Source: Conexibacter woesei Iso977N
GTDB lineage: Bacteria; Actinomycetota; Thermoleophilia; Solirubrobacterales; Solirubrobacteraceae
DNA length: 64,000 bases
Assembly (NCBI RefSeq): GCF_000424625.1
Contig: NZ_AUKG01000004.1
Span: 248,001 to 312,000 of the forward strand
Direction of reading: 5' to 3'
The notes under the pieces were generated by a model that saw only the letters and a list, made by a program, of their open reading frames with translations, had not been told where the DNA came from and did not search any database. Made by a program: the position numbers and the translations under genes. Shown one piece after another: positions 1 through 64,000 of the stretch. Within the stretch, counting starts at the first letter, position 1. Each line of letters begins with the position of its first letter.

Positions 1-469
1 GCGTCTCGTAGCCGGGGTCGGGGGTGTCGCGACTCACCGCGACATCCAGCTCACCGCGCTCCAGCAGTCCCAGCTGGTAGGTCGACGAGCCGCCGACGAA
101 CGCCGGGACGTGCCCGGGCGCGGCGCGCGCGAGGATCTGCGCGAGCTGTCGCGGAAGCCACGGCGGCGCGCCCGTCAGGAGCCCGAGCCGCAGCGCACCA
201 TCGTCGATCCCCGCCGCCCGCCGTGCCTCGCGCAGCGCGGTGTCGGCGGCGAGCAGCACCGTCCGCGCCTCGACCAGCAGCGCAGCGCCCGCCGCGGTGG
301 TCGTCGCACCGCGCGGATGCCGGACCAGCAGCGGCGCGCCCACCTCGGCCTCCAGCGCGCGGATCTGCTCGGACAGCGTCGGGGTCGAGACGTGCAGCAC
401 CGCCGCCGCCCGGCCGAAGTGCCCGGCCTCGGCGACAGCGACGAAGTAGCGGAGATGGCGCAGCTCCAT
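1..469 (-). CDS. LysR-family transcriptional regulator (N-terminal part, cut by window edge)
   Basis: The minus strand is open from an ATG at 469 to the left edge, giving 156 codons of a protein that normally has about 300. Residues 1-60 form the LysR winged helix-turn-helix: it begins MELRHLRYFVAVAEAGHFGR, followed by a recognition helix around STPTLSEQIRALE and the wing PLLVRHPRG. After the linker helix the start of the periplasmic-binding-protein-like effector domain is visible. It is divergent from the MFS transporter at 557, the classical arrangement of a LysR activator with its target. The effector cannot be predicted because the C-terminal domain is missing. The family call is firm. 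Confidence 0.9.
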   Translation of the reverse strand, partial: MELRHLRYFVAVAEAGHFGRAAAVLHVSTPTLSEQIRALEAEVGAPLLVRHPRGATTTAAGAALLVEARTVLLAADTALREARRAAGIDDGALRLGLLTGAPPWLPRQLAQILARAAPGHVPAFVGGSSTYQLGLLERGELDVAVSRDTPDPGYET

Positions 470-556
470 GGCGGGTGCACACGTTAGGCCACGCCGAACG
501 GCCGTGCGGCCGAACGTCGTGGATCCCGGCTCCCGCGGGTGCTGAGATAGACCTAC
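470..556. promoter_or_regulatory. LysR/MFS divergent promoter region
   Basis: This 87-bp gap separates two divergent starts. It holds two direct copies of GCCGAACG (493-500 and 509-516) flanking a GGCC-GTGC-GGCC palindrome, and a TAACGT -10 candidate for the LysR gene (481-486, minus strand). LysR regulators usually bind T-N11-A type sites in such gaps; the repeats are candidates only. Confidence 0.35.
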
Positions 557-1891
557 ATGAACCCCGCCGTCACCCCCGATCCCCGCCGCTGGGCCGCGCT
601 GGCGGTCATCCTCACCGCGACGTTCCTCGCCCTGTTCGACACGTTCGTGGTCAACGTGGCGGCGCCGTCGATCGCCGCCGACCTCGATGCTTCCGACGGC
701 ACGCTGGAGCTGGTGATCGCTGCATACGCGTTCACCTACGCGGTCGGGCTGATCACGGGTGCACGGCTCGGCGACCGGCTCGGGCGGCGGCGCGTGTTCC
801 TCTCCGGGATGGCGCTGTTCGCGCTGGCCGCCGCGGCGTGCGCGGCCGCGCCGACGGCGCCCGCGCTGGTCGGCGCGCGGCTGCTGCAGGGCCTCGGCGC
901 GGCGGCGATGGTCCCGCAGGTGCTGGCGACGATCCAGCACCTGTTCGGCGAAGCCGAACGACCGCGGGCGTTCTCCGCGTTCGGCGCGGTCGCGGGCGCG
1001 GGCGTGATCGCCGGGCAGGCGCTCGGCGGCGTGCTGCTCGCGCTCGACCTCTTCGGCCTCGGCTGGCGCGCCGCGTTCGCAGTGCAGCTGCCGATCGCCG
1101 CCGCGGCGCTGGCCGCGGGCGCGCGCGTCCTCCCGCGCGACGACGACGCAAGTCGTCTAACCCCCGATATGCGGGGGTCAGACGACTTGGACCTCCCCGG
1201 CGCCGCGCTGCTGACGCTCACGCTCGCGTTGCTGCTCGCGCCGCTGACGCTCGGCCACCGCGCGCTCCTCGCCGCCGCGCCGTTCGCCGCCGTCGCGTTC
1301 CTACTCCGCCAGCGGCGAGCCGCGGCGCCGCTGCTCCCGCCCGCGCTGCTCGGCGACCGCGCGTTCGTCTCCGGCGCCGTCATCAACCTGATGTTCTACG
1401 CGGAGATCAGCAGCTTCTTCCTGATCGTCACGCTGCTGCTCCAGGACCGCCTCGGCCTCGACGCGCTCCACGCCGGCCTGACGTTCGCGCCGCTCGGCGC
1501 CGGGTTCGTCGCCGCGTCGCTGGCCAGGCGCGGGACGCTGCGCGGCGGGCTCGTCCTGGTCTGCCTGACGCTCGCCGCCCTGTTCCCCGTCGCGCACACG
1601 ACCCACCACGCGCTGCTGATCGCGCCGTTCATGCTCGCGATCGGCGTCGGGAACGGCTGCGTGCTGCCGCGCCTGCTGAACAGCTCGCTGGCCCGGATCG
1701 CGCCCGCCAACGCGGGCGCGGCGTCCGGCGTCCTGGTGACCGCCCAGCAGGTCGGGGCGGCGCTCGGCGTCGCGGCGGTCGGGGCGCTGGGCGCCGACCT
1801 CGCGCTGGCCGCCGCGACGCTGGCGGTCGTCGTCGCGAGCGCGCCTAGAACAGCCCGAGCTGCGCCGGATGCGTCTCCGGCTCGGGCCTAG
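557..1891 (+). CDS. MFS transporter, drug-efflux type
   Basis: A 444-residue integral membrane protein of the major facilitator superfamily, probably a drug:H+ antiporter. The first helix is followed by the conserved FDTFVVNVAAPSI stretch found in DHA2-type exporters, and the motif A loop GDRLGRRRV lies between helices 2 and 3. Motif-C-like glycine-rich helices follow around GAVAGAGVIAGQALGG. Length fits a 12-helix member. The substrate is unknown. It is divergent from the LysR regulator at 469 and probably controlled by it. Its last 47 bp overlap the 3-prime end of the convergent uracil-DNA glycosylase. The central loop (residues about 198-211) is encoded by an inserted palindromic element (1149-1189). 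Confidence 0.88.
   Translation: MNPAVTPDPRRWAALAVILTATFLALFDTFVVNVAAPSIAADLDASDGTLELVIAAYAFTYAVGLITGARLGDRLGRRRVFLSGMALFALAAAACAAAPTAPALVGARLLQGLGAAAMVPQVLATIQHLFGEAERPRAFSAFGAVAGAGVIAGQALGGVLLALDLFGLGWRAAFAVQLPIAAAALAAGARVLPRDDDASRLTPDMRGSDDLDLPGAALLTLTLALLLAPLTLGHRALLAAAPFAAVAFLLRQRRAAAPLLPPALLGDRAFVSGAVINLMFYAEISSFFLIVTLLLQDRLGLDALHAGLTFAPLGAGFVAASLARRGTLRGGLVLVCLTLAALFPVAHTTHHALLIAPFMLAIGVGNGCVLPRLLNSSLARIAPANAGAASGVLVTAQQVGAALGVAAVGALGADLALAAATLAVVVASAPRTARAAPDASPARA
1149..1189. repeat. Palindromic element inside the MFS coding sequence
   Basis: Two 18-bp arms (1149-1166 and 1172-1189) pair with a single mismatch around the 5-nt loop ATATG. The core reads AAGTCGTCTAACCCCCG on the left and its complement on the right. 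It lies in frame in the cytoplasmic loop between the two halves of the MFS protein, where extra residues are tolerated. No second copy was seen in this window. Confidence 0.7.
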
Positions 1892-2582
1892 CCTCCGGCT
1901 CCGGCGGCTCCGACAGCGGCGCCTCCGGCAGGACCTCCGGCTCGGCAGCCGCGACGGCGACAGGCGCCTCCACCACCGCCGCCGGCTGCTCCGGGGGGCC
2001 GAGCGCGAGCAGCTCCGGCAGCGCGCTGAAGTCCCGCCGCAGCACGTCCACGTTCGACGGCGTGTACAGCGCCGCGGCCGGGTGGAAGACCGGGAACAGC
2101 CGCACGGCGCGCGGCCCGACAACCCGCACCTCAGCCCGCCCATGCAGCCGCATGATCCCGGTCGTGTCATGCCGCAGCAGCTTCGTCGCGAAGTTGCCCA
2201 ACGTGCAGATCACCACCGGCTCGATCAACTCGATCTGCCGGAACAGGTAGTCCTGACACCGCTCGATCTCCACCGGCTGCGGATCCCGGTTGCCAGGAGG
2301 CCGGCATTTAAGGACGTTGCACACAAACACCTCGCCCCGCGTCAGGCCGATCTCGCCCAGCAGCGTGTCGAGCAGCTGGCCGGCCTGGCCGATGAAGGGC
2401 AGGCCCTGCTCGTCCTCGTTGCGGCCCGGGGCCTCGCCGACGAACATGAGGTCGGCGTTCGCGTTGCCGGCGCCGAACACGACGGTGTGGCGGGTCTGGG
2501 CCAGCTCGGGACAGCGGACGCACCCGCGTGCGTCGTGGAAGAGCGCTTTCAACGCCTCGCGCCGCTCTTCGGGGGAGGACAC
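1845..2582 (-). CDS. Uracil-DNA glycosylase, family 4 (Fe-S)
   Basis: This enzyme removes uracil from DNA to start base-excision repair of deaminated cytosine. The 245-residue product has the Fe-S ligands C21, C24, C93 and C109 with the spacing of thermophile family-4 UDGs, the active-site motif GEAPGRNEDEQG (49-60) and the HPAAAL motif (167-172). Residues from about 195 onward form a low-complexity Pro/Glu/Ala tail that ends exactly in QLGLF, which matches the bacterial beta-clamp-binding pentapeptide (QLxLF). The GTG start at 2582 has no Shine-Dalgarno sequence but a TAGGCT -10 box 7 nt upstream, suggesting a leaderless mRNA. It is monocistronic and converges on the MFS gene. Confidence 0.93.
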   Translation of the reverse strand: MSSPEERREALKALFHDARGCVRCPELAQTRHTVVFGAGNANADLMFVGEAPGRNEDEQGLPFIGQAGQLLDTLLGEIGLTRGEVFVCNVLKCRPPGNRDPQPVEIERCQDYLFRQIELIEPVVICTLGNFATKLLRHDTTGIMRLHGRAEVRVVGPRAVRLFPVFHPAAALYTPSNVDVLRRDFSALPELLALGPPEQPAAVVEAPVAVAAAEPEVLPEAPLSEPPEPEARPEPETHPAQLGLF

Positions 2583-2710
2583 GCTTTGCAGCCTAATCGT
2601 CCGCCCGGATCACCCCGCTGTCGCTTTCCGCTATTTCGGGGGTACTATTCGAGCTACCGAGTTTCGCGACCGGCATCCCCTTCGAGAGGGGAGCTGGACC
2701 GACATCCGAC
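2583..2710. promoter_or_regulatory. Divergent promoters of the UDG gene and the pantothenate operon
   Basis: On the minus strand TAGGCT (complement of 2590-2595) sits 7 nt before the UDG GTG. On the plus strand TACTAT at 2643-2648 is a good -10 box for the DUF2520-pan operon. The resulting leader of about 55 nt contains a small hairpin, CCCCT-TCGAG-AGGGG (2677-2691). No convincing -35 box is visible for either. Confidence 0.5.
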
Positions 2711-3451
2711 ATGACCACTGTCATCCCCCGCTGCACGGTCGTGGGTCACGGCCGTCTCGGAGTTGCCCTTGCCGCGGCGTTGCGCGCCGCCGGTGTGGCC
2801 GTCGACGGCCCGCTGGACCGCGCCTCCGCGCCGGACGCCGACGCGCCCGTGGTCCTGCTCGCGGTCCCGGACGGCGAGATCGCCAACGCGGCGCAGGCCC
2901 TCCGCAACCCCGGCGCGGTCACCTTCCTCGGCCACTGCTCCGGCGCCACCACGCTCGCGCCCCTGCGCGGCCGCGGCCGCGCCCAGCACGCCTTCTCCCT
3001 GCACCCGCTGATGACCGTCACGCGTGCGGGCGCGGACTTCGCCGGCGCGACGGCCGCCGTGGCGGGCAGCACGGCAGAAGCGCTCGCGCTCGCGACGCAC
3101 CTCGCCCGCACCCTCGACATGAACCCCATCGACGTCCCCGACCGCGACCGCGCCGCCTACCACGCCGCCGCCTCGATGGCCTCCAACTTCCTGCTGACCC
3201 TGGAATGGGCCGCGCAGCGCGTCGGCCACCTGGACCGCGCAGCGCTCGCACCCCTCGTCCGCGCGACCGTCGACAACTGGCTCGAGCAGGGCCCCGCGCA
3301 AGCGCTCACCGGCCCGATCGCCCGCGGCGACGAGGCCACCGTCCGCCGCCAGCGCGCCGCGGTCGTCACCCGGACCCCCGACCTCGCCGAGCTCTTCGAC
3401 GCGCTCACCGAGGCGACCCGCACCCTGGCGGCGGAGCCCGCGCGCGCATGA
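2711..3451 (+). CDS. Rossmann-like and DUF2520 domain protein (putative NAD(P)-dependent reductase)
   Basis: A 246-residue two-domain protein. Residues 8-110 form a Rossmann-like fold with the dinucleotide-binding loop VVGHGRLGVALAAALR, and residues about 125-245 form the helical DUF2520 domain (AAYHAAASMASNFLLTLEW). The architecture resembles ketopantoate reductase and other 6-phosphogluconate-dehydrogenase-like enzymes. It is the first gene of an operon with panC, panD and panB and overlaps panC by 4 nt (ATGA). No canonical panE is visible here, so it may supply the ketopantoate reductase step; that is inference from context. Family assignment is good, the reaction is not shown by the sequence. 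Confidence 0.82.
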   Translation: MTTVIPRCTVVGHGRLGVALAAALRAAGVAVDGPLDRASAPDADAPVVLLAVPDGEIANAAQALRNPGAVTFLGHCSGATTLAPLRGRGRAQHAFSLHPLMTVTRAGADFAGATAAVAGSTAEALALATHLARTLDMNPIDVPDRDRAAYHAAASMASNFLLTLEWAAQRVGHLDRAALAPLVRATVDNWLEQGPAQALTGPIARGDEATVRRQRAAVVTRTPDLAELFDALTEATRTLAAEPARA

Positions 3452-4314
3452 GAACCGTCCGGACCATCTCCGAGCTGCGCGCCGCGCTCCGGACGCCCAG
3501 GACGAACGGCCGCACCGTCGCCCTCGTCCCCACGATGGGCTACCTCCACGAGGGCCACCTCAGCCTCATCCGCGCCGCGCGCGAGGCCGCCGACCTCGCG
3601 GTCGTCAGCCTCTTCGTCAACCCCACCCAGTTCAACGACCCGAACGACCTCGCCGCCTACCCCCGCGACGAGCAGCGCGACGCGCTCCTCGCCCAGGAGG
3701 CCGGCGCCGACCTCCTCTTCGCCCCGCAGCCCGACGAGGTCTACCCGCGCGGCTTCACCACCCAGGTCCGCGTGACCGGCCCGCTGACCGAGGCCCTCGA
3801 AGGCGCCCACCGCGGCGCCGATCACTTCCATGGCGTGACCACCGTCGTCTCCAAGCTCCTCAACATGGTCGGCCCCGACGTGGCGCTCTTCGGCCAGAAG
3901 GACGCCCAGCAGGCGCTGGTCATCCGCCGCATGGCGACCGACCTCGACCTGCCGACCCGGATCGAGGTCGTCCCGACCGTCCGTGAGCCCGACGGCCTCG
4001 CGATGTCCAGCCGCAACGTGCGCCTCTCCGGCACCGAGCGCGAGCAGGCCCTCGCCCTGCACGCCGCGCTGCACACCGCCGAGCGCCACGTCCACGGCGG
4101 CGACCACGACGCCGCGTCGATCCTGCAGGCGGCCCGCGACGCCATGACCCCCTTCGCCGTCGAGCCCGAGTACCTCGCGCTCGTCGATCCCGAGGACCTG
4201 TCCCCCGTGACCACGGTCGACCAGGACGCGCTCCTGGCGGTCGCGGCCCACGTGGGCCCGGTGCGACTCATCGACAACACGATCCTCACCCCCAACGGAG
4301 GCACGGCGCGCTGA
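3448..4314 (+). CDS. panC: Pantoate-beta-alanine ligase
   Basis: This cytoplasmic enzyme condenses pantoate with beta-alanine using ATP to make pantothenate, the precursor of coenzyme A. The 288-residue product has the nucleotidyltransferase HIGH-type motif in [14 protein letters not shown], the conserved [16 protein letters not shown] segment, FGQKDAQQ and the KMSKS-equivalent AMSSRN. Length is normal. The chosen ATG at 3448 overlaps the DUF2520 stop (ATGA), and its own TGA overlaps the panD ATG (TGATG), so translation along the operon is probably coupled. The open frame continues far upstream of 3448 but that part is out-of-frame shadow of the preceding gene. Confidence 0.97.
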
Positions 4315-4697
4315 TGCAGCGCATCATGTTGAAGTCCAAGATCCACCGGGCCACGGTCACGGACAGCGATCTTCACTACGTAGGGTCGATCACCATCGAC
4401 CCCGACCTGCTCGAGGCGGCGAACATCCTCGAGCACGAGCAGGTGCACGTCGTCGACGTCGACAACGGCGCCCGCTTCGAGACCTACACCATCGCGGGCG
4501 AGCGTGGCTCGGGCGCGATGAAGGTCAACGGCGCCGCGGCCCGCCTCGTGCACCGCGGCGACACGATCATCGTCATCTCCTACGGGCAGTACGACGAGGC
4601 CGACCTGGAGCACTACGAGCCCCGGGTCGTCCACGTCGAGAAGGACACCAACAACATCATCGACGTGGATGCGGCGGTGGCGACCCTCCTCTCGTAG
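4314..4697 (+). CDS. panD: Aspartate 1-decarboxylase (pyruvoyl enzyme)
   Basis: The 127-residue proenzyme converts aspartate to beta-alanine, the partner substrate of PanC. It self-cleaves at Gly24-Ser25 (in HYVGSITID) to create the pyruvoyl cofactor from the serine. K9, Y22 and the downstream [12 protein letters not shown] stretch, typical of the family, are present. The ATG overlaps the panC stop by one base. The panB gene follows after 43 nt. Confidence 0.97.
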
Positions 4698-4740
4698 AGG
4701 GCGTCAACCAGCACGGTTCACAGGAGGTTGGAAGCAGCAC

Positions 4741-5634
4741 ATGTCCACCATGCGCAACATCACCGTCCCGGCCGACGCCTCGCGCCTGCCGGTGACGCTC
4801 CCGCGGCTGGCCGAGAAGAAGCGCCTCGGCGAGCCGGTCGTCATGGTCACCGCCTACGACTACCCGAGCGCGCTCGCGGTCGACAAGGCGGGCGTCGACG
4901 TCGTCCTCGTGGGCGACTCCGGCGCGATGACCGTCCTCGGCTACCCCTCGACGGTCGCCGTCGAGCTCGACGAGCTGCTCGTCCTGGCGAAGGCGGTCCG
5001 CCGCGGCCTGACGACGCCGTTCATGGTCGCCGACCTGCCGTTCGGGTCCTACGAGGTCTCCGACGAGCAGGCGGTCACGACCGCGTTCCGCTTCATCAAG
5101 GAGTCCGGCGCGGACGCTGTCAAGCTCGAGGGCGGCGGCGAGACGTCGGTCGCGCGCGCTCGCGCGATCGTCAACGCCGGCATCCCGGTCATGGGCCACG
5201 TCGGCCTGACGCCACAGACGTCGACCGCGCTGGGCGGCTACCGCGCCCAGGGCCGGACGGCGGAGGCCGCGGCCGAGGTCGCGCGCCAGTCGATCGCCCT
5301 GCAGGACGCCGGCTGCTTCAGCGTCGTCTTCGAGGCGATCCCGAGCGCGGTCGCCGAGGCGGTCTGCGAGAAGCTCGACATCCTGGTCATCGGGATCGGC
5401 GCCGGTCCGGCGCCCGACGGGCAGGTGCTGGTCTTCCACGACCTGCTCGGCATCCGTGAGGGCCGCGGCGCCCGCTTCGTGCAGCGCTACGCGGACATCC
5501 TGGACGAGATGGTCGCCGGCGTCGGCGCCTACGCGGACGACGTCCGCGCCCGCCGCTACCCCGGCCCGGACCACGGCTACTCGATCCCGGACGAGGAGCT
5601 TGCGACGTTCCGAAAGACGCTCGCGGACGCATGA
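4741..5634 (+). CDS. panB: 3-methyl-2-oxobutanoate hydroxymethyltransferase
   Basis: PanB adds a hydroxymethyl group from methylenetetrahydrofolate to 2-oxoisovalerate, making ketopantoate. The 297-residue product shows the family motifs MVTAYDYPSA, VGDSGAMTVLGY, DLPFGSYE, KLEGGGE and GHVGLTPQ, and the metal-binding/catalytic region VFEAIPSAVAEAV. An AGGAGG at 4722-4727 precedes the ATG at 4741 by 13 nt, slightly long but the only good ribosome site nearby. It completes the vitamin B5 operon. Conserved strands and length leave little doubt. Confidence 0.97.
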   Translation: MSTMRNITVPADASRLPVTLPRLAEKKRLGEPVVMVTAYDYPSALAVDKAGVDVVLVGDSGAMTVLGYPSTVAVELDELLVLAKAVRRGLTTPFMVADLPFGSYEVSDEQAVTTAFRFIKESGADAVKLEGGGETSVARARAIVNAGIPVMGHVGLTPQTSTALGGYRAQGRTAEAAAEVARQSIALQDAGCFSVVFEAIPSAVAEAVCEKLDILVIGIGAGPAPDGQVLVFHDLLGIREGRGARFVQRYADILDEMVAGVGAYADDVRARRYPGPDHGYSIPDEELATFRKTLADA

Positions 5635-5706
5635 TCGCTCGCGGTTGCGGAAAGTCGGCCGCCTTCAAGGCGCACCTGGCGTAAGCGCGCCAGAACGCGG
5701 CACATC

Positions 5707-5734
5707 GGGTCGGTCCCGCACGCGGGGCCGACCC
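5707..5734 (+). terminator. Hairpin terminator after the pantothenate operon
   Basis: GGGTCGG (5707-5713) pairs with CCGACCC (5728-5734) and, inside it, CCCGC pairs with GCGGG around a 2-nt centre. There is no U-tract, as is common for actinobacterial hairpin terminators. It lies 73 nt after the panB stop. Confidence 0.6.
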
Positions 5735-5740
5735 GCACGC

Positions 5741-5767
5741 GTTCACATGGGGTTCACACGCTATCTT
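5741..5767 (+). promoter_or_regulatory. Putative PHO box and promoter of the phosphate-uptake operon
   Basis: GTTCACA occurs at 5741-5747 and again at 5752-5758, an exact 11-nt period. Actinobacterial PhoP boxes are built of 11-nt direct repeats starting GTTCACC, so this matches in spacing and nearly in sequence. A TATCTT -10 box (5762-5767) follows directly and ends 7 nt before the GTG of the PhoU-like gene. The gene content downstream (PhoU-like, Pit) fits phosphate control. Confidence 0.6.
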
Positions 5768-5774
5768 GCCGCCC

Positions 5775-6401
5775 GTGGCCCGTCTCAGTCAGGTCTTCGC
5801 CCCGAGGGACCGCGAGTTCTTCGACCTCTTCGAGGAGCAGGGCGGCAACATCGCCCGCGCCGCCGACCTCCTGGACCAGATGCTCAGCACCTGGCCCGAC
5901 CGCAAGGAGATCGCGCGCGACATCCTCGTGTGCGAGCAGGACGGCGACCGCATCACCCACGACATCATCCACCGCCTCAACGCGACGTTCGTCACGCCGA
6001 TCGACCGCGAGGACATCCTCCTGCTGGCCTCGGCGCTCGACGACATCATCGACTACACCGAGGAGGTCTCCGACTACATGGGCCTCTACCGGATCGAGGC
6101 GCCGATGGAGCAGGCGGTCCGGATGTCGCACATCCTCGTCCAGGCCACGCGCCAGGTCGCCGAGGCGCTGCCGCGGATGCGCGGGTTCCAGGACCTCAGC
6201 CACTACACGGTCGAGATCAACCGGCTGGAGAACGACGGCGATCGCGTCGTCCGCGAGGCCATCGCCTCCCTGTTCGACCACGGGATCGACCCGATGGTCG
6301 TGATCCGCTGGAAGGACATCTACGAGCGCCTCGAGCAGGCGATCGACGCTTGCGAGCACGTTGCGAACGTGCTCGAAGGCATCGTGATCAAGAACTCGTA
6401 G
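5775..6401 (+). CDS. DUF47 / PhoU-like phosphate transport regulator
   Basis: A 208-residue all-helical protein of the DUF47 (PhoU-related, Pit accessory) family. It opens with FAPRDREFFDLFEEQGGNIA and carries the two metal-binding-type motifs of PhoU-like bundles, CEQDGDRITHDI and NRLENDGDRVVREA. DUF47 proteins modulate the neighbouring Pit phosphate transporter. The GTG at 5775 is preferred over the in-frame TTG at 5766 because the -10 box TATCTT lies 7 nt upstream and overlaps any longer leader. The pit gene follows after 16 nt, so the two are co-transcribed. Confidence 0.9.
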   Translation: MARLSQVFAPRDREFFDLFEEQGGNIARAADLLDQMLSTWPDRKEIARDILVCEQDGDRITHDIIHRLNATFVTPIDREDILLLASALDDIIDYTEEVSDYMGLYRIEAPMEQAVRMSHILVQATRQVAEALPRMRGFQDLSHYTVEINRLENDGDRVVREAIASLFDHGIDPMVVIRWKDIYERLEQAIDACEHVANVLEGIVIKNS

Positions 6402-6417
6402 TTCTAGGTCTTTCCCT

Positions 6418-7536
6418 GTGGGCAGCGACATCGTCCTGTACATCGTCATCGTCACGGCGCTGGCGTTCGACTTCACCAACGGGTTCCACGACACCGCGAA
6501 CGCGATCGCGACGTCGATCTCCACGCGTGCGATGTCCCCGCGCGCGGCCGTCGCGATGTCGTCGGTCTTCAACTTCGTCGGCGCGTTCATCTCGCTGGAG
6601 GTCGCCGCGACGGTCGCCAGCGGGATCGTCAACGCGGGCGCGGTCACGCCGACGGTCGTCTTCGGCGGCCTGATCGGCGCGATCGCCTGGAACCTCGCGA
6701 CCTGGTGGTTCGGGCTGCCGTCGTCGTCGTCGCACGCGCTGATCGGCGGGATGATCGGCAGCGTGTTCGTCGCCGACGGCGCGAGCGCGATCAACGGCGA
6801 CGGGATCGTCGAGAAGGTCATCATCCCGGCGCTGATCGCGCCGACGCTGGCCTTCGCGGTCGCGGGCGTCTCGATCCTGATCGCCTACCGCGTCGTCGGC
6901 CGGCAGAGGCCGGGCGTCGTCAACCGCGGCTACCGGCTCGGGCAGATCGTGACCGGCTCGATGTTCTCGCTCGCGCACGGGACCAACGACGCGCAGAAGA
7001 CGATGGGGATCATCACGCTCGCGCTGATCGCCAACGGGAACCTGAGCGCCAACGACTTCCACGTCCCGACGTGGGTCGTGATCTGCTCGGCCACCGCGAT
7101 CTCCCTGGGGACCTACAGCGGTGGCTGGCGGATCATCCGGACGATGGGCTCGCGCATCATCAAGATGGACCCGGCGCAGGGCTTCAGCGCGCAGGGCGCG
7201 GGCGCGGCGGTCGTGCTGACCGCGTCGCACCTCGGCTTCCCGCTGTCGACCACGCACGTGATCAGCGGCGGCGTCATGGGCGCGGGCGCGGCCAAGCGAC
7301 TGAGCGCGGTGCGCTGGGGCGTGGCCGGGAACATCGCGCTGGCGTGGCTGCTGACGCTGCCGTGCTCGGCCTTCATCGGCGGCCTGGCCTACGGGCTGAG
7401 CTCGATCTTCGGCAGCGACGCGCTCGGCGTCATCCTCGTCGCGCTGCTGGTCATCGGGCTGATCGCCGCGGCGTTCGGCACGCGCGTCCGGAGGGGCCCG
7501 GCCCTGACGACGCCGCCCGCGGGGGCCGAGGCGTGA
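6418..7536 (+). CDS. pit: Inorganic phosphate transporter, Pit family
   Basis: A 372-residue membrane protein that imports metal-phosphate complexes with protons or Na+. The two family signature repeats are present: DFTNGFHDTANAIATSIST near the N-terminus and SLAHGTNDAQKTMGI in the middle, plus PSSSSHALIGGMIGS and PLSTTHVISGGVMG. The GTG at 6418 lies 16 nt after the DUF47 stop. The TGA overlaps the GTG of the next small gene (GTGA). DUF47-pit pairs are common in bacteria as a low-affinity uptake unit. Confidence 0.96.
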   Translation: MGSDIVLYIVIVTALAFDFTNGFHDTANAIATSISTRAMSPRAAVAMSSVFNFVGAFISLEVAATVASGIVNAGAVTPTVVFGGLIGAIAWNLATWWFGLPSSSSHALIGGMIGSVFVADGASAINGDGIVEKVIIPALIAPTLAFAVAGVSILIAYRVVGRQRPGVVNRGYRLGQIVTGSMFSLAHGTNDAQKTMGIITLALIANGNLSANDFHVPTWVVICSATAISLGTYSGGWRIIRTMGSRIIKMDPAQGFSAQGAGAAVVLTASHLGFPLSTTHVISGGVMGAGAAKRLSAVRWGVAGNIALAWLLTLPCSAFIGGLAYGLSSIFGSDALGVILVALLVIGLIAAAFGTRVRRGPALTTPPAGAEA

Positions 7537-7778
7537 GCCCGCTCGCCGCCATCGAGTGGGACAAGATCGGCCAGCTGCTGTGGGCCGCACCGCTCGCCGG
7601 CCTGGCGGTCTCGATCACCTACTCCTTGATGATCGTCGGCTACGCGCGCGCCGACGAGGGCCGCCGCAACGGCGGCCACAGCGTGACCACCATGGCCTAC
7701 ACGTTGCTCGCGCTGCTGTCGACCGTGGCGTTCCTGTCGGTGGTCGCGTACGGCGTGATCATCATCGTCAAGAAGTAG
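7533..7778 (+). CDS. Small two-helix membrane protein of the pit operon
   Basis: An 81-residue protein with two predicted transmembrane helices (around LLWAAPLAGLAVSITYSLMI and YTLLALLSTVAFLSVVAYGV) separated by a charged loop ARADEGRRNGGH. The GTG overlaps the pit stop codon by 4 nt, so it is very likely translated with Pit. I do not recognise a named family. Position suggests a Pit accessory or stabilising subunit; that is inference. Confidence 0.72.
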   Translation: MSPLAAIEWDKIGQLLWAAPLAGLAVSITYSLMIVGYARADEGRRNGGHSVTTMAYTLLALLSTVAFLSVVAYGVIIIVKK

Positions 7779-7788
7779 TGGTGCGGCG

Positions 7789-8427
7789 CTAGCCGCCGAC
7801 CGGCGCGTCGGACGGCAGGCCGCCGGACGGGTGCTCGGCGTAGGTGATGGTCTTGATCACCCTGGCGGGCGCGCCGGCGGCGATGGAGAACGGCGGGATG
7901 TCGGTCGTCACGACCGAGTTGGCGCCGATCACGCTGCGCTCGCCGATCGTGACGCCGGAGGTGACCACGACGTTGGCGCCGCACCAGACGTTGTCGCCGA
8001 TCCGGGTCGGGCCCTTGGTCGTGAAGCCCTGCCACGGGACGGGCTTCTCCGGGTCGTCGAAGCGGTGGTTGCCGTCGGTGACGAAGGCGCCGTTGGCGAA
8101 CATGCAGTGGCGGCCGATCTCCACCAGGTTGACGGCGGCGACCATCACCCCCATGTTGAGGAACGTCCCGCCGCCGATGACGATCCGCGCGGGCGGCGGG
8201 CCGGTGAGCCAGACGTTGGGCTCGAACTGGACCTGCGGACCAAGTTGTAGACGGTCCTCCCGGAGCATCTCCAGGACCTCGCCGTGGATCGGCCAGCGCG
8301 CGAACGACTCGCGCCTGGCCAGCTCGTAGTGGATCCGGGCGCGGTGCAGCGGGCGCGCGTTGCGCTCGTACCACGCCCACTTCTGCCACCACAGGCGCGC
8401 CTGGGCCCGGGTGAGCCCGGCGGGCAT
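7789..8427 (-). CDS. Hexapeptide-repeat acyltransferase (LbH family)
   Basis: The 212-residue protein has a C-terminal left-handed beta-helix: repeats such as RIVIGGGTFLNMGVMVAA, LVEIGRHCMFANG and SVIGANSVVTTDI, ending in PPFSIAAGAPARVIK, the standard end of maltose/galactoside O-acetyltransferase-like enzymes. The catalytic-type histidine appears in DGNHRFDD. The N-terminal 60 residues are helical and basic. The acceptor sugar or lipid is not evident. Its ATG directly abuts the stop of the coiled-coil gene at 8428 with no gap, so the two are translationally coupled. Confidence 0.87.
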   Translation of the reverse strand: MPAGLTRAQARLWWQKWAWYERNARPLHRARIHYELARRESFARWPIHGEVLEMLREDRLQLGPQVQFEPNVWLTGPPPARIVIGGGTFLNMGVMVAAVNLVEIGRHCMFANGAFVTDGNHRFDDPEKPVPWQGFTTKGPTRIGDNVWCGANVVVTSGVTIGERSVIGANSVVTTDIPPFSIAAGAPARVIKTITYAEHPSGGLPSDAPVGG

Positions 8428-9717
8428 CTAGCCCTCCTCCTGCGTCCCGTTCCCCTGCAGGATCCGCGACAGGTGCTCGGCGACCTCGGCCGCCGTGCCC
8501 TCCTGGCCGCCCTCGCGCAGGCGCGCCTGGACCGAGTGCAGGGACGTGCGGTCGTTGAGGTCCTTCTGGGCGGACTGGAGCTGGGAGGTGATCTGGGCGC
8601 TCAGCTCGCGCAGGCGGTGCTGGGCGTCGCGGACGGCCTCGCCGAGCGCCTTGGACTCGACGCCGGTCAGGTCGACCTGGCCGCGCGCCTCGCGCAGCAG
8701 CGCGTCGGCCTGCTCGCGGGCCTCGCGGGTGATCTGGCGCGCCTCGACGCGCGCGTCCTGCAGCTCGCGCTCGACCGACTGCTTGATCCGGACCGTCTCC
8801 TCCTGGGCGGCCTGGATCATCCTGCGGCCCTCGTGCTCGGCGGCGACGCGGCGGCCGTCGGCGTCGTTGTCCATCTCGCGGACGCGCGCGGCGACGGCCT
8901 GCTGGATCCGCGCCTCCTCGCCGGCGGCCTGCTCCTGGGAGCGGCGCTCGTACTCGGCGCGGGCCTGTTGTAGCTCTTCGGCCGCCTCGGCCTTGGCGGC
9001 GGCGACCGCGGCGTCCAGGTCCTGACGGGCGTTGACGGCGGCGCGCTCGGCCTCGTCGCGGGCGTCGGCGCGCAGCTGCTCGGCGTCGGCGGCCGCGGCG
9101 TCGAGCGCCTGCTGGGCCTGGAGGCGCGCCTCGGCGAGCAGCGCCTGGGCCTGCTCGCGGGCGTGCGCGAGCGTCCGGTCGCCGTCGGCGGCGAGGCCGG
9201 GCTGCGGGATCGGCGCGGGCGCGGGCGCCGGCGGCGCGGCGGGAGCGGGCGGCGCCGAGTCCCACGGGTGATCGCCGCCGGCGGGCGCGGGCGGCGGCGG
9301 GAACGCCGACGGCTCCGCCGGCGCGGGCGGCTGCACCGGCGCGGGCGCTTCCGCAGCGGCGGGCGGCTGCGCGGGCGCGGGTGGCTCCACGCGCGTCGGG
9401 GGCTCCGCGGGCGCGGGCGCGTCCCCGGGGCGCATGTGCTGCGCCCACACGACGTCATCCTCCGCGGCCGGCGCCGGAGCCGGGGCGACCGGCGGAGGCT
9501 GCGGCGGCGCGGCGGGCGCGGGCGGCGGCACGACGCCGCCGAGCTCCGACGTGAACGGCCGGTGGCGCACGGTCAGCTCGTGGCCGCGGCCGCCGCCGGG
9601 CAGGACGATCTCGCGCTCGCTGACCAGCTCGATGTGGCCGAAGCGCAGCGTCAGATCCGTCAGCAGGGCGGCGCGATCGGGGCCGGTGACGGTGACGACG
9701 GACGGTTCCAGAGCCAT
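8428..9717 (-). CDS. Coiled-coil protein with ACT-like N-terminus and Pro/Ala linker
   Basis: A 429-residue protein in three parts. Residues 1-55 (VTVTGPDRAALLTDLTLRFG) resemble the beta1-alpha1 segment of an ACT domain. Residues about 60-190 are a Pro/Ala-rich disordered linker. Residues about 190-420 are a long acidic/basic coiled coil rich in Ala, Glu, Gln and Arg, of the kind seen in DivIVA-like scaffold proteins. I chose the ATG at 9717 because it starts the ordered region; an upstream in-frame start at 9753 is possible. No enzymatic function is visible. Coupling to the acyltransferase may point to envelope assembly, which is speculative. Confidence 0.72.
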   Translation of the reverse strand: MALEPSVVTVTGPDRAALLTDLTLRFGHIELVSEREIVLPGGGRGHELTVRHRPFTSELGGVVPPPAPAAPPQPPPVAPAPAPAAEDDVVWAQHMRPGDAPAPAEPPTRVEPPAPAQPPAAAEAPAPVQPPAPAEPSAFPPPPAPAGGDHPWDSAPPAPAAPPAPAPAPIPQPGLAADGDRTLAHAREQAQALLAEARLQAQQALDAAAADAEQLRADARDEAERAAVNARQDLDAAVAAAKAEAAEELQQARAEYERRSQEQAAGEEARIQQAVAARVREMDNDADGRRVAAEHEGRRMIQAAQEETVRIKQSVERELQDARVEARQITREAREQADALLREARGQVDLTGVESKALGEAVRDAQHRLRELSAQITSQLQSAQKDLNDRTSLHSVQARLREGGQEGTAAEVAEHLSRILQGNGTQEEG

Positions 9718-9811
9718 GGGTGCCGAATCGTAGAGGTCGGCCCGGAGGACCACGGACGGACATCCGGTCGATTCGTGTGTGATCTTCGCGCGGCGGCCGT
9801 GTCATGGCGGC

Positions 9812-10327
9812 ATGTTCAACTCCAAGATCGCCGGCGCAGCCGCTGCGCTGGCCCTCATCGCGGCTCCTGCGACGGCCGCTGCGCACGACGGTCACCACCA
9901 TGGCCGCCATCACGGAACCCACCACGTCAAGCGGGCTCACGTCCGCGAGGTGACCGGCACGGCCACCGCGACGGTCGCGTCGTTCACCGACGGCGACCTG
10001 ACGCTGACGCTCCCGTCCGGGAGGACGTTCAGCGCCGCCGTGACCGACCGCACGATCATCGACTGCTTCACCGCCGCGCCGCAGGCCGCGACCGCGCGCC
10101 ACGGCAGCGACGACGGTCCCAACCACGACGCCGGTGACGACCACGGCGGCGGCGGTCAGGGCGACGACGACGGTCCGAACCACGACCAGGGCGACGACCA
10201 CGGGAACGACAACGGCAACGGCCGCTGCGACTCGTCCGCGCTGGTCGCCGGTGCCAAGGTCGCCTCGGCGAACCTGTCCTTGCGCGGTGGCGACGCGACC
10301 TGGAAGAAGGTCGTGATCGTCAAGTAG
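9812..10327 (+). CDS. Secreted His/Asp-rich protein of unknown function
   Basis: A 171-residue protein with a signal peptide (hydrophobic core AAAALALIAAPATA, cleavage likely before HDGHH). The mature N-terminus is a histidine cluster (HDGHHHGRHHGTHH), then a small beta-rich part (TGTATATVASFTDGDLTLTL) resembling DUF5666/OB-like domains, then two Asp/His/Gly-rich blocks of the type DDGPNHDxGDDHG, and a C-terminal strand. The His and Asp clusters suggest divalent metal binding. The upstream in-frame ATG at 9779 is less likely because it would place charged residues before the signal core. It precedes a membrane-bound ECF sigma gene whose tail is also His/Asp-rich. Confidence 0.75.
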   Translation: MFNSKIAGAAAALALIAAPATAAAHDGHHHGRHHGTHHVKRAHVREVTGTATATVASFTDGDLTLTLPSGRTFSAAVTDRTIIDCFTAAPQAATARHGSDDGPNHDAGDDHGGGGQGDDDGPNHDQGDDHGNDNGNGRCDSSALVAGAKVASANLSLRGGDATWKKVVIVK

Positions 10328-10352
10328 CGCGCACGAGCGTCCCTGCCATCGC

Positions 10353-10374
10353 GCCCGGGTGCGGACCCCCGGGC
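10353..10374 (+). terminator. Possible hairpin terminator
   Basis: GCCCGGG (10353-10359) and CCCGGGC (10368-10374) form a 7-bp stem with an 8-nt loop, 25 nt after the His/Asp-rich gene. There is no U-tract, so termination is only a possibility. Confidence 0.35.
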
Positions 10375-10446
10375 CGGTGGCGGGGCGAGTCTTCGCCGCG
10401 GACGCCCTCTGGGAAGCTTCGCGGCAGGGCAGTGTCTGGGCAGACG

Positions 10447-11877
10447 ATGAACAAGACCGGATTGCGCCATCCCGCCCGCCTGGCGGGTTCGTCGTTCCTG
10501 CGGTTGCAGAGCGACGAGCGGCTCGCCGAGCTGGCGACCGCGGGCCACGACGCCGCGTTCGACGCGATCGTGGTGCGCTACCGCCCGGCGTTGCTCCGGT
10601 ACTGCGGGGCGATCGTCGGGTCCAGTCGTGCCGAGGACGCGGTCCAGCAGACGCTGCTGAACGCTCACACCGCTCTTGGAGATGCCGACGAGGTGCGTCA
10701 TTTGCGCTCTTGGCTCTACCGGATCGCCCACAACGTGTCTTTGAACCTGCTGCGCAGCGTGCGCGACGACGTGTCCCTGGACGCGGACGGCGCTGAGGGC
10801 CTGCGCTTGCCCGCGCCGGCGTCGCCGGTCGAGTCCTTCGAGGCCTCGGAGCAGTTCCGCGCGACGGTCGCCGCGCTGCAGGCGCTGCCCGAGCGCCAGC
10901 GCGCGGCGCTGGTGCTGCGCGAGCTGGAGGGGCGCTCGCACGAGGAGATCGCCTCGGCGCTCGGCGTGTCCGCGGGCTCGGCGCGCCAGCACCTGATGCG
11001 GGCACGCGTCGCGATGCGCGGCGCCGTGACGGCCGTGACACCGTGGGGCCTGATCGTCCGGATCGCCGAGATGGCTTCGGCGGGCGGCGGAGGCGGCGGC
11101 GGGTTGGAGACCGCCGCGACCGCCGGGCTGGGCGCGGGGCTGGCGAAGGTGACGGCCGGCGTGATGGCAACCGGCGCGCTGGTCGGCGGCGCCGCCGTCG
11201 GGACGCACGAGGTCATCCGCCACGACAGCGCCGCGCCGGCTCAGGCGGACGTCGTGCACACGACGAAGCCGTCGTCGCACACCACGACGACGAGGGAGAA
11301 GCCGATCTCGCTCCCCGCTGCGGCCACGCGCACAACTCCGACGTCCCACCCCGCGACGCGCGAGACCGAGCACCACCACGGCCGCGACCACAGGCGCGGG
11401 CGCAGCGGCAGGCACGGCAGCGACGACTCCTCGTCCCACCACGCCACGGCGACACCACTCGCCGATGACCACAGGGGCGGTCGCGGCGGCGGGAGCGACG
11501 ACACCACCGAGCACTCCACGAGCTCAGGCTCGGGCTCGGGCTCTGGTTCCGGTTCGTCCGGGTCGACCAGGCACGGCAGCGACGACTCCTCCACCACCTC
11601 CCACTCCGGTTCCGGCAAGTCGGGCCGGTCCGGGACATCCGAGACCTCCGGCAGGTCCAGCGGCGGCGGCAGCAGCAGCGACGACACCCCCACCCTCTCC
11701 TCGCCCACCCCGCCGACCCCCAGCTCCACCGACTCCGGCTCGGGCTCCGGCAAGTCCAGCGACGACGCCTCCTCCCCCTCCAGCTCGAGCACCCCCACCT
11801 CCGGCTCCAACTCCTCCGGCTCCGGCAAGTCGACCGACGACGACTCCTCCGGCTCCGGCAAGTCCAGCGACGGCTAG
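10447..11877 (+). CDS. ECF sigma factor with C-terminal membrane segment and Ser/Gly/Asp tail
   Basis: A 476-residue protein. Region sigma-2 is at residues about 35-105 (FDAIVVRYRPALLRYC, AEDAVQQTLLNAHTAL, LRSWLYRIAHNVSLNLLR), and sigma-4 at about 140-195 (LQALPERQRAALVLRELEG and the helix-turn-helix SHEEIASALGVSAGSARQHL). After it come a Gly/Ala-rich probable membrane segment (about 225-255) and some 220 residues of low-complexity Ser/Gly/Asp/Lys/His sequence with repeated SGSGKSSDD blocks. Ordinary ECF factors end at about 190 residues, so the extension more than doubles the length. A GTG at 10432 is an alternative start. The tail is probably extracytoplasmic and could tether or sense; no anti-sigma gene is adjacent. 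Confidence 0.83.
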   Translation: MNKTGLRHPARLAGSSFLRLQSDERLAELATAGHDAAFDAIVVRYRPALLRYCGAIVGSSRAEDAVQQTLLNAHTALGDADEVRHLRSWLYRIAHNVSLNLLRSVRDDVSLDADGAEGLRLPAPASPVESFEASEQFRATVAALQALPERQRAALVLRELEGRSHEEIASALGVSAGSARQHLMRARVAMRGAVTAVTPWGLIVRIAEMASAGGGGGGGLETAATAGLGAGLAKVTAGVMATGALVGGAAVGTHEVIRHDSAAPAQADVVHTTKPSSHTTTTREKPISLPAAATRTTPTSHPATRETEHHHGRDHRRGRSGRHGSDDSSSHHATATPLADDHRGGRGGGSDDTTEHSTSSGSGSGSGSGSSGSTRHGSDDSSTTSHSGSGKSGRSGTSETSGRSSGGGSSSDDTPTLSSPTPPTPSSTDSGSGSGKSSDDASSPSSSSTPTSGSNSSGSGKSTDDDSSGSGKSSDG

Positions 11878-11987
11878 CCACCGCCCGCCCCTCGCCGCGC
11901 GACTCCTTCCCCGTCGCGCCTCACCGCGCCTGGCGACTCACCTCCACGCCGCGACTCGCCCCGCCGCGGCGGCCGACTCGGCGTGGC

Positions 11988-12005
11988 GTGTCCGGGTACG
12001 GACAC
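11988..12005. repeat. Short perfect inverted repeat before the LysM gene
   Basis: GTGTCCG-GGTA-CGGACAC forms a 7-bp stem with a 4-nt loop, 79 nt upstream of the LysM transglycosylase start. It could be an operator or a leader hairpin. The remainder of the 206-bp gap shows no recognisable riboswitch. Confidence 0.4.
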
Positions 12006-12083
12006 CATGCACACCAACTTGCAAGGGGACCTAATCCCGCTCGCCGTGTTCTGGTGAGGGGAGGGCGAGGCAAGGTGGTTGAC

Positions 12084-13157
12084 ATGCGCTTCCGCCTGCC
12101 GGTTCTGCTTGGTGTTGTCATGGTGATGGTGTTGCCTGCTAGTGCGGGGGCCGCCACGCATCTCGTCGTGAGCGGTGAGACGCTCTCAGGGATCGCGGCC
12201 GCCAACGGCCTCTCGCCGGCGGCGCTGGCGGCGGCCAACGGGCTGCCGGCGGATGCGTTCGTGATCTCCGGCAGGACGCTGACGGTCCCCGCCGCCGGCG
12301 TGTCGGCGACTCCTACAACTTCCTCCTCCCAGCCCGCGCCGTTCGGCGGCTACCGGGTCCGGCTCGGCGACTCGCTCGGCAAGATCGCGGGTGAGCTGGG
12401 CACGTCGATCAGCGCGCTCGCGGCAGCCAACGGGATCAGCCCGAGCGGGACGATCCTTGCCGGCACCTCGCTGCGGCTCCCCGGCGGCGCCGGATCGACG
12501 ACCACCGCCCCCGCGGCGACGACCGCGTCCGGGAGCACGGCGAGCGGCGGCCACTTCGTCGTCCCCGGCGACACGCTCACCGGGATCGCCGCCGCCAACG
12601 GCATCACGCCGGCCGCGCTCGCGGCGGCCAACGGCCTGCAGCCCAATGCCTTCGTGATCGCGGGCACGCGCGTGAAGATCCCGGCGGCGGCCCCCGCGGC
12701 GAGCGTCCCGGTGGTCGCGGCGGCGAACGTCCCGCCGCAGGGCGCGGCGACCGGCTCGCCCGGGCGGCTGAGCGCGTCGCAGATCGGCTCGATCGCCGGC
12801 GCCAACGGCGCGCCCGCCTCGCTCGCGACCGCGATCGCCTGGCAGGAGTCCGGTTTCAACAACGCGATGGTCAGCAACGCGAACGCCCGCGGGATCATGC
12901 AGGTGATGCCCGACACCTGGACCTACGTCCAGAACCAGCTCGGCTCCGGCCCGCTGAACCCGGCGTCGCCGTCCGACAACGTCCGCGCCGGCTCGCTGCT
13001 CCTGGCCCGCCTGCTCCGCGACACCGGCGGCGATCCGACGACCGCCGTCGCCGCCTACTACCAGGGTCTCGGCTCCGTCCGCCGCATCGGCCTGCTGCCC
13101 GAGACCCGCCGCTACGTCGCCAACGTCCTCTCCCTCCGCTCCCGCTTCGGCGGCTGA
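12084..13157 (+). CDS. LysM-repeat lytic transglycosylase (SLT domain), secreted
   Basis: A 357-residue exported cell-wall hydrolase. A signal peptide (residues 1-24, core LLGVVMVMVLPASAGAA) is followed by three LysM peptidoglycan-binding repeats (about 26-70, 88-133 and 157-201), each with the pattern GDTL-x-GIAAANGI...LAAANG. A Pro/Ala linker leads to a C-terminal SLT/lysozyme-like domain (about 235-350) with the catalytic glutamate E255 in AWQESGFN and the ARGIMQVMPDTW motif. It cleaves glycan strands by the transglycosylase reaction. The ATG at 12084 follows a purine-rich GAGGGGAGGGCGAGG ribosome site; a GTG at 12075 is also in frame. Relation to resuscitation-type enzymes is plausible. 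Confidence 0.93.
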   Translation: MRFRLPVLLGVVMVMVLPASAGAATHLVVSGETLSGIAAANGLSPAALAAANGLPADAFVISGRTLTVPAAGVSATPTTSSSQPAPFGGYRVRLGDSLGKIAGELGTSISALAAANGISPSGTILAGTSLRLPGGAGSTTTAPAATTASGSTASGGHFVVPGDTLTGIAAANGITPAALAAANGLQPNAFVIAGTRVKIPAAAPAASVPVVAAANVPPQGAATGSPGRLSASQIGSIAGANGAPASLATAIAWQESGFNNAMVSNANARGIMQVMPDTWTYVQNQLGSGPLNPASPSDNVRAGSLLLARLLRDTGGDPTTAVAAYYQGLGSVRRIGLLPETRRYVANVLSLRSRFGG

Positions 13158-13158
13158 G

Positions 13159-13312
13159 CGGAGGCGCGGAGGCACGGCGCGCCGCAGAGACACGGCGCGG
13201 CCGCAGAGACACGGCGCGCCGCAGAGACACGGCGCACGGCGGAGACGCGGCGCACGGCGGAGACGCGGCGCACGGCGAAGGCGCGACGCCTCGCGGCGAC
13301 GCGGCGCGGCGG
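13159..13312. repeat. Degenerate 18-19 bp tandem repeat array
   Basis: About seven units lie between two convergent genes. CGCAGAGACACGGCGC recurs at 13183, 13202 and 13220 (periods 19 and 18), then ACGGCGGAGACGCGGCGC twice exactly (13236-13253 and 13254-13271), then ACGGCGAAGGCGCGACGC. The outer units are more diverged. There are no unique spacers, so it is not a CRISPR array. Confidence 0.8.
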
Positions 13313-13346
13313 TTCCGCCCACATGCGACGCTCGGTGTGGCGGTGG

Positions 13347-13793
13347 TCAGTCGAGCCAGAGGCTGTCGCGCATCAGGGTGCGGCCGGCGAGCTCGTTGGC
13401 TTCGCGCCAGGATTGGATCCGGGTCGGGTGGATCAGGAACCAGGAGTACTCGGTGTCTTCTTGGCGGGGGTCGAAGCCGGTGCGGGTGGCGAAGTGGTCG
13501 GCTTGGGCTGACGGGAGCGCGTCGAGGGGCAGGATCTCGGCGGTGGCGTCGATCATCGTGACGTCGCGGGTTGGGCCGAGGGCGAGGCGGGCCGTGCCGC
13601 CGGCCGCGAGGTTGCGGCCGGTCGGCGAGGTGGTCGGTGTCGAGAGGATGATCGTGCCGTCGAGCCAGTCGAAGGACAGCGGGATCAGGTGCGGCGCGCC
13701 GTCCTCCCCGGCGGTGGCCACCCAGAGGTCGATGTCCTCCGCCAGGCGGCGCTCCGTGTCCGCCCGGCGCTGGGACCGGGACCGCGGGCTCAC
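13347..13793 (-). CDS. Pyridoxamine 5-phosphate oxidase-like flavin/F420 split-barrel protein
   Basis: A 148-residue split beta-barrel protein of the PPOX/F420-binding class (LWVATAGEDGAPHLIPLSF, TPTTSPTGRNLAAGGTARLAL, FLIHPTRIQSWREANE). Such proteins reduce or bind small substrates using FMN or F420. The specific substrate is unknown; F420 use is plausible because these actinobacteria make F420. The GTG start at 13793 overlaps the stop of the VOC gene (GTGA), so the two are co-expressed. Confidence 0.8.
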   Translation of the reverse strand: MSPRSRSQRRADTERRLAEDIDLWVATAGEDGAPHLIPLSFDWLDGTIILSTPTTSPTGRNLAAGGTARLALGPTRDVTMIDATAEILPLDALPSAQADHFATRTGFDPRQEDTEYSWFLIHPTRIQSWREANELAGRTLMRDSLWLD

Positions 13794-14134
13794 GCGTCCT
13801 GGAGGAGGCCGATGTGGTTGCCGTCGGCGTCGATGACGGTCGCGACCCGGCGGCCGCCGCCGACCTCGCGCACGGGCGCGCCGGCGGTGGCGCCGGCGGA
13901 GAGGAGCTCGGAGACCTTGCCGTCGAGGTCGGGGACCGACCAGTAGGCGACAGGGCCGGGCGTGTCGCCGCCGGGCACGAGGCCGAGGTGGACGCCGCCG
14001 ACGTCGAAGCCGACGTAGTACTCGGAGTCCGCGGTCGGCTCGGCGCCGAGCATGGTGGTGTAGAACGCCTTGGCGGCGCCCAGGTCGGTCACGGGATGCA
14101 GGATCGTCTTGAGGCCTTCGGCGGCGATCGACAT
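13790..14134 (-). CDS. VOC-family (glyoxalase/bleomycin-resistance fold) protein
   Basis: A 114-residue single VOC module: LKTILHPVTDLGAAKAFYTT at the start, GGVHLGLVPGGD, and the C-terminal ATVIDADGNHIGLLQD with the family's metal-ligand-type region. The ATG at 14134 is preceded by AAGGAG at a good distance. It is co-transcribed with the PPOX-like gene through a 4-nt overlap. Such small VOC proteins usually act as dimers; the reaction here is unknown. Confidence 0.85.
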   Translation of the reverse strand: MSIAAEGLKTILHPVTDLGAAKAFYTTMLGAEPTADSEYYVGFDVGGVHLGLVPGGDTPGPVAYWSVPDLDGKVSELLSAGATAGAPVREVGGGRRVATVIDADGNHIGLLQDA

Positions 14135-14223
14135 GGTGGTGTCGCTCCTTGTTGGGGTGCTTGTGCTGACCGGACGGACGTTACGCCCACCCGGCGCCCC
14201 TGGCTTCTCCGTTCCTGATCGAG

Positions 14224-14595
14224 TCAGCCCGCGAACCCGCCGAGCTCCGGCGCGATCATGACCTCGAGCGTGTTGCCGTCGGGATCGTCGACGTAGATCG
14301 AGTCGTGCGCCGTGTGGCGTTCCTCCTTGAACGCGCAGCCCCTGGCCTCCAGCGCGGCCCTGACCTCGGCGAAGCCCTCCGCGTCGGTGGCCAGCGCGAC
14401 GTGCCGGAGCCCCGGCGCCCGGTCGGCGAACAGCGCGACCTGCGCGCCGTCGGCGCCGAGGAACATCGGCTCCTCGGCAACGGCGGGCGCGTCCGGGTGC
14501 GCGCGCCGGAGCCCGAGCACCTCGTCGTACCACCGCAGGGTCGCGGCGCGGTCGCCCGTGTTGAGCGACGCGTGGTCGATGCGGATCAGCCTCAT
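14224..14595 (-). CDS. VOC-family (glyoxalase-like) protein
   Basis: A 123-residue VOC protein with the pattern IRIDHASLNTGDRAATLRWY, a central LRHVALATD strand containing a metal-type histidine, and IYVDDPDGNTLEVM near the end, which supplies the usual glutamate ligand. This resembles lactoylglutathione lyase or fosfomycin-resistance-like members more than the neighbouring VOC gene does. I chose the ATG at 14595 because GGGGGAGGA lies just upstream; a GTG at 14613 is in frame. Substrate unknown. Confidence 0.84.
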   Translation of the reverse strand: MRLIRIDHASLNTGDRAATLRWYDEVLGLRRAHPDAPAVAEEPMFLGADGAQVALFADRAPGLRHVALATDAEGFAEVRAALEARGCAFKEERHTAHDSIYVDDPDGNTLEVMIAPELGGFAG

Positions 14596-14656
14596 GCGCC
14601 GATCCTCCCCCACCCGCCGGCCTGCGGCCAGCCAGGACGGCGCCGCGGGCGGCGGC

Positions 14657-17548
<2,892 letters not shown>

Positions 17549-17557
17549 TGTCTCACG

Positions 17558-17582
17558 AGTGTAGCCAGGGGAACAGACGTTC
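17558..17582 (-). promoter_or_regulatory. uvrA promoter with LexA (SOS) box candidate
   Basis: The palindrome GAAC-AGAC-GTTC at 17571-17582 matches the core of the actinobacterial/Bacillus LexA operator, CGAAC-N4-GTTCG. It lies in the -35/-10 spacer of a promoter whose -10 is TACACT (complement of 17558-17563). Binding there would block RNA polymerase until DNA damage. Confidence 0.65.
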
Positions 17583-17629
17583 TATTCGGCGCCGGACAGG
17601 ACCGCCGGAAGTGCAGGCAGAACGCGCCC

Positions 17630-18445
17630 TCAGGCGAACGCGGCGCGCCAGATCGACACCATCCGCAGCCGCGCCGCGGGCACCCGCGCGAGCGCCGGCA
17701 GCAGCGCGCCCTGCACCACCCCGCGCCCCCGCCGGACCGGCAGCGCGCGCAGCGCCGCCACGCGCGGCAGCCCGCGCAGCGCGGCCTGCTCGGCACCGTC
17801 GAAGCCCCATTGCCACGGCGGCGGCACGAAGCCGCCCGGCGACGCGGGCGGCCGCCGCGCGGCCAGCCACGCCGGGATCGCGTCGAACACCAGCGAGGCG
17901 CCCGGGAACCGCGCCGCCAGCGCGGCGATCAGCCCGTGGACCTCGTCGCGCGAGAAGTACATCAACAACCCCTGCGCAGTCAGCAGCACCGGCCCGCCCG
18001 GCGCGACCGCGCCCGCCCACGCGTCCACGTCGAAGGCCGACGCCGCGACCAACGCGCGGCGCCCCGTCGCGTCACGCCCCAGCAGCTCCTCGCGCACCGC
18101 CACGGTCTCGGCCAGGTCGACGCCGACCCAGCGCACGCGCCCGTCGTCGACGCGCCAGAACTGCGTCTCCAGCCCTTCGCCGAGCGCGACGACGGTCCCA
18201 CCCGGATGCGCGGCCATGAAGCGCCGGACCTCGGCGTCGAACGTCCCGGCCCGCAGCGCTTGCCACTGCGCCAGCCCGCCGCGGCCGGCGCCGAAGCGCT
18301 CGGTGAACGGGTAGTCGATGCGGTCCCGGACGGTCACCGCCAGCGGATCGTCCAGGACCGTGTCCGGCCGCGCCGCCTCCAGCGCGCGGTGGTGGAGCGT
18401 CCACAACAGCGTCTCAGGGACCCCGCCGAGCTCCACCCGGACCAT
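17630..18445 (-). CDS. Class I SAM-dependent methyltransferase, leucine-carboxyl-methyltransferase (PPM1/LCM) family
   Basis: A 271-residue methyltransferase of the LCM fold (VPETLLWTLHHRALEAARPD, then the SAM loop VVALGEGLETQFWRVD, and LLTAQGLLMYFSRDEV). In actinobacteria and fungi these enzymes modify natural products, polyketide-like or small acid substrates rather than proteins. The ATG at 18445 lies 9 nt downstream of the end of the glycosidase gene, same strand, so they may share a transcript. The substrate is not predictable from sequence. Confidence 0.85.
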   Translation of the reverse strand: MVRVELGGVPETLLWTLHHRALEAARPDTVLDDPLAVTVRDRIDYPFTERFGAGRGGLAQWQALRAGTFDAEVRRFMAAHPGGTVVALGEGLETQFWRVDDGRVRWVGVDLAETVAVREELLGRDATGRRALVAASAFDVDAWAGAVAPGGPVLLTAQGLLMYFSRDEVHGLIAALAARFPGASLVFDAIPAWLAARRPPASPGGFVPPPWQWGFDGAEQAALRGLPRVAALRALPVRRGRGVVQGALLPALARVPAARLRMVSIWRAAFA

Positions 18446-18454
18446 CGCCGCCGC

Positions 18455-19531
18455 CTACTTCTCAGCCGACAGCGCGACCGCTTTGAACGCCGCGAGCGCC
18501 GGCTTGGCGCGGAACGCGCCCGTCGGCAGCCACTGGTTCAGCCCCGAGTAGTCGAACGAGTTCGGCGACCCGTTGTCGACCGTCGCCCACGAGTACCAGA
18601 ACACCCGCGCGAGGTTGAGCGACCTGCGATCCCGCAGCAGCAGCCTGTACATGTCGCGCAGCCGCGAGGCCTGGCCGGACTCCGTGGTCTCCCAGTTCTG
18701 CGTCAGCGGCGTCTTCTTGCCCTTCGCCGACGACCACGTCAGCTCGGTCAGCCACAGCGGGACCTTCTTGTAGCCCCGCCTGTTCAGCACGTCCCGGTTG
18801 AGCCGGACGATCTTCAGCGCGTTCGACGGCCGGCCGGAGAACGGGTGCGCGCCCGCGGCGTCGAACCTCAGCCTCGGTCCGCCGGAGTCCAGCAGCTTCG
18901 CCAGGTCGCGCCACGAGTAGTTGGCCATCGAGGCCATCAACACGGTCGCGCCCCTGTCAGCGCCCTTGACCGCCGGGTACGCCGCGCGCAGCAGCGCCGC
19001 GTAGGGCCTGGCGAACGGCTGCTTGGTGAAGTAGTCCTTCAGGTTGGGCTCGTTCCAGATCTCCCACGCCCGGACCGGGTGCTTCGGGACCTCCGGATGC
19101 GCCGCCCACAGCGCGCCGTTGGGCCCGTAGCGGCCGATCAAGTCCTTCAGGAACTGCGCGAAGTCCGCGGTGTTCTTCGGCGGCGTGAACGGCGACGCCG
19201 CGCCGCCGTTGGCCCAGCCGGGCGCGCGCAGCGCCAGGCCCAGCACGTCGATCCCCTGGCGCGCCGCGGCCAGCACCTTGCGGTCCTGCACCGACCAGTC
19301 GAACTGGCCGCGCGCCGGCTCGATCTGGTCCCACGTCATCTCGACGCGCCACGACCGCACGCCGTCGGCCTTCATCGTCGCGGCCTGCGCGTCGAGGTCG
19401 ACCGACGGGTCGTCGAGCGGCCCGTTGACCATCACCCCGAAGAACCCCTTCGGGACCGCGGCGTGCGCGGCGACGGGCGCGCCCAGGACGAGGGCGCACG
19501 CGATCAGCAGGACCAGGCGAAGACGGAGCAC
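18455..19531 (-). CDS. Secreted glycoside hydrolase (TIM barrel, clan GH-A-like)
   Basis: A 358-residue exported protein. A signal peptide (residues 1-25, LVLLIACALVLGAPVAAHA) precedes a (beta/alpha)8 barrel with GVRSWRVEMTWDQIEPARGQ near the N-terminus. The expected clan A catalytic pair is visible: acid/base E161 in EIWNEPN and nucleophile E263 in WLTELTW. It therefore probably hydrolyses a beta-linked glycan, in the manner of GH5/GH39/GH42-like enzymes; the substrate is open. The GTG start at 19531 is the only one giving an intact signal peptide. Located next to a methyltransferase on the same strand. Confidence 0.84.
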   Translation of the reverse strand: MLRLRLVLLIACALVLGAPVAAHAAVPKGFFGVMVNGPLDDPSVDLDAQAATMKADGVRSWRVEMTWDQIEPARGQFDWSVQDRKVLAAARQGIDVLGLALRAPGWANGGAASPFTPPKNTADFAQFLKDLIGRYGPNGALWAAHPEVPKHPVRAWEIWNEPNLKDYFTKQPFARPYAALLRAAYPAVKGADRGATVLMASMANYSWRDLAKLLDSGGPRLRFDAAGAHPFSGRPSNALKIVRLNRDVLNRRGYKKVPLWLTELTWSSAKGKKTPLTQNWETTESGQASRLRDMYRLLLRDRRSLNLARVFWYSWATVDNGSPNSFDYSGLNQWLPTGAFRAKPALAAFKAVALSAEK

Positions 19532-19580
19532 TACCGCTCCGAACTCAGGCGAGGACGACGAGTTGCGGGAAGAACGGCGA

Positions 19581-20483
19581 CTACGACTCGACCGTTGCGT
19601 AGACCTCGTCCAGCAGGCCCGCGCGGTCGGCGAGGTCGAAGTTCTCCGCCAGGTAGCGGTCGGTCTCCTCGCGCGAGGTGCCGTTCAACGCCATGTTGAG
19701 CGCGACCAGGCGGGCGCCCTCGGCGTCGTCGCCCCCGGACGCGGCGGACACGCTCGGCGTCGCGGGCTCGGCCGCGTCCGGCGCGACCTCCTCGGCCGCC
19801 TCCGGCTCGTCGGCGAACAGCGACTCCTCCTGGGCGGGCGCGGTCTCGACGGGCTCGTCGTCGTCGGCGTCGTCCTCGACCTCGGCGGGCCGCGCGGCGA
19901 CGGCCGGGACCGACTCGACCACGCGCGGCGGCGCGGGCGCGGCGGCGGCGCCGTCGGACTCGCGACCCGCGGCGTCGTAGAGGTCGCCCATGCCGCCCTC
20001 GAGCAGCGAGAGGTCGGCGGTCAGGCGGTTGGCGCCGGTGCGCAGCGACTCGACCAGCCCGCTCAGCTCGGACTCCATCGCATCCACGCGCTGGAGCATC
20101 TGCTTGGTCGCCGACGACACCTGGCCGACGTGCTGCTGGGAGCGCTCGACCGCGTCGTCGCGCGTGTCGCGCGCGGCGTCTTCGGCCTCGTTGCGGATGC
20201 GGGCCGCCTCGTCCTGGGCGCCCTGCTCGATCGCGGCGGCGGACGACTCGGCGGCCTCGACGATCGACCGGACCTGCTCGGACGCGGCCTGCGCGATCGA
20301 CGCCGGCGACGACTTCGCCGGAGCGGCGGCCGCGGCGGCCCCGCCGCCGGCGCCGACGCGGCGGCGCAGGTCATCGACTTCATCGGCGATCCGCGCGAGG
20401 TGCGCGTCGACCGCCTCGGGCTCGTATCCGCGACGCCCGATGGGGAAGTCGCGCTTCTCGATGCTCTGCCGGTCCAGGGCCAT
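19581..20483 (-). CDS. DivIVA-domain-like coiled-coil protein
   Basis: A 300-residue protein whose N-terminus (RDFPIGRRGYEPEAVDAHLARI) is the DivIVA/Wag31 lipid-binding crossed-loop motif with the following coiled coil. The middle is a coiled coil with many Ala/Glu/Gln residues, then an acidic Ala/Pro/Glu disordered stretch, and a conserved-looking C-terminal helix ALNMALNGTSREETDRYLAE. DivIVA proteins mark negatively curved membrane and organise polar growth or septation. I chose the ATG at 20483; the upstream frame is out of coding context. It may be the main or an accessory DivIVA; other coiled-coil genes exist (8428-9717). Confidence 0.82.
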   Translation of the reverse strand: MALDRQSIEKRDFPIGRRGYEPEAVDAHLARIADEVDDLRRRVGAGGGAAAAAAPAKSSPASIAQAASEQVRSIVEAAESSAAAIEQGAQDEAARIRNEAEDAARDTRDDAVERSQQHVGQVSSATKQMLQRVDAMESELSGLVESLRTGANRLTADLSLLEGGMGDLYDAAGRESDGAAAAPAPPRVVESVPAVAARPAEVEDDADDDEPVETAPAQEESLFADEPEAAEEVAPDAAEPATPSVSAASGGDDAEGARLVALNMALNGTSREETDRYLAENFDLADRAGLLDEVYATVES

Positions 20484-20500
20484 GGCGCGAACCTTAGCTG

Positions 20501-21271
20501 TCACGCCGGAAGGGAGAGCACATCGCCCTCGCGGCGCACCAGGCCGTCCGCGACCAGCGACGCGATCGCCCGTTCCAGGCGCTCCAGCTCGATGCCGTCC
20601 GGGAGGTCGGTGCCGGACGCCAGCGCCTCGATCACGCGGCCGCGGACGTAGCGGTTCGAGTCCTCGAAGCGCTCGCGCCTGGCCCCGCTCCCCCGCGCCG
20701 GGATCACGACCGCGTGGGCGCTCGCGCAGTGGCCCGCGACCGGGCACGCGCCGCACGCCGCTTCGCGCGCGCGGCATACGGTGGCGCCGAGCTCCATCAG
20801 CGCCTGCCCGAGGTCCGGCGGCGTGGCGTCCGGCTCAAACGCGGTCCGCTCCAGGACGCGCCGGACGTTCGTGTCGACCGGCAGCTCGTCGCGCCCGAAG
20901 GCGAACGCGCCGACCGCCGCGGCGGTGTACGGGCCGATGCCCGGGAGCTCGCGCAGGTCGTCCGGCCAGCCGTGCTCGGCGACGTGCGCGCAGGCCTCGC
21001 GCAGCCGCAGCGCGCGGCGGTTGTAGCCGAGCCCGACCCACTCGCCGAGCACGTCGGCGATCGGCGCGGCGGCCAGCGCGGGCGCGTCGGGCCAGCGCTC
21101 CAGCCACGCCAGCCAGCGCGGGATCACCCGCGCGACCTGCGTCTGCTGCAGCATGACCTCGGAGACGAGGATCGCGTAGGGATCGCGCGTCCGGCGCCAC
21201 GGCAGGTCGCGCGCCTCGCGGGCGTACCAGGCGAGCAGGGCGGCGTCGAAGGTCCGGACGGCGGGCGGCAA
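20501..21271 (-). CDS. mutY: A/G-specific adenine DNA glycosylase
   Basis: MutY removes adenine mispaired with 8-oxoguanine. The 256-residue product has the HhH-GPD fold with catalytic E38 (VSEVMLQQTQV), the helix-hairpin-helix LPGIGPYTAAAV and catalytic D133 (PVDTNVRRVL), and the Fe-S cluster ligands C166-x6-C173-x2-C176-x5-C182. It lacks the C-terminal NUDIX-like domain of E. coli MutY; instead it ends in a short winged-helix-like stretch (GRVIEALASGTDLP). The best start is a TTG at 21271, with no clear ribosome site. It is divergent from the Sap-family gene at 21343. Confidence 0.94.
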   Translation of the reverse strand: MPPAVRTFDAALLAWYAREARDLPWRRTRDPYAILVSEVMLQQTQVARVIPRWLAWLERWPDAPALAAAPIADVLGEWVGLGYNRRALRLREACAHVAEHGWPDDLRELPGIGPYTAAAVGAFAFGRDELPVDTNVRRVLERTAFEPDATPPDLGQALMELGATVCRAREAACGACPVAGHCASAHAVVIPARGSGARRERFEDSNRYVRGRVIEALASGTDLPDGIELERLERAIASLVADGLVRREGDVLSLPA

Positions 21272-21301
21272 CGCCCGCGGACGCTAGCGCCCACCCCGGC
21301 C

Positions 21302-21320
21302 GGGTGACGCGCCGTCACCC
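21302..21320. promoter_or_regulatory. Palindrome between mutY and the Sap-family gene
   Basis: GGGTGACG-CGC-CGTCACCC is a perfect 8-bp inverted repeat with a 3-nt centre, placed symmetrically in the 71-bp divergent gap. It could be an operator acting on either gene. Confidence 0.4.
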
Positions 21321-21342
21321 CGGACGCCGTGAGGCTGGCGCG

Positions 21343-22038
21343 GTGAACCAGGCGATCCCCCAGCTCATCACCGCCGCGCTGGTCGGCGCGATGTCGCCGG
21401 TCGCGACGATGGCGACGATCGCCGTGCTGTCGACCGGCCGCCGGCCGCTGATCGACGCGCTCTGCCTGCTGCTCGGTTGGACGATCGTGCTCGTGGTCCT
21501 CGCCGGGGCGATCCGGGCGCTGCTGCCCGAGCACGGCTCGGCGGTGAGCGAGCAGACCAGGGCCGTGTTCAACGTCTTCGTCGGGGTGCTGCTGCTGTCG
21601 TTCGGGCTGCGCCAGGTGATCGGCGCGCGCCACCCGCTCGCGCACGTGGTCGAGGGCCGCGAGGAGCTGCGCCAGAGGCCACCCGGGTGGATGAACGCGT
21701 TCGACAAGCTCACGCCGCTGAAGGCGGTCGCGATCGGCGCGGTGCTGCTGCTGGTCTCCCCCGCCGACCTCGCGGTCTACATGAGCGCGCTGCAGGGCGT
21801 CTCCGGCAACGCCTTCAGCGCGGGCACGCGGCTCTTGTTGGTGGTGTTGCTGGTCCTGGCGATCGACCTCTGCATCCTGATCCCACTCGGGATCTACCTC
21901 GCGATGGGCGAGCGCGCGCACGGGATCCTGCTCCGCCTGCGCTCCTGGTTGATCGACAACAACAGGAGGGCGACGGCCTGGGTCCTGCTCGTCTTCGGCC
22001 TGTTCTCGCTGGGCAGCGGGATCAGCGCGCTGGTGTGA
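21343..22038 (+). CDS. GAP/Sap (sulfolipid-addressing-like) membrane protein
   Basis: A 231-residue protein with about six transmembrane helices and the family pattern LVGAMSPVATMATIAVLSTGRR near the N-terminus, a long amphipathic loop after HVVEGREELRQRPPGW, and LLLVSPADLAVYMSALQ. Members of the Sap/GAP family in mycobacteria help move glycolipids across the membrane. The GTG at 21343 is preferred; a GTG at 21304 lies inside the palindrome. Function here is by family only. Confidence 0.8.
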   Translation: MNQAIPQLITAALVGAMSPVATMATIAVLSTGRRPLIDALCLLLGWTIVLVVLAGAIRALLPEHGSAVSEQTRAVFNVFVGVLLLSFGLRQVIGARHPLAHVVEGREELRQRPPGWMNAFDKLTPLKAVAIGAVLLLVSPADLAVYMSALQGVSGNAFSAGTRLLLVVLLVLAIDLCILIPLGIYLAMGERAHGILLRLRSWLIDNNRRATAWVLLVFGLFSLGSGISALV

Positions 22039-22092
22039 ACCACTCGCCGCGGGCGATCCGCGCTCACCCGCGCGGCCGCGAGGGTGGCAGGC

Positions 22093-22451
22093 ATGACCGA
22101 CTCCGCCGGCGACGCCGCGCCCTACAACGACCCGCGGGACCCGCGGCTGGACGACCCGGCCCGCCGCCCCGGCGGCGACGACAGGGGCGGCAGCGGCCGC
22201 GGCTGGATGCTCGCCTTCACCGGCCTCGTCGCGCTCGTCGTCGGCCTCGGCGCCGGCCTGCTGATCGACTCCGGCGGCGGCGACACCAAGACCGTCCACA
22301 CCGGCGTCAAGACCGTCACCTCGACCGTCAACACCACCAACCTGGGCGTGACCGTGAGGCAGCCGACCACGACGGTCACCCAGACCGTCACCGCGCCGCC
22401 GGAGACCGTGACGGTCACGGTCCCGGGCGAGAGCGCGACGCAGACGACGGG

Positions 22452-22455
<4 letters not shown>
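22093..22455 (+). CDS. Single-pass membrane protein with Thr/Val-rich exterior
   Basis: A 120-residue protein: an acidic/Arg/Gly cytoplasmic stretch (residues 1-36), one transmembrane helix (about 37-60, [20 protein letters not shown]), and a Thr/Val-rich outside segment with repeats of the type TVTSTVN and [10 protein letters not shown]. No family recognised. The TAG stop shares its bases with the uvrB stop on the other strand (CTAG, 22452-22455). Confidence 0.6.
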
Positions 22456-24479
<2,024 letters not shown>

Positions 24480-24486
24480 GCATACC

Positions 24487-24492
24487 AGGGTA
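24487..24492 (-). promoter_or_regulatory. uvrB -10 box, leaderless promoter candidate
   Basis: TACCCT on the minus strand ends 7 nt before the uvrB ATG, and no Shine-Dalgarno sequence is present. The -35 region is GC-rich and not clear. Confidence 0.45.
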
Positions 24493-24567
24493 CCCGCCGA
24501 TGCGGTCCGTTCCGGTCCGCGTTCTCGCGCGGTTTGACCTCCGGCGAACCGGGAGAAGACGTACGCC

Positions 24568-26058
<1,491 letters not shown>

Positions 26059-26061
26059 GGA

Positions 26062-26092
26062 GTTCGACCCACGTCGAACCAGGCGCTATCCT
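26062..26092 (+). promoter_or_regulatory. Promoter with operator palindrome of the ArsR-type regulator
   Basis: GTTCGAC-CCAC-GTCGAAC (26062-26079) is a perfect 7-bp inverted repeat. It covers a TTCGAC -35 candidate (26063-26068), and TATCCT (26087-26092) follows after an 18-bp spacer. The -10 ends 7 nt before the GTG at 26100, so the mRNA is probably leaderless. Autorepression is the natural reading. Confidence 0.6.
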
Positions 26093-26099
26093 GAGCGTC

Positions 26100-26408
26100 G
26101 TGGACCTGCATCAGCCCGACACCTCCGAGCTCGACCTCACGACCGTCCTGCAGGCGCTCGGCGACCCCGTGCGGCTGAAGATCGTGCGCGCGCTCGACGC
26201 CGGCGGCGAGGCCGTCTGCGGCTCGATGGAGCTCGGGATCTCCAAGTCCACCCGCAGCCACCACTTCAAGACCCTGCGCGAGGCCGGCGTGACGTTCACG
26301 CGCATCGAGGGCACCCACCGCCACGTGTCGCTGCGGCGGGATGACCTCGAGGCGCGTTTCCCCGGCCTGCTGGACGCGGTCCTGCAGACCGCGCCCGTCC
26401 TGGGCTAG
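26100..26408 (+). CDS. ArsR-like winged helix-turn-helix repressor
   Basis: A 102-residue protein with an ArsR/SmtB-type wHTH (LQALGDPVRLKIVRALD, MELGISKSTRSHHFKTLREA as recognition region, and the wing TRIEGTHRHVSLRRDD). It lacks the ELCVCDL metal motif of classical ArsR; a single Cys occurs (GEAVCGSMELG). These small repressors usually regulate their own gene and a neighbour. A palindrome overlaps its promoter. The GTG start at 26100 is likely leaderless. The stop overlaps that of the convergent prepilin gene (CTAG). Confidence 0.84.
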   Translation: MDLHQPDTSELDLTTVLQALGDPVRLKIVRALDAGGEAVCGSMELGISKSTRSHHFKTLREAGVTFTRIEGTHRHVSLRRDDLEARFPGLLDAVLQTAPVLG

Positions 26409-28024
26409 CTGGTCGGGGGCGGCGTGCCGACCGTCATCTGCGCCGGCTTCTGCTCCGTCTGTCGGACGACGTCCCAGCGGGTCTGGACGGGGTCCAGGAA
26501 GTTCGGCGGGCTGCGGTACTTCAGCCGGTCGTCGTAGTTGTAGTCCTTGCCGTAGCCGGTCGAGATGTTCGTGCCGGAGCCGGTGCCGACCGTGCCGCGG
26601 TAGTACTGGGCGATCGCGCCGTTGACCTGCAGGCTGCCCAGGGCGCTGCCGCAGTCGTAGTTGTCGACCACGAACGAGTGGGCGAGCGCGAGGATCGCGG
26701 CGTCGATCTGCGTGACCGCCGCGTAACCCGCCGGCGTGTTGGCGCAGTTCGTCCCCGACCGCGCCGGGTGGTAGACGCGGACGAAGTTGGTGGCGACCAG
26801 GCCCATCATCTCGTCGCCGGACTTCTTGATGTCGCCGTTGATCACGATGTCGTTGGCCGATCCGATCGTGATCGACTGCGAGTAGGTGCCCCTGACGGCG
26901 ACGTCGGCGCAGGTCGCCGGGTTGTCGTAGTTCTCGTTGCGCGAGTAGCCGCAGGCGCCGCTGCCGGTGACGTAGATGACGCCGTTGGGCGGCGCCTGCG
27001 CACCCGTCAGCGGCTTGGTCACCATGTTGCCGCTGCAGGTGACCTGGTTGGTCCTGCTCCAGGTCTGGCTCGTGTAGACGTCGACGACGTCGTTGCGGAA
27101 GTCGAGGCAGGTCTGACCCGTGAACGTCCAGGCGGGGGTCGCGAGGGTCTGCAGGTTCGTGTTGCCGTCGGGCAGGTCGAGCGTTGCCGCCGGCGTCGTC
27201 TTGGGGCCGTTGAAGACCGGCGTCGACGTGCCGCAGCCGGACGCCGAGATGTAGCCCGGCGACGACCCGGCGACCTCGAACTTGTCGCTCTTGCCCACGC
27301 GGCCGAAGGTCGGAGACCCGCACGTGACGATCGACTCGTCGTTGGTGTGCATCGGCCCCCTGATCCTGTCCACGTTCTGGAACTGGATCACGACGCACGC
27401 GCTGCCGCGCCTGCTACGTGGGTTGTCGCAGTTGGCGGCGCCCGAGATGATCGGGTCCTGCGTCTCCCACTTGGTGAAGTAGATGTAGTCGACGAAGCCC
27501 TGGCGGCGGAACGTGCCGATGACCGACCGGTAGTGCCCGTTGGCGCGGCCGGTCGCGCGGATCCGCAGGTTGCCGTTCTGCAGCGCGGTCGTCGATGCGG
27601 CGGTGCCCGTCTGGCAGGGAACGGCGGCGCCGGTCGTGACGCTCTTGGTGTTCAGGATCTCGATCCGCCACTGCTCCTTGGTCTTGGCCTGGCCGTCGGC
27701 GTTGGTGACCGTCGCCCACGACGGGTTCCTGTCGCCCTCGAGCGTGACCGGCGCCGCCGAGCCATTGGAGAGCGTGACGTTGGTCGCGCACCTCTGCCAG
27801 AAGGTGTCGGGGCTGCGGGCGAGCTGGTAGGCGTACCACTCGACGCCGGCCTGCGCGGCCTCATAGGCGCGCTTGGTGTCCTGGTCGTTGCGGCCGAAGG
27901 CCGTGTCCTGGTTGACCGCGGCCCACGCGGCAACCACGAACATCCCGAGGATCATCATGCTCACCATGACGGTGACCAACGTGAACCCGCTGTCCTCGCG
28001 GGCGCGCTTGAGTGACTTCAGCAC
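26405..28024 (-). CDS. Large prepilin-type protein, PilX/GspK-like (third gene of prepilin operon)
   Basis: A 539-residue exported protein with a type III prepilin leader: basic KSLKRARED, then the G|F junction in SGFTLVTVMVSMMILGMFVV, and an N-terminal helix. The residue at +5 is Thr rather than the usual Glu, a feature of tip pseudopilins of the GspK/PilX type. The long C-terminal part (residues about 150-539) is unusual, Cys-containing and Asn/Thr-rich (IIQGP-type strands, GPMHTNDESIVTCG) and is probably a large beta-rich surface head. It overlaps the preceding prepilin gene by 7 nt. The GTG at 28024 is the start. It is the tip or an adhesin of a type IV-like pilus; machinery is not in the window. 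Confidence 0.78.
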   Translation of the reverse strand: MLKSLKRAREDSGFTLVTVMVSMMILGMFVVAAWAAVNQDTAFGRNDQDTKRAYEAAQAGVEWYAYQLARSPDTFWQRCATNVTLSNGSAAPVTLEGDRNPSWATVTNADGQAKTKEQWRIEILNTKSVTTGAAVPCQTGTAASTTALQNGNLRIRATGRANGHYRSVIGTFRRQGFVDYIYFTKWETQDPIISGAANCDNPRSRRGSACVVIQFQNVDRIRGPMHTNDESIVTCGSPTFGRVGKSDKFEVAGSSPGYISASGCGTSTPVFNGPKTTPAATLDLPDGNTNLQTLATPAWTFTGQTCLDFRNDVVDVYTSQTWSRTNQVTCSGNMVTKPLTGAQAPPNGVIYVTGSGACGYSRNENYDNPATCADVAVRGTYSQSITIGSANDIVINGDIKKSGDEMMGLVATNFVRVYHPARSGTNCANTPAGYAAVTQIDAAILALAHSFVVDNYDCGSALGSLQVNGAIAQYYRGTVGTGSGTNISTGYGKDYNYDDRLKYRSPPNFLDPVQTRWDVVRQTEQKPAQMTVGTPPPTS

Positions 28025-28725
28025 TGGGTTCCCTGCCCTGGGTTGCTCGGATCGACCTGGCCGATGACCGACTGCGCCTCGATCGGCGCGGCCGAGTCGG
28101 TCGCCGACGTCTTGGTGCGCGACGGCAGCGACGTGAGGTTCGTCTTGATCGCGACGATCGTCCTCAGCGTGACCGCGTTCGTGCCCGGCGCCGTGATCGG
28201 ATTGGCGGCGACCGTGCCGGCGGTCGTGTCGAAGGGGTAGTAGGTGAACAGCGTCGTCCCGTCGCCCTGCGGCTGCATGTTGGTGCCGATGACCTTGGTC
28301 TTCGTGGGCGTCGCCGGGTAGACGAGCGTCGAGTCCGTCGACGAGGCCTGACCGCTGTAGCTGTACATGTCCTCGTAGACCGTCTTGGTCGCGGAGTCCC
28401 AGCGGATGCGGTACTGGACCGGTGAGTCCTCCGGGCCGCCGGTGTTGCCGGTGAACGTGATCGAGTTGGCGGAAGCGTTGGTGATCGGCGCCGTGTTGTT
28501 GTTGCAGACCCCGGCTTGCAGCAGCGAGCTGATCACGTCGGTCGTGATCCGCGCCCGCTGGGTCGCGTCGAGGCGGTCGGTGACCTTTGCCGTGTTGGTC
28601 AACCCGTTGGTGAAGACCATCAGCACCGCGGTCAGCACGATCGACCCGATCGCCAGCGCGGTCAGCAGCTCGATCAGCGAGAAACCGTCGTCGTCGCGCA
28701 GCAGCGCGCGTGCCCGGGTCAGCAT
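28018..28725 (-). CDS. Prepilin-type protein, PilW/GspJ-like (second gene)
   Basis: A 235-residue pseudopilin. The leader ends in DDDG|FSLIELLTALAIGSIVLTAV with Glu at +5, followed by a globular Thr/Asn-rich domain with two Cys (GVCNNNTAP and the terminal GTQC) that could form a disulfide. The size and the Cys fit the minor pilin PilW/GspJ. ATG at 28725 overlaps the stop of the upstream gene by 7 nt (ATGCTGA) and the end overlaps the next start by 7 nt, so the three are one translationally coupled set. Confidence 0.83.
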   Translation of the reverse strand: MLTRARALLRDDDGFSLIELLTALAIGSIVLTAVLMVFTNGLTNTAKVTDRLDATQRARITTDVISSLLQAGVCNNNTAPITNASANSITFTGNTGGPEDSPVQYRIRWDSATKTVYEDMYSYSGQASSTDSTLVYPATPTKTKVIGTNMQPQGDGTTLFTYYPFDTTAGTVAANPITAPGTNAVTLRTIVAIKTNLTSLPSRTKTSATDSAAPIEAQSVIGQVDPSNPGQGTQC

Positions 28726-30182
28726 GTCGCACCCGACTTCCAGTTGCCGGAGCCGGTCCCGTCGACGATCGGGGTGAGGTTCACGGTCGTGCTCCTCGCG
28801 CCGCCCTGAACGGGACTGATCGCCCCCGCGATGGTGCTCGCGTAGTTGGTCCTGGTGGCGGCGACGTACTTCTGGACGCAGATGTTGTAGGTGCCGGCGG
28901 GGACGTGGAAGACGTACGGGCCGGCCGACGTGGTCGTGTCGATCGCGGTGCTGTCGATGCAGTACCTGTTGCTGTCCTGGTTGATCAGCCGCACGTACGT
29001 CACCGAGCCTCCGCTCTGACCCCTCACCGTCGACATGGCGCCGCTGAAGCTGACGTTCGCCGTCGGGACGAGCACGTCGACCTGGGTCGAGTCGGCACCG
29101 GCCGGGATCCTCACCTGGGGCGGCGTGTACGACGCCGGCGGGGCGTTGCCCTTGCAGCCGCCCGCGTAGATCGTGTAGGCCTGCGTGTACGGGAAGAGCT
29201 CGCTGACCTTGGTCGGGGTGCCCGCGGTGGTGATCGGCAGGATGTAGGGGTCGAGCGGCGTGTTGGGCGCGACCGAGGCGGTCTGGTTGTCGAACATCCG
29301 CGTCTGCAGCAGCGTCGGGTCGGTCGGCTTGGTGATCAGCGAGTTGACGACGCCGGCGCCGATGCCGCCGCTCGGCGCGGTGGGCGTGCCGGCCGTGGTC
29401 GGCACGACGGCCTGGCCGTTCTCGTCGACCCAGCGGATCGTGGCGCGGCCGGCCCGGTCCCACAGGCGGTCGACCTGGGCGGTCTGGCCGGCGCCGATGA
29501 CGACGTTCTCGCTCGGCGTCTGGATGCCGTTGCGGTCGACGTAGTCGCCGCTCGTGCCGTCCCAGGAGACCCCGAGGGTCCCGGCGGCCAGGCCGGTGAA
29601 CAGCGCGCAGCCGGTGTTGTCGGTCACCGCGGACTGGCCGTTGGACAGCCGCACCGAGACGCCCGACACACCCGCGCCCGGATCGGTGTGGAGCTTGACC
29701 ATCAACGCGCCCGTGGCGAGCGCCTCGACGCCGGGCGAGACGTAGGACTCGAGCGTGACCGGGTTGGTGGTGTGCCCGGGCCACGTCACGTAGCTGGTGG
29801 TCTTGAGGTACTCCACGCGGTCGGTGCTGGAGTCGCACCTCGCGACGCCGGCGTCGCGCACCCACTCCGCGGTCGAGTGGACCGAGAAGTTGATGTCGTT
29901 GATGGTCTTGGTGTAGGTCCTGTCGCGCTGGTCGAGCTGGGCGACGCTCATGACGCGCATGCCGTCCTGGTCCTCCTGGGCCAGGCCGGTGGCGGTCGCC
30001 CGCATCCGCGTCTGCGCCGAGGTGTTGGAGGACCTGTCGATGACGTTGAGCGTCGCGGTGGCCAGCACGACCACCAGGACGGCGCTCACCATGACTTCGA
30101 TCAGCGCGAAGCCACCGTCTCCGGAGAGCCGGTCGCGTAGGCCGCGCGGGCGACTGCGACGCGTTGTGGTCATCACTCCCAT
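28719..30182 (-). CDS. Large prepilin-type protein with Ig/CnaB-like domain, PilV-like (first gene)
   Basis: A 487-residue prepilin. The leader SRPRGLRDRLSGDGG|FALIEVMVSAVLVVVLATAT has Glu at +5. After the helix comes a beta-rich ectodomain; around residues 175-215 a carboxypeptidase-regulatory/CnaB-like repeat is visible (GVSGVSVRLSNGQSAV ... GCALFTGLAAGTL), and a Thr/Val-rich end. Ordinary minor pilins are 150-200 residues, so this one is adhesin-sized. Start codon: ATG at 30182; an ATG at 30173 is equally in frame. It is the first gene of the set, divergent from the ROK regulator. Export would need PilD-like peptidase and PilB/PilC from elsewhere. Confidence 0.78.
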   Translation of the reverse strand: MGVMTTTRRSRPRGLRDRLSGDGGFALIEVMVSAVLVVVLATATLNVIDRSSNTSAQTRMRATATGLAQEDQDGMRVMSVAQLDQRDRTYTKTINDINFSVHSTAEWVRDAGVARCDSSTDRVEYLKTTSYVTWPGHTTNPVTLESYVSPGVEALATGALMVKLHTDPGAGVSGVSVRLSNGQSAVTDNTGCALFTGLAAGTLGVSWDGTSGDYVDRNGIQTPSENVVIGAGQTAQVDRLWDRAGRATIRWVDENGQAVVPTTAGTPTAPSGGIGAGVVNSLITKPTDPTLLQTRMFDNQTASVAPNTPLDPYILPITTAGTPTKVSELFPYTQAYTIYAGGCKGNAPPASYTPPQVRIPAGADSTQVDVLVPTANVSFSGAMSTVRGQSGGSVTYVRLINQDSNRYCIDSTAIDTTTSAGPYVFHVPAGTYNICVQKYVAATRTNYASTIAGAISPVQGGARSTTVNLTPIVDGTGSGNWKSGATC

Positions 30183-30355
30183 CTGATCGGCACGATGCCC
30201 GCCGCCACATAGCAGCACCGGACGAACGTCCAACGGTCCGCCACCGGACTCGAACCTCCGTCCATCCGCTCTAGACACGCGCGCTCGGAAGCGCTGTCGA
30301 TCGACCAGGTGGTTCGTACGCGATATGGGCAAAGGGCGCCGCGCTTAACCCGGAG

Positions 30356-30390
30356 TTCGTTCTTTCTCTTGACAAACCTAATCTTTAGGT
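30356..30390 (+). promoter_or_regulatory. Promoter and operator of the ROK regulator operon
   Basis: ACCTAA-TCT-TTAGGT (30376-30390) is a perfect 6-bp inverted repeat and AT-rich for this genome. It contains a TAATCT -10 (30379-30384), which is 17 bp downstream of TTCGTT (30356-30361). A TTGACA at 30369 is the best -35 sequence but has no -10 at the right distance. ROK repressors typically bind such palindromes in their own promoters. Confidence 0.55.
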
Positions 30391-30408
30391 GAGAGGGTCC
30401 ACGTCGAG

Positions 30409-31623
30409 ATGGGTCATGAAGGGTCCGGATCGCTCGAGTCCCTGCGCGAGCGCAACCGGCGGCGGGTGCTGAGCGCCCTCCGCGTCGCAGGGATCACGTC
30501 ACGCGCCGAGCTTGCTCGGCGCACGGGTCTGTCCCGTACGACCGTGTCCTCGTTGATCGCGGACCTCGTCCGCGACGGCCTCGTCGCCGAGCGCGTCGAC
30601 CACTCCGCCGCCCCCGGTGCGCAGGGCGGCCGCCCGCCGGTCCTGGTGTCGCTCGACCGCCGCGCCGGCGCCGCCGTCGGCGTCGACTTCGGCAAGAGCC
30701 ACGTGACGGTGGCTGTGGCGGACCTCGGTCATACCGTCCTCTCGGAGGTCCGGCGCGAGCTGCCCTCCGACCACCGCGCCGAGCAGGGCCTGGACGCCGC
30801 GAGCGAGCTGGTCGAGACCGCGCTGGCCGAGGCCGGCATCGACAAGTCCTTCGTCCTCGGCGTCGGGATGGGCCTCCCGGGCCCGGTCCACGCCGACACC
30901 GGCACGGTCGGATCGACGTCGATCCTCCCCGGCTGGGTCGGGATCACGGCCGCCCGCGCGATGAGCGACCGCCTCTCGCTGCCCGTCCGCGTCGACAACG
31001 ACGCCAACCTCGGCGCGCTCGCCGAGCACGTCTGGGGCGCCGGCGAGGGCGTCGACGACATGATCTACCTCAAGCTCGCGACCGGCATCGGCGCGGGCCT
31101 CGTGCTCAACGGCCGCCTCTACGTCGGCGTCGGCGGCACGGCCGGGGAGATCGGGCACACGATCATCGACGAGCACGGCCCCGTGTGCCGCTGCGCCAAC
31201 CGCGGCTGCCTCGAGACGCTCGCCTCCGGCGCCGCGACCGTCGACCTCCTGCGCCCCACGCTCGGCGAGGACCTCACGCTGTCGCGCGTCGTCGAGCTGA
31301 CCCTGGAGGGCCACCCCGCCGCCACGCGCGTCGTCGCCGACGCCGGGCGCCACATCGGCCGCGCGGTCGCCAACCTCGTCAACCTGCTCAACCCCAGCCG
31401 CGTGGTCGTCGGTGGCGAGATGGCCGCCTGCGGCGACGTCCTGCTCGAGCCGCTGAGCGCCGAGTGCCACCGCCACGCGATCTCCAGCGCCGGCGACGAC
31501 GTCGAGGTGGCCCACGGGCCGCTCGGTGATCGCGCACAGGTATTGGGCGCTCTGGCCCTGGTGCTGCAGGATGCGGAGACGTTCTCCACGCCCGTCGATC
31601 ACCTCCAGGAGATCCAGGCGTGA
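30409..31623 (+). CDS. ROK-family transcriptional regulator
   Basis: A 404-residue repressor/kinase-like protein. Residues 18-75 form the MarR-like winged helix-turn-helix (LSALRVAGITSRAELARRTGL, recognition SRTTVSSLIADLV), and residues about 85-400 form the ROK sugar-binding domain with AVGVDFGKSHVTVAVADL, GVGMGLPGPV, RVDNDANLGALAEHVWG and the zinc motif CRCANRGCLETLAS. Sugar binding releases DNA in XylR/NagC-type members. It is the first gene of a cluster with a sugar ABC importer, separated from the binding protein by 69 nt, and is probably controlled by its own palindrome. Confidence 0.93.
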   Translation: MGHEGSGSLESLRERNRRRVLSALRVAGITSRAELARRTGLSRTTVSSLIADLVRDGLVAERVDHSAAPGAQGGRPPVLVSLDRRAGAAVGVDFGKSHVTVAVADLGHTVLSEVRRELPSDHRAEQGLDAASELVETALAEAGIDKSFVLGVGMGLPGPVHADTGTVGSTSILPGWVGITAARAMSDRLSLPVRVDNDANLGALAEHVWGAGEGVDDMIYLKLATGIGAGLVLNGRLYVGVGGTAGEIGHTIIDEHGPVCRCANRGCLETLASGAATVDLLRPTLGEDLTLSRVVELTLEGHPAATRVVADAGRHIGRAVANLVNLLNPSRVVVGGEMAACGDVLLEPLSAECHRHAISSAGDDVEVAHGPLGDRAQVLGALALVLQDAETFSTPVDHLQEIQA

Positions 31624-31692
31624 GCCAGAACACCTACAACAAGACTTCCCTCAATCCCTGTCCCCTGCACCTCGAGGAGGAGCGTGCTTTCC

Positions 31693-32829
31693 ATGCGTAG
31701 TTCGAAGTGGGTGTCGGTCGTCGCGGCCGCAGCCCTCACGTTCGGCGTTGCCGCCTGCGGCAGCGACGACAACAACAGCTCGACGACGTCGAGCAACTCT
31801 GCTGCGAGCACCGGCTCGTCGAGCAGCGCCGGCAAGACCGGCAAGATCGCCCTGCTGCTGCCGGAGTCCAAGACGGCGCGTTACGAGTCCCAGGATCGCC
31901 CGAGCTTCACCGCGAAGCTCAAGGAGCTTTGCTCCGGCTGCGACCTGATCTACTCCAACGCCGATCAGGACGCCGCCAAGCAGCAGTCCCAGGCCGAGGC
32001 CGCCCTCACCAACGGCGCCAAGGTCATCGTGCTCGACCCGGTGGACTCCGCTTCTGCGGCGTCGATCGTGACGCGCGCGGCGCAGCAGAGGGTGCCGGTC
32101 ATCTCGTACGACCGTCTCATCCTGAACTCGAAGCCGGCCTACTACATCTCGTTCGACAACGTGAAGGTCGGCCAGCTGCAGGGCCAGTCGCTCGTCGACA
32201 AGCTCAAGGCCGACGGCAAGAGCTCCGGCAAGATCGTGATGATCAACGGCGCCCCGACCGACAACAACGCCAAGCTGTTCAAGCAGGGCGCGCACTCGGT
32301 CATCGACAAGTCCGGCCTGAAGGTCGCCAAGGAGTACGACACCCCGGACTGGTCGCAGGACAAGGCCCAGTCCGAGATGGAGCAGGCGATCACCGCCCTC
32401 GGCAAGAACGGCTTCGTCGGCGTCTACTCCGCCAACGACGGCAACGCGGCGGGCATCGTGGCCGCGATGAAGTCCAACGGCGTCGACCCGACCAAGATCC
32501 CGATCACGGGTCAGGACGCGCAGCTCGACGGCGTCCAGCGCATCCTCGCCGGCCAGCAGTACATGACGGTCTACAAGGCGATCAAGCCCGAGGCCGAGGC
32601 CGCCGCGCAGCTCGCCGTCAACCTGTTGAACGGCCAGCAGCCGGCCAACGGCGTCGTCAACGGCAAGACCAACAACGGCACGATCGACGTCCCGTCGGTC
32701 CTGCTCAGGCCGGTCGCCGTGACCAAGGACAACGTCAAGGACACGATCATCGCGGACGGCTTCTGGAAGCCCTCGCAGATCTGCGTCGGCCAGTACGCTG
32801 CCGCCTGCAAGTCCGCCGGCATCCAGTAG
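31693..32829 (+). CDS. Sugar ABC transporter substrate-binding lipoprotein (xylose/ribose type)
   Basis: A 378-residue lipoprotein: signal peptide with lipobox FGVAAC (C22), Ser/Asn-rich linker, then a periplasmic-binding-protein type 1 fold (GKIALLLPESKTARYESQDR, DPVDSASAASIVTRAAQQRV, GVYSANDGNAAGIVAAMKS). It resembles XylF and other CUT2 family pentose binders (Asp/Gln-rich sugar contact GQDAQLDGVQ). It delivers sugar to the permease encoded next. The ATG at 31693 is preferred over the GTG at 31684 because AGGAGGAG (31675-31682) lies at proper distance. Confidence 0.92.
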   Translation: MRSSKWVSVVAAAALTFGVAACGSDDNNSSTTSSNSAASTGSSSSAGKTGKIALLLPESKTARYESQDRPSFTAKLKELCSGCDLIYSNADQDAAKQQSQAEAALTNGAKVIVLDPVDSASAASIVTRAAQQRVPVISYDRLILNSKPAYYISFDNVKVGQLQGQSLVDKLKADGKSSGKIVMINGAPTDNNAKLFKQGAHSVIDKSGLKVAKEYDTPDWSQDKAQSEMEQAITALGKNGFVGVYSANDGNAAGIVAAMKSNGVDPTKIPITGQDAQLDGVQRILAGQQYMTVYKAIKPEAEAAAQLAVNLLNGQQPANGVVNGKTNNGTIDVPSVLLRPVAVTKDNVKDTIIADGFWKPSQICVGQYAAACKSAGIQ

Positions 32830-32859
32830 CCAGAAGTAGCTGAAAGGGAGTTGCCCGAG

Positions 32860-33639
32860 ATGGCAGAGACCACCCCCCTGCTCGAGCTGCGGGGGATCAC
32901 CAAGCGGTTCGGCGCCGTTCGCGCGCTGAACGGCGTGGACTTCCGGGTCATGCCCGGCGAGGTCGTTGGCCTCGTCGGTGACAACGGCGCCGGCAAGTCC
33001 ACGCTCGTCAAGGTCATCTCGGGCATTCACCCGGGCGACGAGGGCGAGTACCTGTGGGACGGGAAGAAGGTGTCCGTCAACACGCCCCCGGACGCAACGG
33101 GACTCGGGATCGCGACGGTGTACCAGGACCTCGCCTTGTGCGACAACCTGGACGTCGTCGAGAACCTGTTCCTCGGGCAGGAGGCCACCGCTGGTGGCCT
33201 CCTGGACGAGGTCACGATGGAGAAGAAGGCCAACGACCTGCTCGAGGAGCTGTCGGTCACCACGATCCAGTCCGTGCGCGGCGAGGTCGGGGCGATGTCC
33301 GGCGGCCAGCGGCAGTCGGTCGCGATCGCCCGATCCCTACTGGGCGATCCCAAGATGGTGATCCTCGACGAGCCGACCGCGGCATTGGGCGTGGCCCAGA
33401 CCGCGCAGGTCCTGAGGCTGATCACCCGCCTCAAGGAGCGCGGGCTCGGCGTGATCGTCATCTCCCACAACTTGCGTGACGTCTTCGAGGTCGTCGACCG
33501 CATCTGGGTCATGCGCCTGGGTGCCAACGGCGGCGAGTTCGACGTCAACAACACCAACGAGCAGGAAGTCGTCGCCGCCATCACCGGGCTCACCGGCAAC
33601 GGCAACCGCACCAAGACGGAAGGAACGGTGACCCAGTGA
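32860..33639 (+). CDS. Sugar ABC transporter ATP-binding protein (single-domain, CUT2 type)
   Basis: A 259-residue ATPase with Walker A GDNGAGKST, Q-loop region TVYQDLALCDNLDVVENLFL, signature MSGGQRQSVAIARSLL, Walker B MVILDEPTAALG and the switch His in VIVISHNL. It carries only one ABC domain, unlike the two-domain RbsA/XylG; FrcA-like single-domain members exist. It energises sugar uptake by the permease, with which it overlaps by 4 nt (GTGA). AAGGGAG precedes the ATG by 9 nt. Confidence 0.94.
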   Translation: MAETTPLLELRGITKRFGAVRALNGVDFRVMPGEVVGLVGDNGAGKSTLVKVISGIHPGDEGEYLWDGKKVSVNTPPDATGLGIATVYQDLALCDNLDVVENLFLGQEATAGGLLDEVTMEKKANDLLEELSVTTIQSVRGEVGAMSGGQRQSVAIARSLLGDPKMVILDEPTAALGVAQTAQVLRLITRLKERGLGVIVISHNLRDVFEVVDRIWVMRLGANGGEFDVNNTNEQEVVAAITGLTGNGNRTKTEGTVTQ

Positions 33640-34883
33640 GCACCAGCACCGAACCGACGCCGCCCTCGACCGAGCCCACGCTGTCCGACGCCGCGGCGCA
33701 GAAGGAGTCGATGCCGACCGGCGTCAAGGACTTCTTCAACCGCATCCGGACCGGCGACCTCGGGTCGCTGCGCGTCCTGATCCTGCTGGCGATCGTCTGG
33801 ATCATCTTCCAGTCCCAGGAAGACCGCTTCCTGTCGGCGACCAACATCGTCAACCTGTCGCTGCAGATCACCGCGGTCGCGCTGATCTCCGTCGGCGTCG
33901 TGCTCGTCCTGCTGCTCGGCGAGATCGACCTGTCGGTCGGCGCCGTGTCCGGCGTGACGTCCGCGATCGTCGCGGTGCTGAGCGTCCAGCACGGCTGGGC
34001 CCCGGTCCCGGCGATCGTCGCCGGCCTCGTCGTCGGCCTGCTGATCGGCGCGTTCCAGGGCTTCATCTCGACGCGCTTCAACATCCCGACGTTCGTCGTG
34101 ACCCTGGCGGGTCTGCTGGGCTGGCAGGGCCTGCAGCTGAAGGTGCTCGGCGAGACCGGCACCGTGAACCTGAACCCGGGCCTGCTGACCGACCTGGCCG
34201 GCAAGTTCCTGGCCGACAGCACCGGCTGGATCGTCGCGATCGTCTGCGTGGTGCTGTTCGCGCTCGGGACGCTGCGCGGCTACCAGCGCCGCCTGGCCAG
34301 CGGGCTCGCTGCGCCGCCCGTCGCCCTGGTCATCATCCGCATCGCCGCCGTGGCGGTCGCCGCGTTCCTGTTCGTCTACGTGGTCAACAGGGACCGTGGC
34401 GTGCCGGTCGCGGTGCTGATCCTGCTCGGCTTCGTCTCCGCCTTCGACTTCTGGACGCGGCGGACGAAGTTCGGCCGCCACATCTACGCGGTCGGCGGCA
34501 ACATGGAGGCCGCGCGGCGCGCCGGCATCGCGGTCTTCCGCGTCCGCGTGCTCGTGTTCTCCCTGGCCTCGATGATGGCGGCGGTCGGCGGCATCATGGC
34601 CGCGTCGCGCCTGCTGGCCGTCAACCAGTCCTCGGGCGGGTCGGACCTGCTGCTGAACTCGATCGCGGGCCCGGTCATCGCCGGCACCTCGCTGTTCGGC
34701 GGCCGCGGCAACGTGTGGTCGGCCCTGCTCGGTGCCCTGGTGATCGGCTCGATCTCCAACGGCATGGACCTGTTGGCCTACACCTCGGCCACGAAGTTCA
34801 TGGTCACGGGCGCGGTCCTCCTCGGTGCCGTCGTCCTGGACTCCGCCGCCCGCATGGGCCGCGCGGCGTCCGGCCGCGTGTAG
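33636..34883 (+). CDS. Sugar ABC transporter permease (CUT2/XylH type)
   Basis: A 415-residue membrane protein with about ten helices and the branched family motifs GEIDLSVGAVSGVTSAIVAV, FISTRFNIPTFVVTLAG and GGNMEAARRAGI (the EAA-like loop contacting the ATPase). The Pro/Ser/Thr-rich first 30 residues are cytoplasmic. It forms the pore for the sugar captured by the preceding lipoprotein. The GTG overlaps the ATPase stop (GTGA). A strong terminator follows 30 nt after the stop. Confidence 0.93.
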   Translation: MSTSTEPTPPSTEPTLSDAAAQKESMPTGVKDFFNRIRTGDLGSLRVLILLAIVWIIFQSQEDRFLSATNIVNLSLQITAVALISVGVVLVLLLGEIDLSVGAVSGVTSAIVAVLSVQHGWAPVPAIVAGLVVGLLIGAFQGFISTRFNIPTFVVTLAGLLGWQGLQLKVLGETGTVNLNPGLLTDLAGKFLADSTGWIVAIVCVVLFALGTLRGYQRRLASGLAAPPVALVIIRIAAVAVAAFLFVYVVNRDRGVPVAVLILLGFVSAFDFWTRRTKFGRHIYAVGGNMEAARRAGIAVFRVRVLVFSLASMMAAVGGIMAASRLLAVNQSSGGSDLLLNSIAGPVIAGTSLFGGRGNVWSALLGALVIGSISNGMDLLAYTSATKFMVTGAVLLGAVVLDSAARMGRAASGRV

Positions 34884-34912
34884 CGCAGCACAGCAACACG
34901 TACGCCTTGCAG

Positions 34913-34946
34913 AGGGGCGGCCGGTCTTCGGACCGGCCGCCCCTTT
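34913..34946 (+). terminator. Strong intrinsic terminator after the sugar importer operon
   Basis: A 14-bp stem AGGGGCGGCCGGTC / GACCGGCCGCCCCT closed by the very stable TTCG tetraloop (34927-34930) and followed by TTT. It lies 30 nt after the permease stop and isolates the downstream DeoR operon. Confidence 0.9.
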
Positions 34947-35002
34947 GTCGTCGTGGGGCGTCGGCGGCCTGACGCGACGCGCAGGCGCTCCGGGCGAAGC
35001 GG

Positions 35003-35008
35003 TAACTT
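35003..35008 (+). promoter_or_regulatory. -10 box of the DeoR-type operon
   Basis: TAACTT ends 8 nt before the ATG at 35017 without a Shine-Dalgarno sequence, so the mRNA is likely leaderless. No clear -35 box is seen. Confidence 0.4.
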
Positions 35009-35016
35009 GCGTCCGG

Positions 35017-35793
35017 ATGCGTGAAACTGCGGTTTTGCCGGATGCACGGCGCGAGGCGATCCTCGGCGCCCTGGCGCGCGACGGGCGCGTGGTCGCCACC
35101 GAGCTGGCGGGCGCGCTGGGCGTGTCGGACGACACGGTCCGGCGCGACCTCGACGAGCTCGCGGCCGCCGGGCGCGTGCGGCGCGTGCGCGGCGGCGCGC
35201 TGCCCGCGGCGGCGACGACGCCGGCACGGCTGGTCGAGCGGCTCGGGCACGGGACGCCGGAGAAGGCGGCGGTCGCGGCGCGCGCCGCGGCGCTGCTGTC
35301 CGACGAGGACGTCGTGTCGATCTGCGGCGGGACGACGGCGCTGGCGATCGCCCAGCTGCTGGCGGTCGACGGGCACGCGCGCCAGGTGATCACGACGTCG
35401 CCGGACGTCGCGCTGGCGCTGGCCGACGCGCCCGGCGAGGTGCTGCTCGCGGGCGGGCGGATCGAGCCGGACTCGCGCACCACGGTCGGCGCCGAGGCGG
35501 TCGACGCGATCCGCCGCGTCCGGGCCGGCGTCGCGGTGCTCGGCGCGTGCTCGCTGCACCCCGCGGTCGGGCTGACGACCTACCACGCGGGCGAGGCCGA
35601 GGTCGCGCGTGAGCAGGCGCGCTGCGCCGGGCGGCTGATGGTCGCGACGGAGGGCTCGAAGCTCGGCTCGACCGCGGCGCACGTGATCGCGCGCGCCGAC
35701 GACGTCGCGCAGCTGGTCACCGAGTCCTCCGCGCCGGAGGCCGAGCTGGCCGCGCTGCGCGCGCTGGGCGTCGACGTGGTGATCGCGTCGTGA
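35017..35793 (+). CDS. DeoR-family transcriptional regulator
   Basis: A 258-residue regulator with the DeoR wHTH at residues 9-60 (RREAILGALARDGRVVATEL, AGALGVSDDTVRRDLDEL) and the phosphosugar-sensing domain with the typical IEPDSRTTVGAEAVDAIR and EVAREQARCAGRLMVATEGSKLGSTA motifs. DeoR repressors answer to sugar phosphates. It starts an operon with an MFS permease and a HAD phosphatase, each overlapping by 4 nt, consistent with control of uptake and dephosphorylation of a sugar. Confidence 0.93.
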   Translation: MRETAVLPDARREAILGALARDGRVVATELAGALGVSDDTVRRDLDELAAAGRVRRVRGGALPAAATTPARLVERLGHGTPEKAAVAARAAALLSDEDVVSICGGTTALAIAQLLAVDGHARQVITTSPDVALALADAPGEVLLAGGRIEPDSRTTVGAEAVDAIRRVRAGVAVLGACSLHPAVGLTTYHAGEAEVAREQARCAGRLMVATEGSKLGSTAAHVIARADDVAQLVTESSAPEAELAALRALGVDVVIAS

Positions 35794-36953
35794 GCTTCGT
35801 CAAGCCCTCTCCGCGCGCGGCGGTCACCACGATCTTCCTGCTCAACGGCACGCTGCTGGGCACGTGGGGCGCGCGGATCCCGGCGATCCAGGACAGGCTC
35901 GACACCGGGCCGGGCGGCGTGGCGATCGCGCTGGCGGCGCTGGCCGCGGGCGCGCTGATCGCGATGCCGGTCGCGGGCAGGATCGTCTCCAGGCGCGGCA
36001 GCACGAACGTGGTCCGGGTCGCGGTCGCCGCGCTCGGGTTGATGTTGGTGTTGCCTGCGGCGATGCCGTCGCTGGCGCTGCTGACGCTGTCGACGTTCGC
36101 GCTCGGGCTCGCGAACGGGTCCCTGGACGTGTCGATGAACGTGCAGGGCGTCGAGGTCGAGCGCGCGGCCGGGCGCGCGATCTTCTCCTCGATGCACGCG
36201 GCGTTCAGCGCGGGCGGGCTGGTCGGCGCGGGGCTCGCGGCGCTGGCCGTCGTCGCGGACGTCGGGCCGGTCGTGCAGTTCGCCGTTGTTGGTGTTCTCG
36301 GCGCGGCGATCGGCGAGTGGATGGCGCGGTCGCTGATCCCGGACGCGGCGCCGCCGGAGACCCACGAGGCGAGCGCGTCGCCCGCGGCCACGAGCGGTGG
36401 GCGCTGGGCGCTGCGCGGGCTGGCGTTCTGCTGCCTGTTCTGCGAGGGCGCGGCGATGGACTGGAGCGCCGTGCACCTGCGCGCGATCGGCGCGGGCGCG
36501 GCGCTCGCTGCGCTCGCCTACGGCGCCTTCTCGGTCGCGATGGCGACCGGGCGGCTCGGCGGCGACTGGCTCAACGCGCAGATGGGGCCGGTGACGCTGG
36601 CGCGCCGCGGCGGCGCGCTGGCGGGTGTCGCGATGGCGGTGTCGCTGCTCGTCGGCGAGCCGGCGGTCGGGCTGTTGGCCTACATCCTGGTCGGCGCCGG
36701 GCTGTCGGTCATCACGCCGATGGTCTTCCGCGCCGCGGCGACCGGCGGCGACGCCGGCCCGGCGCTGGCGGCGGTGACGTCGACCGGCTACCTCGGCCTG
36801 CTGTCGGGCCCGCCGATCATCGGCGCGGTCGCGTCGCTGACCTCGGTCCCGACGGCGCTGACGCTGATGATCGTGGCTGCGGCGCTCGTCGTCGCGGGCG
36901 CGGGCGCGCTGGCGCCGACCAAGACCACCAACAAGACCCCGGAGGTCGCATGA
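35790..36953 (+). CDS. MFS transporter (YbjJ-like)
   Basis: A 387-residue, roughly 12-helix transporter. The first helix region FLLNGTLLGTWGARIPAIQD, the FALGLANGSLDVSMNVQGVEVE segment and AIFSSMHAAFSAGGLVGAG are typical of the YbjJ/fucose-permease-like branch. The GTG overlaps the DeoR stop (GTGA). Substrate not known; with DeoR and a HAD phosphatase a sugar or nucleoside-like compound is likely. The E. coli ybjJ gene likewise neighbours a HAD phosphatase gene (ybjI). Confidence 0.88.
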   Translation: MSFVKPSPRAAVTTIFLLNGTLLGTWGARIPAIQDRLDTGPGGVAIALAALAAGALIAMPVAGRIVSRRGSTNVVRVAVAALGLMLVLPAAMPSLALLTLSTFALGLANGSLDVSMNVQGVEVERAAGRAIFSSMHAAFSAGGLVGAGLAALAVVADVGPVVQFAVVGVLGAAIGEWMARSLIPDAAPPETHEASASPAATSGGRWALRGLAFCCLFCEGAAMDWSAVHLRAIGAGAALAALAYGAFSVAMATGRLGGDWLNAQMGPVTLARRGGALAGVAMAVSLLVGEPAVGLLAYILVGAGLSVITPMVFRAAATGGDAGPALAAVTSTGYLGLLSGPPIIGAVASLTSVPTALTLMIVAAALVVAGAGALAPTKTTNKTPEVA

Positions 36954-37597
36954 CCGCGCTGTCCCTCTCCCCCGCTGCCGTCCTCTCCGACCTCGACGGC
37001 GTCCTCGTCGACTCCGGCGACTCGATCGAGGTCACGTGGTCGACGTGGGCGGAGTCGGTCGGGATCGAGCCGTCCGTGTTGCTGGGCTCGGTCCACGGGC
37101 GCCCGGCGCGCGACGTGATCGCCGAGTTCGCGCCGCACCTCGACGTCGCCGCCGAGGACGCGCGGATCGAGCGCATGGACATCGAGGGGCCGCCGGCGCG
37201 GCTGCTGCCGGGCGCACGCGAGTTGTTGATGGGGTCGAGCGTGGTCGGGTCGTCGTTCGCGGTCGTGACGTCGTGCCCGCCGGAGCTGGGACGCGTGCGG
37301 ATCGAGACCGCGGGGCTGCCGATCCCGCGCGTGTTCGTGACGTCCGACCGCGTCCGGGCGGGCAAGCCGGACCCGGAGGGCTACCTGCTGGCGGCGCGCT
37401 CGCTGGGGGTCGACCCCGCGGCGTGCGTCGTCTTCGAGGACGCGCCGGCGGGCGTGGCCGCAGGCGCCGCGGCGGGCGCGACGGTCGTCGGGATCACGAC
37501 GACGCACGCGCGCGACGAGCTGCTCGCCGCGGGCGCCGCGACCTGCGCCGCGACCGTCGCGGACGCGCTCTCCCTGGTCGCCGCTTCCCGGAGCTAG
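36950..37597 (+). CDS. HAD-superfamily phosphatase (sugar-phosphatase-like)
   Basis: A 215-residue HAD hydrolase with motif I SDLDGVLVDS, motif II-like VVTSC, the Lys motif GKPDPEGYLLAA and motif IV VFEDAPAGVAAG. This is the beta-phosphoglucomutase/DOG1-type subfamily with a helical cap. It probably dephosphorylates a sugar phosphate. The ATG overlaps the MFS stop (ATGA) with GGAGG at 36941-36945. Confidence 0.91.
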   Translation: MTALSLSPAAVLSDLDGVLVDSGDSIEVTWSTWAESVGIEPSVLLGSVHGRPARDVIAEFAPHLDVAAEDARIERMDIEGPPARLLPGARELLMGSSVVGSSFAVVTSCPPELGRVRIETAGLPIPRVFVTSDRVRAGKPDPEGYLLAARSLGVDPAACVVFEDAPAGVAAGAAAGATVVGITTTHARDELLAAGAATCAATVADALSLVAASRS

Positions 37598-37625
37598 GCT
37601 CGCCCGGTCAGATTCCGCACGCAGT

Positions 37626-37644
37626 GCCGTGACATCTTCACGGC
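37626..37644. terminator. Small hairpin between the HAD gene and the next secreted protein
   Basis: GCCGTGA-CATCT-TCACGGC is a 7-bp stem with a 5-nt loop, 28 nt after the HAD stop and immediately before the GGGAGGAG ribosome site of the next gene. Termination or a regulatory role is possible; there is no U-tract. Confidence 0.4.
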
Positions 37645-37663
37645 GGGAGGAGTCATACCGGGC

Positions 37664-38473
37664 ATGACCACGCTTCTGAACCCCAAGCGCGCCGCCCTCG
37701 CCGCGGTGGCCGCGCTGGCCGTGGCGGCCCCGGCCGCGGGCGCCGCCTCCGCCCCCTCGGGCATCGACCCCGCGATCTACGACGCCGGGGTCGCGCCGGG
37801 CACGGTGATGCACGGCGTGTCGTCGTTCGTCATCAGCGGCTCGGCGGGCAACGACATGAACCAGCGGATCGAGTGGTGGATCGCGTCGGACCGCTGGCGT
37901 TCGCAGACGACCGACACCAGGACCGGCAAGGCGGTCGGCGCCAGCGTCCACGACGCGAGCGGCACGACGTGGATCCGCTACGACCCGCCGGCCGGGATCC
38001 CGAAGGTCGAGCACTTCAGGGGCAACGACTCGATCCCCGGGCCGGGCTACCCCGCGGCCTACAACAAGGAGCTGCTGGCGGGCACCGAGCAGGGCTCCGA
38101 GCAGCACCGCTACTTCACGTCGCTGCAGGCGATCGGGCCGGTGACGATCGCGGGCGTGACCGGGACCAAGTACGAGCAGCTCGTGGATGGGAAGACCGGC
38201 ATCCAGGACTCGCAGGACGGGTCGCACGTGTGGATCACGCTCGAGGACGGCACGGCGCTGCCGCTGGCGCGTGAGTCGACGGCGCCGAACGGCAAGTGGG
38301 GCCAGTTCGACCAGAAGGAGGAGCTGATCTCCCGCGAGGTCGTGTCGGCCGACAGCACCGCCGGCAGCGCGGTCACGGCGCGCCTGTCGAAGGTCAGCTT
38401 CTCGAAGACGGTGAAGACCTGGAAGGCCAAGGTGGCCAAGGCGAAGCGGGCGTCGAAGAAGCACCACCGCTAG
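37664..38473 (+). CDS. Secreted protein of unknown function
   Basis: A 269-residue exported protein: signal peptide (core AALAAVAALAVAAPAAGAAS), a beta-rich mature domain (FVISGSAGNDMNQRIEWWIA, HVWITLEDGTALPLARESTA) recalling LolA/LppX-like lipoprotein-carrier folds, and a highly basic C-terminus (KAKVAKAKRASKKHHR). A GGGAGGAG site precedes the ATG. The next gene starts right after the TAG with no gap, so it is in one operon with an SH3-like protein and a fused ECF sigma factor. No family name is certain. Confidence 0.68.
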   Translation: MTTLLNPKRAALAAVAALAVAAPAAGAASAPSGIDPAIYDAGVAPGTVMHGVSSFVISGSAGNDMNQRIEWWIASDRWRSQTTDTRTGKAVGASVHDASGTTWIRYDPPAGIPKVEHFRGNDSIPGPGYPAAYNKELLAGTEQGSEQHRYFTSLQAIGPVTIAGVTGTKYEQLVDGKTGIQDSQDGSHVWITLEDGTALPLARESTAPNGKWGQFDQKEELISREVVSADSTAGSAVTARLSKVSFSKTVKTWKAKVAKAKRASKKHHR

Positions 38474-38773
38474 GTGCTGGGCCTGCGTTCACGCCGTGGC
38501 GCTCTCGCCGCGGTCGCGGTCTCGGCGGCGCTCTGCGCGTCGCCGGCCGTGGCCGCGGCTTCGCCGCGTTCGGCGGTCGTCTGCGTGGCGGCCGTCGGGA
38601 TGTACGAGACGCCGGGCGGCGCGCGAGTCGGGGTGCTCCACAGGGGCGACCGCGTGCGCGTCGTGACGGTCGGCGCCGACGACCCGTGGTGGCGCGTGGC
38701 GGCGGCGTTCGGGACGCGCGGCTGGGTGCGCGAGTCGGCGCTGTGCGACGGCGGCGGACGGCACGGGCGATGA
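38474..38773 (+). CDS. Small secreted SH3-like protein
   Basis: A 99-residue protein with a signal peptide (ALAAVAVSAALCASPAVAAA) and a short bacterial SH3 (SH3b) fold: VGMYETPGGARVGVLHRGDR, VVTVGADDPWWRVAAAFGTR, GWVRESALC. Such domains often bind peptidoglycan or protein Pro-rich peptides. The GTG follows the previous TAG directly, and its own TGA overlaps the ATG of the sigma factor gene. The next protein has a related SH3-like end, so both may sense the same wall signal. Confidence 0.72.
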   Translation: MLGLRSRRGALAAVAVSAALCASPAVAAASPRSAVVCVAAVGMYETPGGARVGVLHRGDRVRVVTVGADDPWWRVAAAFGTRGWVRESALCDGGGRHGR

Positions 38774-40191
38774 GCGTCGCGGCGAGGGGTTCGGCAGCGG
38801 TGCAGCGGCCGTCGGGGCGGATGAGCGACACCGAGCTGCTCGGCGCGCTGCGGCGTGGCGACGATGCGGCGTTCGAGGCGCTGTGCTCGCGGTATGAGAG
38901 CGCTCTGCGTCGCTACGCGCGCCACGTGTTGCGGGCGCGCCCGGCGGTGGTCGTCGACGACGTCGTCCAGGAGGCGCTGCTGCGTGCGCACCGGGCGCTG
39001 CGGCGCGACGACCGCCACATCGAGGTCCGGCCCTACCTGTTCCGGCTGGTCCGCAACTGCTGCCTGGACGAGCTGGCGCGGGTCCGGACCGACTCCGTCC
39101 CGCTGCACCTGCTGGTCGCGGGCGAGGAGCCGGCGGCGTCCGGGCCGTCGGTGGAGTCGGCGGCCGAGCAGCGCGACCGCGTCGCCCTGGCGTTGGGCGA
39201 CCTCGCGGCGCTGCCGGAGGTCCAGCGGCACGCTCTGGTGCGGCGCGAGCTGGACGGGCTCACGCACGAGCAGGTCGCCGCCGAGCTGGGGATCACGCCG
39301 GGCGCGTCGCGCTCGCTGGTCTACCGCGCGCGTGAAGCGCTCACCCGCGCGGACGCCGCCCGCGAGGCGCGCTGCGAGGACGTGCGCTTCGCGCTGCTCA
39401 AGGCCCACGACGACAAGCGCCGCGCGCCCGTGAGCGCGCTGCGCCACGTCGCCGGCTGCGGCGCCTGCCGCGCGTTCCGGACCGAGTTGAAGCACAACCG
39501 CTCGACGCTGCGGGTGCTGGTTCCGGCGCCACTGCTGCTGCTCGGCGCCGCGGGCCTGGCGCCGGCGCTGAAGGCCGGCGTCGTCAAGCCGGTCGCGACC
39601 GGCGCGGTCGCGCTGCTCGCCGCGGGCGGCGCGGCCTACGAGCTGCACCAGCACGTCTTCGCGCCGGGCGACCCGACGCCGATCCCGCTCTCCGGCGTGG
39701 CGCTCCCCCACGGCCGCCTGGCCGCGGGCGCGCCGCTGCCCGCGCGCACCGCGCTGATCACCGCCCGGACGGCCGCGTCGGCGACGTCGGCGCAGCTGAC
39801 CTGCCCCACCGGGATGCGCGTCGCCGGCCTCGTCCCCACGCCCGGCTCCCAGCGCTCGCTCGGCTTCGACCCCGCGACCGTCATCGGCGCCAGCACCTCG
39901 GCCCACGTCCTCTTCGGCCCCGGCGACGACGCCGTCGACCTCGCGATCCTCTGCCGCGTCCCGTCCTCGACCGGCTCCGTCCGCGCCAGCTCCGCCACCG
40001 CGGCCTCCCACCACCTCATCGTCCACGCCTGCCGCCGCCGCACAGCGCTCGCAACGTCACCCGGCGGCCCCACCTCCGGCACCATCACCGCCTCCGAACC
40101 CCTCTCGATCCTCTCCGGCCGCTCCGGCTGGCTCCGCGTCAAGACCGACGCCGGCCGCCGCGGCTGGATCCCCGCCCGCGTCGCCTGCTGA
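38770..40191 (+). CDS. ECF sigma factor fused to zinc anti-sigma motif, membrane segment and SH3-like domain
   Basis: A 473-residue multidomain protein. Sigma-2 is at residues about 28-108 (FEALCSRYESALRRYARHVL, VVDDVVQEALLRAHRAL, RPYLFRLVRNCCLDELAR) and sigma-4 at about 135-195 (ALPEVQRHALVRRELDGL, THEQVAAELGITPGASRSLV). It is followed by H226-x3-C230-x2-C233, the zinc anti-sigma (ZAS) signature, then a membrane segment (about 248-290), a Pro/Ala-rich linker and a C-terminal SH3-like part (SGRSGWLRVKTDAGRRGWIP). Thus a sigma factor and its would-be anti-sigma factor occur in one chain. The ATG at 38770 overlaps the preceding stop; ATG 38821 is a possible shorter start. Predicted signalling is inference. 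Confidence 0.85.
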   Translation: MSVAARGSAAVQRPSGRMSDTELLGALRRGDDAAFEALCSRYESALRRYARHVLRARPAVVVDDVVQEALLRAHRALRRDDRHIEVRPYLFRLVRNCCLDELARVRTDSVPLHLLVAGEEPAASGPSVESAAEQRDRVALALGDLAALPEVQRHALVRRELDGLTHEQVAAELGITPGASRSLVYRAREALTRADAAREARCEDVRFALLKAHDDKRRAPVSALRHVAGCGACRAFRTELKHNRSTLRVLVPAPLLLLGAAGLAPALKAGVVKPVATGAVALLAAGGAAYELHQHVFAPGDPTPIPLSGVALPHGRLAAGAPLPARTALITARTAASATSAQLTCPTGMRVAGLVPTPGSQRSLGFDPATVIGASTSAHVLFGPGDDAVDLAILCRVPSSTGSVRASSATAASHHLIVHACRRRTALATSPGGPTSGTITASEPLSILSGRSGWLRVKTDAGRRGWIPARVAC

Positions 40192-41129
<938 letters not shown>

Positions 41130-41133
<4 letters not shown>

Positions 41134-42047
41134 GCCTCCGGGAAGATACGCGCCCAGTCGTCGCGCATCGAGACGACCGTCCACCCCGCGCGCGCCGCGG
41201 TCTCGGCGATCGCCTCGGCGCTCGGGTCGGTCATCGCCTTGCCCTCGTAGGCGAACTCCCGATCGGCGTCGTCGTGGTCGACGACGATCGCCAGCGACGG
41301 GTGCTCGGTCCCGGTCGTCGCGTACTCGAGCATCTCGCGGTCCCCCGCGCTGTTGCCCGCCGCGAAGATCGGGCGCCGCCCGACGTGCGCCTGGATGTTG
41401 ATGACCTTGGGGGCGCCCTCGTTGGGCGAGCCGAGCAGCCTGGCCGTGCGCACCAGGTCGATCCTGCCGTCGCGGCGCTCCAGCTCGACCTCGACGGCCG
41501 AGCCGACGACGTCGTCGGGCGACACCCCGTAGAGCCGCTCGCTCGCCGCCCGGACGAACTCGACGCCGCCACCGGTGACGATGAACACGCGGAACCCGTG
41601 GTCGCGCAGCAAGGCCATCAACTCGAGCATCGGCGCGTAGACCAGGTCCGCGCACGGCCGCCTGAAGTGCGGGTGCGGCGCGTGCTCCAGCCACGCCGCC
41701 GCCGTTACGGCGAACGCCTCGGCGGTCACGCCGGCGTCCGTGGCCAGCAGCACCTCGGCCAGCGGCCCGAGCCCCTGCGCGGCCGCGGCCTCCAGGTCGC
41801 CCTCGAGCAGCGCCTGCGTGACCGGCCTGGCCGCCAGCTCCGGGTCGTCGGCCGCCTGCTCCTGCAGGCGCTGCAGCAGGTACAGCGCCTGGACGTAGGC
41901 CGGCTTCTCGCACCACAGCGTGCCGTCGTTGTCGAAGACGGCGATCCGGTCGCCCGCGGGGACCGACGCCTCGGCGTGGGCCGCGAAGTCCAGCAGGGCC
42001 TGCTTGGCCGGCCCGTCGTTCCAGGAGGCCAGTGGCTCGGCGCTCAT
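41130..42047 (-). CDS. HAD-family phosphatase (SerB-like)
   Basis: A 305-residue HAD hydrolase with nucleophile motif D39-x-D41 in AVFDNDGTLWCEKPAYVQ, the motif II region RVFIVTGGGVEFVR and motif IV AAGNSAGDREMLEY. It resembles phosphoserine phosphatase-like proteins common in Actinobacteria and Proteobacteria that travel with sulfatases. Its likely role is to remove a phosphate from a small molecule; the link to sulfate ester degradation is by gene order only. It lies between the sulfatase (5-nt gap) and the FGE gene (4-nt overlap). Confidence 0.87.
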
Positions 42048-42052
42048 CGGCC

Positions 42053-43600
42053 TCAGCGCCCCGACGTCAGGACGCTGTTGAGCTTGTCCACGACCTGGTC
42101 GATCGTGAAGCTCGCCGCCTTCTGGCGCGGCGGGAACTCCTCGAACGTCGCCAGGAACTGCGTGACCAGGCCGGTCGCCGCGAGCACGATGTAGTCGTTC
42201 TCGAACATCCAGTCCCAGTAGGTGTTGGACGTGATGTCGGCGCGCTCGAACGGGTCCATGCGCAAGTTGAACAACTTGGGCACGCGCAGGGCGACGAACG
42301 GCTCGGCCCAGATCTGCAGCGTGCCCTGCTCGCGCTGCTCCATGAAGACGACCTTCCAGTTGTCGAAGCGCAGCGCCAGCACGTCGCCGTCGTCGGAGAA
42401 GTAGACGAGGCCCTGGCGCGGCGACCTCTCCGCCGCGCCCGTCAGGTACGGGAGCAGGTTGTAGCCGTCGATGTGGACCCTGTAGGTCGTGTCGCCGATC
42501 GTGTGCCCGGCCTTGAGCTTGTCGATGATCTCGTCGTCGCCCGCGGCGGCCAGGAACGTCGGCAGCCAGTCGTGGTGCTGGACGATCTCGTTGGAGACGC
42601 TGCCCGCGGCGATCCTGCCGGGCCAGCGGATCATCTCCGGGATCCGGAAGGCGCCCTCCCAGTTGGTGTTCTTCTCGCTGCGGAACGGCGTCATGCCGCC
42701 GTCGGGCCACGTGTTCATGTGCGGCCCGTTGTCGGTGGAGTAGATGACGATCGTGTCCTCGGCGAGGCCGAGCTCGTCGAGCTGGTCCAGCAGCGCGCCG
42801 ACGACCCTGTCGTGGTCGATCATCGTGTCGTGGTAGGGCGACTGCCAGCGGCCGGCCTGGCCGATGCTCTCGGGCTTCGGATGCGTCCGGAAGTGCATGT
42901 GCGTGGTGTTGAACCACACGAAGAACGGCGTGTCCTCCGCGGCCTGGCGCCCGATGAAGTCCCTCGCGACGTCGAGCACCTCGTCGTCGATGGTCTCCAT
43001 CCGCTTCCTCGTCAGCGGCCCGGTGTCCTCGATCCGCTGCTTGCCGACACGCCCGTAGCGGCCCTCCTCGGTGTCGTCGTCGGCGTCGGTCGCCCACGCG
43101 TGCAGGACGCCGCGGGGCCGGAAGCGCTCGTTGAAGCCCGGGAAGTCCGCGGCCGGCGGCCAGTTCGGCCACTCCGGCTCCTCCTCGGCGTTCAAGTGGT
43201 ACAGGTTGCCGTAGAACTCGTCGAAGCCGTGCACCGTCGGCAGGTACTTGTTGAGGTCGCCGAGGTGGTTCTTGCCGAACTGCCCGGTCGCGTAGCCGCG
43301 CTCCCTGAGCAGCGTGGCGATCGACACGTCCTCGGGCTGCAGCCCGACGTCGGCGCCCGGCATCCCGACCTTGCTCAGCCCGGTCCGGAACACCGACTGG
43401 CCGGTGATGAACGACGACCGCCCCGCCGTGCAGCTCTGCTCGCCGTAGGAGTCGGTGAACCGCATCCCCTCGTCGGCGATCCGGTCGATGTTCGGCGTCC
43501 GGTAGCCCATCAGGCCGTCGGAGTAGCAACTCAGGTTGGTGATGCCGATGTCATCGCCCCAGATCACCAGGATGTTGGGCTTCTTGCGCTCGTCGGGCAC
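42053..43600 (-). CDS. Arylsulfatase (type I, formylglycine sulfatase)
   Basis: A 515-residue alkaline-phosphatase-superfamily sulfatase without an evident signal peptide. The signature SCTAGRSS (C57-T-A-G-R61) is the FGE target, and the metal-binding DD-type start NILVIWGDDIGITNLS, the GKNHLGD histidine motif and STDNGPHMNTWPDGG are all present. It hydrolyses a sulfate ester; substrate unknown. It heads the sulfatase-HAD-FGE operon, so it should be matured by the enzyme encoded two genes downstream. The GTG start at 43600 has a GGGAGG site at 6 nt. Confidence 0.95.
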   Translation of the reverse strand: MPDERKKPNILVIWGDDIGITNLSCYSDGLMGYRTPNIDRIADEGMRFTDSYGEQSCTAGRSSFITGQSVFRTGLSKVGMPGADVGLQPEDVSIATLLRERGYATGQFGKNHLGDLNKYLPTVHGFDEFYGNLYHLNAEEEPEWPNWPPAADFPGFNERFRPRGVLHAWATDADDDTEEGRYGRVGKQRIEDTGPLTRKRMETIDDEVLDVARDFIGRQAAEDTPFFVWFNTTHMHFRTHPKPESIGQAGRWQSPYHDTMIDHDRVVGALLDQLDELGLAEDTIVIYSTDNGPHMNTWPDGGMTPFRSEKNTNWEGAFRIPEMIRWPGRIAAGSVSNEIVQHHDWLPTFLAAAGDDEIIDKLKAGHTIGDTTYRVHIDGYNLLPYLTGAAERSPRQGLVYFSDDGDVLALRFDNWKVVFMEQREQGTLQIWAEPFVALRVPKLFNLRMDPFERADITSNTYWDWMFENDYIVLAATGLVTQFLATFEEFPPRQKAASFTIDQVVDKLNSVLTSGR

Positions 43601-43647
43601 GTCGTTCCTCCCGTTCCTCTCGCTCGGATACGACGTGCACCATCACC

Positions 43648-43662
43648 GACGCTGGGAGCGTC
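43648..43662. promoter_or_regulatory. Palindrome upstream of the sulfatase operon
   Basis: GACGCT-GGG-AGCGTC lies 48 nt upstream of the sulfatase start in the 207-bp gap that separates it from the ATPase island. It may be an operator. The rest of the gap shows no gene. Confidence 0.4.
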
Positions 43663-43807
43663 AGACATCACCCGCGGCGGATGAACGGCTCACAGAACGT
43701 GACTCCATGCCATCTCGGGCGTCGTCGGCCCTGCATCGGTTGCCGCCACGAAGCAGCTCCCGACGAGGAAAGGTGCGAAGGAAGGCGCGTCGATTCGCGG
43801 TTCCTTG

Positions 43808-46129
43808 TCAGGTCCGCTCGGGAAGTGCGGTGGCCTCGGTGTGAGTGGCTCGACACATGCGCTCGAAGTGGTCGGCGTCGACCGCGCGCAGGAATTCCAT
43901 GCACCGCCGGATCTGCCCCTGGACCGCGCGAGCGTCGAGTACGTCCACGCTCTCGTTGCCCTCGCCATGCGAAAAGCGATTGCAGAAGTCGTAGACGTCG
44001 CGAAATGGCTCGCCCTGCCTGCTCTCAACGAGCGCCTCGAGCTGCCGCAGGAAATCCGGACGGTCGGGCACCTTGTAACTGGCGAACACTTCGAGCACGC
44101 GACGGGCTGCATTCGGGAGAAGGAACAGGCGCTCGTGATCCTCGGATGCAGCGACGCCGGCCATGACCATCTCGAAGAGATAGGCGTACTCCGAGGTGTT
44201 GTTCAGCAAAAGCTCCGGCAGCGCGCCCATCCATGACTTGCGCTCGCCGTCGAGCGAAGTCGCGTACATCTCCATGAACGAAACCCTTGGAAAATGTCGT
44301 TCGGCGACATCGCCCTCACGGATCCTCCGCCTCGACTTCGTCCACTGGCTCCTCTGAGACTTGATGAACAGCCGCAACAGGCTGAAATCGTGGGTCAAGA
44401 CGATGTACTGCCCAAACTTGTTGAGCGTGTCCACCAACCACTGATGAGTTGCGAACAGTGATTCTCGGTCAAGAGAGCTGGACGGATCGTCGATCACCAC
44501 GATGCGCCGCGACGGTTCGTCGCCCGCTGACTGCTCATCCTCCAACTTCCGCAAGAAGTACAACAACGAAAGCGTCGTCCGCTCGCCCTCGCTGAGATCC
44601 TTCCCCGGCGCGTCACCGCGGCGACAGGCGTACGACTTTCCGTCAGCGGTGACCGCGATGCTGAGATGTTCCTTGCCGTAGACGCGGGCAAGATCGCGCG
44701 TCAAAATATCGGCCATCGCTTTGGTGGTGAATTGCGACTGGCGAACCTTATCCAGCCGTAGCTCCGCCAAACGTGCCGACTCAACACTAGTCCTGCTCTT
44801 GACGGCGCACCTCCTGGCCTGGTCCTCGAGTTCTCGAAATCCCGAGCTGTGCGAGCCGATCAGATGCGCCAGCACGGTCCGCTCGCGGTCCTCGGTGACC
44901 TCCCTATGCCTAGCTGCGCGGTCGTTGTGGCCAAGGACCGCCTCGGCTAGCACCGTGGTCGACGGACCACCGCGCAGCAACGAGAAGTCCGGCGCCGTCG
45001 GCCTGACGTTAGGGTCGTCAGCCTTGGCCTTAAGCACGCGCTCGACAGCATCCATGACGGCGAGGCGGTCTTGTACTGCCGAAGCCGCACGGTCCAGCGC
45101 GCTGCCGTAGACCATTTGGGACTCGCTGTCCATGAGTTCCACGGAGGGCAACCCAGAGTGCCACGACACGAGCCTCTCTCTTGCGCTGAGGACAGAGTCC
45201 CGCAAGTTGTTGGCGTTGCCTCGGATCCTGAGCCAGCTTTCATCGAAGTGCTGCGCGAGTTGCAGGCGCCGCTGGTTGGAAATCTCATTTGCACAAAAGA
45301 GACAGTGCTCCAAACCATCATGCATCTCAATTCCCTGCTCAACCCACCTCTGTGCCGTCGGGTCATCCTCCAACGCCTGAATGGCAGTCCGGACGGGCGT
45401 CTCGGCAAGAAGCTCAGCCAGACCGGCGAGCGCGCCGAAGATGCCGGACGGTGGTTCGGGGATCTCCGGCACGGCAGACGGGGCGCTCTCTCCTAGGCGC
45501 TTCAACGCCTCGGCATGGGCGTTGTCGTCAGGGATGTCGCCCCTGTACCTCCGTAGACGATCTTGGACTATGGGAAGCGAGTAGCGATTCTTCGTGTAGT
45601 GCTTGAAATCGAACTCCTCGAGCTCAGACACGATCCGATCTTGGACGCGCCTGGCCATCTCGTTGACTTTCCTGTCGGCTGCCCTCTGCTCCCTAGCGGC
45701 CTCTCGCGCTCCCTCGTGAAGCTCCTCGATCTCCTGAACGAGCCTTGTCTCTTCCTCTTTGGCATCGATGGCCTCGCGCCCGAGGGACACGATCGCTGAC
45801 GCGCCGGCCCCCTCCAGGAACTCGGCGAGGTTCTCCTCGACCCACCTGCGAGTGAAGACCGCCATGGCGGGTGAGGGACCGGCTCCGCCAGTTGCGACGG
45901 CAGTCCGCCGCCTATCCCCGTCCTCCCACACGATGCCTGTGGCGCAGTCGCCTTCGGCGAGGCTGAGAAGCAACTCGGACAACGTGGACTTCCCACTGCC
46001 GTTATGGCCATACATGATCGTGCGTCGTCCGGCTGCGATATCGGCTGGCCAAAAGTCCCTATGCAGGGATCGCCACGAGTCCTTGAGATCGAGCCGGCGA
46101 AGCAAGCCTGAGTTCGGAGCTGTCGTCAC
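43808..46129 (-). CDS. RloC-like ATPase, putative stand-alone anticodon-nuclease defence protein
   Basis: A 773-residue SMC/Rad50-like ABC ATPase (AAA_13 type). Residues 41-49 are Walker A GHNGSGKST; two helical/coiled-coil arms (about 120-175 and 300-475) flank C276-x2-C279 (HCLFCANE), which fits a zinc hook; signature 512-516 (LSEGE); Walker B at 543-549 (VVIDDPS) and an H-loop His580. The C-terminal 190 residues contain R676-x3-E680 and H721, the R-x3-E...H pattern of PrrC/RloC anticodon nucleases, with the FCNRFSHGEGNES region typical of this group. Length is close to RloC. The gene is clearly lower in GC than its neighbours and stands alone, suggesting horizontal transfer. Alternative: another AAA_13 defence or repair ATPase. 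The GTG at 46129 is likely leaderless. Confidence 0.8.
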   Translation of the reverse strand: MTTAPNSGLLRRLDLKDSWRSLHRDFWPADIAAGRRTIMYGHNGSGKSTLSELLLSLAEGDCATGIVWEDGDRRRTAVATGGAGPSPAMAVFTRRWVEENLAEFLEGAGASAIVSLGREAIDAKEEETRLVQEIEELHEGAREAAREQRAADRKVNEMARRVQDRIVSELEEFDFKHYTKNRYSLPIVQDRLRRYRGDIPDDNAHAEALKRLGESAPSAVPEIPEPPSGIFGALAGLAELLAETPVRTAIQALEDDPTAQRWVEQGIEMHDGLEHCLFCANEISNQRRLQLAQHFDESWLRIRGNANNLRDSVLSARERLVSWHSGLPSVELMDSESQMVYGSALDRAASAVQDRLAVMDAVERVLKAKADDPNVRPTAPDFSLLRGGPSTTVLAEAVLGHNDRAARHREVTEDRERTVLAHLIGSHSSGFRELEDQARRCAVKSRTSVESARLAELRLDKVRQSQFTTKAMADILTRDLARVYGKEHLSIAVTADGKSYACRRGDAPGKDLSEGERTTLSLLYFLRKLEDEQSAGDEPSRRIVVIDDPSSSLDRESLFATHQWLVDTLNKFGQYIVLTHDFSLLRLFIKSQRSQWTKSRRRIREGDVAERHFPRVSFMEMYATSLDGERKSWMGALPELLLNNTSEYAYLFEMVMAGVAASEDHERLFLLPNAARRVLEVFASYKVPDRPDFLRQLEALVESRQGEPFRDVYDFCNRFSHGEGNESVDVLDARAVQGQIRRCMEFLRAVDADHFERMCRATHTEATALPERT

Positions 46130-46174
46130 CCCAATATCCTAAGTGATTGCTGATCGTTGGCACAATTAGCAATC
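46130..46174 (-). promoter_or_regulatory. Promoter and operator of the RloC-like gene
   Basis: On the minus strand TTGTGC (complement of 46159-46164) is followed after 17 bp by TAGGAT (complement of 46136-46141), which ends 6 nt before the GTG. The inverted repeat TGATTGCT (46143-46150) and AGCAATCA (46167-46174) flanks the -35 with a 16-bp centre. The remaining gap to 46353 is featureless high-GC sequence. Confidence 0.55.
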
Positions 46175-46353
46175 ATCAGGCATTCCGAGCTGCGTAGCGA
46201 ACCCCGAATGTCGACGGAGACTCTGGCAAACGAGCGAGACGCCAGGATCGACAACGCGCCGGTACCGCTGACGTCGGCAGCGCTGACGGTGCGGCCGTGG
46301 ACGACATAGGTGGCGCTGAGGAGGCGCCTCTGGTCCGCGTGTACCGAGGTCGG

Positions 46354-47010
46354 CTAGAGGCCGAGCTCGGACCGGTAGGTCGTGCGGTACTGCTTGCGGG
46401 CGGCCATGACCTTGGTCACGTAGGAGCGGGTCTCGCCGAAGGGGATGGCGGAGATGTTGAGCGACTTGTCCTGGGCCTTGGCGGCCGCGACCCACTTGTC
46501 GACGTTGCCCTCGCCGGCGTTGTAGGCGGCGAGCACCAGCGGCACGTCGTCGCCGTAGCGCTGCATCAGGTACTTCAGGTAGTACGCGCCGTAGGCGATG
46601 TTGACCTGGGGCGTCCCGAGGTCGCTGACCTGGAACGCCGTCCCGCCGGACTTGTGCGCGATGTACTGCGCGGTCGCGGGCGTCAGCTGCATCAGGCCCT
46701 TGGCCCCGGCGCTGCTCGTCCGGCCGTCGATGAACCGCGACTCCGCGTAGATGACGCCGGCGATCAGCGCCGGATCGAGGCCCTTGTCGCGCGCCTGCTG
46801 GCGGATGATGTCCTCGTGGCGCAGCGGCAGCGAGATCTCGGTGACCGCATGGTGGAACGCGGGCCTCAGCGCGAGCACCGCGCACACCGCCAGGACGATC
46901 GTCGTGGCGATCGCCATCAGGCGCCGGCGCCGGATCTGCGCGACCGACGCCCCGCGGCGGGCGGCTGCCGGCTGACGCCGGCGGGAGGCTGTCGCGGTCC
47001 GGGTGCTCAT
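46354..47010 (-). CDS. Lytic murein transglycosylase (SLT domain)
   Basis: A 218-residue protein with a short cytoplasmic, Arg/Ala-rich N-terminus, one membrane anchor (about 32-50, MAIATTIVLAVCAVLALRPA) and an SLT domain (about 70-215) containing IAGVIYAESRF with the catalytic Glu, SAGAKGLMQLTPATA and AYNAGEGNV. It resembles the MltE/Slt70-like group and cuts glycan strands to make room for wall synthesis. The ATG overlaps the coaE stop (ATGA), an operon arrangement also seen in other actinobacteria. Confidence 0.9.
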   Translation of the reverse strand: MSTRTATASRRRQPAAARRGASVAQIRRRRLMAIATTIVLAVCAVLALRPAFHHAVTEISLPLRHEDIIRQQARDKGLDPALIAGVIYAESRFIDGRTSSAGAKGLMQLTPATAQYIAHKSGGTAFQVSDLGTPQVNIAYGAYYLKYLMQRYGDDVPLVLAAYNAGEGNVDKWVAAAKAQDKSLNISAIPFGETRSYVTKVMAARKQYRTTYRSELGL

Positions 47011-47600
47011 CGGGAAGCCGTCAGCTTGCCAAGCACGGAGGACAGCGTGGTCTCGAGGTCAGCTTCCGTACCGTCGTTGTGCACCGCGAAGGTCGCTCTT
47101 TGCGCCTTCTCGTCCTGGGACAGCTGCCGCGCCGCGCGCTCGTCGACCGCCTCGTGACCGCGCGCCGCGGCCCGCGCCGCGCGCACCGACTCGTCGGCGA
47201 TCACCGCGATCGTCGCGTCGTACATCTCGTGCATCCCGGCCTCGAACAGCAACGGCGTCTCCACCACCGCTGCCTTCGGCGCCGGGTCCGCGCTCTCCTG
47301 CTCGACCCGGAACGCCCAGACGCGCGCGCCGACCAGCGGCCACAGCAGCCTCTCCAGCCACTCGCGCTCGGCGGGCGTCGCGAACACGTGCCGGGCGATC
47401 GCCCCGCGGTCGGCGCTGCCGTCGGCGGCGATCACGTCGTCGCCCCAGCGCTCGCGGATCGCGCCGAGCACCTCGTCGGACGTGTACAGCTCGTGGACGA
47501 CCGCGTCGGTCGAGATCGTCGCCGCGCCCAACCGCCCCAGGGCGGCCAGCGCCGTCGACTTCCCGGATCCCAGCCCGCCGGTCAGCCCGACGAACGGCAC
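47007..47600 (-). CDS. coaE: Dephospho-CoA kinase
   Basis: CoaE phosphorylates the 3-prime hydroxyl of dephospho-CoA, the last step of coenzyme A synthesis. The product (197 residues from the GTG at 47600) has the P-loop VGLTGGLGSGKSTALAAL, ISTDAVVHELY, VVETPLLFEAGM and the terminal helix region. An in-frame GTG at 47672 is also possible: it is preceded by AGGAG overlapping the rpsA stop and would add 24 residues. With the GTG at 47600 the family-typical N-terminus results but the ribosome site is poor. The gene lies directly after rpsA, separated by a hairpin. Confidence 0.93.
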   Translation of the reverse strand: MPFVGLTGGLGSGKSTALAALGRLGAATISTDAVVHELYTSDEVLGAIRERWGDDVIAADGSADRGAIARHVFATPAEREWLERLLWPLVGARVWAFRVEQESADPAPKAAVVETPLLFEAGMHEMYDATIAVIADESVRAARAAARGHEAVDERAARQLSQDEKAQRATFAVHNDGTEADLETTLSSVLGKLTASR

Positions 47601-47610
47601 GCGGAAACGA

Positions 47611-47641
47611 CCGACGGCCGCGCTGTCTGCGCGGCCGTCGG
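47611..47641 (-). terminator. Perfect 13-bp hairpin between rpsA and coaE
   Basis: CCGACGGCCGCGC (47611-47623) pairs perfectly with GCGCGGCCGTCGG (47629-47641) around TGTCT. On the minus strand it is followed by TCGTTTCC, a weak U-tract, and starts 45 nt after the rpsA stop. If the upstream coaE start is used, it lies in coaE coding sequence. Confidence 0.6.
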
Positions 47642-47685
47642 CGTCACTCTTGTCTGGCGGATCTGCGGCCACGAAGCCGCGGCTC

Positions 47686-49239
47686 CTAGGCCTCCGGCTC
47701 GGCGTCGGCCTCGGCCGTGGGCTCGTCGCCCTCGGCGTCGGCGGCGCCGGCCTCGTCGGCAGCGGCCTCCGGCTCAGCGGCGGCCTCCGGCTCGGCGGCG
47801 GCCTCCGGCTCAGCGGCGGCCTCCGGAGCCTCGTCGGCCTCCGGCGCCTCGACGGCGGCGTCGTCCGCAGCCTCGATCGGCAGGCCCGACTCCTCGGCAG
47901 CGGCCTCGGCGATCGCCTCGGCGTCGGCGTCCTCGACCTCGGCCACCTCGGCCACGTCCGCGGGCGCGTCGCCACCGGCGAACACGTCCTCGCTCAAACC
48001 CAGGTCCGCGACGTTGTCGAGGTCACCGGCCGTGGCACCCTCGGCGGCGGCCGCAGCTGCGACCTCGCCCGGCGCCGGCAGCCCGGCCTCACGCGCACGG
48101 ACCTCGCTCGGCAGGATCTGGCCCTCGACCCGCTTGATCGACAGCGACAGGCGCCGGCGCTCGGAGTCGATCTCCAGGATCTTGACGCGCACGACGTCGC
48201 CCGGCTGGACGACCTCACGCGGGTTCTCCACGTGGTGCGCCGCGAGCTCGGAGATGTGGACGAGGCCCTCGACGCCGTCGAGGATCTCGACGAACGCGCC
48301 GAACGTCACGACCTTCGTGACCGTGCCCTCGAGCTCGTCACCCACGTTGTAGGTGTCGACGACTCGCTGCCACGGATCCTCCTGGGTCTGCTTGAGACCC
48401 AGCGAGATGCGCTGTCTGTCGCGATCGATGTCCAGGACCTTGACCTGAACGGTGTCCCCGATGTTGAGGATCTCGCTCGGGTGGTTGACGTGCGACCACG
48501 ACAGCTCAGAGATGTGGATGAGACCGTCGATGCCGTTCAGATCCACGAACGCGCCGAAGTCGACGATGTTCGAGATGACGCCCTCGACGACGAGGCCGGG
48601 CTGCAGGCGGTCCAGGATCTCCTGGCGCTGCTCCTTGCGCTCCTCTTCCAGCACGGCCCGTCGCGACAGGACCACGTTGTTTCGCGACCGGTTTAGCTCT
48701 ATAACCTTGCACTCGATCGGTTGCGACATGTACTCGTCGAGGTTCGGAACCCGACGGATGTCGACCAGCGAGGCGGGCAGGAAGCCGCGGACACCGAGGT
48801 CCACGATCAGGCCGCCCTTGACGACCTCGATGACCGTGCCGGTGACGGGCTGACCCGACTCGGCGGCGGCCTCGATGTTGCGCCAGGCCTTCTCGAAGCG
48901 CGCACGCTTCTTGGAGACGATCAGGCGGCCGTCCTGATCCTCCTTGGTGAGGACGAGGGCGTCGACCTCTTCGCCGAGCTCCACCTCGTCATGCGGATCC
49001 ACGTTCTTGCGGATCGAAAGCTCGTTGGAGGGGATGACCCCCTCGCTCTTGTAGCCGATGTCGACAAGGACTTCGTCGTTGTCGATGCGGACGACCTTGC
49101 CGCTGACGACGTCGCCCTCTTCGAAGAGCGAGAACGTCGCGTCGTAATTCGGGACGATGTGACCGTCGATCTCAAGCAGCAAGCCATCGCTGCCTTCGAC
49201 GATCTTCGCCTCGGGAGTTGGTGTAATGGTCTGGGTCAT
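47686..49239 (-). CDS. rpsA: 30S ribosomal protein S1
   Basis: S1 helps the small ribosomal subunit bind structured mRNA. The 517-residue product has four S1 RNA-binding domains: GDVVSGKVVRIDNDEVLVD, GQPVTGTVIEVVKGGLIVDL, GLVVEGVISNIVDFGAFVDL and GDELEGTVTKVVTFGAFVEI. E. coli S1 has six, four being usual in actinobacteria. After about residue 385 there is a 130-residue acidic Ala/Glu/Asp tail with EAAAEP repeats. The ATG at 49239 is chosen; the frame continues upstream but belongs to antisense sequence. The tail's low-complexity repeats are encoded by 18-bp tandem units. Confidence 0.96.
   Translation of the reverse strand: MTQTITPTPEAKIVEGSDGLLLEIDGHIVPNYDATFSLFEEGDVVSGKVVRIDNDEVLVDIGYKSEGVIPSNELSIRKNVDPHDEVELGEEVDALVLTKEDQDGRLIVSKKRARFEKAWRNIEAAAESGQPVTGTVIEVVKGGLIVDLGVRGFLPASLVDIRRVPNLDEYMSQPIECKVIELNRSRNNVVLSRRAVLEEERKEQRQEILDRLQPGLVVEGVISNIVDFGAFVDLNGIDGLIHISELSWSHVNHPSEILNIGDTVQVKVLDIDRDRQRISLGLKQTQEDPWQRVVDTYNVGDELEGTVTKVVTFGAFVEILDGVEGLVHISELAAHHVENPREVVQPGDVVRVKILEIDSERRRLSLSIKRVEGQILPSEVRAREAGLPAPGEVAAAAAAEGATAGDLDNVADLGLSEDVFAGGDAPADVAEVAEVEDADAEAIAEAAAEESGLPIEAADDAAVEAPEADEAPEAAAEPEAAAEPEAAAEPEAAADEAGAADAEGDEPTAEADAEPEA
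47762..47827 (-). repeat. 18-bp tandem repeats in the rpsA tail
   Basis: GCGGCCTCCGGCTCAGCG recurs at 47762, 47780 (one change) and 47798, and a partial copy follows at 47816. On the coding strand each unit adds AEPEAA to the acidic tail of S1. Copy number may vary between strains. Confidence 0.75.
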
Positions 49240-49323
49240 GTGCGACCAGGGAGGGTAGCGCGAAACGGCACTTGGACGGCGGCCGGGCAGCCGTCGCGAA
49301 CCCCGGCTACGATCGGGCGTCGC

Positions 49324-50526
49324 ATGCCGGTTCGCGCGACGAAGAGAGGGGCTGAGCGAACGCCGCTCGCCGGGGACTACGACGTGGTGATCTGCGGAGC
49401 CTCCTTTGCGGGCCTCGCGGTGGCCCGTGAGCTGGCCGGATCCGGCGCTCGGATCATCGTCGTCGACCGCTATGAGATCGGCGAACGGCAGACCTCGGCG
49501 TGCGCCGCGCCGACCGAGTGGCTGGACAACCTCGGGCTCGGCCCGTCGATCCGCCAGACCTTCCGCGACATCGTCGTGCACCGTCCGAGCAAGACGCATC
49601 GCTGGACGCTGCCGTGGACGTTCTCGACCTTCGACTACCGCCAGCTGTGCGAGTTGCTGGCCGCTCAGGGCGATTTCACGTTCGACACGGCCAAGGTCGA
49701 CGGCATCACGCGCGGGACCGTCCACACGGTCCACACCGACCGCGGCGACCTGCGCGCGCCGCTCGTCGTCGATGCGCTCGGCTGGCGCCGCGTGCTCAGC
49801 GAGCAGAGCGCCAAGGCGATCCAGCCGCCCAACGCGCGGCTCTCGCGCGGGCTCGAAGTGCACCCGCCCGCGACCGGCGACGACCTCGAGCTGTGGCTCG
49901 ACCCCAAGTACATCGTCCCCGGCTACGCGTGGGCGTTCCCGGCCGCGGATGAAGTTCGAACCGGGGTCGGTTCGTTCGATCCGCGCCTGCACGTCAAGGA
50001 GCCGACGGTGCAGCTGGCCGACGACCTCAGGATCGGGACCGAGGGCGGCTACCAGGGCAACTGGATCCCCCATCGCCTGCGCCCGTCGACCGGCGACGGC
50101 GTCTTCTTCGCCGGCGACAGCGCCGGCCACTGCCTGCCGACGACCGCCGAGGGCATCCGCACCGCGCTCTACTTCGGCCTCGCCTGCGGCCGCGAGCTGC
50201 GCGCCGTGATCGAGGGGCGCCAGACCCGCGAGCAGGCGCTGACCCGCTACGGGTCGTTCAGCGCCGACCACAGGTGGGCGTTCGACTGGCTGTGGCGCGT
50301 GCAGTCGATCGTCTCGGGCATCAACAGGTACCCGGCGATGGACACGGCGCTGGAGCTGATGCGCTCGCCCAGGACGATCCGCTGGGCGTTCACGCACTAC
50401 CTCAACATCGCGCCGCCGTCGTTCGCCCTGGAGGGCGCGCGGCCGTGGGCGAGGGAGCCCTGGACGGCGGAGACGCCGCGTCCGGCCGGGCCCGACTCGG
50501 GCACGGCGCTGCCCGCTGCGGCCTAG
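49324..50526 (+). CDS. FAD-dependent oxidoreductase, geranylgeranyl reductase-like
   Basis: A 400-residue flavoprotein with the N-terminal FAD loop VVICGASFAGLAVARELAGS, VVDRYEIGERQTSACAAP, the GDGVFFAGDSAGHCLPTTA motif that binds FAD ribityl phosphate and a substrate-binding C-terminal domain. The order is that of the GGR/aromatic hydroxylase-like family, so the substrate may be a prenyl lipid, or an aromatic compound. TACGAT (49308-49313) is a -10 candidate 10 nt before the ATG. Divergent from rpsA. Assignment to the exact reaction is open. Confidence 0.83.
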   Translation: MPVRATKRGAERTPLAGDYDVVICGASFAGLAVARELAGSGARIIVVDRYEIGERQTSACAAPTEWLDNLGLGPSIRQTFRDIVVHRPSKTHRWTLPWTFSTFDYRQLCELLAAQGDFTFDTAKVDGITRGTVHTVHTDRGDLRAPLVVDALGWRRVLSEQSAKAIQPPNARLSRGLEVHPPATGDDLELWLDPKYIVPGYAWAFPAADEVRTGVGSFDPRLHVKEPTVQLADDLRIGTEGGYQGNWIPHRLRPSTGDGVFFAGDSAGHCLPTTAEGIRTALYFGLACGRELRAVIEGRQTREQALTRYGSFSADHRWAFDWLWRVQSIVSGINRYPAMDTALELMRSPRTIRWAFTHYLNIAPPSFALEGARPWAREPWTAETPRPAGPDSGTALPAAA

Positions 50527-50530
50527 CCGC

Positions 50531-50812
50531 TCAGAACCCGCGGCGCTCGCGGGCGTGGACGAGGCGCGGGTCCTTCTCGGGGGCCGGCGCCCTGCTGTGC
50601 CTGCTCGTCCACGCGCGCACGCAGAACAGCACGAGCAGGATCGCGACGACGATCGTCAGCGCGACCGAGTCCCCGGGCGCGAAGGCGCCGAGCGCCGCGA
50701 AGAACGCGTAGGCCGCGATCACCCCGATCGCCAGCACCCAGAACGCGTCGACCGCCGTTCGCGTCGCGGCCGGGTGGTCGCGCAGCGGATGCGGGAGATG
50801 GACGGCGGACAT
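50531..50812 (-). CDS. Small two-helix membrane protein
   Basis: A 93-residue protein with two hydrophobic helices (around AFWVLAIGVIAAYAFFAALG and VALTIVVAILLVLFCVRAWT) and a basic C-terminal tail (SRHSRAPAPEKDPRLVHARE). It faces the FAD gene with a 4-nt gap. No family recognised. Confidence 0.62.
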   Translation of the reverse strand: MSAVHLPHPLRDHPAATRTAVDAFWVLAIGVIAAYAFFAALGAFAPGDSVALTIVVAILLVLFCVRAWTSRHSRAPAPEKDPRLVHARERRGF

Positions 50813-50911
50813 GGCGGACCTCCAACGTGACGGACTTCGCTCGTGCGGATCGTAACGAGCCTGCCCCGCCGCGCGCAAGTCCTGCGCGTTCGCGGCGGGT
50901 CGCCGCCGCGC

Positions 50912-51358
50912 CTAGCGCTTGACGACCAGCAGGACGCCCGCGCCGAGCAGGACGATCCCGAGGAGGCGGGTCGCGTCGATCGGCTGCTTGTCGACGCCGA
51001 ACCAGCCGAACTGGTCGATCAGCACCGCCACGAACAGCTCGCCCGCGATCGTCGTCGCGATCACGCCGCCGGTCCCGAGCGTCCGGACGCTCAGCAGCGC
51101 GCACGTCACGTAGCCCGCGCCGAGCACGCCGCCGGTCAGGTAGATCCACGACGACACGTCGCCGGCGTGGCCGACCCGGGCCAGCCCGCCGCGCGCGACC
51201 GCCGCCGCGACGAACAGCACGAGCGTCCCGATCAGGAACGACACGAACGCGCCCTGCAGCGCGCCGACCGCCTTGCCGAGCCCCGAGTTGATCGGCGACT
51301 GCAGCGCGATGAACCCTCCGGCGACCACCATCAGGACGGCCGCGAACCCGCGATCCAT
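50912..51358 (-). CDS. DMT-superfamily membrane protein, DUF606 (YdcZ) type
   Basis: A 148-residue protein with five hydrophobic helices and the DUF606 pattern LMVVAGGFIALQSPINSGLGKAVG, FVSFLIGTLVLFVAAAV and YVTCALLSVRTLGTGGVIAT. These small transporter-like proteins belong to the drug/metabolite transporter clan; the substrate is unknown. It lies downstream of polA on the same strand with a 14-nt gap and could be co-transcribed. Confidence 0.8.
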   Translation of the reverse strand: MDRGFAAVLMVVAGGFIALQSPINSGLGKAVGALQGAFVSFLIGTLVLFVAAAVARGGLARVGHAGDVSSWIYLTGGVLGAGYVTCALLSVRTLGTGGVIATTIAGELFVAVLIDQFGWFGVDKQPIDATRLLGIVLLGAGVLLVVKR

Positions 51359-51372
51359 TGTTGTAGGCCTCG

Positions 51373-53985
51373 CTACTTCGCCTCGAGCCAGGTCACGCCG
51401 ACGCCCGCGTCGACGTCCAGCGGCGGCGTCCGGTCGCCCCACGGCGCGAGCATCTCGCGCTCGACGAGCGCCTTGACCTGCTCGGCCTCCTCCGGCGGGC
51501 CCTCGAACAGCAGCTCGTCGTGGATCGTCAGGATCATCCGCGTCCTCAGCCCGGACCGCTTCAGCTCCCGGTGCACGCCGATCATCGCGAGCTTCATGAC
51601 GTCGGCCGCCGTGCCCTGGATGACCGTGTTGACCGCGAGGCGCTCGCCCAGCGTGCGCACCTGGTAGTTGCGCGCCCGCAGCTCCGGGAGCTGGCGGCGG
51701 CGACCGAACAGCGTCGTGACGAAGCCGCGCTCCTTGGCCTCCTCGATCGTCGTCGCCATGAACGCGGCGACGCGGCCGAAGCGCTCCAGGTAGGCGTCGA
51801 TGAAGGCCTTGGCCTCCTCGCGCGGGATGTTCAACCGGTCGGCGAGCCCGTAGTCGCTCAACCCGTACACGATCCCGTAGTTGATCATCTTGGCCTTGGA
51901 GCGGTCCATCGGCGTCAGCTCCTCGGCGGGCCGCCCGAAGACCTGCGACGCGGTCGCGGTGTGCACGTCCTCGCCGCGGACGAAGATGTCCTTCAACACG
52001 GGCTCGTCGGCGATGAACGCCATCACGCGCAGCTCGACCTGCGAGTAGTCGGCCGAGATCAGGACGTTGCCCGGCGCGGCCTCGAAGCAGCCGCGGATCT
52101 CGCGGCCCAGCTCGGTCCGGACCGGCACGTTCTGCAGGTTGGGGTTCGTGGAGGCGAGACGGCCCGTGGTGGCTGCCGCCTGCACGAACGTGGTGTGGAT
52201 GCGCGACTCCTCGTCGGCCACCTGCGGCAGCACGTCGAGGTAGGTCTTCATCAGCTGGTTGAGCTCGCGCCAGCGCTCGATCTTCGGGACGACCGGGTGC
52301 TCGTCGCGGATCGCCTGCAGGACGCGCGCGTCGGTGCTGAAGCCCGTCTTGCCGCGGCGCTTGCGCGACAGCCCGAGCTTCTCGAACAGGACCACGCCGA
52401 GCTGCTGCGGCGAGCCGATCGTGAACTGCTCACCGGTCAGCTCGAAGATCTCGCGCTCCAGGCCGGCGATCTCGTCCTGGACGCGCACGCGGATCTCCGC
52501 CAGGCGCTCCTTGTTGAGGCGGACGCCCTCGACCTCCATGTCGCGCAGCACCGCGACGAGCGGCAGCTCGACCTCGTCGAGCAGGCCGGTCAGGCCGCGG
52601 TCGTCGAGCTGCTCGCGCTGCCAGCCGGTCAGTGCCTGCAGCAGCGCGGCCTCGGCGGCCAGCGGCTGGTCGGACTCGACCTTGAAGCCGCGCTCCTCGC
52701 ACAGCTCGGCGAACGGGAAGCCGCGGCGCGCGGGCTCCAGCAGGTAGGCGGCGAGCAGCGTGTCGTGCGTGAGGTTCTGTGGCACGACGCCCCACGCCTT
52801 GGCGTCGTGGGCGATCACCGGGCGGTCGCCGAGCGCGGCGATCAGCTCCTGGGGGTCGTCGAGCGTGCCGACGATCGCCTCCTCCCCCACGCACGCGCCA
52901 AAGCGCCAGACGGGCTCCTCGGCCAGCAGCTGGCCCTCGGGGATCTCGGGCGCGATCAGCGCGAGCGCGACCTCGGCGTCGTCGGACCTCTGCGCGAGCG
53001 CCCGGACCTCGCCGACGCCGCCCTCGCGGGCGCGCACGCGGACGTTCTCGGGCTCGGCGGGCATCGCGGCGGGGACGCCGGCCTGGTCGTCGGCGGCCAG
53101 CGCCTCCTCCAGGCGCGCCAGCGGCGCGCGCAGCTCGAACTCGCGGAAGACCTCGCGCAGCTTGGAGCGGTCCGGCTCCGCCGCCGCTTCCGCCGCCGGG
53201 TCGACGTCGACCGGGATGTCGCGCATGATCGTCGCCAGCTGCTTGGAGATCCGCGCGTCGTCGGCGTGGTTGACGAGGTTCTCCCTGCGCTTGGCGCCGG
53301 AGATCTCGTCGACCGACGCCAGGACGGTCTCCAAGTCCTTGTACTTGTCCAGCAGCTGGGCGGCGGTCTTGTCGCCGATGCCCGGGACGCCGGGGATGTT
53401 GTCGCTCGTGTCGCCCTTGAGCCCGTAGAAGTCCGGGATCGACTCCGGCGGCAGGCCGTAGCGGTCGATGACCGCCTGGTAGTCATACAACTTGGTGTCG
53501 GTGATGCCGCGGCCGGTCGCCATGACCCGGACCTTCGAGTCCGGGTCGATCAGCTGGAAGATGTCGCGGTCGCCGGTGACGACGATCACCGGGACGTCCT
53601 GGTTGCGCGCCTTCTCGGCGATCGAGGCGATGACGTCGTCGGCCTCGTAGCCGGGGACCGAGACGTTCTTGTAGCCGAACGCCTCGACCAGTGGGCCGAG
53701 GTGCGGCCACTGCTCCTTGAGCAGGTCCGGGCGCGACTGGCGCGTCGCCTTGTACTCGGAGGAGATCTCCTTGCGGCCCGAGTGACCCGCGTCCCAGACG
53801 ACGATCGTCGGCTTCTGCCCGTGCTCGGTCAGCAGCTTGACCAACATGGAGGCGAACCCGAAGATCGTGTTCGTCGGGAACCCCGTCGAGGTCGCGATCG
53901 ACTCCGGCAGCGCGAAGAACGCCCGGTAGGCCAACGAGCTCCCGTCGATCAAGTACAGCTCTTCGTGGGTGCCGTTCGCCGCCAT
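51373..53985 (-). CDS. polA: DNA polymerase I
   Basis: Pol I fills gaps after excision repair and replaces RNA primers. The 870-residue product has an N-terminal 5'-3' exonuclease (ELYLIDGSSLAYRAF, GYEADDVIASIAEKA, VTGDRDIFQLI, YGLKGDTSDNIPG), a middle domain in which the 3'-5' exonuclease acidic residues (DxE) are not visible, and an intact polymerase: motif A ISADYSQVELRVMAF, motif B RSKAKMINYGIVYGLSDYG and motif C TIHDELLFEG. Proofreading is therefore probably absent, as in many actinobacteria. The ATG at 53985 is used; frame is open upstream for 9 codons. Confidence 0.96.
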   Translation of the reverse strand: MAANGTHEELYLIDGSSLAYRAFFALPESIATSTGFPTNTIFGFASMLVKLLTEHGQKPTIVVWDAGHSGRKEISSEYKATRQSRPDLLKEQWPHLGPLVEAFGYKNVSVPGYEADDVIASIAEKARNQDVPVIVVTGDRDIFQLIDPDSKVRVMATGRGITDTKLYDYQAVIDRYGLPPESIPDFYGLKGDTSDNIPGVPGIGDKTAAQLLDKYKDLETVLASVDEISGAKRRENLVNHADDARISKQLATIMRDIPVDVDPAAEAAAEPDRSKLREVFREFELRAPLARLEEALAADDQAGVPAAMPAEPENVRVRAREGGVGEVRALAQRSDDAEVALALIAPEIPEGQLLAEEPVWRFGACVGEEAIVGTLDDPQELIAALGDRPVIAHDAKAWGVVPQNLTHDTLLAAYLLEPARRGFPFAELCEERGFKVESDQPLAAEAALLQALTGWQREQLDDRGLTGLLDEVELPLVAVLRDMEVEGVRLNKERLAEIRVRVQDEIAGLEREIFELTGEQFTIGSPQQLGVVLFEKLGLSRKRRGKTGFSTDARVLQAIRDEHPVVPKIERWRELNQLMKTYLDVLPQVADEESRIHTTFVQAAATTGRLASTNPNLQNVPVRTELGREIRGCFEAAPGNVLISADYSQVELRVMAFIADEPVLKDIFVRGEDVHTATASQVFGRPAEELTPMDRSKAKMINYGIVYGLSDYGLADRLNIPREEAKAFIDAYLERFGRVAAFMATTIEEAKERGFVTTLFGRRRQLPELRARNYQVRTLGERLAVNTVIQGTAADVMKLAMIGVHRELKRSGLRTRMILTIHDELLFEGPPEEAEQVKALVEREMLAPWGDRTPPLDVDAGVGVTWLEAK

Positions 53986-54024
53986 CCTCCGGACCCTAGC
54001 GGGGCGCCCCACCCCGCCGCCGGA

Positions 54025-56076
54025 TCACGGCAGCGGCGCGCTGCGGACCTGCGGAAGGCCGGCGATCTGCGGCGGCGCGATCCAGGCGACGGTGTCGCCG
54101 GCGAGCGCGAAGCCGGGCGTGCCGTCGTCGTTGGGGCCGTAGTTGGTGGTGATCGCGCGCAGCGGCGTGGTGAGCGTGCCCGCAGGCGTGAGGCGGCCGG
54201 CCTCGACGCCGGCGCCGGTCGCGTCCTGGGCCGTGCCGACGGCGACCGCCCAGCCGCGGTCGCCGGGCAGCGCGGCGGCAGCGAGGCCGAGCACGCCGAC
54301 GGCGTCGATGCCGATCTCGGCGGCCGGCTCGTCGGCCATGCTGGTCGGCGTGTAGGAGCGCGACGCGATCGCCACCGGCTCGGCGGCGGGCTGGTCGGGG
54401 TCGCCGGTCCAGCCGCGCACCACCTGGTGGCCGCGGCCGTCGTCCTCGCGCCAGACGATCAGGACCTGGCCGGCCACGTCGACCGCGAGCGCGGGCGGGT
54501 CGGCGGTGACGCCGAACCCGGCCGCGGCCGGCGCGATCGCGCGGGCGGTGCCGCGCGCGCGGCCGTCAGCGCCGAGGCGGGTCAGGACAAGGCGGTCGCC
54601 GCCGTACTCGTACGCGCTCGTGACCTGCAGGTAGGTCCCGTCGGGCAGCCGCGCCAGGCGCGTGTCCTGACCGAGGTCCTCGGCGCCGGGGACGTTCACG
54701 TCCGGCGCTGCGCGCGTCCCGGTCGCGGTCAGGCGCTCGATCCGCGAGCCGGCGCCAATCGCGAGCGCCGCGCCCGCGGTGCCCGGTGCCTGGGCGACGG
54801 GCACGAGCTGGACGCTGTCCGCGCGCGGGCCGTCGGTGGTCTGCGCCGGGCCGGCGCCGTCCAGCGGCGTGGCGCGCGCCGACCAGCCGCGGGCGTCGAA
54901 GCCGGACTCGATCGCCAGCGCTCCGGTCCCGGTGGGCGCGAGCCCGACGTCCCAGATGTCCTGACGCCCGGCCATCACCGGCAGCGCGGCGATCGGCGCG
55001 GCCGCGATCCCGGCGCCGACGGCGCGGGTTCGGATCGTCCGCCCGTCCGACCAGGCGACCACGCCGCGGCCGTCGGGCAGCGTCGCGCCGACGAGCTGCA
55101 TCGCGTGCGCGCAGGTGCGGACGCCCGGCCACAACAGCGGCGGGACCGCGCACACTGCGGGCACCGGCGTCTCGGAGAGCGACGGGACCGCGGCTTCGGG
55201 CTGGGGCCACGTCGCGCCCGGGTCCGGCGTGGCGACGTCGGCCGGCGCGGGCACGCCGAGCGCGGCGTAGAACGACGCGGGCGCCTTGACGAGCCGCCAC
55301 GCGCCGCCGCGCTCGCGCTGGGCGAAGAGCGTCTCGGTCCGGGTCGTCGTCCGGCGCGCGAAGCTCCCGCTGCGCGGGCGCGCGACCGCGCTGGTCGTGA
55401 CTGCCGCGGCGATCCGGGCGCGCGTGCCGCCCGCGCTCAGCGTGAAGCTGCGCAGCCGTCCCCAGCGCGCGGCGGCGCGCGGCCCGACGACCGCGTGGTC
55501 GGAGACCAGCGTGCCGCACGCGAACGCGGACGGGACCGGCCGGTGCGCGAGCACCGAGCAGGCCAGGACCGGGTCGCCGGACAGCCCGAGCTGCACGTCG
55601 TCGACCAGGCGCGCGAGGCGGGCGCGCGTGCCGCCGCCGCGCGGCGCGGGGTCCGGGAGCGTCGTGAAGAACGCGGTCCCCGGCAGCGTCGCGGTCGCGA
55701 CGATCCGCCAATGCCCGCCGCGGCGACGCAGGACCAGGCGCGTGCGGCGGTAGACGCCGCCGTCGCTGACGCCCTCGTAGGCCGCGTAGTCGACCACCGC
55801 GCGGCCGCGCGAACCGGCGGCCGCGACCGACTCGACGCGCGGCGCGCCGTGCAGCGGGGCGAGCTGGTTGGCCACGTCGCCGGCGCAGCGCGCGCCGGGA
55901 TGCCCGAGGAGCGCGCAGATCCGCGGCGCGTCGCGGAGGCGGACCGCGCCCAGGTAGGCCTTGACGGTGCCGCGTACCTGCGCGTCGCCGTCTGGCGCCG
56001 CGAGCGCGGCCGCCGGGAGCACGAGCGCCACCGCCGAGATTGCTCCGGCGGCTTTCGTCCAGTCCGCGATCCTCAC
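54025..56076 (-). CDS. Large secreted protein of unknown function, beta-propeller-like
   Basis: A 683-residue exported protein with a signal peptide (AGAISAVALVLPAAALA). The N-terminal part (about 25-260) has a YkwD/DUF-like pattern with Cys residues (LRDAPRICALLGHPGARCAG), the rest contains repeated beta strands with GRTIRTRAVGAG, GVVAWSDGR and LVLTRLGADGRARGTA units that look like propeller blades of the NHL/PQQ kind. No enzymatic motif. I chose the GTG at 56076; an ATG at 56130 is also in frame. It is next to polA and divergent from the malic enzyme gene. Confidence 0.65.
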   Translation of the reverse strand: MRIADWTKAAGAISAVALVLPAAALAAPDGDAQVRGTVKAYLGAVRLRDAPRICALLGHPGARCAGDVANQLAPLHGAPRVESVAAAGSRGRAVVDYAAYEGVSDGGVYRRTRLVLRRRGGHWRIVATATLPGTAFFTTLPDPAPRGGGTRARLARLVDDVQLGLSGDPVLACSVLAHRPVPSAFACGTLVSDHAVVGPRAAARWGRLRSFTLSAGGTRARIAAAVTTSAVARPRSGSFARRTTTRTETLFAQRERGGAWRLVKAPASFYAALGVPAPADVATPDPGATWPQPEAAVPSLSETPVPAVCAVPPLLWPGVRTCAHAMQLVGATLPDGRGVVAWSDGRTIRTRAVGAGIAAAPIAALPVMAGRQDIWDVGLAPTGTGALAIESGFDARGWSARATPLDGAGPAQTTDGPRADSVQLVPVAQAPGTAGAALAIGAGSRIERLTATGTRAAPDVNVPGAEDLGQDTRLARLPDGTYLQVTSAYEYGGDRLVLTRLGADGRARGTARAIAPAAAGFGVTADPPALAVDVAGQVLIVWREDDGRGHQVVRGWTGDPDQPAAEPVAIASRSYTPTSMADEPAAEIGIDAVGVLGLAAAALPGDRGWAVAVGTAQDATGAGVEAGRLTPAGTLTTPLRAITTNYGPNDDGTPGFALAGDTVAWIAPPQIAGLPQVRSAPLP

Positions 56077-56181
56077 CAGACGGGAGCGTAACGAAGCCAC
56101 CTGGCAGGACTGGACGAACAGTCCGCGCAACTGCCATACAAGTGTGCAATTGCGGCGCTTCGTCGATGCCCGTCGAACCCC

Positions 56182-56187
56182 TAGAGT
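56182..56187 (+). promoter_or_regulatory. -10 box of the malic enzyme gene
   Basis: TAGAGT ends 8 nt before the ATG at 56196, with no Shine-Dalgarno sequence; a leaderless mRNA is likely. It supports the shorter start over the ATG at 56166. Confidence 0.45.
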
Positions 56188-56195
56188 CCCGCTCG

Positions 56196-57662
56196 ATGTC
56201 GCCTTCTCCCAGCGCCCAGTACAGCCTGACGATCCGCGTCGAGATCGCCGACCGGCCGGGGATGCTCGGGCTGGTAGCGAGCGCGATCGGAGAGGTCGGC
56301 GCGTCGATCGGGTCGATCGACCTGGTCGAGGTCAAGGAGGACGTCCTGCTGCGCGACATCACGGTCGACGCGTCGTCCTCCGAGCACTGGGACGACATCG
56401 TCAACGTGGTCGCCGCCCTGGACGGCGTGACCGTCGTCGACACGACCGACCGCACGTTCCTGATGCACATCGGCGGCAAGATCGAGCAGCACAACAAGTC
56501 GCCGCTGAAGACGCGCGCGGACCTCTCGATGGCCTACACGCCGGGCGTCGCGCGCGTGTGCACGGCGATCCACGAGGACCCCGACAAGGCGTTCCAGTAC
56601 ACGATCAAGCGCAACACGGTGGCCGTGGTGAGCGACGGCACCGCGGTCCTCGGGCTCGGCGACATCGGCCCGGCCGCGGCGATGCCCGTCATGGAGGGCA
56701 AGGCCATGTTGTTCAAGGAGTTCGCGAACGTGGACGCGTTCCCGATCTGCTTGGACACCAAGGACCCCGACGAGATCGTCGCGATCGTCAAGGCGATGGC
56801 GCCGACGTTCGGCGGGATCAACCTGGAGGACATCTCCGCCCCGCGCTGCTTCGAGATCGAGGACCGGCTGAAGGCCGAGCTCGACATCCCGGTCTTCCAC
56901 GACGACCAGCACGGGACGGCGATCGTCACGATGGCCGCGCTGCTCAACGCCTGCAAGCTGACCGGCAAGAACCTGGAGGACCTGCGCGTCCTGATCATCG
57001 GCCTCGGCGCCGCGGGCGTCGCGGTGACGAAGATCCTGATGGAGGCGGGCGTGCGCCACATCATCGGTGCCGACTCGCGCGGCGTGCTGAGCACCGACCG
57101 CGGTGACTACCAGGACGGCTCGATGACCGGCATGAAGCGCTGGTACGCGGAGGCGACCAACCCGGACCGCCTCGGCGGCACGCCGGCGTCGGTCATCGAC
57201 GGCATGGACCTGATGATCGGGCTGAGCGGCGCGAGGGTCTTCCCCGCCGACGCGCTGGCCCGGATGAACCGCGACGCGATGGTCTTCGCGATGGCCAACC
57301 CGACGCCCGAGGTCTCGCCCGAGGAGGCCGCGCCGTACGCGCGGATCGTCGCGACGGGCCGGTCGGACTACCCCAACCAGATCAACAACGTGCTCGCGTT
57401 CCCGGGGATCTTCCGGGGTGCGCTGGACGTCCGCGCGCCGCAGATCACCGAGGCGATGAAGATGGCCGCGGCGCGCGCGATCGCCGACATCGTCCCGGAG
57501 TCCGAGCTGCGCGAGGACTACATCATCCCGTCGGTGTTCAACCGCGACGTGGCGCCGGCCGTGGCCGCCGCGGTGTCCACCGAAGCGCGCCGCGCCGGCG
57601 CGGACCGCGCGGGCGACACGATCGGGTTCGCGGCGCTGGACATCGAGCAGCTGCGCAGCTGA
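56196..57662 (+). CDS. NAD(P)-dependent malic enzyme with N-terminal ACT domain
   Basis: Malic enzyme oxidatively decarboxylates malate to pyruvate. The 488-residue product begins with an ACT-type domain (SLTIRVEIADRPGMLGLVAS, VGASIGSIDLVEV), expected to bind an amino acid allosterically, followed by the malic enzyme fold: YTPGVARVCTAIHEDPD, VVSDGTAVLGLGDIGPAAAM, the HDDQHGTAIV metal/substrate motif and the Rossmann loop VLIIGLGAAGVAVTKILMEA. ACT-malic enzyme fusion is known in actinobacteria. The ATG at 56196 is chosen from the promoter position; ATG 56166 is possible. Confidence 0.94.
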   Translation: MSPSPSAQYSLTIRVEIADRPGMLGLVASAIGEVGASIGSIDLVEVKEDVLLRDITVDASSSEHWDDIVNVVAALDGVTVVDTTDRTFLMHIGGKIEQHNKSPLKTRADLSMAYTPGVARVCTAIHEDPDKAFQYTIKRNTVAVVSDGTAVLGLGDIGPAAAMPVMEGKAMLFKEFANVDAFPICLDTKDPDEIVAIVKAMAPTFGGINLEDISAPRCFEIEDRLKAELDIPVFHDDQHGTAIVTMAALLNACKLTGKNLEDLRVLIIGLGAAGVAVTKILMEAGVRHIIGADSRGVLSTDRGDYQDGSMTGMKRWYAEATNPDRLGGTPASVIDGMDLMIGLSGARVFPADALARMNRDAMVFAMANPTPEVSPEEAAPYARIVATGRSDYPNQINNVLAFPGIFRGALDVRAPQITEAMKMAAARAIADIVPESELREDYIIPSVFNRDVAPAVAAAVSTEARRAGADRAGDTIGFAALDIEQLRS

Positions 57663-57702
57663 TCCCGCGGGCGGGTCACGCTCGTAGATGTAGGTGATGG
57701 CG

Positions 57703-58608
57703 ATGAACATCACGATGACGGGCGCGACCGGGCTGATCGGGCGCAAGCTGGCGAAGGCGCTGCGGGAGCGCGGCGACGGCGTGACGGTGCTGTCGCGGTC
57801 GCCCGAGAAGGCGGGCGCGACGCTTGGCGTCGAGGCGGTCCGCTGGGACCCGGAGGCCGATCCGGCGCCGACCGAGGCGCTGGTGCACCGCGACGCGGTC
57901 GTGCACCTCGCGGGCGAGCCGGTGGCGCAGCGCTGGAGCGATGACGCGAAGCGCCGGATCCGCGAGAGCCGTGAGACCGGGACCCGGAACCTCGTCGCGG
58001 GCCTGCGCGAGGCGGCCACGCTGGCGCCGAGGACGCTCGTGGCGTCGAGCGCCGTCGGCTACTACGGCAAGCACGGCGACGAGCGCGTCCCGGAGTCGAC
58101 CGCGGCCGGGAGCGACTTCCTCGCCGACGTCTGCGTCGCGTGGGAGCGCGAGTCCTCGGCGGCCGCGGAGCTCGGCCTGCGCGTCGTGCAGATCCGCACC
58201 GGCGTCGTGCTCGACAAGAACGGCGGCGCGCTCGAGAAGATGCTGCCCCCCTTCAAGCTCGGCGTCGGCGGCCCGGTGGCGGGCGGCGACCAGTACCTGC
58301 CGTGGATCCACGTCGACGACCTCGTGTCGTTGTACCTGAAGGCGTTGGACGACCCCTCCTGGTCCGGGCCCTACAACGGCGCGGCGCCCGAGCCTGTGAC
58401 GAACGCGGCGTTCAGCAAGGCCCTCGGCCGCGCCCTGCACCGCCCCGCCTTCGCACCCGTGCCCGCGTTCGCCATCAAGTTGCTCTACGGCGAGATGTCC
58501 GAGATCGTCACCGAAGGCCAGCGCGCCGTCCCCGAACGCGCACTCGCGGGCGGGTTCACCTACCAGCACGCGGACCTCGACGAAGCACTCCGCGACACCT
58601 TGCGCTAG
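57703..58608 (+). CDS. TIGR01777-family nucleotide-sugar epimerase-like protein
   Basis: A 301-residue SDR-like protein: ITMTGATGLIGRKLAKALRE (NAD loop), VVHLAGEPVAQRWSDDAKRRI, ASSAVGYYGKHGDERVPE (catalytic Tyr-x3-Lys-like YYGK), PWIHVDDLVSLYLKA and the C-terminal DUF1731 region. These occur in plants and bacteria (YfcH, EPIM), with no settled substrate; many are annotated as cell-division inhibitor SulA-like by error. The start could be GTG 57694, ATG 57697 or ATG 57703; AGGTG precedes the last. Stop overlaps the GNAT stop on the other strand (CTAG). Confidence 0.88.
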   Translation: MNITMTGATGLIGRKLAKALRERGDGVTVLSRSPEKAGATLGVEAVRWDPEADPAPTEALVHRDAVVHLAGEPVAQRWSDDAKRRIRESRETGTRNLVAGLREAATLAPRTLVASSAVGYYGKHGDERVPESTAAGSDFLADVCVAWERESSAAAELGLRVVQIRTGVVLDKNGGALEKMLPPFKLGVGGPVAGGDQYLPWIHVDDLVSLYLKALDDPSWSGPYNGAAPEPVTNAAFSKALGRALHRPAFAPVPAFAIKLLYGEMSEIVTEGQRAVPERALAGGFTYQHADLDEALRDTLR

Positions 58609-59102
58609 TCGGCGACCACGCGCTCCATCCGCACCAACTCGCCATCCTCCGGTCCGGCGACCAAGAACCCACACTTCTCGTAAGCGCGCCTCGCCCGCCC
58701 ATTGCCGGCATAGACAGCCAACACCATCACCTTCACCGCGCGCTCCGCGGCCCACGCCGCGCACGCATCACACAACCTCGCCGCGCCCCCGCCCCCGCGG
58801 TGCTCCGGCGCGACGTACATCGCCAACAACTCGGCCTCGTCCGGGCGCTCCGGCCACACCCTGACCATCGCCATCCCGCCCCACACACCACCAGCGTCGA
58901 GCACGAACGTCCGCTGCTCCTCGCCCCCAACCGAAGCCTCAACCCACTCCCTCCAAAACCCCTCCGGCCGCGCCTCCTCCTTCGCAAGCGTCGACCCAAA
59001 CCCCTCCGGATCACCCCGCAACGCCGCCAACCGCAACGCCTTCACCTTCTCCGCATCACCCGGCGCAACCGCTACAACTCGCACATCCGCACCGCCGATC
59101 AC
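58605..59102 (-). CDS. GNAT-family N-acetyltransferase
   Basis: A 165-residue acetyltransferase with the GNAT core: LLAMYVAPEHRGGGGAARLC (acetyl-CoA loop V-x-P-x-x-R-G-G-G), LAVYAGNGRARRAYEKCGF. The acceptor is unknown. The GTG at 59102 overlaps the PIN toxin stop (GTGA), so it belongs to the antitoxin-PIN operon; a GTG at 59084 is an alternative start. Confidence 0.87.
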   Translation of the reverse strand: MIGGADVRVVAVAPGDAEKVKALRLAALRGDPEGFGSTLAKEEARPEGFWREWVEASVGGEEQRTFVLDAGGVWGGMAMVRVWPERPDEAELLAMYVAPEHRGGGGAARLCDACAAWAAERAVKVMVLAVYAGNGRARRAYEKCGFLVAGPEDGELVRMERVVAD

Positions 59103-59677
59103 CGCCCTGAAGTGACCGCGCGGACCCGAGCGGCGAACCGGCCGCATCCGGCGTTCTCGATCTTGTCGAGCAACTGGTCGACAGTCGTGTCGTCGCGCGA
59201 ACCCGCCCAGGTCTCGAGCAGTTCCACCATCATGTCGTTGTTCCCGTCGTCCAGCAGACCGACGAGGTGCGCGTCCGGCGTGCGGACGGTGACCCCGTGC
59301 TCGGTCGCCAGTCGCTCGCTCCGGAAGTCCCGGTCGGCGGAGACGAGCATGCCCGCGCCGGCGACGATGGCGAGCGCGCAGACGTGCTGGTCGTCGGGGT
59401 CGGGCGTATAACGCGACAGGTCGATGTCCGGCTGAAGGTCGCCGATGTCGCACTCACCTTCGGGGAAGTTCTGCCGGACGAGGTCCACCCATTGCTCGGC
59501 GACGTGCACGGCGAGCCCACGTCGCTCGACGAGGACGCGGCACGTCTCATGCAGCAGCTCCTCGCTCCAGACGACCGAGAAGAGGCCGGCGGTCCCGGCC
59601 CGCCCCATCAGCTCGTGCAGGACTCGCGAGAAGAGGATGTTCGCGTCGAGCACGACACGGACCGGGACATCCGTCAC
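59099..59677 (-). CDS. PIN-domain ribonuclease, putative toxin
   Basis: A 192-residue PIN protein. Catalytic acidic residues fit: D11 in VVLDANILFS, E44 in HETCRVL, D96 in DPDDQHVCALAIVAGAG, and D115/D117 in VSADRDFRSE. Such proteins are Mg-dependent RNases in VapC-type toxin-antitoxin pairs. The GTG start overlaps the stop of the helix-turn-helix gene (GTGA) and the end overlaps the GNAT start, so three genes are translated as one unit. The protein is longer than typical VapC (about 130), with a C-terminal helical extension. Confidence 0.85.
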   Translation of the reverse strand: MTDVPVRVVLDANILFSRVLHELMGRAGTAGLFSVVWSEELLHETCRVLVERRGLAVHVAEQWVDLVRQNFPEGECDIGDLQPDIDLSRYTPDPDDQHVCALAIVAGAGMLVSADRDFRSERLATEHGVTVRTPDAHLVGLLDDGNNDMMVELLETWAGSRDDTTVDQLLDKIENAGCGRFAARVRAVTSGR

Positions 59678-60030
59678 TCGAACGGCACGCCCAGATCGTC
59701 CAGCGCCTTGGACCACTCACCAGTCCGGCGCCAGCCGTCTTCCCGCTTGGCGAGCAGCTCAGCGATCGAGCGCTGCGACACCTGCCAGTAGCTCGACCCC
59801 TCCTGTTGGCGGCCGGCCAGCAGACCCGCGTCGATCAGCCGTCGCGCATGCTGCCGGGAGAACCCGAGCTGTGCAGCCGCCTCTGACACCGGTACCCAGT
59901 GGTCCGGCGACGTGACGACGATGTCCACCTCGACGCCCTCGGCGATCAGCGACTTGACGGTCGTTCGTATCTCGTCGACGACGACATCGACTTCGCCTTC
60001 CGGGGCAATATGGAAGTTGACCGGGCGCAT
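59674..60030 (-). CDS. Helix-turn-helix (excisionase-like) antitoxin candidate
   Basis: A 118-residue protein: N-terminal 45 residues with acidic VDVVVDEIRTTVKSLIAEG, a MerR/excisionase-type HTH at about 46-75 (VPVSEAAAQLGFSRQHARRL), and a C-terminal tail WQVSQRSIAELLAKREDGWR that could wrap the PIN active site. Its position immediately upstream of a PIN toxin, with a 4-nt overlap, and the combination HTH plus PIN are typical of type II systems using a DNA-binding antitoxin, but the HTH class is not the usual VapB fold. Its ATG lies downstream of a TACCGT -10 candidate. Confidence 0.8.
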   Translation of the reverse strand: MRPVNFHIAPEGEVDVVVDEIRTTVKSLIAEGVEVDIVVTSPDHWVPVSEAAAQLGFSRQHARRLIDAGLLAGRQQEGSSYWQVSQRSIAELLAKREDGWRRTGEWSKALDDLGVPFE

Positions 60031-60080
60031 GGGTTGAGCGCCACGGTACCAGCAAACCTGTCCTACCTGCACATCTTCTC

Positions 60081-60105
60081 GCGGTCCCGGACGAGCCGGG
60101 ACCGC
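60081..60105 (-). terminator. Hairpin terminator downstream of the small membrane protein gene
   Basis: GCGGTCCCGG (60081-60090) and CCGGGACCGC (60096-60105) form a perfect 10-bp stem with a 5-nt loop. It is 15 nt after the stop of the gene at 60120 and ends the liv operon transcript. There is no U-tract. The antitoxin promoter must lie downstream of it, at about 60030-60080. Confidence 0.7.
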
Positions 60106-60119
60106 GCGTGCTGAGCGGG

Positions 60120-60359
60120 CTAGGAGTTCGCCGCGTTGCGGCGGCGCTTCTGGACCCAGGGTGAGTCGGGCTTGGGTGGGACGATGAGCCAGATCACGAC
60201 GCCGAGGGCCGAGAGGATCAGGCCGGAGCCGAGGCCCCATTTCTCGCCGTAGCCCTTGCGGTTGGACAGCTCGCTCGCGGCCCAGCCGGAGCCGAGCCAG
60301 ATGTAGACGAGCCAGAAGGCCTTGGAGCCGATCGCGGCCAGCAACAACGAAGCGGTCAT
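60120..60359 (-). CDS. Small membrane protein downstream of livF
   Basis: A 79-residue protein with two hydrophobic helices (SKAFWLVYIWLGSGWAA and GLGSGLILSALGVVIWLIVP) and a basic end (SPWVQKRRRNAANS). It follows livF after 4 nt on the same strand and is likely in the operon. Not recognised as a family. Could be an accessory subunit; speculative. Confidence 0.65.
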   Translation of the reverse strand: MTASLLLAAIGSKAFWLVYIWLGSGWAASELSNRKGYGEKWGLGSGLILSALGVVIWLIVPPKPDSPWVQKRRRNAANS

Positions 60360-60363
60360 CGAG

Positions 60364-61134
60364 TCACGTCCCCAGGTAGGCGGCCTTCACGCGCTCATCT
60401 GTGCGCAGTGATGCCGACTTGTCCGTCAGTGCGACCGTTCCGGTCTCCAACACGTATCCACGGGCGGACACGTCCAGCGCGTAGTTGGCGTTCTGCTCGA
60501 CCAGCAGGATGGTGACCCCCTGCTGGTTGATCTCGCGGATGATCTCGTAGATCTTGTCCACGATCACCGGCGCCAGCCCCAGCGACGGCTCGTCCAGCAA
60601 CAACAACGTCGGCTCCGCCATCAGCGCGCGGCCCATCGCGAGCATCTGCTGCTCACCACCGCTCATCGTGCCGGCCCTCTGCTTCTCGCGCTCCTTCAAG
60701 CGCGGGAACATCTCGTAGACCCGGTCGATGTCGGACCGGATCGCGGCCTGGTCGCGGCGGGTGAACGCCCCCATCTCCAGGTTCTCCAGCACGGTCATGC
60801 GCGGGAAGATCCGCCGCCCCTCGGGCGAGTGCGCGATCCCCATCCCCGCGACCGTGTGGCCGGCCAACCCCGTGATGTCGCGCCCCTGGTAGACGATCTT
60901 CCCGGTGCGCGGCGGCACGATCCCGGAGATCGAGCGCAAGGTGGTGGTCTTGCCCGCCCCGTTGGAGCCGATCAGCGTGACGATCTCGCCCTCGTAGACG
61001 TCGAGCGAGATCCCCTTCAGCGCCTCGATCGCGCCGTAGTACGTGTGGATGCCCTCCACCTGCAGGACCGGCTTGGCCGACCCGGGCCCCTCGGGGCCGG
61101 GCTCGACGGCCGGGGCTTCCGGCGTCGCGCCCAT
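60364..61134 (-). CDS. livF: Branched-chain amino acid ABC transporter ATPase (LivF)
   Basis: A 256-residue ABC ATPase: Walker A GSNGAGKTTTLRSISG, AHSPEGRRIFPRMTVLENLEMG, signature MSGGEQQMLAMGRALM, Walker B LLLLDEPSLGLAP and the switch VEQNAN. It has the short LivF C-terminus. It pairs with LivG to energise uptake of leucine, isoleucine, valine or amides. The ATG overlaps the livG stop by one base (TGATG). Confidence 0.95.
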   Translation of the reverse strand: MGATPEAPAVEPGPEGPGSAKPVLQVEGIHTYYGAIEALKGISLDVYEGEIVTLIGSNGAGKTTTLRSISGIVPPRTGKIVYQGRDITGLAGHTVAGMGIAHSPEGRRIFPRMTVLENLEMGAFTRRDQAAIRSDIDRVYEMFPRLKEREKQRAGTMSGGEQQMLAMGRALMAEPTLLLLDEPSLGLAPVIVDKIYEIIREINQQGVTILLVEQNANYALDVSARGYVLETGTVALTDKSASLRTDERVKAAYLGT

Positions 61135-61949
61135 CAGGCCTGGCTCCCGAGGTAGGCCTCGATCACACGCGGGTTCTGCCGGACCTCGGCCGGCGCACCC
61201 TCGGCGATCTTCTCGCCGTGATCCAGGACCGTGATGTGGTCCGAGACGTTCATGATCACCTTCATGTCGTGCTCGATCAGCAGGATCGACACGTCCTGCT
61301 CGGTCCGCAGCTTCTCCATCAACTGGCGCAGCTCCTCGGACTCCCGGGCGTTCATGCCCGCCGTCGGCTCGTCCAACAACAACAACTTGGGCTCGCTCGC
61401 CAAAGCGCGCGCGATCTCCAGCCGGCGCTGGTCGCCGTAGGGCAGGTTCATCGCCAGCTCGTCCTTGCGCTTGAGCCCCACGAACTCCAGGAGCTCCCGC
61501 GCCTTCTCGCGACCCTCGCGCTCCTCGCGGCGCACGAACGGCGTCCGCAGGACCATCCCGGTCACCCGCGACCTCAGCCGCGGGTGCATGCCGACCTGGA
61601 CGTTCTCGGTCGCCGTCATCGTCCGGAACAGCTTGATGTTCTGGAACGTGCGGGCCACGCCCGCGCGCGTCACGATGTCCGGCCGCTTGGCGGTGATGTC
61701 GACGCCGTCGAACGTCACCCGCCCCGTCGTCGGCCGGTACAGGCCCGTGAGGCAGTTGAAGAACGTCGTCTTCCCCGCCCCGTTGGGCCCGATCAGCGAC
61801 ACGATCGCCCTGCGCGGCACGATGAAGTTGACGTCGTTGACCGCCACCAACCCACCGAACACCTTCGAGATGCCCGCGGCGTCCAGCAGGACGTCCTCGG
61901 GCCTGATGTCGGTGTCGACCTTGTCGACCGCGGTGATCTGATCGCTCAC
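61134..61949 (-). CDS. livG: Branched-chain amino acid ABC transporter ATPase (LivG)
   Basis: A 271-residue ATPase with Walker A GPNGAGKTTFFNCLTG, the longer LivG insert with GVARTFQNIKLFRTMTATENV, signature-type LPYGDQRRLEIARALA, Walker B LLLLDEPTAGMN and LLIEHDMKVIMN. It forms the second ATPase of the pair with LivF. The GTG overlaps the livM stop (GTGA). An unusual signature region YGDQRR replaces LSGGQ, as is normal for LivG. Confidence 0.95.
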   Translation of the reverse strand: MSDQITAVDKVDTDIRPEDVLLDAAGISKVFGGLVAVNDVNFIVPRRAIVSLIGPNGAGKTTFFNCLTGLYRPTTGRVTFDGVDITAKRPDIVTRAGVARTFQNIKLFRTMTATENVQVGMHPRLRSRVTGMVLRTPFVRREEREGREKARELLEFVGLKRKDELAMNLPYGDQRRLEIARALASEPKLLLLDEPTAGMNARESEELRQLMEKLRTEQDVSILLIEHDMKVIMNVSDHITVLDHGEKIAEGAPAEVRQNPRVIEAYLGSQA

Positions 61950-63181
61950 TGGCGCACCTCGTACATCTGCGACATGTCGCCGACGGCGGCGGTGTCGATG
62001 ACATCGCCCTCGATCTCGGCCTCGTGGAGCTCGAGCCGTCGTCGGCCCGATGGGATGAGGCCCTCAGGCCGCAACACCATCATGATCAGCAGGAAGAACC
62101 CGAAGACCCCGAACGAGATCGACGTGAAGTCGAACCCGAGCGGGCCGGACAGGTTGTCCAGCTGCGGCAGCCCGTAGCGGTTCATCATCGACAACGCCAC
62201 GGCGCCGACGATGACGCCCCAGATGTTGCCCATGCCGCCGACGATGACCATCGCCAGGATGAACACCGAGAACCCGAACTCGAACTGGTCGACGTTCACC
62301 GTGTTGTTGTAGGACCCCAGGAACACGCCCGCGAAGCCGCCGAACGCGGCGCCCATCGCGTAGGCCCACAACTTGGTCCGGACGAGGTTGACGCCCATGG
62401 AGGCGGCCGCGACCTCGTCCTCGCGCACGGCGATCCACGCGCGGCCCAGCCGCGAGTCGCGCAGGCGCCGGTTGACGAAGATCGTGAACACGACCATCCC
62501 GAGGACGACCCAGTACGCGGGTCTCAGGTTGGCGTCCGTGTAGACCGCGTTGTGCGACCACGGCAGGTTGATGGTGTCGATCGGCGTGATGCCTTGGCGC
62601 CCGTGCGAGAAGTCCGTCGAGCCGATGCCGAACAGGCCACTCGTCGAGTTCTCGAAGATGCGCGGCACGATCTCGCCGAACGCGAGCGTGACGATCGCCA
62701 GGTAGTCGCCACGCAGCCGCAGCGTCGGCGCACCGAGCAGCACACCCCACGCCGCCGTGATCGCCATCGCGATGAAGATCACGATGAAGAAGTTGATGTG
62801 GATGCCCGCGATGTCCAGCCGCCCGCCCGAGAGCTTGGGCTGGAACGTCGAGCGGTCCGACACCAGGATGTGGATGCCCTTGCCGCCGTTGACGTCCGGG
62901 AACTGCTGCGACCCGAACCAGCCGATGACGAACGCGCCGATCGCGTAGAACGCCACGTAGCCGAGGTCGAGCAGACCCGCGAAGCCGACCACGATGTTCA
63001 GGCCCAGGGCCATGATCACGTAGGCCAGCGTCTGGATCGACGCGTCAAGGAAGTCGCCTCCGCCCGTGATGTACGGGAAGAAGACGGCGGCCACGAAGAA
63101 GATCAACATCCACGCCCAGCGCGGAAGCGCGCCGGCGACCGTGTCGCCGGTGTCGCGCAGAGCCTTCACCTGTGTGCTCAT
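61946..63181 (-). CDS. livM: Branched-chain amino acid ABC transporter permease (LivM)
   Basis: A 411-residue membrane protein with about ten helices: LAYVIMALGLNIVVGFAGLLDLGYVAF, LRLRGDYLAIVTLAFGEI (EAA-like loop contacting LivG/F) and a C-terminal tail with acidic residues. The ATG at 63181 is preferred to 63199 because GGGAGG lies 8 nt upstream. It forms the transport pore with LivH. Length fits the family's longer members. Confidence 0.93.
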   Translation of the reverse strand: MSTQVKALRDTGDTVAGALPRWAWMLIFFVAAVFFPYITGGGDFLDASIQTLAYVIMALGLNIVVGFAGLLDLGYVAFYAIGAFVIGWFGSQQFPDVNGGKGIHILVSDRSTFQPKLSGGRLDIAGIHINFFIVIFIAMAITAAWGVLLGAPTLRLRGDYLAIVTLAFGEIVPRIFENSTSGLFGIGSTDFSHGRQGITPIDTINLPWSHNAVYTDANLRPAYWVVLGMVVFTIFVNRRLRDSRLGRAWIAVREDEVAAASMGVNLVRTKLWAYAMGAAFGGFAGVFLGSYNNTVNVDQFEFGFSVFILAMVIVGGMGNIWGVIVGAVALSMMNRYGLPQLDNLSGPLGFDFTSISFGVFGFFLLIMMVLRPEGLIPSGRRRLELHEAEIEGDVIDTAAVGDMSQMYEVRQ

Positions 63182-63230
63182 CGAACGTGCCTCCCGCATG
63201 ACGTACCGCTTGGCTTTGCAGCGTTCGACC

Positions 63231-64000
63231 TCATCCTTCTCGCGTCTCCTCACCGAAGAGGCCCTGGGGACGGAAGACCATCACCATGATCAGGACGCCG
63301 AAGACGACCGCCGGCGTCCACTCCTCCCCGAGCTGCAGGCCCAGGAAGTTGCCGCCGTCGGAGATCGCCTGGATCACCCCGATGATCAACCCGCCGATCA
63401 CCGCGCCCTTGAGGTTCCCGATGCCGCCCATGACCGCCGCGGTGAACGCGATCAGGCCGGCCGTGAAGCCCATGTTGAAGCGGACGGTCAAGTTGTACAA
63501 CGCGTAGATCAGGCCGGCCGCGCCGGCCATCATCCCGCCGAGCAGGAACGTCAGCGAGATCGTCCGGTCGACGTCGATGCCCATCAGGCGCGCGGCATCC
63601 GGGTCCTGCGCGGTCGCGCGCATCGCCTTGCCGTACTTGGTGGTGTTGACGAACCACAGCAGCGCGATCAGCAGCGGCACCGTGATGATCACGGCGAAGA
63701 CGTCCGAGTGCAGGATGTCCACCCTGAACACCGTGAAGTACGTGGCGTGGGACCCGATCAGGTCGGGGACCGAGTCCGGCGTCGGCCGCCACAGCAGGCC
63801 GACGTTCTGCAAGATGAAGGACATGCCGATCGCGGTGATCAGCGGCGCCAGCTTCGGCGCGTTGCGCAGCGGTCTGTAGGCCGACCGCTCTATGAGCACG
63901 TTGAGCGTCGCGCTCGCGAGCATCGCGCAGACCAGGACGATGACGATCGAGACGACGATCAGGGCGATGCTCGTCGTCTGCGTGACGCCGAACGTCTGCC
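63231..64000 (-). CDS. livH: Branched-chain amino acid ABC transporter permease (LivH), partial
   Basis: The minus strand is open from the stop at 63231 to the right edge, 256 codons of a protein of about 290-300. Visible features are ERSAYRPLRNAPKLAPLITA, GKAMRATAQDPDAARLMGID (EAA-like motif) and MAGAAGLIYALYNLTVRFNM. The start lies outside the window. It is the first permease of the liv operon; the binding protein LivK/J is not in view. Confidence 0.93.
   Translation of the reverse strand, partial: QTFGVTQTTSIALIVVSIVIVLVCAMLASATLNVLIERSAYRPLRNAPKLAPLITAIGMSFILQNVGLLWRPTPDSVPDLIGSHATYFTVFRVDILHSDVFAVIITVPLLIALLWFVNTTKYGKAMRATAQDPDAARLMGIDVDRTISLTFLLGGMMAGAAGLIYALYNLTVRFNMGFTAGLIAFTAAVMGGIGNLKGAVIGGLIIGVIQAISDGGNFLGLQLGEEWTPAVVFGVLIMVMVFRPQGLFGEETREG

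Follow-up and report, generated by a model that had tools for sequence, protein, structure and literature searches.

A probable RloC-type anticodon nuclease gene, apparently acquired by lateral transfer, in Conexibacter woesei Iso977N

The gene and its variable setting

The window, a 64,000-nucleotide stretch of Conexibacter woesei Iso977N DNA (contig NZ_AUKG01000004.1, positions 248,001 to 312,000), contains at 43808..46129 a gene of the ABC ATPase-HEPN kind that we regard as RloC-type and whose translation runs to 773 residues. The open frame reported there by an earlier, sequence-only reading lies on the minus strand, with plus-strand frame 1 carrying stops over the same interval. Pfam family PF13166 (AAA_13) covers residues 26-737 at 1.4e-83 and the best PADLOC model, PDC-S06, covers residues 27-761 at E 8.4e-103; the 25 NCBIfam matches listed are partial and mostly ABC-type, falling under their cut-offs. 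The start codon as called is GTG, and a TTG at residue 9 lines up with the first methionine of the plasmid relatives, so the protein has either 773 or 765 residues.

Pfam assigns nearby frames to a formylglycine-generating enzyme (FGE; 40192-41070), a HAD phosphatase (41130-42035), a sulfatase (42053-43600) and an SLT transglycosylase (46354-47010), in agreement with the sulfatase and cell-wall neighbours described earlier. Together with the sulfatase, HAD, FGE and two further frames, the gene occupies a variable 8.77-kb segment (37585..46350) that is missing at the site in the congeners G001 and G004. Similarity to G001 DNA ends at window position 37584 and restarts at 46351, with 1.1 kb lying between, and on a 3.4-kb contig of G004 the same two flanking genes lie fewer than 100 bases apart. 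Since G001 holds a differing 1.1-kb stretch here, the SLT-HAD site seems to be a hotspot for change, and since the other genes of the segment are all higher in GC, the rloC-type gene may be a separate arrival. The G001 stretch (L025 12190-13345) contains a small frame and, by eye, an apparent long inverted repeat, and the sulfatase found only partial matches, at 33-40%, in two of six congeners. Repeat searches gave no convincing flanking att-like or terminal repeat, in keeping with the earlier remark that no att repeat is visible; ARAGORN found no tRNA in the window, Rfam had no match in 43400-46600, a single-protein query of viral contigs, which reaches close relatives only, returned no relative, and phage records yielded three weak matches, none covering 80%.

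The sequence-only reading had contrasted 57-60% GC with about 72% in the surroundings and taken this as a sign of transfer. The lower figures hold for the trough, where the lowest 500-base windows have 58.0-58.8%, but not for the whole gene, at 62.1% against 71.2% for the window. Rare codons, by a list of our own choosing, make up 9.7% of the gene; in five other frames of the window, 2731 codons in all, they amount to 1.2%, and in the sulfatase gene to 1.6%. Low GC is nevertheless weak evidence of transfer: at 18 of 19 loci of the clade described below the gene's GC lies under that of its flanks, and in the remaining one equals it, so that close relatives usually share the low GC, which does not date the event. 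The claim of transfer stands on better evidence, for absence from relatives and the existence of plasmid homologues both indicate that the gene is lateral. Among 61 genomes (its own, six of the same genus and others of the family and order; completeness is 90% or more and contamination 5% or less in 46 of them) it occurs in its own only, the one other match being a Walker A fragment at 7e-4; it is thus missing from the 60 relatives searched and not conserved at the locus. Across 396 Actinomycetota genomes three match at 1e-10, its own included. A relative on a Dietzia plasmid, at 62% identity, adjoins an IS21 element, and another on a Rhodococcus plasmid, at 60% identity, lies two genes from an integrase.

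Head, hook and C-terminal domain

Genome relatives were collected by Walker A and signature patterns only, so neither the C-terminal triad nor the hook was selected for, and the best 80 of 466 were kept from the genome scan. An 84-row alignment comprises the window protein, 78 of these best 80 and five plasmid relatives, with L046 (frameshifts) and L102 (stops) dropped; an 81-row alignment was built without L031, L036 and L045, which entered the 84-row one with corrected starts. Every motif position in the sequence-only reading proved exact: Walker A at 41-49, CLFC at 276-279, LSEGE at 512-516, Walker B at 543-549, and R676, E680 and H721.

The whole-protein AlphaFold2 model (65-row alignment) has a mean pLDDT of 87.6, and its top VIA-align matches are Rad50 and SMC heads; Rad50 5da9 aligns with Z 16.9 and rmsd 7.7 over 295 positions, spanning model residues 8-644, as would befit the Rad50-like ABC head of an RloC. 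The N-terminal half of this head (residues 9-110; 45800..46105, minus strand) includes Walker A (45983..46009, minus strand), whose G41, N43, G46 and K47 are present in 80 of 81 sequences, the remaining row having a gap. The C-terminal half (residues 471-605; 44315..44719, minus strand), delimited by motifs, alignment and VIA-align, carries the LSEGE signature, Walker B and H580. Between them lie the helical arms and putative zinc-hook insert (residues 118-470; 44720..45778, minus strand), in which AlphaFold2 predicts long helices at 118-170, 296-325, 335-371 and 408-464, flanking the CxxC motif on both sides. This motif (C276/C279; 45293..45304, minus strand), proposed earlier as a zinc-hook candidate, retains that standing, since cysteine occupies each of its positions in all 84 aligned sequences. 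PDB sequence searches with the protein and with profile A1 returned generic ABC ATPases, Rad50 and AriA, and neither RloC nor PrrC was named among the matches listed for these queries or for the C-domain profile A3.

RloC was defined by the pattern R-x3-E-x36-52-H, often with Ser before the His, and by a CxxC coiled-coil insert in an ABC head, in proteins of 658-897 residues (Davidov and Kaufmann 2008, PMC2610378). The window protein falls within this size range at 773 residues, its CxxC lies between long predicted helices that appear to split the ABC ATPase, and its C-terminal residues are arranged as R676-x3-E680-x40-S720-H721, with R676-x3-E680 at 44090..44104 and the stretch RDVYDFCNRFSH (residues 710-721) at 43967..44002, both on the minus strand; in the latter, S720-H721 is accompanied by D714 in place of arginine and by an additional R718, as judged from alignment counts. 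In a single sequence the triad pattern is weak, since shuffling the last 190 residues 2000 times produces R-x3-E-x36-52-H in 51% of cases, and in 5.2% when Ser is demanded ahead of His. We take it to be real because it is near-invariant across the 84 aligned sequences, with R676 in 84, E680 in 81 (D in three), S720 in 83 and H721 in 84, which bears out the R-E-H pattern as first described; the Glu-His spacing is 38-53 in the 78 rows of the 81-row alignment that have the full triad. Two further residues, D751 (81/84) and H754 (84/84), at 751-754 (window 43868-43879), are conserved like the catalytic triad, and their equivalents lie outside the definition of RloC as given in PMC2610378.

The C-terminal domain (residues 646-761; 43847..44194, minus strand) was also modelled alone by AlphaFold2 (62-row alignment), with a mean pLDDT of 86.5. 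Foldseek gave weak matches, none of them under E 0.9. The top seven rows from a second VIA-align pass are all HEPN or HEPN-type, at Z 7.4-8.6: 1wty (8.6; rmsd 3.4, 106 aligned), HepT 6m6u (8.5; rmsd 3.4, 107 aligned), SO_3166-SO_3165 5yep (8.3), 7bxo (8.3), 7ae6 (8.1), 8yuf (8.1) and 6m6w (7.4), where 1wty and 7bxo are presumed by us to be HEPN proteins. Below them come C-domains of aminoglycoside nucleotidyltransferases, HI0074, Csm6 and TM0613, and the first row that we judged unrelated to HEPN has Z 5.9. For a helical bundle a best Z of 8.6 is moderate, but the top rows are notably consistent. HEPN domains have an acidic residue in helix 2 and a histidine at the end of helix 3 (PMC3710099), and the model agrees, with R676 and E680 on core helix 2 and H721 immediately following core helix 3, by our own core-helix numbering, in which two short helices of the domain model (60-63 and 88-98) are not counted. 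The fold prediction proposed with the sequence-only reading thus yields a domain that best resembles HEPN RNases and keeps a conserved R-E-H site, rather than another AAA_13 family that lacks the triad. Weak PDB matches of profile A3 to MarR/MepR (best E 0.009) and to other proteins we took as chance.

The resemblance of head and arms to Rad50 could also suggest a Rad50/SbcC-like ATPase of DNA metabolism whose C-terminal helical domain is structural rather than nucleolytic, and the loss of an arginine typical of HEPN RNases, described below, would fit such a role. We consider this highly improbable, as the triad R, E and H is invariant in all 20 members of the clade to which the protein belongs, the patchy and partly plasmid-borne distribution is unlike that of a housekeeping repair gene, and Rad50 and SbcC are described in the 2008 paper as having no such C-region (PMC2610378). 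The analysis provides the family, domain order, conservation of the named residues, predicted folds and lateral distribution, and every sequence feature of RloC that we tried is present, which supports the RloC-like reading. It is quite likely, in our judgement, that the gene encodes a laterally acquired anticodon nuclease of RloC type, with nuclease activity and a tRNA target ascribed by analogy. Counting against that assignment are the large distance of the clade, the unmatched R-x4-6-H motif, the moderate HEPN Z and the non-R-M neighbours in the window.

An actinobacterial clade and its charge reversal

Eighteen genome loci among the best 80 of 466 relatives, all from Actinomycetota, are 48-68% identical to the window protein, and the window, 17 genome loci and two plasmids form a 20-sequence clade. 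The other 62 of the best 80 are at 22-29%, and the clade stands far from its nearest other relatives, at 19-29% identity. In a 30-row tree the clade has support of 100/100, and its branch measures 4.4 changes per column, a length that carries a long-branch warning; the window protein is nearest to rows from Microbacterium, Promicromonospora and a Thermoleophilia MAG, with its placement inside the clade weakly fixed. Because the two characterised RloCs are reported to be only 33% identical to each other (PMC3874168), so wide a separation is nothing exceptional in this family.

The neighbours of the relatives were surveyed at 20 clade loci other than the window (18 genome loci, L029-L046, and two plasmids), distal genes being scanned at only some of them. 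R-M genes lie near at least six of the 20, a raw count, as are all our linkage counts. They stand within two genes at four loci, as a type ISP enzyme (L005), a C5 methyltransferase (L029), HsdR and HsdS (L036) and an Eco57I/MmeI-like gene (L038); more distant are hsdM, hsdS and an hsdR-like gene at L030 and, at L044, a type IIG enzyme at a distance of about 4.4 kb. No conserved partner gene emerged, as no family among 186 neighbour frames was seen at four or more loci; the recurring pairs are hsd-like genes, recombinases, IS21-type transposases and acyl-CoA dehydrogenases, along with three unassigned pairs (two shared by L033 and L037, one by L039 and L041). A TIR-domain gene (L032 6672-7622) adjoins the Promicromonospora relative, another (L007 8321-9016) comes after a distant relative on a Shewanella plasmid, and near the Williamsia relative in the clade is a 1208-residue frame (L045 12227-15853) that matches PADLOC mad3 at 4.9e-65 and LmuB at 1e-24.

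Such linkage raises the question of whether the protein is instead an anticodon nuclease of PrrC type, reliant on a type I R-M partner. PrrC has the identical order of ABC ATPase and nuclease and the same triad (PMC2610378), several clade relatives adjoin R-M genes, and the genome has one HsdR_N match, which lies on contig C2, a different contig from that of the window (C4). This identity is nonetheless scarcely credible: the PADLOC match to PrrC is confined to residues 538-584, the Walker B stretch, at E 0.0015, and the protein has 773 residues and a hook as compared with 341-416 residues for PrrC (PMC2610378). Nor is any R-M gene, hsd or other, among the immediate neighbours in the window, which are SLT, sulfatase, HAD and FGE. 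The PADLOC PrrC model had no match in the 396 Actinomycetota genomes at E 1e-15.

What sets the clade apart within the RloC type is the helix ahead of the putative catalytic histidine. HEPN RNases carry R-x4-6-H (PMC3710099; PMC4748810), a motif reported to be missing or partial in some HEPN families, in one of which other basic residues may have replaced the arginine (PMC3710099). The window protein has no arginine at 714, 715 or 716, and reads D714-x6-H721 instead. Within the clade residue 714 is D in 19 of 20 sequences and T in one (e.g. DFCNRFSH), as against R in 55 and K in six of the 64 aligned rows outside it, drawn from the best 80 of 466 relatives and the plasmid relatives, with Q, G and E once each (e.g. 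RFLNxxSH). At residue 718, 19 of the 20 have R and the other has K, as compared with K in six and R in none of the 64; residue 711 is D in all 20 versus R/K in 48/64, and residue 710 is R in all 20 versus R/K in 5/64. The register appears firm, F715, N717, S720 and H721 aligning without gaps. When all 773 columns were scanned for charge reversals, taken as one charge in 90% or more of the clade and the opposite charge in 70% or more outside it, three emerged, at 164, 711 and 714, so that two of the three in the whole protein fall in this helix. The swap does not look like decay, since clade members are identical at 44 of the 128 columns in the HEPN domain, and at 12 of the 170 in the second arm. 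Nor is it an actinobacterial trait as such, because seven other actinobacterial relatives retain R at 714 (L048, L049, L067, L073, L079, L080 and L084, from Microbacteriaceae and Arthrobacter, at about 27-29% identity).

We infer from these alignments that the role of the arginine may have been handed over to R718, and expect the clade enzyme to be active, with altered substrate contacts. More tentatively, and with less than even confidence, we propose a separate RloC subtype for the Actinomycetota clade. Its HEPN arginine, whether catalytic or in contact with the substrate, would have shifted one turn along the helix, from R714 to R718, and R710, D714 and R718 might form a salt-bridge ladder; the resulting nuclease would differ in tRNA target or cut pattern, and would have travelled with several kinds of R-M gene (type I, IIG, ISP and C5 methyltransferase). 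The loss of the HEPN arginine is the point that is new beyond the sequence-only reading. Among titles and abstract openings on RloC, HEPN, Rx4-6H and Actinobacteria we found none describing this clade or the R-to-D change, and none reporting an experiment on a clade member. The clade, with its natural charge swap, offers a ready comparison for the arginine's role in catalysis, in tRNA choice and in making one cut or two. A HEPN RNase of the same architecture might instead cut an RNA other than the host anticodon loop, such as mRNA, rRNA or phage tRNA; the HEPN toxins RNase LS and LsoA are reported to cut mRNA (PMC3710099), and the charge-swapped helix would be compatible with another substrate. 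We hold this to be unlikely, because the R-E-H triad and the intervals between its residues match the tRNA-cutting RloC.

Proposed action and known systems

By analogy with the RloC proteins of Geobacillus and Acinetobacter, two ATPase heads would pair, and the CxxC hook would join two arms via zinc and so restrain the C-terminal HEPN RNase. DNA ends, from breaks or phage-degraded DNA, might engage the heads, whereupon ATP hydrolysis would free the RNase and R676, E680 and H721 would cut tRNA in the anticodon loop. Translation would then stop, which could halt phage growth or pause a damaged cell. Actinobacterial phages often carry tRNAs. For the window protein we infer the RNase activity, tRNA target, DNA-break trigger and any phage protection or benefit from the characterised members of the family. 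There, heads are reported to sense linear DNA with ATP, a zinc hook to restrain the RNase and DNA ends to release it; the tRNAs targeted are those for Glu and Gln in Acinetobacter RloC, and those for Lys and Glu were reported cut by Geobacillus RloC in E. coli (PMC2610378; PMC3874168). The earlier description of RloC as a stand-alone phage-exclusion factor was overstated, as its antiviral role is a proposal in the 2013 RloC paper (Klaiman et al. 2013, PMC3874168) and is given as "Not tested" in PMC12322248. A single-gene system, RloC is reported to link the sensing of DNA breaks with the cutting of tRNA, its benefit to the cell being unproven in the literature consulted. The clade adds actinobacterial members of RloC type, several of which adjoin R-M genes.

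Among known systems, PrrC is similar in joining an ABC ATPase to a C-terminal nuclease with an R-E-H triad (PMC2610378), but it has no zinc hook, is half the size and is linked to type I R-M, unlike the window protein. PDC-S06, the PADLOC model that fits best, is a candidate label to which no mechanism is attached, and is counted among the PADLOC candidates having proteins in common with DefenseFinder systems (PMC11811056). The HEPN toxins (HepT) and the HEPN domain of Csm6 have a fold like that predicted for the C-terminal domain, but their sensor domains or partners differ, and Csm6 retains the R-x4-6-H (PMC4748810) that is absent from the window clade. The closest likeness is to RloC of Geobacillus kaustophilus and Acinetobacter baylyi, which resemble the window protein in size and in having a Rad50-like head split by a CxxC coiled coil. 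Compared by published residue numbers rather than by sequence alignment, Geobacillus RloC (C288, C291, R692, E696 and H737; PMC2610378) has 404 residues from first Cys to Arg as against 400 in the window protein, and a Glu-His spacer of 40 that is the same in both. The RloC group of 2008 was described as seldom linked to R-M and as showing rare codons, with GUG starts in 13/70 (PMC2610378), and its rare codons and GTG start are common to the window gene. Set against its 64 aligned relatives outside the clade, the window protein would differ from other RloCs in the clade-specific D at 714 in place of R/K and in the added basic residue at 718.
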